From: Bacteroidales bacterium
GTDB lineage: Bacteria > Bacteroidota > Bacteroidia > Bacteroidales > F082
Assembly (NCBI GenBank): GCA_016284305.1
Contig: JAEEON010000074.1
Location: forward strand, 164,882-228,881
Direction of reading: 5' to 3'
DNA: 64,000 nucleotides
Below are positions 1 through 64,000 of the stretch, in pieces; the stretch's first letter is position 1; every line of letters begins with the position of its first letter. The translations under genes were made by a program, and so were the position numbers. Under the pieces are notes generated by a model. It saw only the letters and a list, made by a program, of their open reading frames with translations, had not been told where the DNA came from and made no database searches.

Positions 1-1845
1 TTCTTGCATATCGATGTATGGATAGTCGGGACGACCTTTAGTATATTCGAAGATGGCTGTGGGATTGTAACCATCGCCTGTACTCTCATACATCTCGCAA
101 TAGACTTCAAACTCCACGAGGCCTTGCAGCAAGGAGGTAAAGTCGCTGACATCGACGTCGTCATCGCATTCCACGCCGAAGGGAGTGACATAGCGGACAA
201 GTTCCACCCATTCGCCACGATAGTTCTTCACGCGCACATAGCTCATATGGTCGTAAGGTTTGCAGCTTCCGTTCACACAGTTGTGGATATAGTGCAGGTT
301 GATGGCATTGAAAGCGTTGACGTGGGTAGGGAATGGATATTCGCCATGGCTGGTAAACTGTTGGTTGGTCACTGCCACTTCACCGTTGAGGGCAGAGACG
401 GTGATGTCGTCGTAGTTAGTTGTGACCTCGAAAGTGTTGCTTGCTTCGGTAGCCTTGCCGCCGGTATGGGTGATTCGCACGGTCATGTTATAGGTACCAG
501 GTCCCGATGGGGTCCAGGTGGTGTACCAATAGCCGTTGGACGGGTCGTCAGGGTAGTCGGTCTTAAGGGTCAGCTGTTTTCCATCAACACTGCATTTCAC
601 TTCTTCGAATTTCAACACGTCGCTATGTTCGATATATGCACTAAGCACAATCATGATGGGGTTCTCAAAGTCGGGCATATACACCTTGGTACCTTCATAG
701 GGACGACGGATGGTGATGGTAGGAGTATAATTCTCGGGATCAACCACATAGAACGAACGTGTCACTGCAGGTGCGGCTTGCCATTGGACGCCATCACCCA
801 TTTGTTTGGCACGTATTCTCACCAAGCCTTCTTCACCGGTGAGGGTGAGGATGTTGCCATCGATGGTGGCAGGACCTTGGAGAACCTCAAATGATACGGG
901 AAGTCCCGATGAAGCCGTAGCTTGCAAGGTGATAGGGTCGCTATTGACCAGTTGGTCGGTGATTTCAGCAAAGTCGATGAACTGTGCTGCCAAGCCACCT
1001 GGGATATGACGCACGTTGAAGTTATCGAAACCACCCATGCCGCTGTTGAGCATGAACATGCCATTCCATGTGGCAGGGTCCGACTTGTCGCCGCTGCCTG
1101 GGGTGAGGCCAGCGTTCACGCCTTGGCATTCCGGCACAGGATCCCATTCGTCGCTGTTAGGATCTGACATCGTATAGAGGGTGACAGCACCAGCGCCGTC
1201 GTTGGCATCGAGGTCGATAGAAATCTTCCAACGATACCAGCAGTCCATCTCAGTACTGGGTTGGAAGTTGCACGCCATGGTGTTGTTGGGCAATACCACA
1301 CCACATTTGAAATAGGAGTCGCTAGGGCGATATCCCGTAGTCAGCATATAGATGCCTCCATCAGGAAAGGTACTCTCGGCATTTGGCGTAATAGGTTCGC
1401 AGGGAAGGTGACCTGGAGCTGTGGCAAAAGGAGGAACGATGGCTCCGTCGCCATTGCCATCGAAGCCGATGCCAAAGAGATGACCCCAAAGACCACGATA
1501 CATGTCACACTCCACCTCGATGACGCCGCCTGAGGAGAAGTCGAAGTTAAATTCGTCAAGGGAGTGGGTGGCGACATCGCCGAAGCCGGTACCTGAAGCT
1601 ATGGAGAACACTCCCATAGTCTCATCAAGCGTCGGGGCTGGGTCGCCTTTCCAGAAGTGACCGATGTAACCCGTGTACATAGGGTTGCCGCCATTGCCAG
1701 CGGTATGAGGTCTGACATACCAGCCGTGTTGGCCGTTAAGAGGTTCTTCTTCAAGATATTCATTGAAGCTGAAAACAGCTTCTGTTTGGGCGCTCAAAGC
1801 AAAAGCGAACGCCATCATCACGATTAGTAGTGTTATTCTTTTCAT
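1..1845 (-). CDS. Secreted protein with PNGase F-like domain (partial, C-terminus outside window)
   Basis: An open minus-strand frame starts at the ATG at 1845-1843 and runs off the left edge without a stop (615 residues visible). A signal peptide (about residues 1-20, ending AFALSAQ) shows export. The middle looks like beta-sandwich and Ig-like modules and is not assigned. Residues about 470-615 align with the N-terminal domain of Flavobacterium PNGase F, the amidase that removes N-glycans from asparagine. The cysteine pair C523/C528 falls where C51/C56 lie, D532 where catalytic D60 lies, and E584 where E118 lies; the stretch around DVSDFTSLLQG also matches. R61 is replaced by His533 and W120 by Tyr. 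E206 would lie beyond the edge. It follows susD by 183 bases, so it may use glycoproteins imported by that SusCD pair. The alignment is from memory; activity is inferred. Confidence 0.75.
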   Translation of the reverse strand, partial: MKRITLLIVMMAFAFALSAQTEAVFSFNEYLEEEPLNGQHGWYVRPHTAGNGGNPMYTGYIGHFWKGDPAPTLDETMGVFSIASGTGFGDVATHSLDEFNFDFSSGGVIEVECDMYRGLWGHLFGIGFDGNGDGAIVPPFATAPGHLPCEPITPNAESTFPDGGIYMLTTGYRPSDSYFKCGVVLPNNTMACNFQPSTEMDCWYRWKISIDLDANDGAGAVTLYTMSDPNSDEWDPVPECQGVNAGLTPGSGDKSDPATWNGMFMLNSGMGGFDNFNVRHIPGGLAAQFIDFAEITDQLVNSDPITLQATASSGLPVSFEVLQGPATIDGNILTLTGEEGLVRIRAKQMGDGVQWQAAPAVTRSFYVVDPENYTPTITIRRPYEGTKVYMPDFENPIMIVLSAYIEHSDVLKFEEVKCSVDGKQLTLKTDYPDDPSNGYWYTTWTPSGPGTYNMTVRITHTGGKATEASNTFEVTTNYDDITVSALNGEVAVTNQQFTSHGEYPFPTHVNAFNAINLHYIHNCVNGSCKPYDHMSYVRVKNYRGEWVELVRYVTPFGVECDDDVDVSDFTSLLQGLVEFEVYCEMYESTGDGYNPTAIFEYTKGRPDYPYIDMQE

Positions 1846-1860
1846 GCTTTTTTGTTTATG

Positions 1861-1936
1861 TCCACACTGCCGTGGGGGGGTTCTACATCCCCACACTTCC
1901 GTGGGGGGTTCTACATCCCCACACTTCCGTGTGGGG
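1861..1936. repeat. Three tandem 28-bp palindromic repeats in the leader of the PNGase F-like gene
   Basis: Units start at 1861, 1889 and 1917. Each has a 20-base hairpin core (CCCCACACTTCCGTGTGGGG in the third unit) and the first two are followed by the spacer TTCTACAT. The third core is a perfect 8-bp stem with a 4-base loop; the first two have changes in the right arm. In minus-strand RNA the loop reads GGAA, a GNRA tetraloop. They lie 16 bases upstream of the start at 1845, so they would form part of the 5' leader. Confidence 0.8.
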
Positions 1937-1947
1937 TTAATGAGAGG

Positions 1948-2010
1948 GTGTCTCTTCGAGACACTGCTTTTTTTTGTTTTTTGTTTTTTTGTTTTTTTGT
2001 TTTTTGTTTA
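1948..2010 (+). terminator. Hairpin plus T-rich tract between the SusD-like gene and the PNGase F-like gene
   Basis: A perfect 7-bp stem (GTGTCTC / GAGACAC, loop TTC) at 1948-1964 is followed on the plus strand by a very T-rich tract to about 2010. It has the form of an intrinsic terminator for plus-strand transcription, yet no plus-strand gene ends here. It may instead act as an attenuating or RNA-stabilising hairpin in the minus-strand transcript. Confidence 0.35.
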
Positions 2011-2028
2011 TCTCTCAACTTTTAACTT

Positions 2029-3729
2029 TCATCTCCTCACCATCCACCAAACCGGTGTCTGTCGGGTGTCACCATGCGACATACTCGTAACTTGCGTTGC
2101 GTAATTGTCGTAGTTGTATTCAACTTCTTTTTGAGGATATTCCATCCTATAGGAGGTCAGCTTGGCATGGTTGGTAGTGGTAGGTGTGGCAAACGTACGA
2201 CGTGCCAAGGCCCAGGCTTCCCAAGGTTGACGGAAGAGGTTCAGCCAGCGTTGCTGGTAAATCATCTTAAGATAAAACTCCTGACTTCCATCGTACTCCG
2301 GATTCATCCAGACGGCATAGTTCATCACGTTAGCCGCCATGTTGTTGCACCAATCCCAAATACTCAAGTTGCCGACATAGTTCGTATATTGCGGATAGAA
2401 ATAGGTCCAGCGAGAGGTCATGTTAGGCATGTGTGTCCAGAACAAGAAGGATTGATACACTCCCGAACGGATGGATTCATCAGCATTCAGCGGAGGTGTG
2501 ATGCCTCCGATATTTCTCACTTCGATTTCAGCCTTCATGAACAGCACGTCGGCATAGTTCACCAAGATTTGGGGAACATAACGTTCGTCTCTGGTGAGGT
2601 AATAGTTGAAGGGAGAGTAGAGGCACGAAGGACCTTTGAAGGTGTAGCTGCCATCGCGGCTTTGGGCGTAGGGTGAGCCTCCTTCAGTAGGCGTTTCAGC
2701 GGTATGAATTTGTGGATAGGGCTTCCAAGCTCCATCGGGGAAACTGTCGGTCTTGTGATTAGTGTCGAAGAAAATGAAGGTACGATAGTCGTAGATACCG
2801 CTACCATCCATATCGTCGGTTGAGGAAAGACAGCTCCAAATGGTCTCGCCCATACGAAGATGTTTGTGTTCACGGAACGACCAGTTGGTATCCCAATTAG
2901 TCCCTAATACACTGGGCCATAAGCAGATACCTCCACCAGTAGTACTACCACCCGAGGTATTCATCTGCGTATAGATAAAATTATAGGCATTCACCAACAT
3001 GGGGGTGGCAAATTCAGGATCCTTTTCATACATACGGAGTCCGTGACGCAAGATCAGCGAGTTGGCAAATTCGGCCCACAAGATGTAGTTGTTGTTGAGC
3101 AACACCTCGTAGGAGAGTTTGTAGAACTCGTTGCCTGAGGGGGTGACTGTGGTGTCGTTTTGCAACACGTTGCGCGACCAGAGCAATTCGTTCATCAGCT
3201 GTTTATAGATGCTTTCTTGGGAGTCCCATTTGGGTTTCATACCCACAGGGCTGTTTTCCCAAATACGGCCAGCTTCGGAGTAAGGAATGTCGCCAAAAAC
3301 GTCGGTGAGCTTGAAGGTTTGATAAGCTTTCAGTATGTTGAGTTGGGCACGTACCTTGTCGCAAATAGCCGTGTCTCCATATTCATCGCCGTAGGCATCA
3401 AAACGGTTTTCCAATTCACGGATGTTGGCCAGCATATAATAGTAATCCGACCAAAGGTTTGAAATGCCAATCTGAGAATTACCCCAAGACTCGGAAATCA
3501 AAGCACCGAGTTCTGTTTCGGGATACCAGATTTCATTTTGCAGATAGAACTGCTCGTTCATACTTTGTTGCAGTGAACTCACCACACCGTTGAAGAGAGC
3601 ATCGATGGTCGTTCCTGTGGGCGAGAAAGGATCTTGGTTCATTTCATCAAAGTCCTTCGTACAAGCCGTGAACGCCATCATGATTATTAATCCTAATATA
3701 CTTATGTTTCTCATATCATTAAACTTCAT
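2029..3729 (-). CDS. SusD/RagB-family outer-membrane lipoprotein
   Basis: A 566-residue surface lipoprotein that captures substrate for its SusC partner. The N-terminus has a hydrophobic signal ending in FTAC, with the lipid-carrying cysteine at about residue 23. The motif LVNYADVLFMKAEIE near residue 390 is typical of the SusD-like family (the RagB/SusD_2 type), which is built on TPR helices. It starts 39 bases after the SusC gene on the same strand, the normal susCD order. A second ATG five codons in (MRNISIL) would also serve as start. Substrate cannot be read from sequence; the LD-carboxypeptidase upstream and PNGase F-like gene downstream suggest peptides or glycoproteins rather than a simple polysaccharide. 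Confidence 0.93.
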   Translation of the reverse strand: MKFNDMRNISILGLIIMMAFTACTKDFDEMNQDPFSPTGTTIDALFNGVVSSLQQSMNEQFYLQNEIWYPETELGALISESWGNSQIGISNLWSDYYYMLANIRELENRFDAYGDEYGDTAICDKVRAQLNILKAYQTFKLTDVFGDIPYSEAGRIWENSPVGMKPKWDSQESIYKQLMNELLWSRNVLQNDTTVTPSGNEFYKLSYEVLLNNNYILWAEFANSLILRHGLRMYEKDPEFATPMLVNAYNFIYTQMNTSGGSTTGGGICLWPSVLGTNWDTNWSFREHKHLRMGETIWSCLSSTDDMDGSGIYDYRTFIFFDTNHKTDSFPDGAWKPYPQIHTAETPTEGGSPYAQSRDGSYTFKGPSCLYSPFNYYLTRDERYVPQILVNYADVLFMKAEIEVRNIGGITPPLNADESIRSGVYQSFLFWTHMPNMTSRWTYFYPQYTNYVGNLSIWDWCNNMAANVMNYAVWMNPEYDGSQEFYLKMIYQQRWLNLFRQPWEAWALARRTFATPTTTNHAKLTSYRMEYPQKEVEYNYDNYATQVTSMSHGDTRQTPVWWMVRR

Positions 3730-3768
3730 TGAATATCTCTCAATTCTAAATTCTAAATTCTAAATTCA

Positions 3769-6700
3769 TCACAGGCTTACTTTCAAGGTCATCATCACTG
3801 ATCTTGTACCCGGATAGGAACCATATTCCAAACCTTGGGCATTGCCAGAGCCTTGGGTGCCTTCGGGGTTGATGTTGTCGGGCAAAGTCTTGTAGAAATA
3901 GAATAAGTCACGGCCCACCAAAGAGATGGAGGCTTGTTTGAAGAAATTTTGCTTGTCGAGCAATTTACGCGGGAAGTCGTAAGTCAGCGACAGTTCGCGC
4001 AGCTTGATCCATGTGTTGTTAACGATGCCTGGGGTGGATAGGATATTGCCCCATCCGCCAAAGTTGGGCATGTACTTGTAAAGGTAATGAACGACATTGT
4101 CGTTTAGGACGGCCTCCCCGGTCTCGGTGTTGATGCAATAACCTGGCAGGATGACACCGTAGTTGCCTACGAGTTCGCCGTTGGCATCGTAATAGGGCAA
4201 TCCGTTGCCTTCGCGTTCATAAAGCGTTTCAAGGCTTTGTCCTGTTTGCATGGCCACCACATACGAGGCGCAATAGATCTGGCCTCCCAATTTGGCATCG
4301 ACCAAGGCAAAGAGCGACCAGTTTTTATAGGAAGCTCTCATGTTGAGACCACCTGTCAACAAAGGTGCGCAGTTGCCTACCGGTACACGGTTGTCGGTCT
4401 TCAGATAGGTAGTACCCGTCTCGTTGAGCAACGGCATGGGATTGTGATTCTCGTCATAGAAGGGCCCAACGACAGTGCCATCGGGCATCGTATATTGATA
4501 GACGTAATCCCAACCATAGATGGTACCATATTCCTCACCTTCTTCGACGGCGATAGCTGGACCGTTGGAACCCCAAATCTCAGAGAGCAAATACATGTTG
4601 GCGCCTGCCAAATCGACGATTTTGTTTTTGTTACGTGCAATGTTAAGACCCACCTGAACGCCATAATCCTTACCCTGTGCGATGTCGTAAGTCATGATGG
4701 CCTCGATACCTTTGTTGGTGACAACACCCGTGTTAATGGTCACGTTTGATGCACCCGTGGAAGGAGCCAAGGGCGAAGAAAGGATTTGATCCCATGAATA
4801 GATATCATAATAGGTGAAATCCATGTTGAATCGGGCTCCAAGGCCGAGGTCAAAGCCCACCTCAAAGGCGCGCTGACGTTGTGGCTTGAGCTCCAAGGGT
4901 GGAACCACCGAAGGCAACGACGATGAGAGATGATGACCAAAGGATCCTGTGGCATAGGTATAGGTCAACTGATAAGGTTCCGTATCGCTAGCGGTTTGGG
5001 CCCATGAACCTCTCAGCTTCAGGAAGTTCACTGGACCCCATTTCCAATCCGGGAAGGCAGAGGTCGGCACAAAACTCAAGGTAGCCGAAGGATAGAAATA
5101 GCTGTTGCGTGAGATAGGCAAGGTCGATGACCAGTCGTTGCGACCCGTTACATCGAGGAACAGCCAGTTGTTGTAGCTAAGATTCAGGAAGGCATACAAG
5201 GAGTTGACTTGTTTTTCCCATTTTGATTCATGGAAAGTCCGTTCTGTGGCAGAAGAGTAGTTGTAGATGGTATAAAGGTTAGCGTAAGCCCAGGTTCCAG
5301 AGCTGCCATCGATTCCGTCGCGATAGCCATAGTATTGTTCACCACCAAAGGAGAAACGTACATTGAGCGGTATGTTGAAGAGTTTTTCCTTATGAGCAGT
5401 AAGCAGGAAGTCCATATCGCGAGTGATCGAACTGTTCTTCTGTTTTTTATAATAGCCACCCACCATGCCATCACTTGCCGTTGGCTTATGCGTGGTGATG
5501 TAATTGTCGTTGGTCCAGTCGAGGGCCACTTTGGCATTGGCACTGAGCCAAGGAGTGATGTCGTACAACAAGCGGACCGATCCAAACATCTTATCACGGT
5601 CAAGTGTTGTATTGTTGTTGTAGAACGTCCAAAAGGTACTGCTGTTGATGTAGCTGAAAGGATAGCCTTCAAATTCATTCATGGAGCCATCGGGGTTCTC
5701 GTAACCAGTGACTTCCAAACCTTTCCAGCTGCGAGGCCAGCTATAAAGCAGACCTTTGTTGAAGTTACTGTTCGACTCACCGATTTCTGGGGAGTTCAAA
5801 CGGAAATAATCCAAATAGGTGAAAGCCACATCGACTTTGATCTTGTCGGAAACGTTGATGAGTGAACCCACATTGACGGTGGTTTGGCGCAAGTTGCAGT
5901 TGTCGATGATGGCATCGGTACGTGAGTCCGTAAACGACACACGGATGCTACCGAAGTCGCCGGCATTTTGAAGTGAGATGTTGTTGTTGAAGGTATGGCC
6001 ATTGTTGAACAACATGCTGAGGTTGTCGGGTTGAGGCGAATAATCGCGCACCACGCCATCCCACCAAAGTACACTTTCGCCGTTCATCGCCGGTCCCCAA
6101 CTCTGGGCAGCGCCATAGTAGCCGAAAGTTGTGTTGGTAGGTTCGCCAGCAGGACCGTTATCGACGCTGTATATACCGGGATATTCATATACTTGATTGC
6201 CATTTTCGTCAAACATGCCTTCGATAGGAGTCAGCGTAGGAGGGTTAAAAGTGATGGGGCCTCCAGCACCATATTTGTTTTGGACTCGGCGATAAAGATA
6301 AGGTTGGGTAACCTTAAACGAAGAAGTATAGGTGATACCCAAGCCACGTTGTTTGCTACCTTTTTTGGTGGTGATGAGCAACACGCCGTTGCCACCACGC
6401 GAACCATACAAGGCTGCTGCGGTAGGGCCCTTCAAGATGTCGATGTTCTCGATATCTTCTTGGTTGATGTTGTTCAATGCCGTTCCCCAGTCACGTCCAC
6501 CACTCCAATCGGTAACGCCACCTTCATTCGACATAGGCACACCGTCAACTACAATCAGGGGTTGGTTATCTCCCAAGATGTTGTTGTTACCACGAATTAC
6601 GATACGTGAAGCACCGCCATCAACACCATTAGGGTTGATGATCTGCACACCTGCCGAGCGACCACTCAAGGCACTGATCACGCTGCCAGAACCCGATTTG

Positions 6701-7095
6701 GCAATCAAATCACCACCGATTTCTTCAGTGGCATAGCCCAACTCTCGTTTTTGACGTTTGATGCCCAAAGCGGTCACCACCACATCGTCGAGCAATTGCG
6801 CATCTTGATCCATGGTGACGTTGATCTTGTCGCGACCGTTAACGGGAATTTCTTGTTTCACGAAACCCACAAAGCTAAACACCAATGTACCAGTACTGCT
6901 GGCTTGGATAGTGTAATTACCGTCGATATCGGTGACGGTACCTCCGCTCCCTCCTTTTACAGTGACGGTGACGCCTGGCAAGCCAAAGCCATCGTCGCTT
7001 GAAATTACCTTACCCGTGACTGTCACATTCTGAGCTGTGACCGTCAGGAAGGCGAGAAGAGTAAAGAATAGTAATAATAGTAATTTTTTACTCAT
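3769..7095 (-). CDS. SusC/RagA-family TonB-linked outer-membrane protein
   Basis: At 1108 residues this is a full-length TonB-dependent importer. In order it shows a signal peptide (about 1-21, ending TVTAQ), a carboxypeptidase-D-regulatory-like domain (about 23-105, with VTVKGGSGGTVTDIDGNYTI), a TonB-contact region (VVVTALGIKRQKRELGY), a plug domain (IVIRGNNNILGDNQPLIVVDGVP, shown here in part: QPLIVVDGVPM) and a long beta-barrel ending in MTLKVSL. It imports substrate captured by the SusD lipoprotein using TonB energy. It starts 11 bases after the LD-carboxypeptidase stop, so the two are probably one transcript. No ECF sigma/anti-sigma pair lies next to it, unlike many glycan loci. Confidence 0.95.
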   Translation of the reverse strand: MSKKLLLLLFFTLLAFLTVTAQNVTVTGKVISSDDGFGLPGVTVTVKGGSGGTVTDIDGNYTIQASSTGTLVFSFVGFVKQEIPVNGRDKINVTMDQDAQLLDDVVVTALGIKRQKRELGYATEEIGGDLIAKSGSGSVISALSGRSAGVQIINPNGVDGGASRIVIRGNNNILGDNQPLIVVDGVPMSNEGGVTDWSGGRDWGTALNNINQEDIENIDILKGPTAAALYGSRGGNGVLLITTKKGSKQRGLGITYTSSFKVTQPYLYRRVQNKYGAGGPITFNPPTLTPIEGMFDENGNQVYEYPGIYSVDNGPAGEPTNTTFGYYGAAQSWGPAMNGESVLWWDGVVRDYSPQPDNLSMLFNNGHTFNNNISLQNAGDFGSIRVSFTDSRTDAIIDNCNLRQTTVNVGSLINVSDKIKVDVAFTYLDYFRLNSPEIGESNSNFNKGLLYSWPRSWKGLEVTGYENPDGSMNEFEGYPFSYINSSTFWTFYNNNTTLDRDKMFGSVRLLYDITPWLSANAKVALDWTNDNYITTHKPTASDGMVGGYYKKQKNSSITRDMDFLLTAHKEKLFNIPLNVRFSFGGEQYYGYRDGIDGSSGTWAYANLYTIYNYSSATERTFHESKWEKQVNSLYAFLNLSYNNWLFLDVTGRNDWSSTLPISRNSYFYPSATLSFVPTSAFPDWKWGPVNFLKLRGSWAQTASDTEPYQLTYTYATGSFGHHLSSSLPSVVPPLELKPQRQRAFEVGFDLGLGARFNMDFTYYDIYSWDQILSSPLAPSTGASNVTINTGVVTNKGIEAIMTYDIAQGKDYGVQVGLNIARNKNKIVDLAGANMYLLSEIWGSNGPAIAVEEGEEYGTIYGWDYVYQYTMPDGTVVGPFYDENHNPMPLLNETGTTYLKTDNRVPVGNCAPLLTGGLNMRASYKNWSLFALVDAKLGGQIYCASYVVAMQTGQSLETLYEREGNGLPYYDANGELVGNYGVILPGYCINTETGEAVLNDNVVHYLYKYMPNFGGWGNILSTPGIVNNTWIKLRELSLTYDFPRKLLDKQNFFKQASISLVGRDLFYFYKTLPDNINPEGTQGSGNAQGLEYGSYPGTRSVMMTLKVSL

Positions 7096-7106
7096 AAATA
7101 TAGATT

Positions 7107-7994
7107 TTATTTAATAATTTTTTGATTGAATATCGTAGTATTATTGCTTACCGAGAGTGTTGTCTGGCATCCTAATACCATTGCCCTGTTGTCGTCGATA
7201 TGTCCTGCCGGGGTATTGAAGCACACTGGGTAGTCGTATTCCCTTACGGTATCGAAGATGGCTTGTTCCACGGTTTTACCAAAGGGGTTGGGGTTGTCGT
7301 GAATACTGGTGAGGCCGCCTATCATGAGTGCTTTCAGGTTTTTTAGTTTGCCAGCACGTTTTAATCCCAGCATCATGCGTTCGACATGATAGATATATTC
7401 ATCGATTTCTTCGAGGAACAGGATGCGGTTATCCGTATCTGGAAATGAGTTGGAGCCCATCATGCCATAAAGAACAGACAGGTTGCCACCTACCAATACA
7501 CCTTGAGCTTCGCCTTGACGGTTGCAAGGATGTGCATTCCATTCATAATGGAGCGGGTTACCAAGCAAAGCGTCATAGATGGATTGAAGTGATTCAGGGG
7601 TCTTTTTTTCAAGATAGAAAGGCATGGAGGCATGAATGCTTGTCAGTCCAAGACTTTGGACTTTGCCATGGAACACCGTGGTATCGCTAATTCCGATAAG
7701 AGGTTTCGGATGCTGCACGAAGTGCGAGAAATCGATTTTGTCGATGATGTGGATGCTGCCATAGCCGCCACGGGCAAACCATATAGCGTCGATATCATCA
7801 CGATCGAGATATTCTTGAATGACCTGGGCACGGAGTTCTGCAGTTCCGGCAAAGATATAGTCTGAGGCAAACAAACGCTCGTCGAAAACGGCATTCATTC
7901 CTTTTGAATGCAGCCATTTTACGGCATATTCTACCTGCTCGGGAATCACTTTCCGTCCCGGTGCCGCTATTGCTATATGTTTTATTTCCCTCAT
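7107..7994 (-). CDS. ldcA: S66-family LD-carboxypeptidase (muropeptide tetrapeptidase type)
   Basis: A 295-residue serine peptidase of family S66, which removes the terminal D-alanine from murein tetrapeptides during cell-wall recycling; some members act on other peptides (microcin C resistance). The catalytic triad can be placed: Ser103 in GISDTT, a glutamate in LFLEEIDE (195/196) and His265 in TPAGHIDDN. ARGGYGS near residue 74-80 is another family block. Length is usual and no signal peptide is seen, so it should be cytoplasmic. It is 49 bases after a MORN-repeat gene and 11 bases before susC, which suggests the imported material contains peptides or murein fragments. Confidence 0.9.
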   Translation of the reverse strand: MREIKHIAIAAPGRKVIPEQVEYAVKWLHSKGMNAVFDERLFASDYIFAGTAELRAQVIQEYLDRDDIDAIWFARGGYGSIHIIDKIDFSHFVQHPKPLIGISDTTVFHGKVQSLGLTSIHASMPFYLEKKTPESLQSIYDALLGNPLHYEWNAHPCNRQGEAQGVLVGGNLSVLYGMMGSNSFPDTDNRILFLEEIDEYIYHVERMMLGLKRAGKLKNLKALMIGGLTSIHDNPNPFGKTVEQAIFDTVREYDYPVCFNTPAGHIDDNRAMVLGCQTTLSVSNNTTIFNQKIIK

Positions 7995-8010
7995 CTTCTA
8001 CCGAGCTTTA

Positions 8011-8024
8011 AGCCCTAACGGGCT
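8011..8024. repeat. Short hairpin AGCCC-TAAC-GGGCT between two minus-strand genes
   Basis: A perfect 5-bp stem with a 4-base loop in the 49-base gap between the MORN-repeat gene and ldcA. No T-run follows on the minus strand, so it is not a convincing terminator. It may be an RNA-processing hairpin or a scattered intergenic repeat. Confidence 0.4.
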
Positions 8025-8043
8025 ACCTCTAAATTCTAAATTA

Positions 8044-9525
8044 TTAATTCTCAATTAAAATCAAGTCTTTATCCTGCTTATAGGTCTCTTCAAAGAACAG
8101 TTCTCCTGTGTCCAAATATTTTTTCCAGACGCCGTTGCGGATGCCACCAGAAAAGGATTGGACTTCGCGAAGGCGGCCATTCGTATAGTAATAATAGTGT
8201 TCTCCATCGGGATAGCCACCTTTGAACGAACCCTTGAAAGCCATCTTGCCGTTGGCGTAATACGATACCCACTCCCCTACTTGATGGTCGTTGCGGTATT
8301 CTCCTTCAAAGGTCTCATTGCCTGATTGTTCCTTCCATTTTCCTGTTTTCATGCCATCGAAATAGGAACCTTTGACGATACAGTTGCCTTCTTCGTCATA
8401 TTCTTCATAATTGCCTTCAGGAACGCCATCCAAAAAGTCTTCCGTTCGTTGCATTTTTCCCGAAGGATAATACCAAGTCCAGGTACCATCAAATTGGCCG
8501 TCTTTGTAACTACCTTCTTGTTCAAGTTTCTCGCCTGGATAATAGAATTTCCAATTGCCAGAACGTTTTCCATTGATAAAGAGTCCTTTGGCTCGTAAAG
8601 TACTGTCGGGATACAGTTCTACCCACTCCCCTCGGCGAGTGCCGTCAGTGTCCATCACCCCTGATTGAACCAAGGTGCCATTTTTATAAATTTGGGAACT
8701 GATGACATTTCCATTCTCATCAAACTCACGCCAAGTGCCTTCGCGTTTGCCATCACGGAATGAAGCTTCGCGTTTGATACGGCCATTAGGATAATACTCA
8801 TGCTGCATCTGTAAGGGTTTCATCTCTGCAGCAATCACCTGTTCCACATCATTGACGTATTTTGTGATCTTCAACAGATTTCCTTTCTCATCATAGAGTT
8901 TATAGAAACCATCGCGCAATCCATGTCTGTAATAGATTTCCGATTTCAGGTCGAAGTTGGGGTAAAACTCTTTCCAATAGCCATGTTTCTTTCCTTGTGA
9001 GTCATAGCGATTGATGACTTCGCGGCTGTTGACAAAACCTTTTTTATAGGTGATAATCTCTATAAGTCTTCCAGTGGTATCATAAACAGGCGACAGACCA
9101 TCTTCATATCCATTTTTGATGGGCATCACCTGAAGCAGATGATAGCGGCGGTCAAAACGTCGGCTAAAATCGATACGTGTTCCATGGTCGAAACGCTCTT
9201 CCAACACTTCGTCAGACATATAGATTTTTCGCAAACCATGTTTGATATCTTTCTCGTAGGTGACCAGCAAAGTGGTGTCGCCTTCTTCAGAATAAAAAAT
9301 CCAAACACCATCCAAAAGAAAATCCTTACGGTTTCCTTCCGACTTTAGTTTTCCGTTTTCGTAATACGTTTTCCAATAGCCGTCAGGTTTTCCATCACGC
9401 AAGGTCCCCTCTGAAGAAATACTATCGTTGGCATACCTATATACTTGATATTCAGTCTGTCCAAAACTTACCAAAGGAGTCATGAACAAGACCAACAACA
9501 AAAGTATATAAAAGGTATTCTTCAT
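8044..9525 (-). CDS. Secreted MORN-repeat-like protein (YwqK-type repeats)
   Basis: A 493-residue protein with a signal peptide (about 1-22, ending VSFGQ) followed almost entirely by repeats of about 23 residues of the form W-x-x-YY-x-NG-K-x-x-x-EG-x-x-x-DGK-x-DG. These are MORN-type repeats, often annotated as YwqK-like antitoxin repeats in Bacteroidota although an antitoxin role is not shown for most. It probably forms an extended beta-structure in the periplasm or on the surface. Its own promoter (TTG and TAGTTTTG at 9551-9579) lies just upstream, so it probably leads the transcript that continues into ldcA, susC and susD. Function is unknown. Confidence 0.85.
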   Translation of the reverse strand: MKNTFYILLLLVLFMTPLVSFGQTEYQVYRYANDSISSEGTLRDGKPDGYWKTYYENGKLKSEGNRKDFLLDGVWIFYSEEGDTTLLVTYEKDIKHGLRKIYMSDEVLEERFDHGTRIDFSRRFDRRYHLLQVMPIKNGYEDGLSPVYDTTGRLIEIITYKKGFVNSREVINRYDSQGKKHGYWKEFYPNFDLKSEIYYRHGLRDGFYKLYDEKGNLLKITKYVNDVEQVIAAEMKPLQMQHEYYPNGRIKREASFRDGKREGTWREFDENGNVISSQIYKNGTLVQSGVMDTDGTRRGEWVELYPDSTLRAKGLFINGKRSGNWKFYYPGEKLEQEGSYKDGQFDGTWTWYYPSGKMQRTEDFLDGVPEGNYEEYDEEGNCIVKGSYFDGMKTGKWKEQSGNETFEGEYRNDHQVGEWVSYYANGKMAFKGSFKGGYPDGEHYYYYTNGRLREVQSFSGGIRNGVWKKYLDTGELFFEETYKQDKDLILIEN

Positions 9526-9550
9526 TGATTACGCTTTTTTTCTCATCATG

Positions 9551-9579
9551 CAAAACTAGTAAAAAACCTTTATATTCAA
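9551..9579 (-). promoter_or_regulatory. Bacteroidetes-type promoter of the MORN-ldcA-susCD unit
   Basis: On the minus strand TTG (9577-9579), an 18-base spacer and TAGTTTTG (9551-9558) fit the TTG/TAnnTTTG consensus. The start codon at 9525 follows about 25 bases after the -7 box. Confidence 0.6.
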
Positions 9580-10030
9580 AAGTGCTTTTTCAACCGGTCA
9601 TCATTAATCAACCATCATTATTTTTTTTAAAAAAAGGATGGATGGATATTAATGAGTTGTGAACAGTTGGATAACTTTTTAAAAAAATTCTTGCATATTA
9701 ATTTGTTGTTCTTAGGTGCCTTTGAATAATTTTCTAATGCCCTATCATTTTCAAGCATTTTGATTTTTGCAAGAAAAAAACGAAATAAAAAAATGATGTA
9801 TTTTTTTCCATTGTAAAAAGGGGTATTTGTTGTTGATAACCGAGAACAAAAGGTTGAAAAAAATGGATGAAAAAAGAAATAAACACCCAATAAACGACCA
9901 TCGCTATTTTATCACTATTTATCAACAGCCAAATTGTTGATAAAATTATAAATAACTGATTGTCAAATATATATTTAAGATTTGTTGATTTTTTGGTTGG
10001 GATAATAAGCTCATAAATAGCAAGTTATTA

Positions 10031-10061
10031 TTGTGGTTATAGAGATAAAAACCTACCTTTG
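10031..10061 (+). promoter_or_regulatory. Promoter of rpiB-lutB
   Basis: TTG (10031-10033), 20-base spacer, TACCTTTG (10054-10061), then the rpiB ATG 26 bases on. It fits the Bacteroidetes housekeeping consensus. Confidence 0.6.
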
Positions 10062-10087
10062 CGAAAGATTTATGAACATCGAGTAAA

Positions 10088-10537
10088 ATGAGCCAAATTA
10101 TTCCTATAGCATCCGATCATGGAGGCTTCAAAATGAAGCAATACATCATTGAAAAATTACTGGAGGCTGGTTACGAGGTCAAAGACTTTGGAACCTACAG
10201 TGAAGAGAGTGTGGACTATCCCGACATGATTCATCCTTTGGCCAAAGCCATTGAGAATGGAGAGTATCCTTTGGGTATTATATTATGTGGCAGTGGCAAT
10301 GGTGCCCAGATGACGGCCAACAAACATCCTCATGTTCGGGCTGCCTTGTGTTGGAATGAAGAGTTGGCCAAGTTGGCGCGTCAGCATAACGATGCCAACA
10401 TTCTCTCGTTGCCTGGTCGTTTCATTCCTTTTGATCTGGCTTGGAACATGGTTCAGTTGTTTTTGACGACACCATTCGAAGGGGGACGTCATTTGCGTAG
10501 AGTAGAAAAAATAGAACAGATTGACTGCAATGAGTAA
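10088..10537 (+). CDS. rpiB: Ribose-5-phosphate isomerase B
   Basis: A 149-residue cytoplasmic enzyme that interconverts ribose 5-phosphate and ribulose 5-phosphate in the non-oxidative pentose phosphate pathway. The N-terminal IASDHGGF block (residues 7-14) and ILCGSGNG around Cys67, which matches the catalytic cysteine loop of the RpiB/LacAB family, identify it. HNDANILSLPGRFI near residue 120 is another family block. Length matches the family. It has its own promoter and overlaps the start of the downstream lutB, so the two are probably translated together. Confidence 0.96.
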   Translation: MSQIIPIASDHGGFKMKQYIIEKLLEAGYEVKDFGTYSEESVDYPDMIHPLAKAIENGEYPLGIILCGSGNGAQMTANKHPHVRAALCWNEELAKLARQHNDANILSLPGRFIPFDLAWNMVQLFLTTPFEGGRHLRRVEKIEQIDCNE

Positions 10538-11894
10538 TTGGAGCGTAAAATTCAAAAAAGACTGCGCCATTGCCTTTGATGAGGAGCATTGGCAGAAGAT
10601 GAACTACAGCACAGGTTGTTATGAGAAGCGTTTCTCAAAAAGTAGGGAAAACTACCGCAATGCTGAGCTGGAGCGACAACGCGCTTATATCCTTCGTAAC
10701 AAGTCGTTGCTCAACATGGAAAAGTTATTGGTTGATTTTGAGACGCACTTCAACGAAAATGGCGGCAATGTGTTATGGGCTCGCGATGTTGACGATGCCC
10801 AGGAAATGATTTGGGAGTTAATCAACAAGCGTGACATCAAGGCAGTGACGCGCACCAACTCAGTAGTTCTAGACGAAATCGGGTTAAATAAGTTTCTCGT
10901 AGAAAAGAAGATGCCTTATTATGAGACTTCGGTGTCGCGTTATGTGCTTCAAGCAGCAGGTCAAGCTCCTTATCATCCGATGTTTCCTGCCTTACATCTC
11001 TCAAAGGAGGAAATCAACAGTGTGTTGAATCAACATTATAAGTTGAAACTCGACAGCAGTTCGAAGCAGATGGTCAATTTCATCCGTCATCAGACTTCAA
11101 AACATATCACCCAGGCTCAGGTGTGCATCACAGGAGCCAACTTCTTATTGTCGGATATTGGCGGTGTGGCAATGACGGAGAACGAAGGCAATATTGTGAA
11201 AGCCTGTGCTTCAGTTAAGCTTCACATTGTCGTGGCCGACATCACCAAAGTGATTCCTTCGGTGGAAGACTTAGGTTTGTTGCTGCCATTGGCTTCAGCG
11301 CATTCCACTGGATCGAGCATGAGTGCAATCAACACAATCACCACAGGTCCGGCAAAGAATGGTAATGGTCCAGAGCAGATGGTGGTCATCTTGCTCGACA
11401 ATGGTCGTTCGGATGTGTTGGGCAATGAGGTGATACGTCAATCTTTGTCGTGCATCCGCTGCGGTGCTTGTGTGAGTGTTTGTCCTATCTATAAGAATAT
11501 TGGTGGCTATGCCTATGGCACTACCTATATTGGGCCCATTGGTGCGGTGATGACTCCTTTGATGATCGATTTGGAAGATTATGCGCATCTGACCACTTTA
11601 TGTTCATTGTGTGGTCGTTGTGTTGAAAGCTGTCCGGTGAAGATTCCAATCACCGACTTGGTGATTGAAAACAGGCGATTGGTGGCTACGGAACGCATTG
11701 GAGATGCCAAATATGAAGCGATGGTACGGACCATGATCGGACACGGAAAGTCACGCAAGAAGATGGATTGTGCATCATGGATTAAGCGATTAGAAATTAA
11801 GCAGTTAGTAAACAAAAATGCGTTTACCAAACGGGTCATGCCTGAAATCGCTCCCAAGTCGTTCAGCCAAATGAGCAAGGACGGGGAAGTCTGA
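10530..11894 (+). CDS. lutB: LutB-type iron-sulfur oxidoreductase (lactate utilization protein B)
   Basis: About 454 residues. The N-terminal two thirds form the LUD domain; the C-terminal part has two 4Fe-4S motifs, CIRCGACVSVCP (first Cys about 308 from this start) and CSLCGRCVESCP (first Cys about 358). In Bacillus, LutA, LutB and LutC together oxidise L-lactate to pyruvate. Here lutA and lutC are absent from the window, so this copy stands alone behind rpiB. The ATG at 10530 overlaps the rpiB stop by 8 bases; an in-frame ATG at 10521 is also possible. It ends 8 bases from the convergent CARF nuclease gene. Electron donor and acceptor are unknown. Confidence 0.88.
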   Translation: MSNWSVKFKKDCAIAFDEEHWQKMNYSTGCYEKRFSKSRENYRNAELERQRAYILRNKSLLNMEKLLVDFETHFNENGGNVLWARDVDDAQEMIWELINKRDIKAVTRTNSVVLDEIGLNKFLVEKKMPYYETSVSRYVLQAAGQAPYHPMFPALHLSKEEINSVLNQHYKLKLDSSSKQMVNFIRHQTSKHITQAQVCITGANFLLSDIGGVAMTENEGNIVKACASVKLHIVVADITKVIPSVEDLGLLLPLASAHSTGSSMSAINTITTGPAKNGNGPEQMVVILLDNGRSDVLGNEVIRQSLSCIRCGACVSVCPIYKNIGGYAYGTTYIGPIGAVMTPLMIDLEDYAHLTTLCSLCGRCVESCPVKIPITDLVIENRRLVATERIGDAKYEAMVRTMIGHGKSRKKMDCASWIKRLEIKQLVNKNAFTKRVMPEIAPKSFSQMSKDGEV

Positions 11895-11902
11895 AATCAG
11901 AA

Positions 11903-13045
11903 TTACATCCGCTTTAACACTTTCCGTAGTTTATCTTCACGGGTGAGGCATTCATAGTCGCAGAATGTGATGCCCATGTAAGTGGCGATTTTCTTCAAAT
12001 CTCCGGTAGGATCTTTTTTCAATGAGAAGATGTAGGAGTTGCAATCCACGCCCAACAAAACCTCTTTCAAGGCGCTTACCTTATAGACAATCTCGTTGAA
12101 CATGCTTTCCGAGCTGATGCCGCTTTTGCACTCAATGACATGCAGTTGGTTGTTTTTGATGAAACTCACATCCAACTCGTTGTTATGCCTGATCTCCGTA
12201 CACCCATCGATGCGCACCCCAACGGCGATGTCGTCGGGCTGTACCACTGTCTTGATGAGATAATAGACATATTCTTCAAACCATCCTCCTGTAAGATAAT
12301 CCAGTTCCTGTTGGTTTAGAATCCCTTCTTCTTTTGGAGTGAAATTGATGTATTCCAAAAACTTTCCAAGATTTGGAATGGGAGTCATATTCTCTTTTAC
12401 AGGATGTTCTGCCTCTTCTATATTAAGATATTTCCAGCCCCGGTATTTCTCGCGCAACACATCCAGGATTTTGTATTCGCTGCTTCGTATCTGTTGTTTT
12501 GAGAATAGGTTAAACATCTGCCTTGACTGTGTCTCGTCAGAGATGGGCGGTTGTAAGGCATCAATGTCGTGGCTCAAGCCATAAGCTTCGAAATACTCGG
12601 CCAGGGTCATCCGGTAATGGATGGGGATGATCTCATCGTCATTGTCGTAGATGCTGTTATCAAAGATCGTTTTGACGATAAGGTTTTGGTGGGTTTGGAT
12701 GTAGTAGAAAGTACTGTGATAGTTGGAGAACACATGTTGCACCGACAGGGCCATGTATCGGGAACCTCCAGCTAGGTTAACATAGTACTCAGTGTCTTTA
12801 TTGATGCCGTTGTTAATGGTTCGGCATATACGTTCGTAGGTATAGCTGTCGGAGTCGCGCCTGAGCACAATACGCTGCACCACCCCTGGGTCAACCTGGA
12901 GTATTTTGACCAAAGGGGTGATGCAGTCGAAGCTGTCGTTGGCCGAGACGAACAATAGTTGGTCGCCTTCTTCGAAGAACTCTTTGATGAAGAGGTAGGC
13001 GGCGACAGGATGTTCGCGGGTGATGATGTTGACCAGCGTCTTCAT
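11903..13045 (-). CDS. Card1/Can2-like CARF-domain nuclease (DUF1887 family)
   Basis: A 380-residue protein with the plan of CRISPR ancillary nucleases Card1/Can2. The N-terminal Rossmann-like CARF domain (about 1-145) carries NLAGGSR at 90-96, the usual cyclic-oligoadenylate contact motif. A linker/winged-helix-like middle follows. The C-terminal PD-(D/E)xK nuclease domain has GGWFEE (253-258), E290-L-D292 and E305-C-K307, so the active site looks intact. In known members cA4 made by a type III Cas10 triggers nicking of single-stranded nucleic acid. Here no cas10, other cas gene or CRISPR array is in the window. Its ATG overlaps the pgk stop (TAATG, one shared base), so it is translationally coupled to a glycolysis gene. 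Family call is confident; the activating signal is unknown. Confidence 0.85.
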   Translation of the reverse strand: MKTLVNIITREHPVAAYLFIKEFFEEGDQLLFVSANDSFDCITPLVKILQVDPGVVQRIVLRRDSDSYTYERICRTINNGINKDTEYYVNLAGGSRYMALSVQHVFSNYHSTFYYIQTHQNLIVKTIFDNSIYDNDDEIIPIHYRMTLAEYFEAYGLSHDIDALQPPISDETQSRQMFNLFSKQQIRSSEYKILDVLREKYRGWKYLNIEEAEHPVKENMTPIPNLGKFLEYINFTPKEEGILNQQELDYLTGGWFEEYVYYLIKTVVQPDDIAVGVRIDGCTEIRHNNELDVSFIKNNQLHVIECKSGISSESMFNEIVYKVSALKEVLLGVDCNSYIFSLKKDPTGDLKKIATYMGITFCDYECLTREDKLRKVLKRM

Positions 13046-14298
13046 TATTTCTTGATGGCTGCGATGCCAGGCAGTTCTTTGCCTTCGATGGCTTCGAGCA
13101 GGGCACCGCCACCAGTGCTGACGTAACTCACTCTGTCGGCCAGACCGAACTTGTTGATGGCACTGACAGTGTCGCCTCCACCGATCAAGGTATAGGCTCC
13201 GTTTTGTTCTGTTGCCTCCACGCAGGCCTCGGCCAGGGCTTTGGAGCCTTCAGCGAACTTGTCGAACTCAAACACGCCGCATGGTCCGTTCCAGAGAACG
13301 GTTTTCGACTGTTTGATGATACCGGCGTAGAACTTACGGCTTTCAGGACCGCAGTCCATGCCTTCCCAGCCGTCGGGAACGTTCATCGGATCGACCACCA
13401 TGGTGTTGGCATCGTTGGAGAAGCTGTCGCCTGCCACCACGTCAAACGAGAGATAGAGGTTGATACCTTTTTGTTTGGCTTTTTCGATGATGTCGAGGGC
13501 GAGATCGAGTTTATCCTCCTCACAGATGGAGTTACCCACATGGCCTCCCAGAGCGCGTTTGAAGGTATAAGTCATGCCTCCACAGAGAATCAGGTTATCG
13601 ACTTTTGTCATCAGGTTCTCGATGATTTCGATTTTGGTGGAGACCTTTGATCCACCCATGATGGCGGTGAAGGGGCGTTGAATCTCATTCATGACCTTGT
13701 TGACGGCAGCCACTTCCTTGGCCATCAGGTAACCAAACATCTTATGTTCGGCATCGAAATAGTCGGCGATGAGTGCGGTAGAAGCATGGGCACGGTGAGC
13801 GGTGCCAAAGGCGTCGTTGATGTAGTAATCGCCGTAGCTTGCCAGAGTTTTGGTGAATTCCTTTTGTGAGGCTTTGATCGCCTTCTTGGCTTCGTCGTAA
13901 CCCTCTTCTCCTTTTTCGATGCCACGGGGCTTGCCTTCTTCCTCGGCATAGAAGCGGAGGTTCTCAAGCACCAACACCTCGCCAGGTTTCATGGCTGCCA
14001 CTTGGTCAGCGGCTTTCATGCAGTCGGTCGCAAATTGCACGGGACGGCCCAGCAACTCTTCCAGGTGAGCGATAATGGGTTTGATGGAATACTTTGGGTC
14101 AGGGTTCTTCTTTGGGCGGCCAAGATGCGACATCAGTACCACCATTCCCTTGTCGTTCAGCACCTTATTGATGGTTGGCAAGGCGGCACGCATACGAGTG
14201 TCGTCGGTGATGTTGAAGTTGTCGTCCAACGGGACGTTGAAGTCAACACGGATGACCACGTGTTTTTCTGCAAAGTTGATTTGATCGATGTTTACCAT
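13045..14298 (-). CDS. pgk: Phosphoglycerate kinase
   Basis: A 417-residue glycolytic enzyme that transfers phosphate from 1,3-bisphosphoglycerate to ADP. Family blocks are clear: RVDFNVPLD near residue 20, LMSHLGRPK near 60, the [10 protein letters not shown] block near 215 and the nucleotide-binding GGGDTVSA near 375. Full length. It lies 45 bases after dagK on the same strand and its TAA shares a base with the ATG of the CARF nuclease downstream, so dagK, pgk and the nuclease gene form one likely transcript from the promoter at 15313-15342. Expression of a core glycolytic gene would thus also set the level of the nuclease. Confidence 0.98.
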
Positions 14299-14343
14299 GT
14301 TATTAGTTTGTTGATTTATGAATTATGATGATTGTTCCTTGTC

Positions 14344-15291
14344 TCATTTGATGATCATCTGGATAGCCTTTGGCATCATCTCGAAGTCGAATGGCGAGTT
14401 GGTCAAAGTTTCCCCTTCAGTCTCAAGCAGTAGCTTATGGGCCGGTATGGAGATGATGCGGATTTTCTTTCCCCGATAGGTGCTCACCTCTTTGAGTTTG
14501 TCGATGAAGGTTCCGTTATAGAGGTTGTTGATGTTGGCGGCGAATTTCATCAGCCCCACTTTTTTGATGACGGTGATGTCGAACAACCCGTCGTCAGGGA
14601 TGGCGTCGCGCATCATCATCATGCCGCCTCCGTTGTATTTTCCGTTGCCTACCGATAGGCTTAAAATCTCATCGTCGAAAACCAACTGGTCATCCACCTC
14701 AAGTTGGATGTGGACACACTTATAGTTGAGCAGGCAACTGGCTGTGCTGAGCATATAGCGCACGGAACCACCTTTGCCTTCGGCCTTCATTTTGTTGGTT
14801 CTTCCGCACACCATCTCGTCCAATCCAGTGCCAGCGGCATTCAGGAAATACCGCACCTGCGGATCGCCATGGTTAAAGTATGTCACTTTTCCAATATCAT
14901 GTAAGAAGGATTTTCCCTCTTTGATGATTTTCACATTTTGTGGATAATCAAGAGGTATGTCGAACGTTCTTCGCCAATCGTTGCCTGTCCCAACGGGGAT
15001 CACTCCCATCTGGATTTCTTGTGTAGGAAAACGTTGTTGGCTGAAGATGCCGTTGATGACCTCGTTGTTGGTACCATCACCGCCAATGGAGATGATTTTT
15101 TTATAGCCTTTCGTGTTGATGTTGTCGCGGACAATTTCGATGGCATGACGGGGATGCGTTGTCTTAATCGCATCGAATTCGATTTGTTCTTGGAGTAAAA
15201 GTCGTTCTATCTCAGGCCAATCCTTTTCACATTTGCGAATGGATGCGTTTGGATTAACAACGACTAACCACTTGTTTGTTGTTTCGCTCAT
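14344..15291 (-). CDS. Diacylglycerol/lipid kinase (YegS/BmrU-like)
   Basis: About 315 residues with the diacylglycerol kinase catalytic fold. VVNPNAS near residue 11 and SIGGDGTNNEVING around 69-81 are the nucleotide-binding signatures, and GTGNDW follows. It should phosphorylate a lipid such as diacylglycerol at the inner face of the membrane. The frame is open to 15366, but the ATG at 15291 is preferred because the promoter at 15313-15342 lies inside the longer version and the family normally begins just before the VVNP block. It leads the probable dagK-pgk-nuclease transcript. Confidence 0.9.
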   Translation of the reverse strand: MSETTNKWLVVVNPNASIRKCEKDWPEIERLLLQEQIEFDAIKTTHPRHAIEIVRDNINTKGYKKIISIGGDGTNNEVINGIFSQQRFPTQEIQMGVIPVGTGNDWRRTFDIPLDYPQNVKIIKEGKSFLHDIGKVTYFNHGDPQVRYFLNAAGTGLDEMVCGRTNKMKAEGKGGSVRYMLSTASCLLNYKCVHIQLEVDDQLVFDDEILSLSVGNGKYNGGGMMMMRDAIPDDGLFDITVIKKVGLMKFAANINNLYNGTFIDKLKEVSTYRGKKIRIISIPAHKLLLETEGETLTNSPFDFEMMPKAIQMIIK

Positions 15292-15312
15292 TCTTATGAA
15301 CCAATTTTGCTC

Positions 15313-15342
15313 CAAAGATAAGAAGGTTTTGTTTATGAACAA
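15313..15342 (-). promoter_or_regulatory. Promoter of dagK-pgk-CARF nuclease
   Basis: On the minus strand TTG (15340-15342), a 19-base spacer and TATCTTTG (15313-15320), with the dagK ATG about 21 bases on. A close match to consensus; it decides the dagK start at 15291. Confidence 0.65.
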
Positions 15343-15381
15343 GCTTGTAAAAAAGAAAATCGTCATATCAAATAAATGTTG

Positions 15382-15389
15382 TATCTTTG
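15382..15389 (+). promoter_or_regulatory. Putative -7 box of the lipoprotein gene at 15413
   Basis: TATCTTTG 23 bases before the ATG at 15413, on the plus strand. No good TTG is seen at the expected distance upstream, so only the -7 element is supported. Confidence 0.45.
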
Positions 15390-15412
15390 ACGCTTTAAAA
15401 ATTAATTAAATA

Positions 15413-16438
15413 ATGAAGGTACTAAGAACGCTATTTTTACCATTTTTCGCTCTGTGTTATTTTTTTCAGTCATGCAGCACTGAAGTTGATTTATATTCTG
15501 ATTATAAGGATATTACAGTAGTTTATGGTTTGTTGGACTATAGCAAAGACACTAATTTTATCAAGATCAACAAGGCTTTTTTGGGACCTGGAAACGCGCT
15601 TGACATCGCTTTGATTGATGACTCGTGCAATTATCCAGGCAAGTTAAATTGCCGAATCATCGAGTCAAGAGCCTCTGCCGAAGGTTCTACTTATACTCAG
15701 ACAAGGGTATTAAACTTGGATACCATCACTGTTCACAACAAGCAATTAGGTATTTTTTATGCCCCTGATCAGCTAGTGTATTACACCACAGACCGGATTA
15801 ACCCTAACAATTCCCGTTACAAATATATGTACACGTTGGAAATTGACCGTGGCGACACCATTTTGACAGCCTCCAGCGCTGTGGTTGGCGGAGAACGTTT
15901 TGCCATTCCGCAAGCCATCATGAGTTTCTCCACCGTAACACCTTCAGGTACACTTAAATGGACCGAGTGTCCTAATGCGGTCGTCTATGATGCCAGCGTT
16001 GAATTCCGTTATGTTGAAGTTTGGAATGGAAACGACACCGTGCCTCGTTCCATCAATATGGAGATGGGTTATTATCCGCTATCCTCACTCCTCTATGAAT
16101 TTGGCAATTATAGCCTCTCTTACCCCAATGCCAGTTTCTACGATAAATTGAAAAGATCTATGGGAGCCGATACCTTGAACTCCAACGTGGAGCGTTTGGT
16201 GTTTGAACCCTCTTTGACCATTAAAATATCCGCTGGTGGAGTCGAACTGTACAACTTCATTTCTGTCAACGGTCCTTCTAGTAGCATCGTCCAAAGCATT
16301 CCTGAATATTCCAATGTGAACGGCGGTTACGGCGTGTTTTCATCGCGTACCACGATACAAAAAGACGTTCGACTGTCTGCTCAAACATTCACCGAACTTA
16401 TGAGACATGAAAATTGGAGGTTCAGGCAGGCACAGTGA
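15413..16438 (+). CDS. Bacteroidetes lipoprotein of unknown function
   Basis: A 341-residue protein with a hydrophobic signal and lipobox (FFQSC, Cys21), so it should be membrane-anchored in the periplasm or on the surface. The sequence is mainly beta-rich; the block DITVVYGLLD near residue 32 followed by FIKINKAFLGPGNALDIA recalls a group of unnamed Bacteroidetes lipoproteins. No catalytic motif is visible. It has its own -7 box and is followed 62 bases on by mutA; a functional tie to that pathway is not supported. Confidence 0.8.
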   Translation: MKVLRTLFLPFFALCYFFQSCSTEVDLYSDYKDITVVYGLLDYSKDTNFIKINKAFLGPGNALDIALIDDSCNYPGKLNCRIIESRASAEGSTYTQTRVLNLDTITVHNKQLGIFYAPDQLVYYTTDRINPNNSRYKYMYTLEIDRGDTILTASSAVVGGERFAIPQAIMSFSTVTPSGTLKWTECPNAVVYDASVEFRYVEVWNGNDTVPRSINMEMGYYPLSSLLYEFGNYSLSYPNASFYDKLKRSMGADTLNSNVERLVFEPSLTIKISAGGVELYNFISVNGPSSSIVQSIPEYSNVNGGYGVFSSRTTIQKDVRLSAQTFTELMRHENWRFRQAQ

Positions 16439-16500
16439 GGGAGTGAAAACTGCGAGCCATCAACAAAGTTAATTGTAAATTAAGTTTTAAAACATAAAAT

Positions 16501-18351
16501 ATGGAAAACAACAAAAGACTCTTTGAGGAATTTCCACCGGTGACCACCGAACAATGGGAAGCGGTTATCCAAAAGGACCTCAAGGGTGCCGACTACAACA
16601 AGAAATTGGTCTGGAAGACGGCAGAAGGTTTCCCGGTGAAGCCTTACTATCGTGCTGAGGACCTGAAAAACATTTCATGGATTGGCGTGATGCCCGACCA
16701 GTTCCCCTATGTCCGCGGCAACAAAGCCCTGGAAAACCACTGGCTAGTCCGTCAAGACATCCTCGTTACCGATGTGAAAGAGGCCAACGCTAAGGCCCTT
16801 GACGCCATCAAGCGTGGTGCCACCTCCATCGGATTTAAATTGGAATACGATAAGGCTTACAATCCAATCGAGATTTCGACTTTGCTTAACGGCATTGACC
16901 AAAAGACGGTTGAGATTAACTTGTTCAACAACAAGTATCACTTACCTCTGTTGGAGATGCTCTCGAAAGTGCCAGGTATCAAGGGTTCGTTGAATTATGA
17001 TCCGTTGATGCGTTATCTGCGTCGTGGTGTTTGGTATGTCACCGAAAACACGGACATGGAGCTGGCATACATCATGGTGAAAGCTGAGATTCCTGGCTTC
17101 CATACCATCGGTGTCAACAGTCATGTGCTCACCAATGCTGGTGCCACCATCGTGCAAGAGATGGCCGTTTCGTTGGCTATCGGAGTGGAATACCTCGACC
17201 GTTTGACGGAGAAAGGTCTCACCATTGACGAGATTGCACCCAAGATGCGCTTCAACCTGGCGGTGGGTCAAAACTACTTCATGGAGATGGCCAAGATGCG
17301 TGCTTACCGTATGCTTTGGGCCGACATCGTGAAGGCCTACGGCGGCAAGGAAGAAAACGCCAAGATGCACATCCACGCTTGCAATGCTGAGTTGGGCATG
17401 AGCCTCTATGACGCTTACGTCAACATGCTGCGTTCGACCACTGGAACCATGTCGGCTGTCTTGGGCGGTGTTGACTCATTCTGCGTCACTCCGTTCGATG
17501 CCATCTTTGAAAAGCCTACCGACTTCGCCGATCGTATCGCACGCAACCAACAGCTGATCTTGAAAGAAGAATCGCATTTCGACAAGGTGGCCGATCCCGC
17601 CGCCGGTTCTTACTATATCGAGAACCTCACCGATTCGTTGGCCAAAGCTGCTTGGAACCTCTTCCTGCAAATCCAGGACGAAGGTGGCTATCTCGCCGCT
17701 GTGCGTAAAGGCAGCATCCAAGCCTTCATCAAGGAAAGCGCCACCAAGAAGTTCAGCAACGTGGCTACCCGTCGCGAGACCATTCTTGGAACCAACCAGT
17801 TCCCCAACTTCACCGAAACGATGAAGTTCACGCCTGAAGCTTGGGTGTTTGGGGCTGACGACCGTCGTGCTGAGGATGCCGAAGTCGAGACCATCGTCAC
17901 CTTCCGTGCTGCACAACAGTTTGAGAAGCTGCGTTATGCCACTGACGTCTATGCCCAAGACCACAAACGTCCCGTGGCTTGGATGTTCACTTATGGCAAC
18001 TTGGCCATGCTGAAGGCACGCGCCAATTTCGCCTCTAACTTCTTTGCTTGCGCTGGTTTTCAAGTGGTTGACAACGCAGGCTTCAAGACCTTGGACGACG
18101 GTATCGCTGCCGCCCGTGAGGTGAAGCCTGAGATTGTGGTCATCTGTTCCTCCGATGAGGAATATGGCGAAGGCAACGCCCTCAAAATCTTCGAGGCCTT
18201 GAAGGACGAGACTATCGTGGTGCTCGCCGGTAATCCCGAAGGCACCGCCGATATCCTCAAAGAAGCAGGCATGAAGTATTTCATCCACGTGAGAAGCAAT
18301 GTCCTCGAGACTCTTCAGGATTTCCAAAAACAATTAGGTGTAACCAAATGA
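16501..18351 (+). CDS. mutA: Methylmalonyl-CoA mutase small subunit
   Basis: A 616-residue homologue of the alpha/beta heterodimer small subunit. The TIM-barrel block [15 protein letters not shown] near residue 365 and the flavodoxin-like C-terminal half are those of the mutase. The C-terminal domain lacks the DxHxxG cobalamin ligand motif (the region reads [14 protein letters not shown]), as expected for the non-catalytic subunit. The pair isomerises succinyl-CoA and methylmalonyl-CoA, the route by which Bacteroidales make propionate. mutB follows after 19 bases. No cobalamin riboswitch is recognisable in the 62 bases upstream. Confidence 0.96.
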
Positions 18352-18370
18352 TGCGAGACTGAGAAAGGAA

Positions 18371-20515
18371 ATGTATATGAGACCGAATTTCAAAGATATC
18401 AATATCAACGCTATTCCAAAAGGTCAAGGCACTATGCCTCAAGGTGAGCCTTGGGAGACCTCGGAACATATCATGGTGAAGCCCGCTTATACAGAAAAGG
18501 ACCTGGAGGGCATGGAACATCTTAACTATGCTGCAGGTATCGCTCCTTATCTGCGTGGACCTTATTCCACCATGTACGTGATGCGTCCTTGGACCATCCG
18601 TCAGTACGCTGGCTTCTCCACAGCTGAGGAGTCGAACGCTTTCTATCGTCGTAACATCGCTGCTGGTCAGAAAGGTCTGTCCGTGGCCTTCGACTTGGCT
18701 ACTCACCGCGGCTATGATGCCGACCATGAACGTGTCATGGGCGATGTGGGTAAGGCTGGCGTGAGCATCTGCTCCGTTGAAGACATGAAGGTGCTGTTCG
18801 ACCAGATCCCGCTCAACAAGATGTCCGTCTCTATGACCATGAACGGTGCTGTGTTGCCCATCCTCGCTTTCTATATCGTGGCCGCCCTTGAACAAGGTGC
18901 CAAGTATGAGGAGTTGCAAGGCACCATTCAAAACGATATTTTAAAGGAGTTCATGGTGCGTAACACCTATATTTATCCTCCTGAGTTCTCGATGCGCATC
19001 ATCGCCGACATCTTCGAGTTCACCTCGCAGAACATGCCGAAGTTCAACTCGATCTCCATCTCTGGCTACCATATGCAAGAGGCGGGTGCCACTTCCGACA
19101 TTGAGATGGCCTACACCTTGGCCGACGGCTGGGATTATCTCCGCACGGGTGTCAAGGCTGGTTTGGACATCGATGCTTTCGCTCCCCGTCTGTCGTTCTT
19201 CTGGTGTTCAGGCATGAACCACTTCATGGAGATTGCCAAGATGAGGGCCGCACGTATGATTTGGGCCAAGATTGTCAAGACCTTCAACCCGAAGAACGAG
19301 AAATCATTGGCACTGCGTACGCATACCCAAACTTCTGGTTGGTCACTTACCGAGCAAGATCCGTTCAACAACGTGGCCAGAACCTGTATCGAAGCTATGG
19401 GTGCCGCTCTGGGTCACACCCAGTCACTGCACACCAACGCCCTGGACGAGGCCATCGCCTTGCCCACCGATTTCAGCGCCCGTATCGCCCGTAACACCCA
19501 GATCTACATCCAGGAAGAGACCAATATCTGCCGTGTGGTGGATCCATGGGCAGGCTCCTACTATGTGGAGTCGCTCACCCGCGATCTCTATGAACGCGCA
19601 TGGGGTCACATCCAAGAAGTGGAAGCCATGGGTGGCATGGCCAAGGCCATTGAGACCGGTCTGCCAAAAATGCGTATCGAAGAGGCCGCAGCCCGCAAGC
19701 AAGCCAAGATCGACTCGGGTCGCGAGACCATCGTGGGCATTAACAAGTACCGCCTCGACCATGAGGATCCGATCGAGACCTTGGAGGTGGACAATACCGC
19801 TGTGCGTGAGTCACAGATCAAACGTCTGAAGGAACTCCGTGCCAACCGCAACGAAGCCGACGTGCAACGTTGCCTGGAGGCCATCACCAAGTGTGCCGAG
19901 ACCGGTGAGGGTAACCTCCTTGCCTTGGCCATCGAGGCTGCCAAAGTTCGCGCTACTTTGGGTGAGATTTCCATGGCTTGCGAGAAAGTCGCTGGTCGTT
20001 ACAAAGCAGTTATCCGTTCAATTTCAGGAGTGTATTCTATGGAAACGAAAAATGACGCACGTTTCGCCGAAGCTGTTGCCAAGGCTGACGAATTTGCCAA
20101 GTTAGAAGGTCGCCGTCCGCGTATCATGATCGCTAAGATGGGTCAGGACGGTCACGACCGTGGCGCTAAGGTAGTGGCTACCGGTTATGCCGACATCGGT
20201 TTCGACGTCGATATGGGTCCGTTGTTCCAGACCCCTGCCGAGGCTGCCAAGCAAGCCGTGGAGAACGACGTCCACATTCTTGGCGTGAGCTCTTTGGCTG
20301 CTGGCCATAAGACTCTGGTGCCTCAGGTCATCGCTGAGCTGGAGAAGCTGGGCCGTCCCGACATCATGGTCACCGTGGGTGGCGTGATTCCTGCACAGGA
20401 CTACCAGTTCCTCTACGACGCCGGTGCCGTGGCCATCTTCGGTCCTGGAACCGTCATCAGCGATTCAGCCATCAAGATGCTGGATCTGCTGATCGCCGCA
20501 CGCAAACAGGCCTAA
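18371..20515 (+). CDS. mutB: Methylmalonyl-CoA mutase large (catalytic, B12-binding) subunit
   Basis: A 714-residue catalytic subunit. The barrel domain includes [18 protein letters not shown] near residue 74 and the substrate channel blocks [16 protein letters not shown] near 315. The C-terminal B12-binding domain has D593-G-H595-D-R-G, where His595 is the lower cobalt ligand, then the usual [15 protein letters not shown] segment. Together with mutA it converts succinyl-CoA to (R)-methylmalonyl-CoA. An epimerase and decarboxylase are not in the window. A hairpin at 20580-20605 after the stop is a likely terminator for the operon. Confidence 0.98.
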
Positions 20516-20528
20516 TAGCCACGCTTCG

Positions 20529-20560
20529 CGTCATTGCGAGCGCAGCGAAGCAATCCAACC
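20529..20560 (+). repeat. REP-like intergenic repeat, copy 1
   Basis: Begins CGTCATTGCGAGCG and ends GAAGCAATCCAACC. Two further copies, in inverted orientation to each other, lie at 61783-61820 and 61845-61876 with nearly the same sequence. Located right after mutB. Confidence 0.75.
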
Positions 20561-20579
20561 AGACATGAAATGGTTTGAA

Positions 20580-20605
20580 AAATCCCGTCAGCGATGGCGG
20601 GATTT
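20580..20605 (+). terminator. Terminator hairpin after mutB
   Basis: AAATCCCG (20580-20587) and CGGGATTT (20598-20605) pair perfectly around a 10-base loop and are followed by ATTTC. It lies 65 bases after the mutB stop. Confidence 0.6.
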
Positions 20606-20679
20606 ATTTCTATGTGACAATCAAGCAATCTTGAAAGCTGTTGAGGAGATAAGGAATAATCCCGAAAAACAAAATTTTT

Positions 20680-20720
20680 CAATAAAATTTATTGTATTTC
20701 AAAATTAGTTACTACTTTTG
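20680..20720 (+). promoter_or_regulatory. higBA promoter with overlapping palindromic operator
   Basis: TTG (20692-20694), 18-base spacer, TACTTTTG (20713-20720); the higB ATG follows only 8 bases later, so the transcript may be nearly leaderless. A perfect inverted repeat with one central base, CAATAAA-A-TTTATTG (20680-20694), covers the TTG box. It is a good candidate for the site where the HigA antitoxin represses its own operon. Confidence 0.5.
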
Positions 20721-20728
20721 CAGTCACT

Positions 20729-21028
20729 ATGAGAATCGTATCACATAAAAGATTGGTTGATTTTTACGAATCAGAAGGCCATTCCGATGCGAAGACGGCC
20801 TTGGAACGCTGGTATGAAATCACCGAAGAAGCGGAATGGAAAAACCTTTCGGATATCAAGGTTGATTTTCCGGCAACGGACTATGTTGGGAATCAACGTT
20901 ATGTGTTCAATATCAGGGGAAACAAATACCGTCTTGTGGTGGTGGTGAAATTCACGATAGGCCATGTGTTTATTCGGTTTGTGGGCACCCATAGCGATTA
21001 TGACAAAATTGATGTTTCAACAATATAG
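20729..21028 (+). CDS. higB: HigB-family toxin (type II mRNA interferase)
   Basis: A 99-residue protein of the HigB/RelE-superfamily type (PF09907-like) that cleaves mRNA on the ribosome when free of its antitoxin. Family features are the N-terminal RIVSHKRLVDFYE, the central KVDFPATDYV and GNQRYVFNIRGNKYRL, and the C-terminal FIRFVGTHSDYDKID. Toxin-first gene order and 12-base spacing to the antitoxin gene are normal for higBA. No overlap with other genes. Confidence 0.9.
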   Translation: MRIVSHKRLVDFYESEGHSDAKTALERWYEITEEAEWKNLSDIKVDFPATDYVGNQRYVFNIRGNKYRLVVVVKFTIGHVFIRFVGTHSDYDKIDVSTI

Positions 21029-21040
21029 GAGAAAAGCGAC

Positions 21041-21403
21041 ATGAGCAAAATCACGAAAGAACAGTACGAATTTGCATTGGAGAGAATCGAAGAATTGTTG
21101 CCGCTGGTGACGGACGAGACACCCGCCAACGACCGCAACGCCATCGAATTGACGATGATGTCGGATGTCGTAATCGAATACGAGAAGGAGCATTATCCCA
21201 TCGAGAAGCCGTCTGTGGCCGATTTGATAGAATTGTCGCTCGAAGAAAAAAAGATGACACAGAAGCAGTTAGCTTTTCTTATCGGCGTAAGTCCTTCGCG
21301 AATCAACGACTATGTGACTGGTAGGGCAGAACCAACCTTGAAAATCGCCCGCCTACTTTGCCGCACTTTGAACATTACGCCAGCTGCGATGTTAGGGTGC
21401 TGA
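21041..21403 (+). CDS. higA: HigA-family antitoxin with helix-turn-helix
   Basis: A 120-residue antitoxin. The C-terminal half holds an XRE-type helix-turn-helix (KKMTQKQLAFLIGVSPSRIN, about residues 69-88, then DYVTGRAEPTLKIARLL). The N-terminal acidic region should bind the toxin. It should neutralise HigB and repress the operon through the palindrome at 20680-20694. It sits 12 bases after higB. Confidence 0.9.
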   Translation: MSKITKEQYEFALERIEELLPLVTDETPANDRNAIELTMMSDVVIEYEKEHYPIEKPSVADLIELSLEEKKMTQKQLAFLIGVSPSRINDYVTGRAEPTLKIARLLCRTLNITPAAMLGC

Positions 21404-21415
21404 AAAATTTTACTA

Positions 21416-21435
21416 TATGAAAAATTTATTTCATA
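21416..21435. promoter_or_regulatory. Inverted repeat TATGAAA-n6-TTTCATA upstream of the membrane protein gene
   Basis: Seven-base arms around a 6-base spacer, between higA and the gene at 21465. TAATTTCG, a weak match to TAnnTTTG, overlaps its right edge, so it could be an operator. It is not the same sequence as the higBA palindrome. Confidence 0.3.
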
Positions 21436-21464
21436 ATTTCGCAATTGATTAAAGATTTAAAAAA

Positions 21465-22322
21465 ATGGAAGATATCAATAGTGCCCAAGACGCCATCTTG
21501 AACAATGTCACAGAAACCCCGACAAAGAATAACGGCCGAAACGATTTCTGGAAAAGTCTGCTTCGCACGGTACTTGGTATTTCCATCTCCATTACCCTCA
21601 CTTTCGGTACCAATGCGCTCCTGATACATCTCCGTGCTGTCAAAGACCGCAAGATAACCGCCATGATGGTGGTAGGTAACATAGAGACCTTCGCTAATCA
21701 TTTGGACCAATGCGCCAATCACATGGGTTGGAACGATACGTTGGCCGCCTATCTGCTTGCCATACCTATCGATTCTCTTGACTTCGTTGACCAAAACCAA
21801 CTCCTCTTTGGCATTAATAATGTTACGGCATACTATACTTTAAACCATGATAAATCGGCACAGAATATTTTCTCTAACTCAATCGACATTTGGAAAAACA
21901 TAGGGAATTTTGAGTTCATTGAAAACACAGGTCAGTGTTTTTCCGATATCGATAACATAAAAGAGATCTACGACAATTTTCTTTCCTCTACAGACCGTAT
22001 CAGGAGCCGATTGATACAAAATCTCGAATCTAGTCCTGGCAAGACACTTGGTTCTAAGGCCTTACATGACAAGGAGTACCGGAATCATTTGGCACAAATC
22101 CACTCTCAAGCAGAATATTATCACTATCTTGCGTCTTACATTCGTTGGAAGAATGCCAAAAACAAGCAGTTGATGGACATAACGGAAGAAGAGTTGAAGC
22201 ATTTCATCGAGGAAAGAGACAAAAAGCAAATAGGCATCGGTAATGCTCCGGAACAGGAATCGTTCCGTACTCCCGTCATCAATTTCGACAGTTTGCCTGC
22301 TATTCAAGATTGGCTAAAATAA
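21465..22322 (+). CDS. Membrane protein of unknown function
   Basis: A 285-residue protein not recognised. A polar N-terminus of about 28 residues is followed by one hydrophobic segment (LLRTVLGISISITLTFGTNA, about 30-50). The rest (about 55-285) is mostly helical and charged, without cysteine pairs or catalytic motifs. It should be anchored in the inner membrane. It lies 61 bases after higA on the same strand and ends 20 bases from the convergent phosphatase gene. Membership of a defence or toxin module is possible from the neighbourhood but not shown. Confidence 0.65.
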   Translation: MEDINSAQDAILNNVTETPTKNNGRNDFWKSLLRTVLGISISITLTFGTNALLIHLRAVKDRKITAMMVVGNIETFANHLDQCANHMGWNDTLAAYLLAIPIDSLDFVDQNQLLFGINNVTAYYTLNHDKSAQNIFSNSIDIWKNIGNFEFIENTGQCFSDIDNIKEIYDNFLSSTDRIRSRLIQNLESSPGKTLGSKALHDKEYRNHLAQIHSQAEYYHYLASYIRWKNAKNKQLMDITEEELKHFIEERDKKQIGIGNAPEQESFRTPVINFDSLPAIQDWLK

Positions 22323-22342
22323 GACAAACTACAAACCCAGGA

Positions 22343-24283
22343 TTACTTGCGGTAGCTGATAGCAAACAACGTCAAGTCGTCGCTTTGTTCGGCATCACCG
22401 ACGAAATCCTGCACGGCACCCGTCACCATTCCGGTCAGCATTTCAGCGTTCGTTGACTGGGTGTTAAGCACTGCAACCACATTGTCCCGTCCGAACTGAG
22501 CATGATCTTTGTTTTCCGCCTCTGTCAGCCCGTCGGTATAAAGGAAAATGGTTGTGCCTGGAGCGAGTGATATATGTTGTGCTTGATAATTCCATTCAGC
22601 CATCACACCCAAAGGGATGTTGGATTCAATGTCCAAGAACTTTGGTTGATCTCCACCAAGGAGAAGAGGAGCTTCGTGACCTGCATTGCAGTAGGTCAGC
22701 TCGCCCGTAGTGAGGTCCAGAACGCCCAAGAAGAAGGTAGCGAACATCATCAACTCGTTTCTTGCGGACAAGGCATCATTGAGCGTAGTGACAATCTTCT
22801 CCGGACGAATCTCATTGGCGACCTGTGTACGGAACACCGCGACAATCATCGCCATCCATAAGGCACTAGGCAGTCCTTTTCCGGAGACATCACCAACACA
22901 GAAAAACAGCTTATCATCACGAAGGACAAAGTCATACATGTCGCCGCCTACCGCCTTGGCAGGGGTTACCATACCATAAATGTCGATGTCGTTTCGCTCG
23001 GGATAGGGTGGGTAGGTCTTGGGCAGCATCGCCATCTGGATTTTACGGGCGATATCCAGTTCGTTTTCCAGCGAGGCACGTTGGGCTGTGGCTGTCGTAA
23101 GCTTGTCGATATAAGAGGATAGCGAATGCTGCATGTCCTCGAAAGAATCGCGCAACAGCCGTATTTCGTCGTTTTGTTTGATTTCGGGAAGAGCGGTGTT
23201 GAAGTTACCTTTGGCGATTTCCTCAGCGGAAGCAGCCAAGAATTTGAGGGGACGTGTGGCTCTACGGGTTGACAAGCCGCTGATGAGGGAGGTCACCAAT
23301 AGGCCGATGCCCATCAGGATCAAGATGATGGTCGCAATGACTTTGCCTGGCCGATACAAGGCCGATGTCGGAACGACAATAGCCATCGACCATCCGGCTC
23401 GCGACAACGGGCTGTAATAGACAATAGAGCGGATTCCGTCCATATAGGTAGTCTTGCTTGACTTTTTTCCCGCCAGCATCTCTTCTCCAATCTGCCGGTA
23501 CTCTTCCGACATCTTCGTTCCCGCGAAGTCAAAGTAGTTGCCCGTCAAGGGCCGTTCCATTTCTGGATGAGCGATATAGACACCGTCGCGACCGAGCATG
23601 AAACAATAGATACGCTCATTATCGTTTCTCTTTCCAAAAAGGCTTTTCCGGTTCACTTGTTCATTTAGTCGAGACAATTCTTCATAAAGCCATTGCAGGG
23701 GAATGTCTGCCCCGAATACTCCGACGGTGTTGCCTTTGTTGTTCACGACAGGTGCAGAGAAGGTACAAAGGATGGTCTTTGCCCCCGCTTCGTCATAATA
23801 AGGATCAGACCATTGGCTCTTACCTGTTTCCAATGTTTCCCGAAACCATTTGGCATTGAGGTAGTCATGTTGGTCGGACCCAATTTGAAGCCGTTCAATT
23901 TGTCCATGATCACGCCTGGCGACATAAGGCTCGAACCAGCGTCCCTTTTCCGGATAATAATCTGGGTTGAATCCAACTCCATATCCCAATATGTGCGGAT
24001 TCAGTATTAATTCTTTCTCCAAGGCATCAAGAACCTCTTCGGGTGACCCCAAGTTCTCCTGTATTTCTGCCAGGTTGTTCACGGCAGAAACCTCTACCTT
24101 ATCCAGCATTCCCTCCACCTTGTCGTTGGTGGTTTCGAGAATGTCTTGGTAACGGATGCTGGTTAAGACCGTAATCTGTTTTTGGGCAAACAAGAATATC
24201 AGGCTGGAGACGAATGACATCAGCAGCAGCATCGACAGGACAATCCGTCGAGTAATGCGTCTGGAAAAAGAATTGTTTTTCAT
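22343..24283 (-). CDS. SpoIIE-type PP2C phosphatase with Cache sensor and HAMP domain
   Basis: A 646-residue membrane signal transducer. An N-terminal membrane segment (about 12-32) leads to a periplasmic double-Cache-like sensor (about 40-315, with WFEPYVARRD and WSDPYYDE-type blocks), a second membrane segment (about 318-342), a HAMP domain (about 343-395), a short coiled coil and a PP2C/SpoIIE phosphatase (about 430-646). The phosphatase keeps its metal-binding acids in VGGDMYDF and VGDVSGKG, and YCNAGHEAPLLL. Such proteins dephosphorylate anti-sigma-factor antagonists (RsbU/RsbV scheme). No RsbV or RsbW gene lies next to it, so the target is elsewhere. Confidence 0.93.
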   Translation of the reverse strand: MKNNSFSRRITRRIVLSMLLLMSFVSSLIFLFAQKQITVLTSIRYQDILETTNDKVEGMLDKVEVSAVNNLAEIQENLGSPEEVLDALEKELILNPHILGYGVGFNPDYYPEKGRWFEPYVARRDHGQIERLQIGSDQHDYLNAKWFRETLETGKSQWSDPYYDEAGAKTILCTFSAPVVNNKGNTVGVFGADIPLQWLYEELSRLNEQVNRKSLFGKRNDNERIYCFMLGRDGVYIAHPEMERPLTGNYFDFAGTKMSEEYRQIGEEMLAGKKSSKTTYMDGIRSIVYYSPLSRAGWSMAIVVPTSALYRPGKVIATIILILMGIGLLVTSLISGLSTRRATRPLKFLAASAEEIAKGNFNTALPEIKQNDEIRLLRDSFEDMQHSLSSYIDKLTTATAQRASLENELDIARKIQMAMLPKTYPPYPERNDIDIYGMVTPAKAVGGDMYDFVLRDDKLFFCVGDVSGKGLPSALWMAMIVAVFRTQVANEIRPEKIVTTLNDALSARNELMMFATFFLGVLDLTTGELTYCNAGHEAPLLLGGDQPKFLDIESNIPLGVMAEWNYQAQHISLAPGTTIFLYTDGLTEAENKDHAQFGRDNVVAVLNTQSTNAEMLTGMVTGAVQDFVGDAEQSDDLTLFAISYRK

Positions 24284-24316
24284 TTTATTAGGATGCCTAC
24301 ATGCTTTAAAAGAATA

Positions 24317-24348
24317 TTGTCCACAAAAATAAAAAAAGATTATCTTTG
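24317..24348 (+). promoter_or_regulatory. Promoter of the PPAD-like deiminase gene
   Basis: TTG (24317-24319), 21-base spacer, TATCTTTG (24341-24348); the ATG at 24381 follows after 32 bases. Confidence 0.55.
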
Positions 24349-24380
24349 CCGCTTAAATAGAAACAAACCTTTTTAAAATC

Positions 24381-26690
24381 ATGAAAAAACTATTCCTTTC
24401 TTTTGTTATTTTCAGTTTGGTGGCGGTTACGACCCTTCAAGCTCAACAACAGAAGCCTGACTGGATGCGTTGGCATTATCTCTCCGAGGAGGAGATGCAC
24501 ACTCCTGTACGTGCCATTAACTTCACTGAGACTCCGCCTCCGACAGGTGAACCCCGTTTTGTGGCAGAATTTGAACCGATGCAGGGTGTCATGATCCGTT
24601 ATCCCCTGGGGATTCCCGAGGATCTGGTGGCTCAACTCTCCAACAACTGCCCGGTGTATTGCATCGTAAGTAGTAGCCAGCAAAGCAATGCTCAATACGA
24701 TTTCCAAAATGCTGGTGTAAACATGAGTAACGTGAACTTTGTCAATGCCCCAACCGACTCTTATTGGGTTCGCGATTACGGTCCGTGGTACATCTTTGAG
24801 GACCGTCATCCGGCCATCGTCGATAACGTCTATAACCGTCCCCGTCCCTATGACGATGAAATATCTGGTGTATTTGCCACTTATTGGAACATCCCCATGT
24901 ATGGCATGAACCTCAACCATACGGGAGGCAACATGATGGAAGACGGTCGCGGCCATGGTGTCAGTGATGACTTGGTGGTGCGTGAGAACAACAACAATGA
25001 GTCCAACGTCCGTCAAAAGATGGAGCAGTACCTTGGTATTGATAACTATCATATCACCATCGACCCGCAAGGTGAATACATTGCCCACGTGGATTGCTGG
25101 GGCAAGTACCTTGCGCCCGACAAGATTTTGATTGCCCGTCTGCCACAGAGTAACCCTCGCTACCAATACTATGAGCAGGTGGCTGAGTATTTTGCGACCA
25201 CCAACTGCTGCTGGGGCTATCCCTACCGCGTTTATCGTGTCGATGAACCAGGAGGCAACACAATAGCTCCTTATACCAACAGTTTGATTCTCAACCATTC
25301 GGTTTACGTTCCGATTGGCAACAACTCCTCCTACAACAACGCTGCTTTGGCTGTGTATCAAGAGGCCATGCCTGGTTATAACATCGTAGGTGTGCCTTAT
25401 AACAGTTACTGGGGTGGTTGGGAGAACACCGATGCCCTGCATTGCCGTACCCGTGGCGTGATGGATTTCAACATGCTCTTCGTCGATCACCGCGACGTGC
25501 TTCATGGCGAACAAGAATGGCAAAATTCCTATCCTATCGTGAGTAAGTTCATCGCTTATAGTGGGGAAAGTTTGAAACAAGACTCCCTCTTGGTTTATTA
25601 TAGCATCGACGGTGGAGCCTATCAAACCGCTCAGATGACCCCCACGGGGAATCCTGACGAATATGTAGGCTATATCACGGGTTACCAAAGCGGTTCTTCC
25701 GTTGACTATTATGTTTTCGGTGCCGATAACTCTGGACATCGCTACACTCAACCAGTATTCGCTAATTTAGACCCTCACCATTTCACTGTGGGCGCCCACA
25801 CACCTTCTGGTGAACTGGTGATCAGCGCCGATACCTTATGGTTTTATGATCCCTACCAGGAACTTACATTCTCTATTACCAATGAAACCACTGAAGATGT
25901 TGTAATTGAGCACTTTGATAACAATGCTTCCTTTGGCAATAATAAGTTTTTAATGGTAAATCCCCATGTTGTTTTACCTTATACGTTAAGCCCAGGGAGT
26001 TCCCTCGAAGTTACGGTTACTCTTGAAACCGTTCCCATCTTGCCTAAGGGTTATCTCGATTTCTTGCTACGCATTACGACTTCGTTAGGTGACAAAACGG
26101 TGGTGGTTGAAGTATTGGATACGGCTATTGACACTGGACTCTATGCAGGTGAGACGTTCTTTTATTTGGAAGAACCAACATTGAATGTATGCGTGACCAA
26201 TGGCAATACGGGCACTCAAACGCCTATTGTAATCACTTCAATTACAGAAGAGGAGAACCCGTCGGGAGAATCTTATTTGATTATTGAACCATCTCATGAA
26301 TTGCCCTATTCTTTGCCCGCAGGCGAACAATTCTGTATTGATTTAACTGTCGATACCGACAACGCAAAGGGCTTTGAGCAAACTGGTGTAATGGTTGAAT
26401 CCGATCATGGCAGCTTTTTGTTCATTATTCATATTGACGGTTCTTTATTGAACGTCACGGAGCTCTCCAATGAAACCAAACTCTATCCCAACCCCACTTC
26501 TGGAAACTTTACCGTTGAAGGCCTTAACGTGGCTAAAGTGGAGGTCTATAGCCTTGTAGGCCAGAAAGTTTATGAGGAGATGGGTCAGGTGGTTAACATC
26601 AATGCCGCTGATTGGAACAAGGGCATTTATCTGGTCAATATCATCAACCAGAACGGTGCCGTTGAAACCAAGAAATTGGTAGTGGAATAA
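24381..26690 (+). CDS. Porphyromonas-type peptidylarginine deiminase with T9SS sorting domain
   Basis: A 769-residue secreted protein closely resembling the peptidylarginine deiminase (PPAD) of Porphyromonas gingivalis, which converts arginine, chiefly at peptide C-termini, to citrulline and ammonia. It has a signal peptide (1-21, ending LQAQ) and a guanidino-modifying catalytic domain (about 45-365). D132 (SYWVRDYGPW), H236/D238 (HVDCWGKYLAP) and C355 (DALHCRT) match the PPAD catalytic set D130, H236, D238 and C351. R153 and R155 in YNRPRPYDDE match R152/R154, which bind the peptide's carboxylate. An Ig-like domain (about 385-475) follows, then about 200 beta-rich residues absent from PPAD, then a T9SS type A sorting domain (about 698-769, LYPNPTSGNF). 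Probably surface-displayed or released. Plain agmatine deiminase is less likely given the signal and sorting domains. It has its own promoter. Confidence 0.9.
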   Translation: MKKLFLSFVIFSLVAVTTLQAQQQKPDWMRWHYLSEEEMHTPVRAINFTETPPPTGEPRFVAEFEPMQGVMIRYPLGIPEDLVAQLSNNCPVYCIVSSSQQSNAQYDFQNAGVNMSNVNFVNAPTDSYWVRDYGPWYIFEDRHPAIVDNVYNRPRPYDDEISGVFATYWNIPMYGMNLNHTGGNMMEDGRGHGVSDDLVVRENNNNESNVRQKMEQYLGIDNYHITIDPQGEYIAHVDCWGKYLAPDKILIARLPQSNPRYQYYEQVAEYFATTNCCWGYPYRVYRVDEPGGNTIAPYTNSLILNHSVYVPIGNNSSYNNAALAVYQEAMPGYNIVGVPYNSYWGGWENTDALHCRTRGVMDFNMLFVDHRDVLHGEQEWQNSYPIVSKFIAYSGESLKQDSLLVYYSIDGGAYQTAQMTPTGNPDEYVGYITGYQSGSSVDYYVFGADNSGHRYTQPVFANLDPHHFTVGAHTPSGELVISADTLWFYDPYQELTFSITNETTEDVVIEHFDNNASFGNNKFLMVNPHVVLPYTLSPGSSLEVTVTLETVPILPKGYLDFLLRITTSLGDKTVVVEVLDTAIDTGLYAGETFFYLEEPTLNVCVTNGNTGTQTPIVITSITEEENPSGESYLIIEPSHELPYSLPAGEQFCIDLTVDTDNAKGFEQTGVMVESDHGSFLFIIHIDGSLLNVTELSNETKLYPNPTSGNFTVEGLNVAKVEVYSLVGQKVYEEMGQVVNINAADWNKGIYLVNIINQNGAVETKKLVVE

Positions 26691-26700
26691 GGTGAAAGGT

Positions 26701-26739
26701 GAAAGGTGAAAATTGAAAAACCTTTCATTTTCACCTTTC
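26701..26739. terminator. Bidirectional terminator-like hairpin
   Basis: A perfect 13-bp inverted repeat (GAAAGGTGAAAAT at 26701-26713, its complement at 26727-26739) with a 13-base loop, between the convergent deiminase gene and the 52-residue gene. It is partly made from a GGTGAAA linker repeat. Confidence 0.55.
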
Positions 26740-26745
26740 AACTCC

Positions 26746-26904
26746 CTAAACGTCAAACTTGAATTCGGCGTCGAACCAACCTGTGTCTTCTTTCAATAAA
26801 TCGTATTCTTCACCGGTGAGATGATCTACGACGTGTACGGTGCCTTTGATGTCGTCGTAGGTGAATGTGAACTGCGAGTTCACGTTGTCTAAAGGAACGT
26901 CCAT
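26746..26904 (-). CDS. Small acidic protein of 52 residues, unknown function
   Basis: A minus-strand frame from the ATG at 26904 to a TAG at 26746 encodes MDVPLDNVNSQ... ending AEFKFDV. It is acidic, with no signal peptide or membrane segment and no cysteine. Support for it being real: a TAATTTTG -7 box 26 bases upstream (26931-26938), a normal start, a clean terminator-like hairpin just after, and a patterned beta-type sequence (FTFTYDDIKGTVHVVDHLTG). It lies between the deiminase gene (convergent) and a secreted protein gene (same strand). It is not recognised as a known family. Confidence 0.6.
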   Translation of the reverse strand: MDVPLDNVNSQFTFTYDDIKGTVHVVDHLTGEEYDLLKEDTGWFDAEFKFDV

Positions 26905-26930
26905 TTTAGTTGTTACTTCTGATGAGGCTG

Positions 26931-26938
26931 CAAAATTA
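26931..26938 (-). promoter_or_regulatory. -7 box of the 52-residue gene
   Basis: TAATTTTG on the minus strand, 26 bases before the ATG at 26904. No clear TTG at the usual distance. Confidence 0.4.
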
Positions 26939-26955
26939 CGAAGATTTCTGAATTG

Positions 26956-27663
26956 CTACCGGTTTCCGTTAACAATTTTTGAGAACTTGTTTTTCGATCG
27001 TTTTTGTTTGGTAAACATATTTTTGGCTCGTCCTTTGCTATTTGTTTTTGACTTTGCAGCGATAAAGCCGTTGTCATCGGCCTCCTCTCCCATTCTTCCG
27101 TATTTGTCTTTCTTGTCGGCGAAGATGACGATGTTATCGAGGAACCAGTTTTTCACGCAAGCTCCATCGCCGGAGTAATAAAAACAGAAGTGGTTCGACT
27201 TCACGTCCCAAGGTTCCATGTCGAACGTCAGCAGGTACTGGCATTGGTCGATGCTTCCGGTGATGGTGTCGGACCAGATGCTCTGCCATTGTTCATTGTC
27301 GCTGGAGATGCCGATGCCGATAAGTCCTTGGTGTGGGTTGTTGAAAGCCTCGATGCAGTGGCTAAACTGAATCATGATATAGTCATAATCGTCTAGAGGC
27401 ACAAGAGGCGAGGTAAGCATGGTGGTCCCGTTGAAGTTATAATCAGGATACATTTGCATCTCGTTGGGTTTGTTGCCGGCAAAGGTGGTGTTGGAGATAT
27501 ACCATACTGCCCACGGGTCACCGGCCACTTTCCATTCTTCGTTAAGCCATGCATTAAAAAAGCCCTCGGCAAGCACCACGTCACCACGTTGTGCCCATCC
27601 GAGGGTACTTTTCAGTAGGAGTAGGATTACGATGATGATGTTAGTCTGTCTTAGCCGTTGCAT
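26956..27663 (-). CDS. Secreted beta-sandwich (choice-of-anchor-J-like) protein
   Basis: A 235-residue exported protein with a signal peptide (about 1-25, ending LGWAQ). The body (about 28-190) recalls the jelly-roll 'choice-of-anchor J' or MAM-like modules found in T9SS cargo: a tryptophan-rich WAVWYISN block, NKPNEMQMYPDY, then SPLVPLDDYDYIMIQFSH and a closing FLDNIVIF strand. The last 45 residues are highly basic (KKDKYGRMG to the end, rich in Lys/Arg/Asn) and are not a T9SS sorting domain. The start overlaps nrdG by 23 bases; no later in-frame ATG near the signal is seen. Function unknown. Confidence 0.65.
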   Translation of the reverse strand: MQRLRQTNIIIVILLLLKSTLGWAQRGDVVLAEGFFNAWLNEEWKVAGDPWAVWYISNTTFAGNKPNEMQMYPDYNFNGTTMLTSPLVPLDDYDYIMIQFSHCIEAFNNPHQGLIGIGISSDNEQWQSIWSDTITGSIDQCQYLLTFDMEPWDVKSNHFCFYYSGDGACVKNWFLDNIVIFADKKDKYGRMGEEADDNGFIAAKSKTNSKGRAKNMFTKQKRSKNKFSKIVNGNR

Positions 27664-28126
27664 GTTTCTGAAACCGTTCGGTGATGTCTTTCACACGTCC
27701 ATCGGCCAAGCGCTTGAACATGCGTTGGTTGGTCGTGATCGAGTTCAAGGGACCGAAGCGGGCATCATAGCGACCGGTTTTGACATAGTCGAACGTCTCG
27801 GAGTGGAAGGCTTCGGGAAGTTCGTTTTTGCCTGAATACCAAGCGGTTTTGAGGTCTTTGTACTTGTTTTTCAAGTACATCGCCAGGTTTGCCACGTCAT
27901 ATGGATCGGCATCACCTCCCATGAAACACACACAGGTGATACCGGTACGGTATTTTGATACCAGTTCGTCGAGTGCGTTTTTGTCCAAGGTATCGCCAGC
28001 ATCTTCCCATAAATATTTGCTGTGGCAACCAACGCATTGGTTGGGACAGTTGGAGATGTTGATGGCCAAGGTCACCTCGTCGGGAACCTCTTGAAAGACA
28101 ATATCAAAGTTGGCGTATTTCAGCAT
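27641..28126 (-). CDS. nrdG: Anaerobic ribonucleotide reductase activating protein
   Basis: A 161-residue radical SAM enzyme that makes the glycyl radical on NrdD. The cluster-binding C27-x3-C31-x2-C34 (CPNQCVGC) is near the N-terminus and CVCFMGGDADP near residue 87 is the SAM-contact region. Length is usual. It overlaps the 3' end of nrdD by 7 bases, the standard nrdDG operon. Confidence 0.95.
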   Translation of the reverse strand: MLKYANFDIVFQEVPDEVTLAINISNCPNQCVGCHSKYLWEDAGDTLDKNALDELVSKYRTGITCVCFMGGDADPYDVANLAMYLKNKYKDLKTAWYSGKNELPEAFHSETFDYVKTGRYDARFGPLNSITTNQRMFKRLADGRVKDITERFQKHATAKTD

Positions 28127-30231
28127 CGGTCGATCTCCTTTTTGCTGTAATACCTTCTGTGAGCTTCTTCTTGTCGCGCTTCAGAGAAGTTGCTGATGCG
28201 TTTCAAGTAGCCGATGATACGGGTGAGATAGTCGATATTATGGCTATGACATTCAGGACATTCTTTCAGATAGCGTTTGTCGATATGTCCGCAGTCATTA
28301 CAGATGGTATTCGGAATGTTAAACGTAAAATAGTTGCAGCCTTCGCGTGCAGCTACTCTAAGCAGCTGACGGTACTGTTCTTTGCTGAGGTGTTCCTCCA
28401 GGTTGCAGTGCAAGGCTGATCCGCCGGTGAGATGTTTGATGTACTTCTCGCCATGCAGGCGGAATTTGTCCAAGACATTGGTGTTGGGGTCTTCCACGAT
28501 GTAGAAGTAGCTGTTGTAGCAGTCGCGATGCACCTCGTAACCGTCTTCCTTGTCCCACTTGGCATGTTTTACTCCCACGTTTTCGGCAGGAATCATCTCG
28601 CAGTTGAACATCAGACCATCTTGTTTCGAATAGTATTTCTTGTTATACCGTTCAATGAGGCCAAGGATGTCTTGAACGAAATGTTCGTAATCCGGATTGT
28701 CGGTGATCGGAATCTTCATAAACTCCGCAGCTTCCACCAAGCCGTTCACTCCGATGGTGAGGTATTGGCGGCCCAAGTTGATGTAACCGGCATCGAACAG
28801 CGGCAACATGCCTTTCGACTGCAACTCTTTCAGGTTTTCGTTGTAACAGATTTGCACTTTGTGACAGAGGTCAACGATTTCCTCGAGGAAGGTGAGGTAG
28901 TGCATGTTGTTACGCACAGCGTATTGGATGCAGCGGTTGAGGTTGATGGTGAGCACGCTCTTCGATCCAGTACTGACGCCACCGGCACCGAGGGTGTAGC
29001 TAAAGCCATTGTCTTGGATTTCGTTGCGCAAACGGCAGCACGATGAAAGCGAGTCGGCGTTGTCGCTCAAGTAGGTGAAGAAGGAATGTCCTTCGGCATA
29101 CATCTCCGCGGTGAAGTCACCCCACTCCTGGTCAATCACATCGCCGTCCTTCGAGAGCAAAGCCATGGTCTCCACAGGGAAGGTCAACACGCTTCTCAGA
29201 CGTTCGGCGTTGAACCATTTCATGAAGCGTTTCTGAAGCCAACTCAGCGATTCCCAGTCGGGTTGTGATCCGTCGGGGAAGTAGAAGTTCCCGAACAACG
29301 ACTCAAAATAGTTTTTGTCATAGTAAGCGATGTTCCAGAACACGGACTGATAGTTCCTTGCCCCTGCTGGTTGGTTGAGCGAATAAACGATCTGCTGGAA
29401 GCAGTCGGTGATGACCTTGTCGAGGGTTCTCGGTTTCAGCGAATGATCGACCACTTCGTCGGCACGTTTGTAGTAGTCCTTGCCGTAATCGAGCCCGATG
29501 AAGTAGTTCATGTACATCAGGAACTCCGGTGTGGCACAAGCTCCCGACAGTTGCGAGGAAACCATGAACACCATGTTGATGAAGCCTCCGCAGAACGAGC
29601 GCAATTTTGTGGGTGCGGTGGAGTTGCCACCGATAGATGCCGTACCTTCGTTGAGCCAAGGATACATGGTGATTGAAGCACAATAGTTGGCCAACGAGGT
29701 CTCGTCGTTCTTGTAGATGAAGTGGTTGTTGAGCAAATACATGTAACGGTCAGCCAACTCCTTGCCATACACCTCCTTGATCCGGTCGGTGAGCATACGG
29801 CGGTTGATGCGGATGAAGCTCGACTTGGGCAACTCTCCCATCAACGTGGCGATGTTCTTCTTCTCGACGTTGGCATTGGCATCAAACTTCGAACCCGTAG
29901 CCGCATTCGAGGCGTTGACATAGTTGCTCAAGAACTCGATTTTCTCGCGTACCTCACGGTCTTCCGTGTGCTTCTGGCGGTAAAGGATGTAGTTTTTTGC
30001 CACCGTGTAGTATTGCTCAGCCATCAAGGCGGTCTCCACCTGGTTCTGAATCTCCTCCACGGTGATGCCGTTGGTGATCCTCACTCGACTCAGGATGGCG
30101 TTGAGGTCATCGTCGGTTGCGTAGAACCCCGAAGCTAAAAAAGCTTTGCTGATGGCGTTTTTGATTTTGTCAACGGAGAAAGCCTCTTCACGACCGTCTC
30201 TTTTTTTAATGTATAAACCACCGTTGCTCAT
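28120..30231 (-). CDS. nrdD: Anaerobic ribonucleoside-triphosphate reductase
   Basis: About 703 residues from the ATG at 30231 (MSNGGLYIKKRDG); the frame is open to 30327, but the earlier part reads like untranslated leader and contains the promoter box at 30301-30308. An N-terminal ATP-cone (about 5-95, KRDGREEAFSVDKIKNA) senses ATP/dATP. The catalytic core follows, then a C-terminal zinc site (CNDCG and CPEC) and the glycyl-radical loop RIIGYLKR. It reduces ribonucleoside triphosphates to deoxyribonucleotides without oxygen, in the cytoplasm, once activated by NrdG. It marks an anaerobic lifestyle. Confidence 0.97.
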   Translation of the reverse strand: MSNGGLYIKKRDGREEAFSVDKIKNAISKAFLASGFYATDDDLNAILSRVRITNGITVEEIQNQVETALMAEQYYTVAKNYILYRQKHTEDREVREKIEFLSNYVNASNAATGSKFDANANVEKKNIATLMGELPKSSFIRINRRMLTDRIKEVYGKELADRYMYLLNNHFIYKNDETSLANYCASITMYPWLNEGTASIGGNSTAPTKLRSFCGGFINMVFMVSSQLSGACATPEFLMYMNYFIGLDYGKDYYKRADEVVDHSLKPRTLDKVITDCFQQIVYSLNQPAGARNYQSVFWNIAYYDKNYFESLFGNFYFPDGSQPDWESLSWLQKRFMKWFNAERLRSVLTFPVETMALLSKDGDVIDQEWGDFTAEMYAEGHSFFTYLSDNADSLSSCCRLRNEIQDNGFSYTLGAGGVSTGSKSVLTINLNRCIQYAVRNNMHYLTFLEEIVDLCHKVQICYNENLKELQSKGMLPLFDAGYINLGRQYLTIGVNGLVEAAEFMKIPITDNPDYEHFVQDILGLIERYNKKYYSKQDGLMFNCEMIPAENVGVKHAKWDKEDGYEVHRDCYNSYFYIVEDPNTNVLDKFRLHGEKYIKHLTGGSALHCNLEEHLSKEQYRQLLRVAAREGCNYFTFNIPNTICNDCGHIDKRYLKECPECHSHNIDYLTRIIGYLKRISNFSEARQEEAHRRYYSKKEIDRC

Positions 30232-30300
30232 ATAATGTGCTCGTTTACAATCAGTTATAAAAATGTATCTCGTGATTTTCCTTCTCGGAAGCTTGCTGTG

Positions 30301-30308
30301 CAAAGGTA
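30301..30308 (-). promoter_or_regulatory. -7 box of nrdDG
   Basis: TACCTTTG on the minus strand, about 70 bases before the nrdD ATG at 30231. The long leader could hold regulation, but no NrdR-box pair was recognised. Confidence 0.45.
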
Positions 30309-30391
30309 TGTTTTTTTCATGCTGCAAAAAGCAAGAATTTATAGTTTTTTATATCAACAAAAATATCAACACGCTAATAAATTGATTTCAT

Positions 30392-30399
30392 TATTTTTG
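30392..30399 (+). promoter_or_regulatory. Putative -7 box of rnr
   Basis: TATTTTTG 57 bases before the rnr ATG at 30457, in an AT-rich divergent gap shared with nrdD. The TTG element is not clear. Confidence 0.35.
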
Positions 30400-30456
30400 C
30401 AAGTCAAAATTTTTTTAATGGAATAAAATCACCTCTTTTTTTGAACAAGACGAACC

Positions 30457-32655
30457 ATGGCAAAGAAGAAAAAAATCGAGAATAAACTGAGCGTTTTTAC
30501 CAACGCTATCCTCAGCATCTTCGGGGAGAATCCGTTTAAACCAATGAATTACAAACAGATATGTAAGCTCTTGGGCATACGCGATGCTGCGGGTAAGGAT
30601 GTGGTGTATCATATTCTGATCGACTTATTTGAAGAAGGAAAGCTGTTGGAAGAACGCCCCTACCGATATGTGCTTAACCCTGAATTCCTCCAAGATTATG
30701 GTCCGAAGACCCAGTATGTGGAAGGTACGGTTGACATGAAATCGACAGGTAAGGCGTATGTGGTTTTGGATGGTGACACGGGCGAGGATGTTTATATCGC
30801 ATCGAACAACACGGGCAAGGCCTTGCATGGCGACCGTGTGAAGGTAGCCATGTTCCCGAAACGCAAGAATAAGAAACCTGAGGGTGAGATCGTGGAAGTG
30901 CTGCAACGGAAACACACTGACTTTGTGGGTGTGCTTCACATCTCTCACGGTTATGTCTTTGTGGTGCCTGACATGAATTCCATCCCAGTGGATATCTTCG
31001 TGCCCAAAGGTGAGCTCAATGGTGCAAAGAATGGCCAAAAGGTAGTGGTCCATCTGGTGGACTGGCCGGAGAACTCTGGTAATCCCTTTGGCGAGATTGT
31101 GCGGGTGCTGGGTAACCCTGGTGAAAACGATGTGGAGATGGAGTCTATCCTGGCTTCCCATAACTACCCCATTGAATTTCCCGAAGAGGTCGAGAAAGAG
31201 GCAGCTGCCATTCCTGTGAGTATCTCGAAGATGGAAGTCAAGAAAAGAAGAGATTTCCGTGAAGTGTTCACCATCACCATCGACCCGGCCGATGCCAAGG
31301 ACTTCGACGACGCCATCTCGCTGCAGAAGTTGCCGAATGGCCATTGGGAGGTGGGTGTCCATATCGCCGACGTATCGCATTATGTCACTCCCGGTTCTGC
31401 CATTGACGAAGAGGCTTTCAACCGTGGTACTTCGGTCTATCTGGTCGATCGAACCATCCCAATGCTGCCTGAGAAACTCTGCAATAACGTGTGTTCACTC
31501 CGTCCCAATGAGGAGAAACTGACGTTCTCGACGGTGTTTGAAATGGATGATGAGGCCAATGTGATCCATCATTGGATTGGCAAGACCATTATCAAATCGT
31601 GCCGTCGATATGCCTATGAAGAGGTCCAAGCCATGATTGAAGGTGCCGAAGGCGACTACAAGGAACAAATCATGACCTTCCATCACCTGGCCACCAAGTT
31701 GCGTGAACGACGTACCGCCGAGGGAAGCCTCAACTTCCATACCGAGGAGGTCAAGTTTATCTTGGATGAGAAAGGCAAGCCTATCGACACCTACATCCGG
31801 GAGCAAAATGAGTCACACGAACTCATTGAAGACTTCATGCTTTTGGCCAACCGTACGGTCGCAGAGACTTTCGGTACCCCTAACAGTCCTTGGAAGAACT
31901 ACACCTTTGTTTATCGTGTCCACGATGAGCCTAATCCCGAAAAGCTGAATAACTTTGTGCGACTGATCTCTCGCCTGGGTTACACCATGGACATCAGCAC
32001 CCGGTCGAAACTGGTGAAGTCGTACAACAAGCTTTTTGAGGATGTGGAAGGCAAAGGCGAGAAGAACCTTGTCGAGTCTGTTGCCATTCGCACTATGGCC
32101 AAGGCGGTTTATACCACCGACAATATCGGTCACTATGGCTTGTCGTTCGACTATTACACTCACTTCACCTCCCCCATCCGTCGCTATCCCGATTTGATGG
32201 TGCATCGACTCATTGAACGTTATATCTTGCTACACCAAGGCTCGGTCAACCAAAAAGACTATGAAGAGTATTGCCTGCATTGCAGTGAGATGGAGAAACA
32301 AGCCGAGGAGATGGAACGTCAGAGCGTGAAATACAAGCAGGCGGAATACCTCCAAGATAAGATCGGACAAGTGTTTGAGGGCTTGATTTCAGGCGTGAGC
32401 AAGTGGGGCCTCTATGTGGAGCTGAAAGGCAACAAATGCGAAGGCTTGGTGCGTTATGAGGATATGCCTGGCGACTACTATTACCTCGACGAGGATAACT
32501 TCCGCGTCATTGGCCAAGAGTCGGGTCGAGTCATCCAACTTGGCGATGAGGTGAAAGTCATGGTCAAGAACGTCAATCTGTTCAAACGTCAGATGGACTT
32601 TGAACTTCTCCTTGAAACCAAACAAAAGAAACAACATAGAAAACGGAGTCATTAA
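30457..32655 (+). CDS. rnr: Ribonuclease R
   Basis: A 732-residue 3'-5' exoribonuclease of the RNase II/R family that degrades structured RNA. In order: an N-terminal helix-turn-helix-like region (about 15-70), cold-shock domains (about 85-235), the RNB catalytic domain (about 265-600, with the metal-binding DPADAKDFDDAIS near residue 277 and HFTSPIRRYPDLMVHR near 570) and a C-terminal S1 domain (about 640-720) with a short basic tail. Length is within the family range. The next gene starts 2 bases after its stop. Confidence 0.97.
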   Translation: MAKKKKIENKLSVFTNAILSIFGENPFKPMNYKQICKLLGIRDAAGKDVVYHILIDLFEEGKLLEERPYRYVLNPEFLQDYGPKTQYVEGTVDMKSTGKAYVVLDGDTGEDVYIASNNTGKALHGDRVKVAMFPKRKNKKPEGEIVEVLQRKHTDFVGVLHISHGYVFVVPDMNSIPVDIFVPKGELNGAKNGQKVVVHLVDWPENSGNPFGEIVRVLGNPGENDVEMESILASHNYPIEFPEEVEKEAAAIPVSISKMEVKKRRDFREVFTITIDPADAKDFDDAISLQKLPNGHWEVGVHIADVSHYVTPGSAIDEEAFNRGTSVYLVDRTIPMLPEKLCNNVCSLRPNEEKLTFSTVFEMDDEANVIHHWIGKTIIKSCRRYAYEEVQAMIEGAEGDYKEQIMTFHHLATKLRERRTAEGSLNFHTEEVKFILDEKGKPIDTYIREQNESHELIEDFMLLANRTVAETFGTPNSPWKNYTFVYRVHDEPNPEKLNNFVRLISRLGYTMDISTRSKLVKSYNKLFEDVEGKGEKNLVESVAIRTMAKAVYTTDNIGHYGLSFDYYTHFTSPIRRYPDLMVHRLIERYILLHQGSVNQKDYEEYCLHCSEMEKQAEEMERQSVKYKQAEYLQDKIGQVFEGLISGVSKWGLYVELKGNKCEGLVRYEDMPGDYYYLDEDNFRVIGQESGRVIQLGDEVKVMVKNVNLFKRQMDFELLLETKQKKQHRKRSH

Positions 32656-32656
32656 T

Positions 32657-34912
32657 ATGAAAAAGGTACTGAAGATTGTCGGTTTTTTCTTGGGCGGGAT
32701 CGTGCTGCTGGTCGTTTTGGCCCTGCTTCTCGTCTCCCCCATCGCCAAGTCTTACATTCAGAAACACGACAAGGAGCTGTTGGGGCGTGAGGTGACCATC
32801 GAGAAATTGAGGATTAACGTCTTGGCGGGAAAGGTCAAGATCCAAGATCTTGTTGTCTATGAAGATGATGACATCAGTCCGTTTTTTCGCCTCGACAAGT
32901 TTGAGACGAAAATCAAACTTCGCGACCTGCTTCATAGCCAACTCACAGTGAAGCGTTTGTTGCTATCGGGATTGAAAGTCTTGATAGAGCAAGATCGTAC
33001 CTGGTTCAATTTCAATAGTCTGATCGAACATTTTGCCTCTGATGAGCCCAAGCCGGAAAAGAAAGAGTCCAATTTCGGGGTCTTGCTTCAAGACATCTTG
33101 ATTGACCATAGCATCATCCGCTATGTCGATTTGTCCATAGGTAGTGAGTTCTTGTTGAACAATCTCACGATACGCATCCCCTCTATCGACCTTTCTACCT
33201 TAAAAACCAATGTCGGATTGGACCTTTGCATTGGCGACAGTGCCACGTTGCACACCCAGTTCCATCTCTCTGAAAATGCCGAGGAGTATGTTGTTGACCT
33301 TAAGTTGAATAACCTGGAATTGGATGTCATAGAGCCCTATCTGAAGCAATCTTTGGCGGTTGATTCCTTGCGTGGCCGTGCCGACTTTGACTTGCATGCT
33401 CTTGGCAACACGGAACATATTCTCGACTTCGACCTGACGGGTGGCATTGCTTTGCATGATCTCTCGCTTCAAGATTCTGAAGGGTACCGCTTGGGCTACA
33501 TCGATACCATCTATGCTGGCATCCAAAAATTCAACATGAATCAGAACTACCTCGACCTCAGTAAGCTGTATCTCTCGGGCCTGCGATCCGAATACATTAC
33601 TCACCCCGACAAATCCACCAACTTCGACATTGTGATGGGTAAAAACAAAGTGCATTCCGATACCACCGTGTTTGAGAAGATAGGCGACACCATCGCAGCC
33701 GAGTTTGCTGAAGTGCAAGAACGTAAGCCATTGAGGATTCTTGTTGAGGACTTGTGTCTCGACAACACGCATCTGCTCTATGCCGACAGCACTTTGCCTG
33801 ATCCTTTTTTGTATGAAATCTCAGGTTTGAAGATGACTTCCGACAACTTTAAGTTAAATGGTACCAATACTGTCCGTCTGCAAGCTTTGTTGAACCAATC
33901 TGGAAAGCTTGATGTGCTTTGGAAGGGTGACCTTAACAGTTTGGACAACCACAACCTTACCTTGATGTTGAGCAACCTCAAGTTCTCCGATTTCTCGCCC
34001 TACTCCATTCAGATGTTTGGGTATCCATTGGAAAAGGGTACGCTCTCTTTCCATAGCCAAAACGTGGTTACCAATGGCAATTTGACGGGAATCAACAAGA
34101 TTCAGATTGCCGACCCAAAGGTTGGCGACAAATGGAAGGATTTCGAGCCTCAGATGAGCAGGATTCCTCTCAAGTTGGGTTTTTATTTGCTTACCGACAA
34201 GGACGACAAGTTGCATCTGGAGGTGCCTATTTCAGGTAATCTTCATGATCCTGAGTTCTCCTATTGGAAGATGGCTATGAAAGTGTTGGGTAACTTGGTT
34301 GTCAAGGTCGCCACTTCTCCCTTCCGCTTGCTTTCTTCTGACGACGATCACCAATATCTTAGCTTCAACTTGTTGCAGCATGACTTCACCGCGGAAGAAT
34401 ATAGCCAGTTGGACGACATGGCCGATTTCATGCTCGGCAAGCCAGAGATGACTATCGTCTTGGATCAAAAAGTGAATTTCAACGATTTAGTTCAACAGTT
34501 TAGCAATTTACAGTTACAACGTGATTATTACCTTTCACAACATCCCGAGATTGACTCCACAGGAATCGATTTTCTTACCAATGAGGCGATACGTTCCATC
34601 AAGCTCACCGACAAGGGTTTATATGAATTTGCCAGTCAGTTTGCCGAGCAGGGAACTGTTGACTCCAAGAAAGAAGTTGAATCGGTGGCCTTGTCGCGCT
34701 ATGCTGAGAAGTCATCGAGTATGGTCACTCGTGTCCTGGAGCATCGCAACGAGTTGCTTTTGGCGTATCTCATCCATGTGAAAGGATTGAAAGAAAGTCA
34801 AATAAGCATCAAGACTCCCGACCCATCTTCGATGAGCGATTACAAGAAAGATTGTCGTTATGAGATTGTTGTGAACTCGTCAGAGATGGATGAGCTTTCT
34901 ACTGACGATTGA
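32657..34912 (+). CDS. AsmA/DUF748-like membrane-anchored protein
   Basis: About 751 residues from the ATG at 32657; an upstream in-frame start at 32600 lies inside rnr and is not preferred. One N-terminal membrane helix (about 5-28, KIVGFFLGGIVLLVVLALLL) is followed by GREVTIEKLRINVLAGKVKI and repeated beta-strand segments, typical of the AsmA/DUF748 group. These large periplasmic proteins of the repeating-beta-groove kind are linked to lipid movement to the outer membrane. The C-terminal 200 residues are helical. It directly follows rnr and ends 2 bases from the convergent zincin-like gene. Function is inferred from family. Confidence 0.75.
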   Translation: MKKVLKIVGFFLGGIVLLVVLALLLVSPIAKSYIQKHDKELLGREVTIEKLRINVLAGKVKIQDLVVYEDDDISPFFRLDKFETKIKLRDLLHSQLTVKRLLLSGLKVLIEQDRTWFNFNSLIEHFASDEPKPEKKESNFGVLLQDILIDHSIIRYVDLSIGSEFLLNNLTIRIPSIDLSTLKTNVGLDLCIGDSATLHTQFHLSENAEEYVVDLKLNNLELDVIEPYLKQSLAVDSLRGRADFDLHALGNTEHILDFDLTGGIALHDLSLQDSEGYRLGYIDTIYAGIQKFNMNQNYLDLSKLYLSGLRSEYITHPDKSTNFDIVMGKNKVHSDTTVFEKIGDTIAAEFAEVQERKPLRILVEDLCLDNTHLLYADSTLPDPFLYEISGLKMTSDNFKLNGTNTVRLQALLNQSGKLDVLWKGDLNSLDNHNLTLMLSNLKFSDFSPYSIQMFGYPLEKGTLSFHSQNVVTNGNLTGINKIQIADPKVGDKWKDFEPQMSRIPLKLGFYLLTDKDDKLHLEVPISGNLHDPEFSYWKMAMKVLGNLVVKVATSPFRLLSSDDDHQYLSFNLLQHDFTAEEYSQLDDMADFMLGKPEMTIVLDQKVNFNDLVQQFSNLQLQRDYYLSQHPEIDSTGIDFLTNEAIRSIKLTDKGLYEFASQFAEQGTVDSKKEVESVALSRYAEKSSSMVTRVLEHRNELLLAYLIHVKGLKESQISIKTPDPSSMSDYKKDCRYEIVVNSSEMDELSTDD

Positions 34913-34914
34913 CG

Positions 34915-35748
34915 TCACGCTGTAGGATATTCATCTTCGAACGCGTTCCAAGCGATATCGTTGTATTTTTTTGCATACCGTTTTATTTTTCGGTTGGCTC
35001 TTTTTTCCGTCCAGAAGGCTTGATGGTTCCCTTTGCCCATAGCGCTATGGATGCTTGGGATACCGATGATGAAGAGAAAAAGCCATCCGAAGATGTTACT
35101 GTCGATAGTATGGCCGTATTCGTGCAGTAGCAATGGATCGTGTTTGATGTGCGTGTCGAAATCCTCGAAAATGCTGTCCCAGAGGTTGACGTTGACATAG
35201 TTGCCTAGACTCAGTCCGTCTTGGTATCGTTGTTGTTCGTTGATGACGAAAGTAACTCCTCCATAATATTCGACTTTCGTTACGTTTGAAGCTGCATTCT
35301 TGATATGTGATGTGGTTTGTCCTACGAAGGTTTGTGGCATCTCCCAAAGATGTCGCAGAAAGCCTTGTAAAACTGCTCTGGGGAAGGAATTCTCATCGAG
35401 ATAGAATAAACCCAGGGTGATTTTCAGTCCTAGTTTGGCGCCTTTAAAACCTTTGTTGAGCAACCCTGTTAGTACACCAATGATGCCGATGGTGGACTGG
35501 AGAAGGATATAGGCTAGGATGATGATTTGGATGGTGGGTCCGACTTTGGGAATCTTTCCTGAAAATTGTAAAACCGTTCCAAATAGTGCTCCACTTAATA
35601 GGCCAGCGATAGCGTGTTTCCATCGCTCTCGTGGTTCTTGGTTGTTCTTTCGAAGGGCTTGGGCTAGGGTGTTGCCTGTGCAAGCAATCAATGCAGCGAC
35701 CACAATGGGTAGGTACCACATTCGGTCTGGAATTATGATCTCATACAT
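34915..35748 (-). CDS. Membrane protein with HExxH zincin motif
   Basis: About 277 residues from the ATG at 35748 (MYEIIIPDRMW). The frame is open to 35820, but that part overlaps the tRNA-Thr promoter on the other strand. Membrane helices are seen at about 11-26, 46-62, 70-95 and 220-232. A soluble portion contains LLLHEYGHTIDSN, an HExxH zinc-binding motif (His209, Glu210, His213), which suggests a metallopeptidase. A third zinc ligand was not identified. The family is not recognised; it could be a membrane-associated peptidase or a degenerate relative. Stop codons of this and the preceding convergent gene are 2 bases apart. Confidence 0.7.
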   Translation of the reverse strand: MYEIIIPDRMWYLPIVVAALIACTGNTLAQALRKNNQEPRERWKHAIAGLLSGALFGTVLQFSGKIPKVGPTIQIIILAYILLQSTIGIIGVLTGLLNKGFKGAKLGLKITLGLFYLDENSFPRAVLQGFLRHLWEMPQTFVGQTTSHIKNAASNVTKVEYYGGVTFVINEQQRYQDGLSLGNYVNVNLWDSIFEDFDTHIKHDPLLLHEYGHTIDSNIFGWLFLFIIGIPSIHSAMGKGNHQAFWTEKRANRKIKRYAKKYNDIAWNAFEDEYPTA

Positions 35749-35777
35749 GGGTATGAAAGTTTTTTTTCGGTAAAAAG

Positions 35778-35807
35778 TTGTTGATTCTTCAAAATAGCTT
35801 ATCTTTG
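35778..35807 (+). promoter_or_regulatory. Promoter of tRNA-Thr
   Basis: TTG (35778-35780), 19-base spacer, TATCTTTG (35800-35807), 13 bases before the tRNA. Confidence 0.65.
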
Positions 35808-35820
35808 CAGCGAAAATCAT

Positions 35821-35893
<73 letters not shown>

Positions 35894-35904
35894 CTTTCAT
35901 GGTG

Positions 35905-35938
35905 AGGCGATGCTTTTAGGAGTGTCGCCTTATTTCTT
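35905..35938 (+). terminator. Probable terminator after tRNA-Thr
   Basis: AGGCGA (35905-35910) and TCGCCT (35925-35930) pair around a 14-base loop, followed by TATTTCTTT. It overlaps the end of the convergent coiled-coil gene. Confidence 0.4.
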
Positions 35939-37000
35939 TATGTATGAGATGAAATCCAAATCGAAAGACAGGCTGAAGAAAGGTTTGGGTTTCCAGACCT
36001 TTGAGATTTGGTCGGTAAGCGAGAGGCCTGTGGGTAAGATATCGCCCTCTTGGAAGTTGCCCGTGAGCATTTCGTATTCGCAAATGTTGATTCCTGCCGT
36101 GAGATGGAAGAAGTCAAGAAACTTGAACGACGGTCCTACATAAAAGTTCTTGAACAGGTTACTGCCTCCAAAACCGACATACAAACCTAGGCTATAGGAG
36201 AACTCTTGGTCAAACTTTTTTATCTCAATATGTTTTTGTCGCACGGTGTCGTTTTCGGGTTCTGTCTTCTTTTTCTTGCTTAGGTCCCACAACATCACGG
36301 AGGCTCCTGCGGTGTAGTCGAACTCCACCTCTCCCCCATTTTTGTTGACGATGCGATAGACGATGCTGCCATCTTCGATTTTGTCAGGGGCGATGGACCA
36401 GTTAGGGGTTCTAAAGGTTTTAAGAGCGATGCCTTGGATGGCGACTACTTTCTTTTTGCGTGCTGTGGCGGCATTGACTTTGGCTTCGGCCTCCTTGGCC
36501 CTTTGTTTGGTGTATTTCAGCTCTTCGTTGGTTCGGATGATTCGTTTTTCCGCTTCTGAGAGGTTGGTCTTGAGTGAGTCGTTGAGCACTCGGTAACGTT
36601 CTGTTTCAACACTTAACTTGCGACTGTTTTCCTTCTCATGCTGTAGGGCTTCTTCTTTCTCTTTGATATTGTTTCTCAGATAGTCGATTTCGCGTTCTTT
36701 TGCCTCTTTGTATAGATCCTCTTTCTCTATGCTGAAACGCTCTTTTTGTTCCATTTTGTCGATGGTTTCTTGCAATAGCGTTGTCTGGGTTTCGAGGTTG
36801 TTGATGTTTTCGATTTGGAGTGTCAATTTCTCCTGCAAAAGCGTTTTTTCGGTTTCGCTGATCTCCAGTTGTTCGATCAAGCTATCCACTTGGTGTCGAA
36901 GTCGGTTTATGGTTGCCAATGAATCCAGCTCTTGGGCATAGGTCTGGATTCCTGTGATCAGCAGCGTAAGTACGAGAATTCTTTTTAGGTAGTTTTTCAT
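35930..37000 (-). CDS. Secreted coiled-coil protein with C-terminal barrel-like region
   Basis: A 356-residue exported protein: signal peptide (about 1-22, ending QTYAQ), then a long heptad-patterned coiled coil (about 25-185, rich in Glu, Lys and Leu), then about 170 residues of alternating strands (YSLGLYVGFGGSNL, GPSFKFLDFFHLTAGINI, FFSLSFDLDFI) that could form a small outer-membrane barrel. This plan suggests an envelope protein spanning the periplasm. No family name is certain. It is on the same strand as the tRNA-Cys upstream but separated from it by that tRNA's terminator. Confidence 0.75.
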   Translation of the reverse strand: MKNYLKRILVLTLLITGIQTYAQELDSLATINRLRHQVDSLIEQLEISETEKTLLQEKLTLQIENINNLETQTTLLQETIDKMEQKERFSIEKEDLYKEAKEREIDYLRNNIKEKEEALQHEKENSRKLSVETERYRVLNDSLKTNLSEAEKRIIRTNEELKYTKQRAKEAEAKVNAATARKKKVVAIQGIALKTFRTPNWSIAPDKIEDGSIVYRIVNKNGGEVEFDYTAGASVMLWDLSKKKKTEPENDTVRQKHIEIKKFDQEFSYSLGLYVGFGGSNLFKNFYVGPSFKFLDFFHLTAGINICEYEMLTGNFQEGDILPTGLSLTDQISKVWKPKPFFSLSFDLDFISYIKK

Positions 37001-37048
37001 GCCATTAAAACTGCATTTCTGCGATTTTAGTTTACGCTGAATAAAAAA

Positions 37049-37067
37049 AGCTCGCCACTAGCGAGCT
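37049..37067 (-). terminator. Terminator of tRNA-Cys
   Basis: A perfect 7-bp stem (AGCTCGC/GCGAGCT, loop of 5) followed on the minus strand by seven T, 7 bases after the tRNA 3' end. Confidence 0.8.
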
Positions 37068-37073
37068 ATTTTG

Positions 37074-37144
37074 AGGTACCTGGCGGATTCGAACCGCCGT
37101 CCCCGGTTTTGCAGACCGATCCCTAACCGCTCGGGCAAGGTACC
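37074..37144 (-). tRNA. tRNA-Cys (anticodon GCA)
   Basis: A 71-base cloverleaf on the minus strand. The acceptor is GGTACCT/AGGTACC, the anticodon loop CTGCAAA gives anticodon GCA, and the T-arm contains GGTTCGAATCC. CCA is not encoded. A promoter (37156-37184) and a terminator (37049-37067) bracket it. Confidence 0.95.
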
Positions 37145-37155
37145 ATTTGCGGGTG

Positions 37156-37184
37156 CAAAGATACAACTTTTTCCTTAACCGCAA
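37156..37184 (-). promoter_or_regulatory. Promoter of tRNA-Cys
   Basis: On the minus strand TTG (37182-37184), 18-base spacer, TATCTTTG (37156-37163), 12 bases before the tRNA. Confidence 0.6.
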
Positions 37185-37191
37185 TGAATTA

Positions 37192-38604
37192 TTAAAAAAT
37201 TAATCCTCTTCCATCCAGTTTCAGGTAATTCCATGCTATGATGGCAACCAGCAATAATCCGCAATAGATGTAGTAATAGGGGAAATCTTTTTTCCTGAAA
37301 CGTGTCATCGCAAAGGCAGCCATGATGAGGATTCCAGGCAATGCAGGAAGATGGTAACGCTCGCTGTTTACAGCGAAAGAGAAGGCAATCATCAGAACAT
37401 AAACCAAGGTAAAGCTTCCTATCAACCTGAAGTTTCTGATTTTTTTGTCTCGGATGGCTACGACGAAGCACCACATCGCAAAGAATGCCAAGTAGTTCTT
37501 CACGAAGTAAGTTCCATTCATCATCTTTTGGTTGGGGTTTGCCACTTCTACCAAGTTTGTTAAGGGTAGGGCAAAAACGCCGGGAGCCATGGTTTTGTAG
37601 TTCGCATATTCGGCATATTTAAAACCGGCATAGTCGTATTTCACCATTAAATAGTTGCTCTCTGTATAGTTCACCTGGAAGGTAAAGATGATCTCCTTCC
37701 CTATCGGTGTTAACATAAAGGCAGTGATTACGAGCGCTATAGCTCCGATAATGATTGTTTTTGCCTTATTTGACAGCAGTTTTTTCTCCGTAAATAGGAT
37801 CATGACGAGATAACTGCCAATGAGGATCATGCCTATCGTGGTGCGGAATCCGAAGCTCAATGCTGTTAGTAGGATACATAATAGGATTGGACCTAGGGTA
37901 TAGCGTTTGTTCCGAATCATGTTGTCGAAACGTTCCAGTGCGATTATGGTCACAAAGAGCATCTCGGTCTCTTTCATGTAAGTTCCGTTGTAGTGGATAA
38001 ACTGGGGCATGAATAAGGCCATGATGGCCGCTAGTTTTGCGGTCTTTTCGTCAAGGCTGCGTGCGGTTAGCTTATAGATGGAAACGCACATCACCGCACT
38101 CAACAAGGCCTTCAGTATTCTTGGTCCCAAGGTGTTGCAGCCGAAAATGGTGTATAAGCCGGTGAGATAAAGTGTATAGCCTTGGTCTGAGAATCCCATC
38201 GTGTGGGCGTTGAGTTGTTGGAAGATGGCTTTGAAATAGCCTTCTCTTGCCAGTTGTGACAGGTAAACCGCGGTCTCGTGGTAATGTCGGCTGTCGGCAG
38301 CGGCATATTCCATGGGGAAGCCGTTTTCTTTTAGATAATAGAAATAGATTCCGACGACAAACAATGCTCTTAAGGCAAAGGCGGTCCAAAACAATTTCTT
38401 GATGAAGGTCTTGGTCTCGTCTTTTCGCCAGTAGTGATGGCAACAATAGGTCATGAGGAAGAACAGCATCACTGTTGCTATGCCCCAGGCCATCCACTGC
38501 CCGTTCAGTGCGTGGTCGCGGAAGAGCAGGCTCACGATGAGCAGGGCGACGGCATAGATGCCGATGCCAAGGATGTTAAAATGCCGGTGCAGTCTTTCGG
38601 GCAT
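37192..38604 (-). CDS. Multi-pass membrane protein, GT39/ArnT-like glycosyltransferase
   Basis: A 470-residue inner-membrane protein with about 10-12 hydrophobic helices. The first large loop (about 100-130) holds AADSRHYHETA, where acidic residues sit as in the GT-C fold of GT39-type enzymes that use polyprenyl-linked sugars. NAHTMGFSDQGYTLYL and GPRILKALLSA follow, as in dolichol/undecaprenyl-mannosyltransferase-like proteins. It probably transfers a sugar to protein or lipid at the outer face of the inner membrane. Its ATG overlaps the stop of the BACON lipoprotein gene (TAATG), so they are coupled. Confidence 0.7.
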   Translation of the reverse strand: MPERLHRHFNILGIGIYAVALLIVSLLFRDHALNGQWMAWGIATVMLFFLMTYCCHHYWRKDETKTFIKKLFWTAFALRALFVVGIYFYYLKENGFPMEYAAADSRHYHETAVYLSQLAREGYFKAIFQQLNAHTMGFSDQGYTLYLTGLYTIFGCNTLGPRILKALLSAVMCVSIYKLTARSLDEKTAKLAAIMALFMPQFIHYNGTYMKETEMLFVTIIALERFDNMIRNKRYTLGPILLCILLTALSFGFRTTIGMILIGSYLVMILFTEKKLLSNKAKTIIIGAIALVITAFMLTPIGKEIIFTFQVNYTESNYLMVKYDYAGFKYAEYANYKTMAPGVFALPLTNLVEVANPNQKMMNGTYFVKNYLAFFAMWCFVVAIRDKKIRNFRLIGSFTLVYVLMIAFSFAVNSERYHLPALPGILIMAAFAMTRFRKKDFPYYYIYCGLLLVAIIAWNYLKLDGRGLIF

Positions 38605-39410
38605 TAGCGTTCCACAGTGATGATGGGTCCGTGTTCTTTCTTTAACACCTTTTTAGGATTGATGTTGAGGCTTTTACGTTCGTCTGACACTCTTGCCAGA
38701 TAGAGTTTCTCAAATCGATGAGGATAGAACTCGTCACTGAATTGGAAACGGTCGGTAGTCAGCAGGCGGATGGTGGCATGGTAATCCTCCACGACGTTGG
38801 TATCTACTCTGAAGTTGATATAGAGGCTATCGCCCAAGGGGTAATAGATGTAGTCGTAGGCATAGTAAATGGTGTCGCCGTGTTTGGTATGGATCTGATA
38901 GCCAGTGCTGTCTTCCATGAAATAGAAGAACCAGTTGTCGTAGCTCTCGTCGATGTAATAATCCCAGTGTTCGTAAGAGTCGTCGATGTAGTCGTCCTTA
39001 TAGTCGGTGGCCCAGCGTTCGTATTCGTAGAGGTACCAGAACTTGTTATGGATATGTGTGATGACCACTTTTTCTTGGCTGATTTTGATGTTGTTTTGAA
39101 TCTTTCCGTTCTCCGATGCTATGGTGATGACGGTTGAACGGTCGTCGAGGCTGATGTTGGGATCGATATCGATTTTGACGACGCCATTTCCTTTACCATT
39201 AATCGGGGTGGCGTGGACCCAGTCGATATGCTCGTTGATGTCAACCACCCAGTTGCAGTCGGCGTCAATGCTCACGATTTCGGAGCCGCCTACGGAGGTG
39301 AAGTACATCTCTTCTTTCGACACTTTGAGGTGGATTTTCTTGCCGCACGAGGTGCAGTACAGGGTAATGGTGACGACTACGGTAAGCAGCCAGAGGAGGC
39401 GTTTGTTCAT
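38604..39410 (-). CDS. BACON-domain-like lipoprotein
   Basis: A 268-residue lipoprotein with lipobox CTSC (lipidated Cys22). Residues about 28-112 resemble a BACON domain, a beta-sandwich common in Bacteroidetes surface proteins, with the usual WVVDINEHIDWVHATPINGKG tryptophan spacing (shown in part: CNWVVDIN). The region about 120-175 is rich in Tyr, Asp and Trp (YEYERWATDY, SYEHWDYYIDESYDNW), a composition seen in carbohydrate- or calcium-binding surfaces. Function unknown. It lies between a DUF6266 gene (18 bases upstream) and the coupled GT39-like gene. Confidence 0.7.
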   Translation of the reverse strand: MNKRLLWLLTVVVTITLYCTSCGKKIHLKVSKEEMYFTSVGGSEIVSIDADCNWVVDINEHIDWVHATPINGKGNGVVKIDIDPNISLDDRSTVITIASENGKIQNNIKISQEKVVITHIHNKFWYLYEYERWATDYKDDYIDDSYEHWDYYIDESYDNWFFYFMEDSTGYQIHTKHGDTIYYAYDYIYYPLGDSLYINFRVDTNVVEDYHATIRLLTTDRFQFSDEFYPHRFEKLYLARVSDERKSLNINPKKVLKKEHGPIITVER

Positions 39411-39428
39411 GGTTATAGTATTTTATGG

Positions 39429-40073
39429 TTATTCTTCTTCGATGTCGTAAACGTGTTCTTCGACGTTGATTTCGCCGAGGTAAAGGCTATTGCTGATTCG
39501 GTCTTCCTTTTTGTTGGTGAAGGCCAGATAGGCGTGGAAGCCTCCGGTGAGGCTGTTATCGAGTATTTGGAGGCAATATTTGTCCTTGCGGGTTTCTTTT
39601 TTGACTTCCCAGACAGCGATTTCCTGTTCCGGATTGTAGAGGAGCACCACTGCTTTGTCGGTGTCTTTGGCAGCGATCTCCCCGCTATTGTCCTCCCAGC
39701 GGAAGATGGCCACATGGTCGCTGATGCTGGCGCTGGCTTTTTGTGGTGCACAGAGGCTTCCTTCGCAGATGCGCACGTGACTGTAGTTGAGGCTCTCACC
39801 TTCGAAGGCGGTGCGCATCAGGCTGGAGGTGGCGGCTTGGTAGGCATTCTGGTTGGATTTGCGTTCCACGAAAGCCAGCTTGAGGAACTCTTTGAGGGGT
39901 TTCAAGAAGGCGTTGGCCTGTTGCATCTTGCTTCGTTGCTTCAGTTGCCCCTCCGACTTCCTGTCGTTCGGGGTTGGAAGCGACCGTACGTAAACGCCGT
40001 TTTTGCCGTTTACGATCACCACCTTTCCGAGCTTGCCGGATATCATGCCGTTAAATAGGTTTGCTTTGGCCAT
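39429..40073 (-). CDS. DUF6266-like protein
   Basis: A 214-residue soluble protein whose start, MAKANLFNGMISGKLGKVV, and following VYVRSLPTPND match the pattern of the DUF6266 group of Bacteroidetes proteins. There is no signal peptide or membrane segment. Its role is unknown; a structural, phage-related origin has been suggested for similar proteins but nothing here proves it. It has its own -7 box (TATTTTTG, minus, 40089-40096) and heads a probable unit with the BACON lipoprotein and the GT39-like protein. Confidence 0.7.
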   Translation of the reverse strand: MAKANLFNGMISGKLGKVVIVNGKNGVYVRSLPTPNDRKSEGQLKQRSKMQQANAFLKPLKEFLKLAFVERKSNQNAYQAATSSLMRTAFEGESLNYSHVRICEGSLCAPQKASASISDHVAIFRWEDNSGEIAAKDTDKAVVLLYNPEQEIAVWEVKKETRKDKYCLQILDNSLTGGFHAYLAFTNKKEDRISNSLYLGEINVEEHVYDIEEE

Positions 40074-40305
40074 GTCTTATTTTTTGTGCAAAAATACAAT
40101 TATTTGTTGCATATCGCCACATTCTTCAATTTTTTATTAAATATTTTCTACACATCAAAAATAATCTTATTTGTTTTTATTTCGGTGCTTATTCGGTTTT
40201 TACCGAATGAGCTACAAATTATTATTGGCATATATATATTGTATTCTCGCGATTTGCTTCTTTGCTTCCGCTCGTTTTTTCCCGTCTGTTATCAACAAAA
40301 TCCAT

Positions 40306-40313
40306 TATCTTTG
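40306..40313 (+). promoter_or_regulatory. -7 box of the DUF4175-ybeY unit
   Basis: TATCTTTG 19 bases before the ATG at 40333. The -33 element is weak. The rest of the 259-base gap is AT-rich and shows no gene. Confidence 0.5.
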
Positions 40314-40332
40314 CACCTTAATTTAAAAAAGC

Positions 40333-43300
40333 ATGGCCGCACAACAGGCATTGATTGACAAGATTGAAGGGTTCGCGAGGAAGTTCTACCTCAACCGCCT
40401 TTTGCAGGGCGTACTGATTGGCGCTGCCCTCTGGATTGTCTTTTTCCTCCTGTTGAATGCTCTCGAGTACTTCTCCTGGTTCTCCTCTAAAGTGCGCTTT
40501 GTGCTACTGCTCTTGCTCGTTCTTGGCAGTGCTTTCGTTGTGGTGTTCTATTTCCTGATCCCACTCTTTAACCTGCTTCGGTATCGCAAGAAGATGTCTA
40601 TCGAACAAGCCTCTCTCCTGATCGGCAAGTTCTTCCCTGACATTCAAGATAAGCTCCTCAACACGGTACAGCTGAGTCAAGCTTACACTGGCGATACTTC
40701 CAATGAACTGCTTCTCGCCACCATCGAGCAGCGTACCCAACAGCTCTCCCCGATCCGGTTCTCGGATGCTGTCGATCTTCGTAGTAACCGTAAATACCTG
40801 TGGATTTTCCTTGCTCTTTTGCTCTTGCTTCTTGCTTTGGTCTTCTTCCTTCCTCGCTTTGCCGTGCAGCCTACGCAACGCATCCTTAACTACGAACAAC
40901 ATTTCGACAAGCCCCTTCCCTTTTCTGTTCAACTCTCCGCTGACGATCTGGAAATCAATCAAGGTGCCGATCTCACTTATTCAATCCATGTCGAAGGCTC
41001 CCATATTCCCGATGCCTTTTATGTGAAAAGCTCGCTTGGCCAACAGGTCTTTTCAAAGGTTTCAGTTAACGATTACAGCTATGTCTTCAAGAACGTTTAC
41101 CATGATCTGAGTTTTCAGGTGATTGGTGGTGACTATGTCAGCAAACCGATTTACCTTAAGGTTCACCCAAACCCTGTCCTCCTCTCCTATCAATGCAAAG
41201 TCGATTATCCCAACTATATCCATCGGGCAACGGAAACTTTTGAAGGCAAAACACGTCTGCTGGTTCCCCAGGGTTCCTTGTTGAGTTTTAACTTTTCCTT
41301 GCGTGATGCCGACTCTGCTTTCATTGTCCGTGACTCGATCCTTACTCCCTTGCCTCTCCTTGACGGCCGTGCCGACTATTCCATGACGGCGTCTGCCTCA
41401 ACCGCACTCGATTTCTATTGCCGAAATCTCTGGTCGGATAAGTTTGATCCCATCAAGTTCTCTGTTGATGTCCTTCCCGATGCTTATCCCGACATTCGTG
41501 TTGAGTCGTTCGATGAGGCCCTCTCCACCCAAGTGTATTACTCCGGCTTGATTGCTGATGACTATGGTTTCAGCAAGTTGACTTTCAACTGTCAGATCAA
41601 ACAGCCCGTGGAACGGACCATCGTGTTGCCGGTGGCCTTCGATCGTAATCAAACCCGGACGTCTTTCTTCTATCATTTCAATATGGATAGTCTCGGCATA
41701 CTTCCGGGTCAGAACTTGGAGGTCTTTTTCGAGGTTTGGGACAACGATGGCTTCCATGGTCCCAAGTCGAAACGCTCTGAGACTTTCTCCTATTACAAGC
41801 CTTCCAAAGTCGCTCTCGACTCTGTTGCGGAACAAACCGAGAATGACATTATGGATCGTATGACTGAACGTTCAGATGAAGCCAATAAATTGAAGGACGA
41901 CATCGAAAAAATGCTTCAAGAACTTACTTCGAAGAAAGAACTTGATTGGTCTGACAAAGAGAAGATCAAGGAGTTGTTGGAAAAACAAAGTGAGATCGAA
42001 GAGGAATGGAATAAGTTACAGGATGAGCAACAGAAGCTTAGCGATTTCATGAAAGAGAATGAAATTGCCAATGAGGATTTGCTCAAAAAACAGAAAATGA
42101 TCAATGAGCTGTTCGATGAATTGATACCCGAGGATCTGAAGAAAATGATGGAGGAAATCGAGAAATTGCTCGATGAAATGCCTCGAGACAAGCTCCAACA
42201 AATGCTTCAGGACATGAAGCAAGACAATATGAAAATGCAGGATCTTCTTGACCGTAACCTTTCTTTGCTTGAGCAACTGAGGATGGAAAAGGATCTTAAC
42301 GACTTGATGGACAAGCTTAACGAGTTGGGTGAGAAGCTTGAAAAGAATTCCGATGAAACCACCTCTGCGGAAGAAGCTAAAAAGTCCTTCGACGAGATGA
42401 TGCAAAAACTCGATAGCTTGATTGATAAGAACAAGACTTTGTCGGATCCTTTCTCCGTTCAAAAAGATGAAGAGCTTCAAAAACAGATTGATAAAGACCT
42501 TGAAGAAGCGGCTTCTGAAGAGAAAGATGCAGGTCAAAAGGAACCTTCTGAAGGACAACAAGATCCAGAAGGTGATCAGGATTCTGACAATGAACAATCA
42601 TCAGGGGATGAACAAAATGTTGAGTCTGGTGATCAACAGCAACAGCAGCAGCAACAAAGCAGCAAAAGCTCTCAAAAGAAACAGTCCGCTGGTAAGAAGA
42701 TGCAACAAATGGCCTCTTCGATGATGATGCAGATGAATGCCTCTGGCGAAGAACAGTTGGCTGAGGATGCTCATTTAGTGCGTATTCTTTTAGAAAACGT
42801 GGTTCGCTCGTCGCATCAAGAAGAAGCTTTGATGAGTGCCATTGGCAGGATGCGGAATGATGATCCTTCTATCGTTGATAAGATTGTCCGTCAGAAAGAA
42901 ATCGCCGACAATTTCGATATGGTCAAAGACTCGCTCAAGGCTATGGGCCTACGTCAGCCGATGATCAAGAACTATATTTTCGACGAGCTAGAAGTCATAG
43001 AAGTTCAAACCGATAATGCGCTTAAGCATCTCAATGACCTTTATCTTTCTATCGCTGTTGCCAATCAACAAACGGCTTTGCAATCGATGAATAACCTTGC
43101 TTTGATGCTAGCTGAGTCGTTGGAGGAGATGGAGAATTCTATGCAAGGTGCCGGTAAACCAAGTCGTAGCAAGCCTAAATCTGGCCAACAGAATCAGTCG
43201 ATGAAGAACATGCAGGACCTTCAGAAGCAACTTGGCGAGCAGCTTAAGCAGATGCAACAACAGATGAACCAGAACAATAGTCAACTTTCAAAACAACTTT

Positions 43301-43728
43301 CTGAAGAGTTGGCTCGCATGGCAGCTGAGCAGGAGATGATTCGTCAGGGTATGCAGCAGATGCTTGACGAGATGAAGAAAAATGGTCAGGTTGGTGATGA
43401 TGGTTTGAATCAGATTATGAAGGATATGGAGCGTTTGGAAGAGGATATTGTGAATAAGCGCATCACGAATCAAACGCTTGAAAGAAACCGTCAGATTCTC
43501 TCTCGAATGCTTGAATCTGAGAAAGCCCAACAGAAACGAGACCAAGATGAGAAACGGAAGTCGAATGAGTTTAAAGGTTCTAAGTTTGATCGTTCTATTG
43601 ACGAGCTTTTCTATGAACAGACGCTGAAGAAAAACCAGGAATTCTTGAAACAAAATCCGATTCTATATCAGCCTTATTATAAGGCGAAGATTAATGAGTA
43701 TTATCTGAAGAAAAACCAACGCCCATGA
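40333..43728 (+). CDS. DUF4175-family membrane protein with glutamine-rich coiled coil
   Basis: A 1131-residue protein typical of the Bacteroidetes DUF4175 family. Three hydrophobic helices near the N-terminus (about 21-45, 53-80 and 155-178) anchor it in the inner membrane. A beta-rich part (about 190-500) is followed by a very long charged and glutamine-rich coiled coil (about 505-1131), broken by a low-complexity acidic/Gln stretch (about 745-795, with eight consecutive Gln). Function is unknown; conserved placement beside ybeY and mnmG suggests a housekeeping envelope role. The ybeY ATG overlaps its stop (ATGA). Confidence 0.85.
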   Translation: MAAQQALIDKIEGFARKFYLNRLLQGVLIGAALWIVFFLLLNALEYFSWFSSKVRFVLLLLLVLGSAFVVVFYFLIPLFNLLRYRKKMSIEQASLLIGKFFPDIQDKLLNTVQLSQAYTGDTSNELLLATIEQRTQQLSPIRFSDAVDLRSNRKYLWIFLALLLLLLALVFFLPRFAVQPTQRILNYEQHFDKPLPFSVQLSADDLEINQGADLTYSIHVEGSHIPDAFYVKSSLGQQVFSKVSVNDYSYVFKNVYHDLSFQVIGGDYVSKPIYLKVHPNPVLLSYQCKVDYPNYIHRATETFEGKTRLLVPQGSLLSFNFSLRDADSAFIVRDSILTPLPLLDGRADYSMTASASTALDFYCRNLWSDKFDPIKFSVDVLPDAYPDIRVESFDEALSTQVYYSGLIADDYGFSKLTFNCQIKQPVERTIVLPVAFDRNQTRTSFFYHFNMDSLGILPGQNLEVFFEVWDNDGFHGPKSKRSETFSYYKPSKVALDSVAEQTENDIMDRMTERSDEANKLKDDIEKMLQELTSKKELDWSDKEKIKELLEKQSEIEEEWNKLQDEQQKLSDFMKENEIANEDLLKKQKMINELFDELIPEDLKKMMEEIEKLLDEMPRDKLQQMLQDMKQDNMKMQDLLDRNLSLLEQLRMEKDLNDLMDKLNELGEKLEKNSDETTSAEEAKKSFDEMMQKLDSLIDKNKTLSDPFSVQKDEELQKQIDKDLEEAASEEKDAGQKEPSEGQQDPEGDQDSDNEQSSGDEQNVESGDQQQQQQQQSSKSSQKKQSAGKKMQQMASSMMMQMNASGEEQLAEDAHLVRILLENVVRSSHQEEALMSAIGRMRNDDPSIVDKIVRQKEIADNFDMVKDSLKAMGLRQPMIKNYIFDELEVIEVQTDNALKHLNDLYLSIAVANQQTALQSMNNLALMLAESLEEMENSMQGAGKPSRSKPKSGQQNQSMKNMQDLQKQLGEQLKQMQQQMNQNNSQLSKQLSEELARMAAEQEMIRQGMQQMLDEMKKNGQVGDDGLNQIMKDMERLEEDIVNKRITNQTLERNRQILSRMLESEKAQQKRDQDEKRKSNEFKGSKFDRSIDELFYEQTLKKNQEFLKQNPILYQPYYKAKINEYYLKKNQRP

Positions 43729-44144
43729 TACGTTTTACCGCCATTGATTTAGCCATGCCTGACATTGATATGGGTCGGGTTCGTTTGTGGATCGAGCAAG
43801 TCGTCGATGCAGAAGGATATAGGGTAGGGGAGTTATATTATTATTTTTGCAGTGATGATGCATTATTGCGCATCAATCAGGAGCGTTTAGGCCATGATTT
43901 TTATACGGATATCGTTACTTTTCCGTTAGTTGAGGAGGGATTGTTTATTTCCAGTGAGTTTTGTATCAGCCTTGACCGTGTTGCTGACAACGCGCAATCT
44001 TTTGGTCGGTGTTATGAGAGTGAACTTCATCGGGTGATTATTCATGGGGTGTTGCATTTGATCGGTTTTGATGATCATACTGACGAAGATCGCTTGAGGA
44101 TGCGTGATAAAGAGGAAGAATGCTTAAAACTATTATTTAAATAA
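43725..44144 (+). CDS. ybeY: Endoribonuclease YbeY (rRNA maturation factor)
   Basis: A 139-residue metal-dependent RNase that takes part in 16S rRNA 3'-end maturation and ribosome quality control. The zinc-binding motif HGVLHLIGFDDH (H-x3-H-x5-H) near residue 107 identifies it. Starts on the overlapping ATGA of the DUF4175 gene. Confidence 0.95.
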   Translation: MIRFTAIDLAMPDIDMGRVRLWIEQVVDAEGYRVGELYYYFCSDDALLRINQERLGHDFYTDIVTFPLVEEGLFISSEFCISLDRVADNAQSFGRCYESELHRVIIHGVLHLIGFDDHTDEDRLRMRDKEEECLKLLFK

Positions 44145-44169
44145 TTGATTATCAACTATATAATATAAC

Positions 44170-44185
44170 TGTTTCATATGAAACA
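44170..44185. promoter_or_regulatory. parS-like 16-bp palindrome upstream of mnmG
   Basis: TGTTTCATATGAAACA, a perfect palindrome that matches the ParB-binding consensus TGTTTCACGTGAAACA at 14 of 16 positions (central CG replaced by TA). It lies 11 bases before the mnmG start, so it could also be an operator. Confidence 0.4.
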
Positions 44186-44196
44186 CTAAATTTGGG

Positions 44197-46071
44197 ATGG
44201 TTTTCAAGGATTATGATATTATTGTTGTTGGTGCGGGTCACGCTGGTTGTGAAGCTGCAGCGGCTGCTGCCAATTTAGGCAACAAGGTAATGTTGGTCAC
44301 GATGGACCTACGTTTGATGGCTTCTATGTCGTGTAATCCTGCTATGGGTGGCATTGCCAAGGGTCAAATCGTTCGGGAGATTGATGCCATGGGTGGGTAT
44401 TCTGGCATTGTGTCGGATCGTACCATGATTCAATTCCGAATGCTCAATAGGTCTAAAGGTCCTGCGATGTGGAGTCCTCGGTGCCAAAGTGACAAGATGA
44501 TGTTCTCTGCTGAATGGAGAAATGTTCTTGAACACACTTCTCGCTTGGATTTTTGGCAGGATAGTGTTGTGGCTCTACTGGTGAATGGCGATCAAGTTGC
44601 CGGAGTGAAGACTGCTAAAGGTGACATTATCGAGTCGAAAGCGGTCATTTTGACCAACGGGACATTCTTGAATGGTTTAATCCATATTGGTGAGACGCAT
44701 TTTGCCGGTGGTAGAATGGGTGAGGTGGCTAGTTTTGGTCTTAGTGACCAACTGAAGGAATTGGGTTTTGAGGTCAAACGTCTTAAGACGGGAACCCCGG
44801 TTCGTATTGATGGAAGAACTATCGACTTCTCTAAACTTGTTGAACAAAAAGGTGATGATGAAGTGGTGGGTTTCTCTTATTTTGAAGATTTCCGCATTGC
44901 TAAACAACGTAGTTGTTGGATTGCTAGAACCACCACCAAGGTTCATGATACCCTGCGTAAAGGATTTAAATATTCTCCGATGTTTAACGGACGTATCCAA
45001 GGTGTCGGTCCTAGGTATTGTCCCAGCATCGAAGATAAGATTGAACGGTTTTCAGACAAAGACTCCCATCAACTGTTTGTTGAACCGGAAGGTTGGACTA
45101 CCGAAGAGTATTATCTCAATGGTTTCAGTTCGTCCTTGCCTGATTATATTCAATACGAGGCTTTGCGTCAAATCGAAGGTTTTGAAAATGCCAAGATTTT
45201 TAGACCGGGTTATGCCATAGAGTATGACTACTTCCCTCCAGAGCAGTTGCATCACTCCTTGGAGACGCGGCAAATCCATGGTTTGTTCTTCGCTGGACAA
45301 ATTAATGGCACCACTGGGTATGAAGAGGCTGCTTGTCAAGGCTTGATGGCGGGAATTAACGCACATTTGCTCATTCATGACCAGGCACCTTTAGTACTCT
45401 CCCGCTCTGAGGCTTATATTGGTGTCCTTATTGATGATCTCATTACCAAAGGCGTTGATGAACCTTATCGTATGTTCACCAGTCGTGCCGAATACCGGAT
45501 TTTATTGCGCCAGGACAATGCAGATGCTCGTCTCACAGAGCGACTTTATCATTTAGGCTTGGCTAAAGAAGAACGTTATCAGAAATATTTGGTTAAAAGC
45601 GCCAAAGTGAAAGAAATCATTGATTTCTTGAATACCACCAGTGCTACTCCTGATCAAGTCAATGCGTTACTCGAAGCGCATGGTTCCTCTCCAATAGCGC
45701 AACGTACCCGTTTGTCGTATCTGTTGTTGCGTCCTCAGCTCACTCTTTTCGACTTGGTTGAATATCTTGATTTCTTGGCTAGCCGTTATGACCTTAAAGA
45801 TTTCTTTGTGCGTGAATGCGTTCAAGAGGCAGAAGTCTTGATTAAGTATGATGGGTATATCAATAAAGAACAGGAATTAGCGGATAAACTGAACCGTTTG
45901 GAATATGTCAAACTCCCCAGCGATTTTGATTATCATTCGCTTCATTCTTTGTCTTATGAAGCTCGCGAAAAACTGAATAAATATAAACCGGAAAATCTAG
46001 GACAGGCCAGTCGCATCAGTGGCATTTCGCCTGCCGATATTTCTGTATTAGCCATATTCTTAGGAAGATAG
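44197..46071 (+). CDS. mnmG: tRNA uridine-5-carboxymethylaminomethyl modification enzyme MnmG
   Basis: A 624-residue FAD-dependent enzyme that, with MnmE, modifies U34 of several tRNAs. The N-terminal dinucleotide-binding motif is VVGAGHAGCEAA (about residues 10-21). SCNPAMGGIAKG near 48, GTPVRIDGRTIDF near 200 and QINGTTGYEEAACQG near 370 are MnmG/GidA blocks. Length is standard. In many bacteria this gene lies near the replication origin; here parS-like palindromes sit on both sides. Confidence 0.98.
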   Translation: MVFKDYDIIVVGAGHAGCEAAAAAANLGNKVMLVTMDLRLMASMSCNPAMGGIAKGQIVREIDAMGGYSGIVSDRTMIQFRMLNRSKGPAMWSPRCQSDKMMFSAEWRNVLEHTSRLDFWQDSVVALLVNGDQVAGVKTAKGDIIESKAVILTNGTFLNGLIHIGETHFAGGRMGEVASFGLSDQLKELGFEVKRLKTGTPVRIDGRTIDFSKLVEQKGDDEVVGFSYFEDFRIAKQRSCWIARTTTKVHDTLRKGFKYSPMFNGRIQGVGPRYCPSIEDKIERFSDKDSHQLFVEPEGWTTEEYYLNGFSSSLPDYIQYEALRQIEGFENAKIFRPGYAIEYDYFPPEQLHHSLETRQIHGLFFAGQINGTTGYEEAACQGLMAGINAHLLIHDQAPLVLSRSEAYIGVLIDDLITKGVDEPYRMFTSRAEYRILLRQDNADARLTERLYHLGLAKEERYQKYLVKSAKVKEIIDFLNTTSATPDQVNALLEAHGSSPIAQRTRLSYLLLRPQLTLFDLVEYLDFLASRYDLKDFFVRECVQEAEVLIKYDGYINKEQELADKLNRLEYVKLPSDFDYHSLHSLSYEAREKLNKYKPENLGQASRISGISPADISVLAIFLGR

Positions 46072-46076
46072 CCTTT

Positions 46077-46092
46077 TGTTTCACGTGAAAAT
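46077..46092. promoter_or_regulatory. parS-like site downstream of mnmG
   Basis: TGTTTCACGTGAAAAT matches the ParB consensus TGTTTCACGTGAAACA at 14 of 16 positions, including the whole central CACGTG core. It lies 6 bases after the mnmG stop and just before the methyltransferase start. Confidence 0.45.
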
Positions 46093-46975
46093 GGATTGCT
46101 TTATGAAGACTTGCCCCTGGTGCGGATGCTCTGATACTACTACTTATATACAGTTGAAAGATTACTTTCTTAGTCAAGAAGATTTTGAGATTTTCGAGTG
46201 TCCAAACTGTCATTTGTTATTTACTGATCCTCGTCCTGCAGGCCAGGATGCTGTGAAATACTATCAATCGGAAAACTATCTTAGCCATCAAGAGAATAAA
46301 AAAGGCCTAATTCCTCGCCTTTATGAATTTGTCAAATCTTTTAATCTTCGCTACAAAGTTAAATTGGCTTCAACTGGTTTGGCGAATGGTAATGTCTTGG
46401 ATATTGGATGCGGTGTAGGTGATTTTTTGGTATCTATGAAAAATGTAGGATGGTCTGTCATGGGTATTGAACCTTCTGCTCAGGCTCGTGAAATTGCCTA
46501 TCAACGTTTAGGCTTTCAACCTTTGACTCCAATGGATTATTCTCAATTGCCTGATCATAGTTTCGATTTGATTACCATGTGGCATGTGCTTGAACATGTT
46601 GATGATTTATCGTATCAGATACAGCAACTGCAAAGACTGCTGAAACCTGGTGGTCGTTTGCTCTTGGCTTTGCCTAATTTCACTTCTTTCGACGCTAAAC
46701 ACTATGGTCAATATTGGGCAGCTTGGGATGTACCTCGTCACCTGAATCATTTTTGTCCCGATTCCATCCTTGCAATTTTCAAAGATTCATCTTTTCAATT
46801 ATCTGATATTCAAAAACTTAAATGGGATGCTTTTTATATCTCCTTTTTGAGTGAAACTTATATGCACCATTCGTTGGCTTTGCTTCGTGGTGCTATTGTA
46901 GGTCTTCGCTCCAATCTTAAAGCTCATAATTCGGGGATGTATTCTTCCTTGGTTTATCGCTTTTATAAATCATAG
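46091..46975 (+). CDS. Class I SAM-dependent methyltransferase with N-terminal zinc ribbon
   Basis: About 295 residues from the ATG at 46091 (another at 46103; the frame is open from a TTG at 46076 that overlaps the parS-like site). Two CxxC pairs (CPWCGC and CPNCHLLF) form a zinc ribbon at about 6-45. A Rossmann methyltransferase follows: SAM motif NVLDIGCGVGDFL near 103, then DLITMWHVLEHV and LKPGGRLLLALPN. This plan is common in methyltransferases of the UbiE/Methyltransf_23 kind linked to surface sugar or lipid synthesis. The substrate is unknown. Confidence 0.85.
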   Translation: MDCFMKTCPWCGCSDTTTYIQLKDYFLSQEDFEIFECPNCHLLFTDPRPAGQDAVKYYQSENYLSHQENKKGLIPRLYEFVKSFNLRYKVKLASTGLANGNVLDIGCGVGDFLVSMKNVGWSVMGIEPSAQAREIAYQRLGFQPLTPMDYSQLPDHSFDLITMWHVLEHVDDLSYQIQQLQRLLKPGGRLLLALPNFTSFDAKHYGQYWAAWDVPRHLNHFCPDSILAIFKDSSFQLSDIQKLKWDAFYISFLSETYMHHSLALLRGAIVGLRSNLKAHNSGMYSSLVYRFYKS

Positions 46976-47154
46976 TTTTTACTCTTTTTTGATTTTTGCC
47001 CGTTTTTCTTTCATTCTGGCTCTTTTTTTGTATTTTTGACCCGTTACTCATTTTTTTCTTTTTCCTTGCTTAGGTTTGAGTTTTTTGTAATATTTTGAAA
47101 TTCAATCGATTGTAGTTACCCGTCTTATTTTTCCTTCCTTAAATATTCGCGATT

Positions 47155-50100
47155 ATGAAAAATCAAAAGATTTATTGGTTTTCCTGGTTCCTCCGGATAG
47201 CGTTGGTTCTTGCCATTCTATTTTTTGTTTTTTCTTTGTTCTATTACTTTGGTCAAGCCCAACGTTCCTTTTCACGGCGTGTCCAAAATGCCGTTGCCCG
47301 TGTTGAATTTGATCTTCATCAGTATCAACAAAACCTCATTGACAACTTTGATCCTAGTCAATTAGAACCGGGCACTCAAATCTATGTCTTTCGTTCGGAT
47401 ACGCTGGTCTATTGGAATGCCAATGAACTGGAGCCTAAAGTCGTTCGTAAACGTGTTCCTATCCCTTGTGATACCATCCTTCACTTCAATTGCGGTGATT
47501 ATTTTGTCTCTTCTTTCACCCATGAGCTAGACAATGTCTTTTTGTTTACCCTCATCAATACTTCCTATCCAATCGAAAATGAATATTTTGTAAATCGTTT
47601 TCAACTCACCAAAGGCAAACATCAGATTCAACTTTGTGATTCCTTGGAAGCAAATGCAATCCCGATTCTTTCTTCATCGAATAAACCTTTGGCTTATTAC
47701 CATTTTATTGAGGCTGGTTCGCATGGTTTCTTTGATTCAACATTGCTTGTTATCTCTTTCATTTTCCTCATTCTCGTCATATATCTTTTGATTCTTTATC
47801 GTTTCTCAAACTCCGATCCCTCACGTTATCTCGTTAAGCATCCCAAAAAACGATTTATCATCCCTCTGCTGGCTTTTGTGTTCTTTTTTGTCGTTAGTTT
47901 AGGGGTGTTTCGATATCTGATTCATTTTGGCTTTACTCACGGCTTTTTCTTTCCTGAACAAGTATCCATATCGCTGCCACTGTTCCTTTATTTTCTTGGT
48001 TTTCTGTTTTTTGTCACCATTTTGGCTGTACTTTCCAAGTTCTTTCTTGTCAACAATCAAGTCCGGTTAACCCAACATCCGTTTCTATTTTCAACTGTCC
48101 TGATGATGGTGTTCTGCTTGATGTTGGTTGTTCTTTACAATCATGAGTACAATCGTTATGAGAACGAGAATCTTAAGACCGTCGCCCTTACTTTGGCTGA
48201 TGAGCGCGATCCGGAATTTGAGGATTCCTATCGGCAGTTCTTGTCTGTTGCTCAGCACGATACTACCTTCTTCTCCACGGTGCTTTCAAACGACATTATG
48301 GAAGAAGTTGCGGAGGATTACATCCGGAGTTTCTTGTTCGACTCGGTGATGAATCAATACAATGTGATGCTAACCTTGTGCGATCCTGGGCTTGAACTCG
48401 TTGTGGAACCTTACAACATTGTCTCGGACTGTATGGGCTATTTTCAGGATAAGGTTGAGCAGTACTTTGGCATCGACTTAGGCGATGGTTTGGCTTTTCT
48501 GGATGACAACACGTTGGACCCCACCTATCTTGCCATGATTAACATTTTGGCCAATGACACTACCACCGGTATGTCCCTGTTTTTGGAGTTCTCCAAACCG
48601 ATTGCCCCTCCGGGATTTGGCTTGTCGCGTCTGCTGCAGAGCGGTTCCAGCGTGCTTCCCCTCAATTCTTCTGTGGCCTGCTACCAGGATAGCCTACTGG
48701 TTTACAAGTTCGGTTCTTATATCTATCCGAATTATCTATCCGACTTCAATGGGGTTCCCAATGACTTCAGCTTGACTCCAAAGATGAAGCATTACACCTA
48801 TGTCGTTGACGAGTGCAAGGATGTAGTAATCACGGTTAACCGCCGCGGTTGGCAGGAAAAGACCATTCCTTTCGTCTTCTTCTTTGTGTCAATGATGTTG
48901 CTTTACTTGTTGCTTTACTTTGTCGAAGGCCAGAATCGTCCCGACACCACTACCTTGAGCCGTAAGTTCCAAGTCATGATTTTCGTCGCCTTGGGAGGCT
49001 CTTTCTTCTTGATCGGGCTGAGTTCTATCTTGTATATGCGCTTGGTCTATGCTGAGAAATCTAACGATGTCCATTTTGAGCGTACCCGTTCGTTGTTGCA
49101 GGACATCACCATGGAGGTGGATTTCACTTTCCTGAAGCAACCAGGATTCAAATATGAACTTGATCGAATCTTGTCCCGCTATTCGGAGACTTTCTATACC
49201 GATATCAACGTCTATGACCTACATGGCAAACTGCTTTCTACTACCAGTCCTGAGATTCAAGACCTGCATCTTCAGGCTTCCTTGATGAATGCCGATGCCT
49301 ATCACGACATGCAAGATGAGCGGTCCTTGTATTTCAATCATGACGAGCAGCTGGGCCGGGCCACCTATCCTTCTGCCTATATCTCCATCATGGACGGCAT
49401 GGGTAAGACCTTGGCCTTCCTTAACACCCCGTATTTCTCGAGTCGAACAGGACTTCGTTCGGAGATCATTAACTTCGTTTTGACCTACATCAACATCTTT
49501 TTGTTGATCACGATTCTGAGCTCCATCATTGTGGTTGTCCTTGCCCGAGGGGTAACCAGACCTTTGTTGCAGCTGCAAAAGCGGATGAGCAAGATTGATA
49601 TCAATAAGTCCAACGAATTGTTGGAATGGAAGAGCAACGATGAGATTGGGGATTTGGTCAAGCAATATAACCAGCTTGTTGTGGAGTTGGAGAAGAGTGC
49701 TGCTGAACTACGTCGTAACGCTACAGAGTCGGCATGGCGAGGGGCGGCACGACAGGTGGCACATGAGATTAAGAACTCGTTAACCCCCATGCGGTTGAGT
49801 ATCCAAATGCTTCAGCGAGCTGCTGACAATCATGCCGAAGACCTCGACCAACGCTTCATGCGGACTTCCGCTACACTCATCGAACAAATCGACACCTTGT
49901 CCGACATTGCCTCCTCGTTCTCCTCTTACGCCAAGTTGCCAGAGAATCATCCTGAATCGCTCGATTTAGTCGATGTAATCGGTCATGTGGTAACGCTCTA
50001 TGAGAATGAGGAAAATGTCGATATGGCGTTTGTTTACGATAAGAATACCGACTTTACCATGCTAGCCGACCGCACCAACCTCAACAGCGTGGTGACCAAT

Positions 50101-50391
50101 TTGGTGAGAAATGCTGTCCAGGCCATAGGCACCAAACCCGAGGGTAGGGTGGTGGTTTCCTTGAAAGCCACTGACACGGTGTTTGTCATTTCTGTCAAGG
50201 ATAACGGCCGGGGTATCAAGGAGGAGGACAAAAAGATGATCTTCCTGCCTAACTTTACCACCAAGACCAGCGGCTCAGGTCTCGGCCTGGCCTACACCTA
50301 CAAGTTGGTCCATTCGATGGATGGCAACATCTTCTTTGAGAGCGAAGAGGGAGCCGGTGCTGAATTTGTCGTGGAGTTGCCCAAAAACTGA
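47155..50391 (+). CDS. NtrY-like sensor histidine kinase with large multi-pass sensor
   Basis: A 1078-residue hybrid of sensor and kinase. Hydrophobic segments at about 10-32, 195-215, 235-258, 272-325 and 305-335, again near 575-600, 610-635 and 780-805, frame two extracytoplasmic regions. A HAMP domain (about 805-855, RGVTRPLLQLQKRMSKI) leads to the HisKA motif AHEIKNSLTPMRLSIQ with phospho-acceptor His870, and then a GHKL ATPase with VTNLVRNAVQAIG, DNGRGI and TSGSGLGLAY. The HEIKN-LTP form is NtrY-like. No response regulator lies beside it. The 178 bases upstream are T-rich and show no gene. Confidence 0.93.
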   Translation: MKNQKIYWFSWFLRIALVLAILFFVFSLFYYFGQAQRSFSRRVQNAVARVEFDLHQYQQNLIDNFDPSQLEPGTQIYVFRSDTLVYWNANELEPKVVRKRVPIPCDTILHFNCGDYFVSSFTHELDNVFLFTLINTSYPIENEYFVNRFQLTKGKHQIQLCDSLEANAIPILSSSNKPLAYYHFIEAGSHGFFDSTLLVISFIFLILVIYLLILYRFSNSDPSRYLVKHPKKRFIIPLLAFVFFFVVSLGVFRYLIHFGFTHGFFFPEQVSISLPLFLYFLGFLFFVTILAVLSKFFLVNNQVRLTQHPFLFSTVLMMVFCLMLVVLYNHEYNRYENENLKTVALTLADERDPEFEDSYRQFLSVAQHDTTFFSTVLSNDIMEEVAEDYIRSFLFDSVMNQYNVMLTLCDPGLELVVEPYNIVSDCMGYFQDKVEQYFGIDLGDGLAFLDDNTLDPTYLAMINILANDTTTGMSLFLEFSKPIAPPGFGLSRLLQSGSSVLPLNSSVACYQDSLLVYKFGSYIYPNYLSDFNGVPNDFSLTPKMKHYTYVVDECKDVVITVNRRGWQEKTIPFVFFFVSMMLLYLLLYFVEGQNRPDTTTLSRKFQVMIFVALGGSFFLIGLSSILYMRLVYAEKSNDVHFERTRSLLQDITMEVDFTFLKQPGFKYELDRILSRYSETFYTDINVYDLHGKLLSTTSPEIQDLHLQASLMNADAYHDMQDERSLYFNHDEQLGRATYPSAYISIMDGMGKTLAFLNTPYFSSRTGLRSEIINFVLTYINIFLLITILSSIIVVVLARGVTRPLLQLQKRMSKIDINKSNELLEWKSNDEIGDLVKQYNQLVVELEKSAAELRRNATESAWRGAARQVAHEIKNSLTPMRLSIQMLQRAADNHAEDLDQRFMRTSATLIEQIDTLSDIASSFSSYAKLPENHPESLDLVDVIGHVVTLYENEENVDMAFVYDKNTDFTMLADRTNLNSVVTNLVRNAVQAIGTKPEGRVVVSLKATDTVFVISVKDNGRGIKEEDKKMIFLPNFTTKTSGSGLGLAYTYKLVHSMDGNIFFESEEGAGAEFVVELPKN

Positions 50392-50406
50392 GTTGATTAT
50401 TTTTAA

Positions 50407-50414
50407 TATCTTTG
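50407..50414 (+). promoter_or_regulatory. -7 box of the flippase-dut unit
   Basis: TATCTTTG 18 bases before the ATG at 50433; -33 element weak. Confidence 0.4.
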
Positions 50415-50432
50415 CAGACGAAAAACACAATC

Positions 50433-51935
50433 ATGTCAGACAATAAACTAGGATCATTAGCCAAACAGACCGCCATCTACGGCTTGAGTAGCATCATCGG
50501 TAGGTTTTTGAACTACCTGCTGGTTCCCCTTTATACCTACAAAATTGCCGCCGAGTCGGGTGGCTATGGCATCGTCACCAACCTCTATGCTTACACCGCC
50601 CTGTTACTTGTCATCTTGACCTTTGGCATGGAAACGACCTTCTTCAGGTTCTCCAACAAGGAGGGTGTGAATCCCGACAAGGCTTTCTCCACCTCGGGTC
50701 TGGCTGTGGGTTTCGTTAGCTTGTTGTTTGTTGCTTTGGTGAGTGTTTTCTTAACCCCAATCGCATCGGCTTTGGACTACTCGGAACATCCTGAGTTTGT
50801 TGAGATCATGGCCATCATCGTGGCCTTGGATGCCTTTCAAGCCATCTTGTTTGCACGACTTCGTTATGAAAACCGTCCGATCAAGTTCGCCTCCTTAAAG
50901 CTGTTGTTCATCATCCTAAACATCGGGATGAACTTGTTCATTTTCCTTGTTGCGCCGGGTCTCAAAGAAAGCCACCCTGCGCTGATGGGCTGGTACGAGA
51001 ACAGCTACCAAGTGGGGTATATCTTCATCGTCAACCTGATTTGCACTAGTTTGATCACTTTGGGATTCATTCCGGAGATCAAGAAGCTACGTTACGGTTT
51101 GGACCGTCAGCTGTTGAAGCGGATGCTTAACTACACCTGGCCTTTGTTGCTGTTGGGTTTGGCGGGCATCCTCAACCAAGTGGCCGACAAGATTTGTTAC
51201 CGATTTATCATGCCGGGCAAGGAAGGGGAGGTGCAGCTTGGCATTTACGGTGCTTGCGTGAAGATTGCGATGATCATGGCGATGATCACCCAAGCCTTCC
51301 GTTACGCCTACGAGCCTTTCGTCTTTGGTGGCAAGCGTGACTCAGCCGACAAAGAGACCCAGGCTCGAGTGATGAAATACTTCATCATCTTTACCCTCTT
51401 TGCATTCCTCGCCGTGGTAATGTACATGCCCCTGTTGAGGCACATTATCTCCCCGAACTATTGGGAAGGCCTCCGCGTGGTGCCTATCGTGATGATGGCA
51501 GAGATCTTCATGGGTATCTATTTCAATCTCTCGTTTTGGTACAAGCTTATCGACGAGACTTGGTGGGGTGCCATCTTTTCGGGAATAGGCTGTATGGTGT
51601 TGTTGGCCATCAACTTCATTTTCGTACCCAAATACGGCTACATGGCTTGCGCCTGGGGCGGTTTTGCGGGCTATGGCACTTGCATGGTGCTATCTTATTT
51701 CGTGGGACAGAAGAAAGCCCCCATCCCTTATAATCTGAAATCTGCTTTATTGTATTTTTCTTTAACCGTTGCCCTCTTTTTTGTCCAGAAAGCCATTCAC
51801 TTCGAAAGCATTGCCCTGACTCTCGTCATCAATACCGCTCTGCTTCTCGTCTTTGTTGCAGCTATTTGTTTCTTCGAAAAAGACCTCGTAAAAGGCCTTT
51901 TGGGAGTCATAAAAAAGAGGACACGTACTCAATAA
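50433..51935 (+). CDS. Polysaccharide (O-antigen type) flippase of the MOP superfamily
   Basis: About 500 residues from the ATG at 50433; a frame extension to a TTG at 50412 is not preferred because it overlaps the promoter box. Twelve to fourteen membrane helices and the N-terminal block SLAKQTAIYGLSSIIGRFLN identify a Wzx/RfbX-like or lipid-linked oligosaccharide translocase. It should move undecaprenyl-linked sugar units across the inner membrane. It leads a cluster with dut, a TPR protein, DUF4292 and an EnvC-like gene that is conserved in Bacteroidales, rather than a polysaccharide locus. Confidence 0.9.
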   Translation: MSDNKLGSLAKQTAIYGLSSIIGRFLNYLLVPLYTYKIAAESGGYGIVTNLYAYTALLLVILTFGMETTFFRFSNKEGVNPDKAFSTSGLAVGFVSLLFVALVSVFLTPIASALDYSEHPEFVEIMAIIVALDAFQAILFARLRYENRPIKFASLKLLFIILNIGMNLFIFLVAPGLKESHPALMGWYENSYQVGYIFIVNLICTSLITLGFIPEIKKLRYGLDRQLLKRMLNYTWPLLLLGLAGILNQVADKICYRFIMPGKEGEVQLGIYGACVKIAMIMAMITQAFRYAYEPFVFGGKRDSADKETQARVMKYFIIFTLFAFLAVVMYMPLLRHIISPNYWEGLRVVPIVMMAEIFMGIYFNLSFWYKLIDETWWGAIFSGIGCMVLLAINFIFVPKYGYMACAWGGFAGYGTCMVLSYFVGQKKAPIPYNLKSALLYFSLTVALFFVQKAIHFESIALTLVINTALLLVFVAAICFFEKDLVKGLLGVIKKRTRTQ

Positions 51936-51974
51936 TCCCAATAGATTATCGTTTACTTATTTAAATTCATTGAA

Positions 51975-52412
51975 ATGAAACTCAAGATTATCAATACCTC
52001 CAATAACCCGCTGCCAGCCTATGAGACCTCGAACTCTGCAGGCATGGACCTCCGCGCCTATCTTCCTGAAGGTCCCATCACACTGCAGCCGATGCAGCGT
52101 ATCCTAGTCCCTACCGGCCTCTACATGGAGATTCCTGAAGGTTACGAGGGCCAGGTTCGTCCTCGTAGTGGCCTCGCCATCAAGAGTGGCATTACCGTGC
52201 TCAACACCCCAGGCACTATCGATGCCGATTACCGGGGTCAGGTCTGCGTCATCCTCGTCAACTTGTCCGATCAGCCCTTTGTCATTAACAGTGGCGACCG
52301 CGTCGCGCAAATAGTGTTTGCCCGTTGTGAACAGATGGAACCTGTTCAAGTAGAGACCTTGTCCGAGACCGAACGCGGTGCTGGAGGCTTTGGACACACG
52401 GGGAGGAATTGA
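51975..52412 (+). CDS. dut: Deoxyuridine 5'-triphosphate nucleotidohydrolase (dUTPase)
   Basis: A 145-residue enzyme that hydrolyses dUTP to dUMP and pyrophosphate, preventing uracil in DNA and feeding dTMP synthesis. All five trimeric-dUTPase motifs are present: [22 protein letters not shown], the [11 protein letters not shown] region with the catalytic Asp, RVAQIVFAR and the C-terminal [12 protein letters not shown]. Length is standard. Confidence 0.97.
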
Positions 52413-52436
52413 AAAGTTGAAAATTGAAAGTTGAAA

Positions 52437-54116
52437 ATGATAAAAAAGATATTCGTCTTGTTGTTATTGATGCTGTCCGTCATGGGCTATTCCCAGGTGG
52501 ATAAGCGCAAGAATGCCGTCAATTTCTCCAAGGGTTTGGAATGCAAATACAAGGACGACGTACAAGGAGCCATCCAACATTTTGAGAATGCCCTCAAAGC
52601 CATGCCCGACGATGCAGCATCGATGTTTGAACTGAGCGAGCAATATGTCAAGGCAGGTCGTGTCGAAGACGCTTTCGCCATGATCAACAACGCCGCCAAA
52701 ATCGACCCCGAAAACAAATGGTACCAGATGCGTCTCGCCCGTTTCTATCGTAATTTGGAACAGTATGACGATTTCATTGGCGTGTATGAACCCCTCACTA
52801 GCAAATATCCAGAGGACATCGACATGCTCAGCGAACTCATCGAGATCTATCTCATCACCGAACAATACGACAAGGCCCTTTTGAAACTTGGACTTCTTGA
52901 GAAACAAATCGGACAAAACGAACTGATCAGTGAGCAACGCATCGAGATTTACAAACGTCAAGGCAAGACCAAAGAGGCCGTCAACGAGCTTCAACGCCTC
53001 ATCGAAACCTATCCCGACGACACCCGCTATTACAACATGTTGGCCAAGTTCTACATGGAGAACGGCAAGGAAAAAGAGGCTGCCAAGCTCTATGAACAAA
53101 TCAAGGCCATCGACCCCAACGACCCGTACATCAACATCTCTTTGCTCGAATATCACGAGAAGAAAGGCGACCTCAACAAGGCCTTCGATGAGCTGATCGC
53201 TGCCATCAACAACAAGAACCTCGACTTCAACACCAAGGCCAACATCTATGAGTATTGGTTCAACAAATACCAGACCGGTGACCAGCTTGACCAACAGGCC
53301 TTCCAAGCCGGTCAAGCCTTTATTGAGAACTACCCCGACAACAAGATGGGCTATCTTGTCATGGCCTCCTATTATATCAACCGCAACGAGTACCGTCTCT
53401 GTCGCGACATGGCATTGAAAGCCCTGAAATATGAGCCCACCAACTTCGCTGCCCTGCAATATACAGTGCTATGCGACGCGCCTTTGATGGAGAACGACTC
53501 ACTGATGAAACACGCTACCCAAGCCTTGAAGATCTATTCCACACAGCCCATCTTCTATTGGTTTGCCGGCGTCTCCCATGCTCTCGACCAACAAGATGAG
53601 CAGGCCATCAGCTATTTCGAGAAAGGGCGTAAGTTCGTCACGGAAAAGAAGCTTTTGGCCGACTTCGACAGCTATCTCGGCGACCTTTATCATTCGGTGG
53701 GTGAGGTGGAGAAATCCTTCCAAGCCTATAATCGAGTGCTTAACTTCGATCCTGATAACGTGTTGGTTCTCAATAACTACGCTTATTATCTATCCCTTCG
53801 TGCCGAAGAACTCGACAAAGCCAAGGAGATGGCCCTCCACGCTGTGGAGCTGGATCCCAACAACGCTGTCTATCTCGACACCTATGCCTGGGTGCTATAC
53901 AAGCGAGGCGAATATGCTGCCGCTGAGGCTCAGATGAAGAAGTCGCTGAACCTGCTGAGCACTCCGGATGGAACGTATTATGAACATTATGGCGATATCC
54001 TGTTCAAGCTGGGCAGGGTAGAGGAGGCTTTGGATTACTGGGAAAAGGCCATGAAGTCGGAGAAGCACTCGGCTTTGTTGGAGAAGAAACTGAAAGACAA
54101 GAAGTTGTATGAATAA
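52437..54116 (+). CDS. Periplasmic TPR-repeat protein
   Basis: About 559 residues from the ATG at 52437 (the frame is open from a TTG at 52431). A signal peptide (about 1-18, ending MGYSQ) is followed by tetratricopeptide repeats across almost the whole protein, such as AIQHFENALKAMPDDAASMF near residue 38 and VLNNYAYYLSLRAEELDKA near 442. TPR proteins act as scaffolds. It overlaps the DUF4292 gene by 8 bases, so its partner may be that lipoprotein or the EnvC-like protein. Confidence 0.9.
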   Translation: MIKKIFVLLLLMLSVMGYSQVDKRKNAVNFSKGLECKYKDDVQGAIQHFENALKAMPDDAASMFELSEQYVKAGRVEDAFAMINNAAKIDPENKWYQMRLARFYRNLEQYDDFIGVYEPLTSKYPEDIDMLSELIEIYLITEQYDKALLKLGLLEKQIGQNELISEQRIEIYKRQGKTKEAVNELQRLIETYPDDTRYYNMLAKFYMENGKEKEAAKLYEQIKAIDPNDPYINISLLEYHEKKGDLNKAFDELIAAINNKNLDFNTKANIYEYWFNKYQTGDQLDQQAFQAGQAFIENYPDNKMGYLVMASYYINRNEYRLCRDMALKALKYEPTNFAALQYTVLCDAPLMENDSLMKHATQALKIYSTQPIFYWFAGVSHALDQQDEQAISYFEKGRKFVTEKKLLADFDSYLGDLYHSVGEVEKSFQAYNRVLNFDPDNVLVLNNYAYYLSLRAEELDKAKEMALHAVELDPNNAVYLDTYAWVLYKRGEYAAAEAQMKKSLNLLSTPDGTYYEHYGDILFKLGRVEEALDYWEKAMKSEKHSALLEKKLKDKKLYE

Positions 54117-54651
54117 TCGCCACCGCCATAGCATTGTCCTCATCGCGGCTTTGGCCTGCTTGCTGCTTGCTTCGTGTACCTCGAAGAAGAAGCTTGTCTC
54201 GCCTATGGCCCATGCGGCAAACTATGAATGGATGACGGCGAAGATGCAGGTAAGCATTGAGAATGAAACGGTGAGCGACCCCAATGCATCGGTGGTTGAC
54301 CTTACCGGAGCCATTCGGATGAAACGCGACAGCACCATCTGGATCTCAGCTTCTGCCCTCATGGGTATCGAAACGGTGAGGGCGTGTATCACCCCCGACT
54401 CCGTCGTTGTGCTGAACCGTTTCGAGAAAACCTATCTTGCCGAACCGCTGCAAGAAGTGGCCGAACGGCTGAACCTCCCGATGACCTTGAAGGAAAGCCA
54501 GTCCCTGCTCTTAGGGAATGGTTCAAGCGACCATGTGGAACTCCATTATGGACCTTATCGGGCCAAGATTCGTTATTCCGACATCCAATGGGATGAGCCA
54601 ACCACGTTTCCTATGACCATCAACAAGAACTATGAAAGGATGAAACTATGA
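54109..54651 (+). CDS. DUF4292 lipoprotein
   Basis: A 180-residue lipoprotein (lipobox LLASC, Cys23). YEWMTAKMQVSIENE and IWISASALMGIETVRACITPDSV match the DUF4292 pattern, in which a LolA/LolB-like half-barrel is predicted, so a role in carrying lipid or lipoprotein is possible. It overlaps the TPR gene upstream and the EnvC-like gene downstream (ATGA), a tight operon. Confidence 0.82.
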   Translation: MNNRHRHSIVLIAALACLLLASCTSKKKLVSPMAHAANYEWMTAKMQVSIENETVSDPNASVVDLTGAIRMKRDSTIWISASALMGIETVRACITPDSVVVLNRFEKTYLAEPLQEVAERLNLPMTLKESQSLLLGNGSSDHVELHYGPYRAKIRYSDIQWDEPTTFPMTINKNYERMKL

Positions 54652-55883
54652 AGTGGAAAGTGTTTCTTCTGTTGGGTCTGATTATCTCCTCTATGGGCTA
54701 TGCACAGCGGAGCAAGGAGTCGTTGGAAAAGGAAATCAAAGCGCTGCAAAAAGACATTGCCACAGCCAACAAGTTGTTGAAAGAGACTTCCAAAAACAAG
54801 GAGGTAACCCTGAACCAGGTTTCGCTGATGGACAAGAAAATCAAGAACCGGCAGAAACTGATCAATGTGTATAACGACCAAATCTCGTTGTTGGAGAAGA
54901 ACATCGAGCAGGGGGAGAAGAACATACAGAATCTCAACGGTGAACTGAAGAAGCTCCGTGAGGAATATTCAAAGATGGTGGTCTTCGCCTACAAAAACAA
55001 GAGCCATTACGACCAGCTGGAGTTCTTGTTTGCTGCCGATGACTTCAACCAGGCCTTGCGTCGCCTGCGTTACATCCAGCAGTTCTCGGATGCCCGCAAA
55101 ACCAAGATGGACCAGATTGCTGCCTCGCAAAAGAAACTCAGCGACGAGGTGGAAGCCCAGCGTAAGAACCGTGAGGAACAGCTAGCTTTGCTCGTCGAGG
55201 AGAAGAACCAACAAGAAGAACTCATTAAGGAAAAAGGCGAACTCAACGCCCAGGTGGCTCAGCTCAAGAAAAAGGAAAACAGCATCCAGCAAAGCATCAA
55301 GGAAAAACAAGCTCAAGCCAAGAAATTCCAGAAAGAGGTCGATAAGATTATCGCCGAGGAGATTCGCAAAGCCAACGAACGTGCCGCCAAAGAGGCGAAA
55401 AAAGCCAAGGCTAGGACAACATCCACCAAACCTGACAAGATGGCCCTCACGCCCTCGGAAAAGGTCTTATCGACGAGTTTTTCGGCCAATAAAGGGAAAT
55501 TGCCTTGGCCTGTGGAGCGCGGTGTGGTGTCGAGTTCCTATGGCAAACACGCTTCGTCGGTGTCGAGCAAGGTGATGGTGACCAACAACGGTATCGACAT
55601 CGCCACCGGTGAGAACGCCCAAGCCCGTTCGGTGTTCGAAGGCGTGGTGGTGAGTGTGGTCAAGCCTTCGGCTTCCAACATTGGCGTCATCATCCGTCAC
55701 GGCGACTTCTTCACCGTCTATTCTCAACTTGATGAAGTATATGTGAACCGTGGTGACAAAGTAAAGACCAAACAAGCCATCGGAAAAGTCCACACTGACC
55801 GAAGCGAAGGCAAGACCGAACTCCATTTTGAGCTCCGCCAAGGCACGGAGACGTTGAATCCGGCGGGATGGTTGGTGAGGTGA
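54648..55883 (+). CDS. EnvC-like murein hydrolase activator with degenerate M23 domain
   Basis: A 411-residue exported protein with signal peptide (about 1-19). A long coiled coil (about 22-265) leads to a C-terminal LytM/M23 domain (about 280-411). The zinc ligands are partly lost: the HxxxD site reads N313-GI-D317 and the HxH site reads E391-L-H393. This is as in EnvC and NlpD, which do not cut murein but switch on amidases during cell division. Its coiled coil fits the EnvC plan. It starts on the ATGA of the DUF4292 gene. Confidence 0.9.
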   Translation: MKWKVFLLLGLIISSMGYAQRSKESLEKEIKALQKDIATANKLLKETSKNKEVTLNQVSLMDKKIKNRQKLINVYNDQISLLEKNIEQGEKNIQNLNGELKKLREEYSKMVVFAYKNKSHYDQLEFLFAADDFNQALRRLRYIQQFSDARKTKMDQIAASQKKLSDEVEAQRKNREEQLALLVEEKNQQEELIKEKGELNAQVAQLKKKENSIQQSIKEKQAQAKKFQKEVDKIIAEEIRKANERAAKEAKKAKARTTSTKPDKMALTPSEKVLSTSFSANKGKLPWPVERGVVSSSYGKHASSVSSKVMVTNNGIDIATGENAQARSVFEGVVVSVVKPSASNIGVIIRHGDFFTVYSQLDEVYVNRGDKVKTKQAIGKVHTDRSEGKTELHFELRQGTETLNPAGWLVR

Positions 55884-55909
55884 AAGGTGATAATTGAAAG
55901 GTGAAAGAT

Positions 55910-56050
55910 GTGAAAAAAAGAAGACGGTTTATAGTATTTTTGATGGTGATGGTTGTCACCGCTTTACTCATAGGTTGCAGTAGTCAGCAGCGTTTCGGGC
56001 AACGCAAAGCACCGAAAAACTGTAACACCTGCACTAAATGGAGCAAGTGA
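55910..56050 (+). CDS. Small lipoprotein with C-terminal CxxC
   Basis: A GTG-started frame of 46 residues (an upstream GTG at 55901 would add 3). A basic start (KKRRRF), a hydrophobic core and LIGCSS make a lipoprotein signal with the lipid Cys near residue 22. The mature part is only about 25 residues and ends KNCNTCTKWSK, with a CxxC pair. No ATG is available. It follows the EnvC-like gene by 26 bases on the same strand and ends one base before the convergent transporter gene. No family recognised. Confidence 0.6.
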   Translation: MKKRRRFIVFLMVMVVTALLIGCSSQQRFGQRKAPKNCNTCTKWSK

Positions 56051-56051
56051 T

Positions 56052-57689
<1,638 letters not shown>

Positions 57690-57704
57690 GTCGTTAAAAA
57701 TGAT

Positions 57705-57735
57705 TTGCAATAATACGAAAAATGAACTAACTTTG
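57705..57735 (+). promoter_or_regulatory. Promoter of the M49-like peptidase gene
   Basis: TTG (57705-57707), 20-base spacer, TAACTTTG (57728-57735), 40 bases before the ATG at 57776. Confidence 0.6.
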
Positions 57736-57775
57736 CACGCCTATTTTTGGAATTCAGATAATTTAAAATAATATC

Positions 57776-59407
57776 ATGAAAATCAAACATTTAACTTACC
57801 TTGCAGTGGTGGCCCTTATGGCCTCCGCTTGCCACAACGCCCCCAAAACCGTGGATGCGCCTAAAGAAGCCAAGCTGATCGACAAGTATGCGGAATACAC
57901 CCTGACTACCGACATCAGCCATCTGAGTGAGAACGAGAAAGAGATGTTGCCCCTGCTTTTTGAAGCAGCCGACATCATGGACAACCTTTTCTGGATGGAA
58001 AACTATGGCGACAAAGACGAGTTGATGGCCAAGATTGCCGATCCCGACTTGCAGCGTTTTGCCAACATCACCTACGGTCCTTGGGACGGTCTCGACAACA
58101 ACAAGCCTTTCGTTGAAGGTGTCGGTGCCAAACCTGCTGGTGCCCAGTTCTATCCTGTTGACATGACCGAAGAGGAATGGAATGCCTTTGACGATCCCAA
58201 CAAGACCAGCCAATACACCATGATTGTCCGTGATGAGAACGGCAACCTGAAATGCGTGTGGTATCATGACTATTTTGAGCAGCAGATCAAGAAGGCTGCT
58301 TCACTTTTGGACGATGCTTCCGAACTCGCTGGCGACGAGGAGTTTGCCGAGTACCTGCGTCTCCGTGCCAAGGCCCTCCGTACCGACGACTACTTGGAGA
58401 GCGACATGCAATGGATGGATGTGCGCAACAACAACATCGACATGGTCATTGGACCCATCGAGAACTACACCGATGCTCGTTATGGCATCAAAGCCTCGCA
58501 TGAGGCCTTCATCCTCATCAAGGATCAGGATTGGACCAAGAAGCTGGCTCGTTATGCTGGTTTTGTTCCGGAACTCCAGAAGCAACTCCCTGTGCCGGAA
58601 GAGTACAAACGTGAGGTGCCTGGTTCCGATGTTGACTTAGCCGCTTACGATGTGGTTTACTATGCAGGCGACTGCAATGCCAACAGCAAGACTATCGCCA
58701 TCAACTTGCCCAACGACGAACGCGTACAACTTGAGCGCGGTACCCGCAAGCTCCAGCTCAAGAACGCCATGGCTGCCAAGTTCGAGAAGATCCTCTATCC
58801 GATCTCTGAGGTGCTGATGACCCCTGAGTCGATGGAGCATATCAAGTTCGACGCCTTCTTCGCCAACGTGATGTTCCATGAGACTGCCCATGGTATGGGC
58901 ATCAAGAACACCATCAACGGCAAAGGCACCGTCCGTGAAGCCTTGGGCAACCAATACAATGCCCTCGAAGAGGCTAAGGCTGACGTGCTGGGACTCTATC
59001 TCGTTACCAAACTTGCTGAGATGGGCGAATATACCAACACCACCATGGAGGACAACTACACCACCTTCATGGCAGGAATCTTCCGCTCAGTGCGTTTCGG
59101 TGCCGCTAGCGCTCATGGTAAAGCCAACATGCTTACTTTCAACTACTTCCAAAACGAAGGCGCTTTTGTCCGCAATGCTGATGGTCGTTATGCCATCGAC
59201 TTCGACAAGATGAAGGTGGCTGTTGAGAAACTTGCTGGCGACATCCTTCAACACCAAGGCAATGGTGACTATGAAGCCACCAAAGCTTGGATGGGCGACA
59301 TGACCGTCATCAAACCTGAACTCCAAGGCGACCTCGACCGCGTCAACCAAGCGGGCATCCCCGTGGACATTTACTATAACATGGGAGCGAACGTTTTGTT
59401 GAATTAA
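57776..59407 (+). CDS. M49-like zinc metallopeptidase lipoprotein (dipeptidyl-peptidase III relative)
   Basis: A 543-residue lipoprotein (lipobox MASAC, Cys19). The zinc site reads MFHETAHGMGI near residue 363 (HExxH) and EEAKADVLGLYLV near 399 supplies the distal glutamate, as in the M49 (DPP III) fold, which classically has HExxxH. FANITYGPWDGLDNNKPFV near residue 98 is a further block. It should cleave short peptides in the periplasm or at the surface. It is followed by the S46 dipeptidyl peptidase gene, so the pair may act together on peptides. Confidence 0.85.
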   Translation: MKIKHLTYLAVVALMASACHNAPKTVDAPKEAKLIDKYAEYTLTTDISHLSENEKEMLPLLFEAADIMDNLFWMENYGDKDELMAKIADPDLQRFANITYGPWDGLDNNKPFVEGVGAKPAGAQFYPVDMTEEEWNAFDDPNKTSQYTMIVRDENGNLKCVWYHDYFEQQIKKAASLLDDASELAGDEEFAEYLRLRAKALRTDDYLESDMQWMDVRNNNIDMVIGPIENYTDARYGIKASHEAFILIKDQDWTKKLARYAGFVPELQKQLPVPEEYKREVPGSDVDLAAYDVVYYAGDCNANSKTIAINLPNDERVQLERGTRKLQLKNAMAAKFEKILYPISEVLMTPESMEHIKFDAFFANVMFHETAHGMGIKNTINGKGTVREALGNQYNALEEAKADVLGLYLVTKLAEMGEYTNTTMEDNYTTFMAGIFRSVRFGAASAHGKANMLTFNYFQNEGAFVRNADGRYAIDFDKMKVAVEKLAGDILQHQGNGDYEATKAWMGDMTVIKPELQGDLDRVNQAGIPVDIYYNMGANVLLN

Positions 59408-59454
59408 TAATTAATAATTTAGAATTTATAGAGCGAACAGCGCACAGCGCCTCG

Positions 59455-59515
59455 AAGAGGCGCGCTCTCCATAACCCAGGTGAGCGAGCGGAGCGAGCGT
59501 AACCTGGGGGATACA
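59455..59515. repeat. Two palindromic hairpins between the M49-like and S46 genes
   Basis: GCGCCTC-GAA-GAGGCGC (7-bp stem) near 59450-59470, followed by CCCAGGT ... ACCTGGG around a GAGCGAGCGGAGCGAGCG-type centre near 59480-59512. They fill most of the 130-base gap. No T-run follows. They may be REP-type or RNA-processing elements; the first resembles the hairpin at 1948-1964 in design. Confidence 0.5.
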
Positions 59516-59537
59516 CCAGACAACAACCTAACTAACT

Positions 59538-61757
59538 ATGAAAAGAATACTAGTAATTGCTCTCGCCGTCCTAAGTATGATGGGCAGAGTGTATGCCGAC
59601 GAAGGCATGTGGCTCCCAATGTTTGTGGAGCGTTTGAATTATGTTGACATGCAGAAAATGGGTCTGCAGTTAACTCCTGAAGAACTGTACAGCATCAACC
59701 ACAACAGCTTGAAAGACGCTATCGTGGGACTCGGAAGCAGCCCAAGACCTACCGGCTTCTTCTGCACTGGCGAAATTGTCTCCGAGCATGGTCTGCTCTT
59801 CACCAACCACCACTGCGGCTACGGCTCCATCCAGAAGCTTAGCTCCGTGGAACACGACTACCTGAAAGACGGTTTCTGGGCCAAGAACTACAGCGAGGAA
59901 CTTCCCGCTGCCGACATGACCGCCTCCTTCCTCATCCGTATGGAAGACGTCACCAAAGACGTCCTCGGCGTGGTCACCGATGATATGGACTGGGCCGCTC
60001 GCGGTAGGGCCATCAACGCCAAGATCAAGGAACTCCAAGAAGCTGCTTCCGAAAACGGCAAGTACAACCCTGTCATCAAGGGCTTCTTCGAAGGTAATGA
60101 GTATTATATGTTTGTGTATCAGGTCTATACCGATGTCCGTCTGGTGGGTGTGGCTAACTCCTCCATCGGCAAGTTCGGTGGCGACACCGACAACTGGATG
60201 TGGCCTCGTCACACGGGCGACTTCAGCATCTTCCGCGTGTATGCCGACAAAGACGGCAACCCTGCTGCTTACAGCAAGGACAATGTGCCGTTGACTCCCA
60301 AACATCACCTTCCCATCAGCCTCGATGGTGTCCAGAAGGACGACTTCACCATGATCTGGGGATTCCCGGGCAGCACCGAACGCTATATGTCGAGCTACGG
60401 CATCGACTATAATGTTGATACCTTCTATCCCATCATCATCGACATCTTCGGCAAGGAACTCGAAGTGATGGATGAATTCATGCAAAAGGACGATGCCATC
60501 AACTTGATGTATGCTGACAACCATGCTGGCCTCGCCAACACTTGGAAGAACTTCATCGGCCAGTGCACCATGCTCCGCAAGAACAAAGTCAGCGAAGCCA
60601 AGGTGAAACTCGAAAACAACTTCATGCTGTGGGTAAACCGCAATAACAAAACGGAATATAAAGACGCTCTTTCCAACTTGAAGGAAGCCTATAGTCAAAT
60701 GGGTAAGGTTGCCAAGTACGTGTATTATCCGAACTTCATCTCCCAGATGGGTCCTACCGGTAAAGCTGCCGCTTTCATGGGCTACTATACGGCTGCTACA
60801 GGTGATGATAAAGACATGAAAGAAGCTGCCGCCATGGAACTCCAAGCCATGAATGTGGATTCCTGGTTTGCCGAGTCTGATCCTCAGGTGGAACACAAGA
60901 TGTTCGCTGAGATGTTGAAACTCTATCGCAAAGCCTTTGCTGAAGAGGAATTGCCTGAGTTCTACAGCAATGTCATTGACAAGAAGTTCAAGGGTGACAT
61001 CGATGCTTTTGCCGACTACGTTTATGAAAACTCCATCTTCGCCACTCCCGAGAGCATCAAAGCTTTCATCGCCAAACCCAGTGCCAAGAAGCTGAAGAAG
61101 GACTATGCCTTCCAGATCAGTCAACAGATGACTGATGTGATCATGCAAGCTGTTCCGCAGTACCGTGCATCCATGACCGCTACCCAGGAGAACGACCATA
61201 TCTTCGTCAAGGGTCTGCGTGAGTACTATGCTGAGATGTATCCCGAGAAGAGCCTCTATCCCGATGCCAACTCCACCATGCGTATGAGCTATGGCTCGGT
61301 GCAAGACTACATGCCCGCCGACGCTGTGCATTACGACTATGTGTGCACTGCCAATGGTATCCTCGAGAAATACGTCCCTGGCGACTATGAATTCGACGCT
61401 CCCAAACGCCTCATCGATCTCATCGAAAAGAAAGACTTTGGTCCGTATGCCGATGAAAACGGTGACCTCATCGTGTGCTTCCTCTCCACCAACGACATCA
61501 CTGGTGGTAACTCTGGTAGCCCCATCATGAACGGCAAGGGTGAACTCATCGGTCTTGCTTTCGACGGCAACTGGGAAGCCATGAGCGGTGACGTCAACTT
61601 CGAACCCAGACTCCAGCGCACCATCAACGTGGATGCCCGTTACGTGCTTTTCATCATCGACAAGTACGCCGGCGCCACCAACCTCATCAACGAGTTGGAT
61701 ATCCGCAAGTCGGAACCCAAACCTATCCGCGAAGAGGAAGAGGTTCCCGCTGAATAA
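59538..61757 (+). CDS. S46-family dipeptidyl peptidase, DPP7-type
   Basis: A 739-residue exported serine peptidase that removes dipeptides from peptide N-termini in the periplasm. It has a signal peptide (1-20) and the catalytic set: His92 (FTNHHCGYGS), Asp near 225 (GGDTDNWMWPRHTGD) and Ser659 (GGNSGSP). The residue 18 after the serine, which is Gly in DPP7 and Arg in DPP11, is Gly677 (LAFDGNW), so hydrophobic P1 residues should be preferred over Asp/Glu. NWMWPRHTGD is also a family mark. Length matches DPP7/11. Such enzymes are prominent in asaccharolytic Bacteroidales. Confidence 0.94.
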   Translation: MKRILVIALAVLSMMGRVYADEGMWLPMFVERLNYVDMQKMGLQLTPEELYSINHNSLKDAIVGLGSSPRPTGFFCTGEIVSEHGLLFTNHHCGYGSIQKLSSVEHDYLKDGFWAKNYSEELPAADMTASFLIRMEDVTKDVLGVVTDDMDWAARGRAINAKIKELQEAASENGKYNPVIKGFFEGNEYYMFVYQVYTDVRLVGVANSSIGKFGGDTDNWMWPRHTGDFSIFRVYADKDGNPAAYSKDNVPLTPKHHLPISLDGVQKDDFTMIWGFPGSTERYMSSYGIDYNVDTFYPIIIDIFGKELEVMDEFMQKDDAINLMYADNHAGLANTWKNFIGQCTMLRKNKVSEAKVKLENNFMLWVNRNNKTEYKDALSNLKEAYSQMGKVAKYVYYPNFISQMGPTGKAAAFMGYYTAATGDDKDMKEAAAMELQAMNVDSWFAESDPQVEHKMFAEMLKLYRKAFAEEELPEFYSNVIDKKFKGDIDAFADYVYENSIFATPESIKAFIAKPSAKKLKKDYAFQISQQMTDVIMQAVPQYRASMTATQENDHIFVKGLREYYAEMYPEKSLYPDANSTMRMSYGSVQDYMPADAVHYDYVCTANGILEKYVPGDYEFDAPKRLIDLIEKKDFGPYADENGDLIVCFLSTNDITGGNSGSPIMNGKGELIGLAFDGNWEAMSGDVNFEPRLQRTINVDARYVLFIIDKYAGATNLINELDIRKSEPKPIREEEEVPAE

Positions 61758-61782
61758 GTAGTCGGCCTTCGCTAGCGTGTTA

Positions 61783-61820
61783 CGTCATTGCGAGGAGCAA
61801 AGCGACGAAGCAACCCAACC
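61783..61820 (+). repeat. REP-like repeat, copy 2
   Basis: Begins CGTCATTGCGAG and ends GAAGCAACCCAACC with a slightly longer middle than copies 1 and 3. It pairs with the inverted copy at 61845-61876, so the region can form a large hairpin. Confidence 0.75.
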
Positions 61821-61844
61821 TGAATCCGCTCAGGTGATTGTTCT

Positions 61845-61876
61845 GGTTGGGTTGCTTCGCTTCGCTCGCAATGACG
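61845..61876 (-). repeat. REP-like repeat, copy 3 (inverted)
   Basis: Reverse complement begins CGTCATTGCGAGCG and ends GAAGCAACCCAACC, matching copy 1 (20529-20560) except for two bases. The pair with copy 2 surrounds a 24-base loop and may end the S46 transcript. Confidence 0.75.
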
Positions 61877-61906
61877 CGAAGCGTGTCAACCCTTTACCCT
61901 AAATGT

Positions 61907-62334
61907 ATGAAACACCTGTGGTTGATATGGTTTATGTTGCTAGTCCCCTTGTTGGGACTGTCGCAACCCACTGAGAAGGCCTGTTTCTCGGTGAAGGGAG
62001 GGTTTTATGAGGAATCGCCTCTATTGGAAATCTTCCCCTTCTATCAACAACATCACATCTGTTTCACCATCAACGGCAATCGTCCAACAGCTGAGTCTCG
62101 GCTTTACACCGAGCCTTTGCTGTTGGACAATGCTGAGTTTTGCCAGCTGTTTAACAATCGTTTTCATGATTTGTTGAACACCGTGTTCAGTTATGAAAAC
62201 ACGGCTCCGTTTTTTGTATCCATTAAAGAGACCCTTACACCGGAAATACCGTTTCAGTCGTACCGCTGCCTCAGTCTCCAGGTTTGTATTTTGTAAAATT
62301 CAACGACATGACCACCAAAATTGTTCGACAATGA
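61907..62334 (+). pseudogene. Exported chitobiase C-terminal-domain-like ORF with probable frameshift
   Basis: From the ATG at 61907 a signal peptide (ending LLGLSQ) leads to CFSVKGGFYEESPLLEI and CFTINGNRPTAESRLYTEPL, the pattern of the CHB_HEX_C_1 module seen in CotH- and glycosidase-linked proteins. This frame ends at 62296 with the unlikely tail SYRCLSLQVCIL. One extra A in the short A-run near 62222-62224 would join it to another frame that reads DPYTGNTVSVVPLPQSPG and then LYFVKFNDMTTKIVRQ, ending at 62334. That tail resembles the end of a T9SS-type sorting module (SPGLYFVKFN). It is either a sequencing/assembly error or a recent frameshift. The next gene's ATG overlaps this stop. Confidence 0.6.
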
Positions 62335-64000
62335 AAAAACGTTCCCTTCTTTGTGTCATCCTTTTGTTGCTTGCCATTGCCGGCACTTTTTTTATCCGCC
62401 AAAGCATCAACAGCCATTTCCGGCCAATGACTAACTTTGGCATGGGTCGTACCGTGATGCTCGACATGGATTTGGAAAACGCAGTCATCGACGGCATCTA
62501 TCTTCCTTCAAAAAAGCAAACCGATGATAGCACGGGAGTGTTCAATTTTCGGTTTATTGCCCCTAAAAAAGGCATGTATTACAAGATTTATTACCAGAAT
62601 GAGTCCTATAAGTTTGCCGACACAAGTGCGCTCTCAGGCGAGAATTTCTATGGTAGCTGGGAAGATGTCAATGTCGGTTTCAAGCCCATCGACCGCTGGG
62701 TCGTGAGGGATTCGTTACGCATTGTGGGCAACCCGCGCGATGAGCGATGCTACTACGGAGCCGACCTTAGTGAGAACAGCTTCAGCAAAGAACACGTAGC
62801 TTCGGTGATCAACAGCATCCGCAACCAAGAAGCTTGGTACAACGGCATCGTCGAAAAGGCCGCCATCAACGGTCTCAGCGTCGATGAGCAACTCTATCGC
62901 GACGCCCTTTGGGTGATCAGTGGACGCCGCAACAACGGCGAATCCAACCACCGTTGGAAACGCAATCCCCGAGTGGGTCGCTACAGCTTCCTGCTGGTGC
63001 TCTGCGATGAAGAAGGGCTCAACGAGATTCCTGATTATATACAGCATATCGGAAAGACGGATGAAAATGGTGCTTTTGTGAATCCCTACGGCTGGTTTGA
63101 GACGCATCCTTCGAAACATATCAAGATAGTAAAGAGCGGTCGCCAGCTGAAGACCCGTGCGGTCATCACCCCAAAGCAAGGGGTGTTCATCGATGAAGCC
63201 AATGTCCATAGCCAAGGCTATGAGTTGGACACGGCGTGTTTGAGTTGCGGCATCAACGACGATCTCTACCAACATGCCTTGTTTGAACAGTTCTTCAGCT
63301 CTGTCAGCCAGCAATATACGTTGCGCAACATTCCCGTCATCCAAGATGTGGTAGGGGAGGACCCATATACCCGAGCAGACTATGAAGCCAATAAGACCAA
63401 ATACGACTCTGCTCAGCTGCACTGGGACTATCCCGTGGTCTCCGAAACGCCCTGCCAGACGGTTCGTGTGGCCGACGATGGCAGCTACATCACCTTGGTC
63501 AACCCAGGCAATGACGATCTCAATGACCTTCATAAAGAATCCACGGGCATCCGTACCCGTGTGGGGTTCACCTATGGGAAGTTCACGGGAAAAATCAAGT
63601 TCCCCGTCATGCTCAACGACGAGAACATCTGGAATGGTCTGACCTACGCTTTTTGGCTCATCTACAGTGATAGCCACGCCTGGAACAACCGCCGTCACGA
63701 TGAGGCCGAAGGCGGCTATGTCGATAAGAACGACGACTCCGAAACCCCGGTTCGTCACCCAGACTATCACTATTCTGAAATCGATATCGAGATCGTGAAG
63801 GCCTCCAAGTTCTGGCCCAAGAACTATTATGGCCACCGTGCCGACAGCATCTGCGTGGAAGAAGACGCCACGCTGAACGACGATGTGATGTATTGCTGCA
63901 CCAACTGGGACCTGGCCGTGCCTTCGCCGAAGTACTTCAAGGCAGGCATCGACTCCATCCCCTACGGCAAGGACCATAAGTTCGAGACCTTGCGGTGGTA
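62331..64000 (+). CDS. Exported protein with GH16-like domain (partial, C-terminus outside window)
   Basis: An ATG at 62331 opens a frame that runs off the right edge (556 residues seen). An N-terminal hydrophobic segment (about 5-23) suggests a signal peptide or anchor. Residues about 440-500 carry the GH16 signature: TGKIKFPVM and YAFWLIYSD before E483-I-D-I-E487 (SEIDIE), where the two glutamates would be nucleophile and acid/base of a beta-glucanase- or laminarinase-type fold. Residues 30-435 hold unassigned beta-rich regions. It is coupled by an ATGA overlap to the frameshifted chitobiase-type ORF. Activity is inferred; the sugar substrate is unknown. Confidence 0.7.
   Translation, partial: MKKRSLLCVILLLLAIAGTFFIRQSINSHFRPMTNFGMGRTVMLDMDLENAVIDGIYLPSKKQTDDSTGVFNFRFIAPKKGMYYKIYYQNESYKFADTSALSGENFYGSWEDVNVGFKPIDRWVVRDSLRIVGNPRDERCYYGADLSENSFSKEHVASVINSIRNQEAWYNGIVEKAAINGLSVDEQLYRDALWVISGRRNNGESNHRWKRNPRVGRYSFLLVLCDEEGLNEIPDYIQHIGKTDENGAFVNPYGWFETHPSKHIKIVKSGRQLKTRAVITPKQGVFIDEANVHSQGYELDTACLSCGINDDLYQHALFEQFFSSVSQQYTLRNIPVIQDVVGEDPYTRADYEANKTKYDSAQLHWDYPVVSETPCQTVRVADDGSYITLVNPGNDDLNDLHKESTGIRTRVGFTYGKFTGKIKFPVMLNDENIWNGLTYAFWLIYSDSHAWNNRRHDEAEGGYVDKNDDSETPVRHPDYHYSEIDIEIVKASKFWPKNYYGHRADSICVEEDATLNDDVMYCCTNWDLAVPSPKYFKAGIDSIPYGKDHKFETLRW

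Follow-up and report, generated by a model that had tools for sequence, protein, structure and literature searches.

A CRISPR-unlinked CARF nuclease beside the phosphoglycerate kinase gene and its R-type orphan subfamily in the Bacteroidales

The stretch of DNA analysed here, referred to below as the window, covers 64,000 nucleotides from the genome of a Bacteroidales bacterium and encodes on its minus strand (11903..13045) a nuclease of 380 amino acids from the Card1/Can2 (DUF1887) sequence family, which we assign to an R-type orphan subfamily. Upstream of the nuclease gene and on the same strand are pgk, the gene for phosphoglycerate kinase (13045..14298, 417 aa; PF00162, 5.8e-148), and dagK of the diacylglycerol kinase family (14344..15291; PF00781, PF19279), the start of which was set at codon 26 of the listed open reading frame, the point where many homologues begin aligning. 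Downstream are a convergent gene for a LUD-domain iron-sulphur protein and rpiB, the latter named by eye. A MORN_2 repeat protein of 493 aa is encoded on the minus strand (8044-9525) between an LD-carboxypeptidase-like open reading frame (7107-7994) and rpiB, and a gene pair in the relatives (F4 and F5) matches these two in sizes and place. A scan of the window against Rfam gave, at the gathering score, two tRNA genes and nothing else, at 35821-35893 on the plus strand and at 37074-37144 on the minus strand.

The nuclease has an N-terminal CARF domain (residues 5-151, 12593..13033, matching PF23400) and a C-terminal nuclease domain (residues 248-344, 12014..12304, matching PF09002), both on the minus strand and both with scores above the curated Pfam cut-offs (CARF_Card1, 2.4e-11; Card1_endonuc, 3.5e-19). 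The earlier note described a complete CARF domain joined to a PD-(D/E)xK nuclease, and this description holds down to the numbering of the ligand-pocket loop N90-L-A-G-G-S-R96 (12758..12778, minus) and of the catalytic motifs E290-L-D292 (12170..12178, minus) and E305-C-K307 (12125..12133, minus). All four residues of the active site, E290, D292, E305 and K307, are in place; the first motif aligns with E276/D278 of Can2 and D294 of Card1, and D292, E305 and K307 are found in all 71 aligned loci (63 orphan loci and eight comparison loci). The fold match, too, spans the full length, and the PADLOC match is to CARF4--CARF_PDDEXK (1.7e-59). CARF nucleases of the Card1/Can2 family are customarily read as type III CRISPR effectors, and two of the PADLOC models that match the protein carry a CAS-III signalling mark, while its named homologues are mostly titled just "DUF1887 family protein." The reading of the window protein as a nuclease of the Card1/Can2 fold is supported, and so is its situation outside any type III locus.

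The start codon of the nuclease gene and the stop codon of pgk share base 13045 in a TAATG on the minus strand (13043..13047), just as had been noted before. Stop-start overlaps are by themselves common in bacteria. The part beyond chance is that the one-base overlap, as TAATG or TGATG, is retained in 11 of the 13 loci of subclade A1, which comprises the window and 12 other loci with 67-85% identity. Of the two remaining loci, one has a four-base overlap (ATGA) and the other a distance of 4 nt, and the two genes overlap in 12 of the 13. We also applied the -33/-7 consensus with TAnnTTTG, which we take to be the Bacteroidota-type promoter, to the regions upstream of dagK and of the nuclease gene. 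The nearest promoter-like site upstream of the nuclease gene lies before dagK (TTG-N19-TATCTTTG, 15313..15342, minus), with TATCTTTG at 15320(-) and the TTG 19 nt ahead of it, and there is no other copy of TAnnTTTG on the minus strand between this motif and the nuclease ATG, in agreement with the shared promoter upstream of dagK that had been proposed. Likewise, in all 13 A1 loci TAnnTTTG stands 28-34 nt ahead of the point that corresponds to dagK codon 26, and it is found within 80 nt before the nuclease gene in none of them.

The arrangement is different in the sister subclade A2, with 35 loci. Here, pgk is located upstream and on the same strand in 29/29 loci in which it could be read, but at a distance of 78-4462 nt and usually with another gene in between, and TAnnTTTG occurs in the 80 nt before the nuclease gene in 19 of the 35 loci, against a background of 3.6% of the 80-nt windows in these loci. 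The difference between the subclades in the presence of a promoter motif of their own (Fisher p 0.0005) is indicative only, since the sequences are related. The comparison of pgk neighbourhoods thus gave a divided answer: the order is fixed, the nuclease gene following pgk in each of the 42 intact loci in which pgk was read, while the overlap is confined to A1. Judged from the A1 overlap without an own motif, and from the distance and own motif in A2, the coupling to pgk is a feature of one subclade, and it is the independence from CRISPR that is general. The locus appears to be old and fixed, with co-expression with pgk a probable trait of A1. The suggestion that the level of the nuclease follows that of a glycolysis gene therefore fits the arrangement in the subclade of the window but is not supported as a general rule, and neither is the broader idea of a wiring to glycolysis; relatives with 42-47% identity are found beside unrelated genes.

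Other genes at these loci were considered as partners of the nuclease and rejected. F3 lies between pgk and the nuclease gene in 28 of the 35 A2 loci, but it also follows pgk in six of the ten non-carrier loci viewed and carries a type IX secretion tail (PF18962, slightly below the cut-off), and it is therefore taken for a neighbour. An AAA_14 ATPase gene (F22) sits between pgk and the nuclease gene in a few loci and its placement is not conserved.

The genome to which the window belongs is 2.59 Mb in size, 89% complete, and contains one gene of the Card1 family. Searches of this genome for Cas10, SMODS, RAMPs and GGDEF domains gave no match to any of them. No CRISPR array was found in the window with a simple exact-repeat script, and no CRISPR genes were present among the scanned genes flanking the nuclease. 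Elsewhere in the genome there is a type II system (C35, L107:4444-13184) in which a Cas9 of 1432 aa, Cas1 and Cas2 are accompanied by an array with 30 or more repeats. The impression of a locus with no CRISPR in sight is thus correct for the window and incorrect for the genome, though the system there is one without Cas10. A second, shortened type II cas1 is located at L108:8997-9515 (C60), and the one neighbour scanned there has no PADLOC match.

Orthologues with at least 52% identity were identified in 48 of 90 genomes of the same genus (G000-G089), most carrier genomes being metagenome bins, and the reading frame is intact in 47 of them. The broken copy, in G049 (L088:10001-11095), is interrupted by a stop and by breaks in the frame and was excluded from trees and motif counts. 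A 49th match represents a distant relative in G001 (L126:6205-9351), a Card1-family nuclease with 22% identity and the motif KCGTK, whose gene follows one for arginine decarboxylase after 30 nt; no Cas10 was found in this genome. Only two of the 90 genomes contain Cas10, the carrier G079 and the non-carrier G024, corresponding to one of 48 carriers and one of 42 others, and none of the 19 carriers with a completeness of 90% or more and a contamination of 5% or less has it. Furthermore, type III RAMPs were detected in none of the 13 A1 genomes, with G079 as a positive control, and GGDEF domains in none of the 14 genomes searched for them. SMODS-type CD-NTases are present in six of the 48 carriers and not in the genome of the window, so this search for an alternative cyclic-nucleotide synthase came out empty for this genome and positive for a minority of the carriers; a CBASS or CD-NTase effector would be expected to share its genome with such an enzyme. 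At an E-value of 1e-5 the nuclease had no matches in phage and plasmid collections.

With Cas10 in a single carrier and in none of the best-quality genomes, and with no Cas10 system beside it or elsewhere in its own genome, the window gene appears not to encode a type III CRISPR effector. The same data render it improbable that the nuclease answers to a Cas10 at a distance, as had been proposed, and an intact gene at a fixed place in dozens of gut Bacteroidales genomes that are almost always devoid of Cas10 suggests that the nuclease probably responds to another signal. G079 provides a natural control. On one of its contigs, a CARF nuclease gene with the standard pocket (L109) accompanies Cas10 (best PADLOC subtype label III-A), RAMPs and CRISPR repeats, while the orphan orthologue (L064) is on a separate contig with the usual neighbours on both sides except for pgk, which a third contig carries.

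When named genomes were scanned, 63 related loci were obtained. The closely related among them come from bins of Bacteroidales or Bacteroidia, many titled after ruminant or horse samples and one carrying the name Candidatus Limimorpha. In group B, with 42-47% identity, Cas10 was found in 3 of 14 genomes, and for the named comparison loci in 5 of 5. The group B loci have another setting: in 12 of 15 the nuclease gene is preceded by a shared gene (F13), which was rejected as a partner because its product is of a secreted type (CHU_C). Yet other surroundings are seen for L084 (the same genome as G227), which adjoins genes for ThiF and a peptidase of family S51, and for the orphan in G445, next to an aldose 1-epimerase gene. 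Two CARF nucleases from Cas10-bearing genomes, L090 (6310-13512) and L089, are preceded by a Schlafen AlbA_2 gene, followed by a PIF1-like helicase gene and adjoin CRISPR arrays; related helicases (F53) recur in L092 and L094.

The feature that sets the orphan loci apart is a switch in the ligand pocket, which the earlier note left unmentioned. In every one of the 63 orphan loci the loop reads AGGxR, with A92 and R96, and A92, G93, G94, R96, Y97, Y115 and N121 are all invariant among them, whereas the eight comparison loci (seven from Cas10-bearing genomes, plus L126) have Lys at the position of R96 in all cases and Thr at that of A92 in seven. The first pocket loop is also changed and is one residue longer than in the comparison loci. 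In total, 17 positions define the group when 65 orphan rows, counting G227 and L084 from the same genome, are set against 16 K-type rows (seven of the eight comparison loci and nine of 26 loci from the order); ten of these are inside the CARF domain, and T92A and K96R are without exception. The pocket differences from the K-type relatives are T92A, K96R, N16A and S6N. Position 9 varies between the subclades, with Thr or Ser in 11 of 13 A1 loci and Asp in 35 of 35 A2 loci.

An order-wide draw of 393 genomes, taken from the equal size and handles to be the same set in both scans, contained the nuclease domain in 33 genomes and a Cas10 match in 44. Three of the 33 are from the genus of the window; from the other 30, 27 loci were taken (G264 was unreadable, and G257, G360 and G370 had no locus), leaving out second or third copies in G109, G358 and G467, and with G091 aligning poorly. 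Among 26 loci outside the genus, 24 have Lys and two have Arg, namely G227, already counted as L084, and G445, with 47% identity to the window protein. Lys is present in 12 of 12 loci from Cas10-positive genomes, but also in 12 of 14 from Cas10-negative genomes, and the Arg is therefore a mark of the lineage rather than of the loss of Cas10 as such.

In the phylogeny, the 63 orphan loci fall on one side of a branch (support 99) that separates them from the eight comparison loci, with A1 and A2 each on one side of a branch of its own. In a more careful tree with 27 rows, 14 R-type rows are separated from 13 K-type rows by a single branch (100/99); Cas10-bearing genomes account for eight of the K-type rows, and closest to the R-type rows stand L109 and L089 (94/86, not starred). 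In these trees, both midpoint-rooted and without an outgroup, the R type is likely to have been derived from the K type. Because the R-type and K-type rows split at one branch, the association between Arg and the absence of Cas10 rests on one event.

The nuclease also appears to have resided at the locus for a long time. Over A1 and A2 together, the CARF distances follow those of the LUD gene (correlation coefficient 0.944, 25 loci) and, less closely, those of rpiB (0.694, 27), dagK (0.461, 42) and pgk (0.365, 41), which supports long-term residence. Within A1 alone the agreement is poor (r 0.03, p 0.37 for pgk; 0.24, p 0.025 for dagK; 0.34, p 0.044 for the LUD gene), so that replacement or recombination may have occurred inside this subclade. 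The median dN/dS is 0.089 over 309 A1/A2 pairs with usable dS, a set in which the window itself forms no pair. For the CARF domain, the linker and the nuclease domain, the uncorrected pN/pS ratios are 0.26, 0.36 and 0.17, respectively, in A1, and 0.17, 0.18 and 0.09 in A2. Both domains are under constraint.

How the altered pocket relates to cA4 can be judged from Cdn1, in which T9, Q11, T37, K104 and Y124 contact cA4 and are highly conserved across clades, T100 belongs to the pocket around the cA4 bases, and the substitutions T9A, K104A and Y124A are reported to severely reduce the cA4-induced activity (PMC12825302). The window protein lacks the full set: T9 and Y115 are kept, R96 takes the place of K104, and H12 and A35 occupy the Gln and Thr columns, where the match of K104 comes from a printed alignment to Cdn1 and the remaining ones indirectly, by way of Card1, Can2 and L109. 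In the HMMER alignments, T100 and K104 of Cdn1 fall in its TGGTK, at the positions of A92 and R96, and S19 of Can2 is opposite residue 9 of L109. The pocket of the window protein lies between the cA4 type and that of the orphan protein VC1899: it has Arg in place of Lys, and Ala where two Thr would stand, but retains the Tyr and T9. Since these differences are complete and frozen in a lineage that is almost always without Cas10, they argue for a different ligand, and the switch from Lys to Arg and from Thr to Ala is the best lead to it. As Arg can stand in for Lys in phosphate binding, Y115 is kept and position 9 is Thr or Ser in most A1 loci, cA4 or a close relative may nevertheless be the ligand.

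We hypothesize that the window protein is a stand-alone, ligand-gated nuclease from a CRISPR-unlinked subfamily, co-expressed with pgk, that would cut DNA or RNA in response to a nucleotide signal other than cA4, and we give this reading about an even chance. By analogy with Card1 and Can2, it would be a homodimer that is off without ligand; a nucleotide other than the cA4 made by Cas10 would bind in the altered pocket between the two CARF domains and bring the nuclease domains into the cutting state, and the resulting cleavage would lead to growth arrest or dormancy. A role in defence or stress arrest is suggested by the family to which it belongs. The gene layout would make the A1 protein always present at a level tied to pgk, that is, a standing rather than an induced sensor. 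A bolder extension, which we offer tentatively as possible rather than probable, is that the R-type proteins serve the Bacteroidales as receptors for a nucleotide second messenger that is endogenous and as yet undescribed, having left type III systems once, changed ligand, become fixed in the chromosome and, in one subclade, been wired to pgk, where a loaded nuclease would always be at hand.

Several other explanations can be considered. One is that the CARF domain senses nothing and that the protein is a vestigial or ligand-independent nuclease with a weak housekeeping role, as may be the case for VC1899, an orphan with Arg96 for Lys99 and Val115 for Tyr118 that reportedly combines a weak RNase activity with a lack of regulation by cA4 (PMC7969007). 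The Asp at position 9 throughout A2 is like Asp9 of VC1899 (PMC7969007), in contrast to the Thr or Ser of most A1 loci. However, the pocket loop is frozen at its seven invariant positions rather than decaying, the pN/pS values of the CARF domain are low in both subclades, and the pocket Tyr, a Val in VC1899 (PMC7969007), is kept in all 63 orphans, all of which makes this explanation doubtful.

Another explanation is that the protein is still a cA4 receptor, acting in trans with type III systems on mobile DNA or in other strains of the species. The change from Lys to Arg is conservative, G079 combines an orphan orthologue with a Cas10 locus, and a few genomes in group B also contain Cas10. On the other hand, Cas10 is not associated with the gene, being about as rare in carriers as in non-carriers, the Cas10 locus in G079 has its own K-type nuclease, Lys is present in every Card1-family locus read from the Cas10-positive genomes of the order, and the phage and plasmid collections gave no match. 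We therefore regard it as quite unlikely. Very improbable, finally, is the idea that a metabolite of glycolysis or of the energy state is what the CARF domain senses, with a functional tie between the nuclease and phosphoglycerate kinase, as suggested by the overlap in A1 and by the recurrence of metabolic neighbours such as the arginine decarboxylase gene before L126, because the A2 genes are distant from pgk and often have a promoter motif of their own, and the neighbours of the orphans in G445 and G227 vary while the pocket loop is the same.

The R-type subfamily is large, supported by the trees, conserved and almost always without Cas10, and it can be recognized by the diagnostic motif NLAGG-x-R. 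With a Cas10-linked TGGTK cousin in the same genus as a natural control, and with a defined set of pocket differences, CARF sensing without Cas10 can be put to a direct test in binding assays and by mass spectrometry.

The kind of protein described here is already known. Each CARF family is reported to have some members that are not linked to CRISPR (PMC4012209), and VC1899 is another such case (PMC7969007). A pgk-linked CARF nuclease or an AGGxR subfamily appears in no title or abstract opening among the matches listed from the open-licence literature, and the same applies, within those matches, to the clade, the motif, the fixed place and the pgk overlap. Card1 (PDB 6wxw, 6wxx and 6xl1) and Can2 (7bdv and 8q3y-8q44) are ancillary nucleases of type III CRISPR systems, whereas the window protein is outside a type III locus, has AGGxR for the TGGTK pocket loop and a changed first pocket loop, and is 22% identical to Card1 in the structural alignment. 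Cdn1 (8z4i and 9u49), a DUF1887 nuclease from a type III-B locus, belongs to the same family and offers an experimentally mapped cA4 pocket, with T100 and K104 where the window protein has A92 and R96. VC1899 from Vibrio cholerae (1xmx) is an orphan DUF1887 protein that, like the window protein, has no type III association, and both have Arg for Lys, but only the window protein keeps the Tyr (Y115; PMC7969007). A further comparison is with L109 from the same genus, which has the same architecture and is 37% identical, but is linked on its contig to Cas10, RAMPs and CRISPR repeats and carries the loop VNLTGGTK in place of the AGGxR of the orphans.
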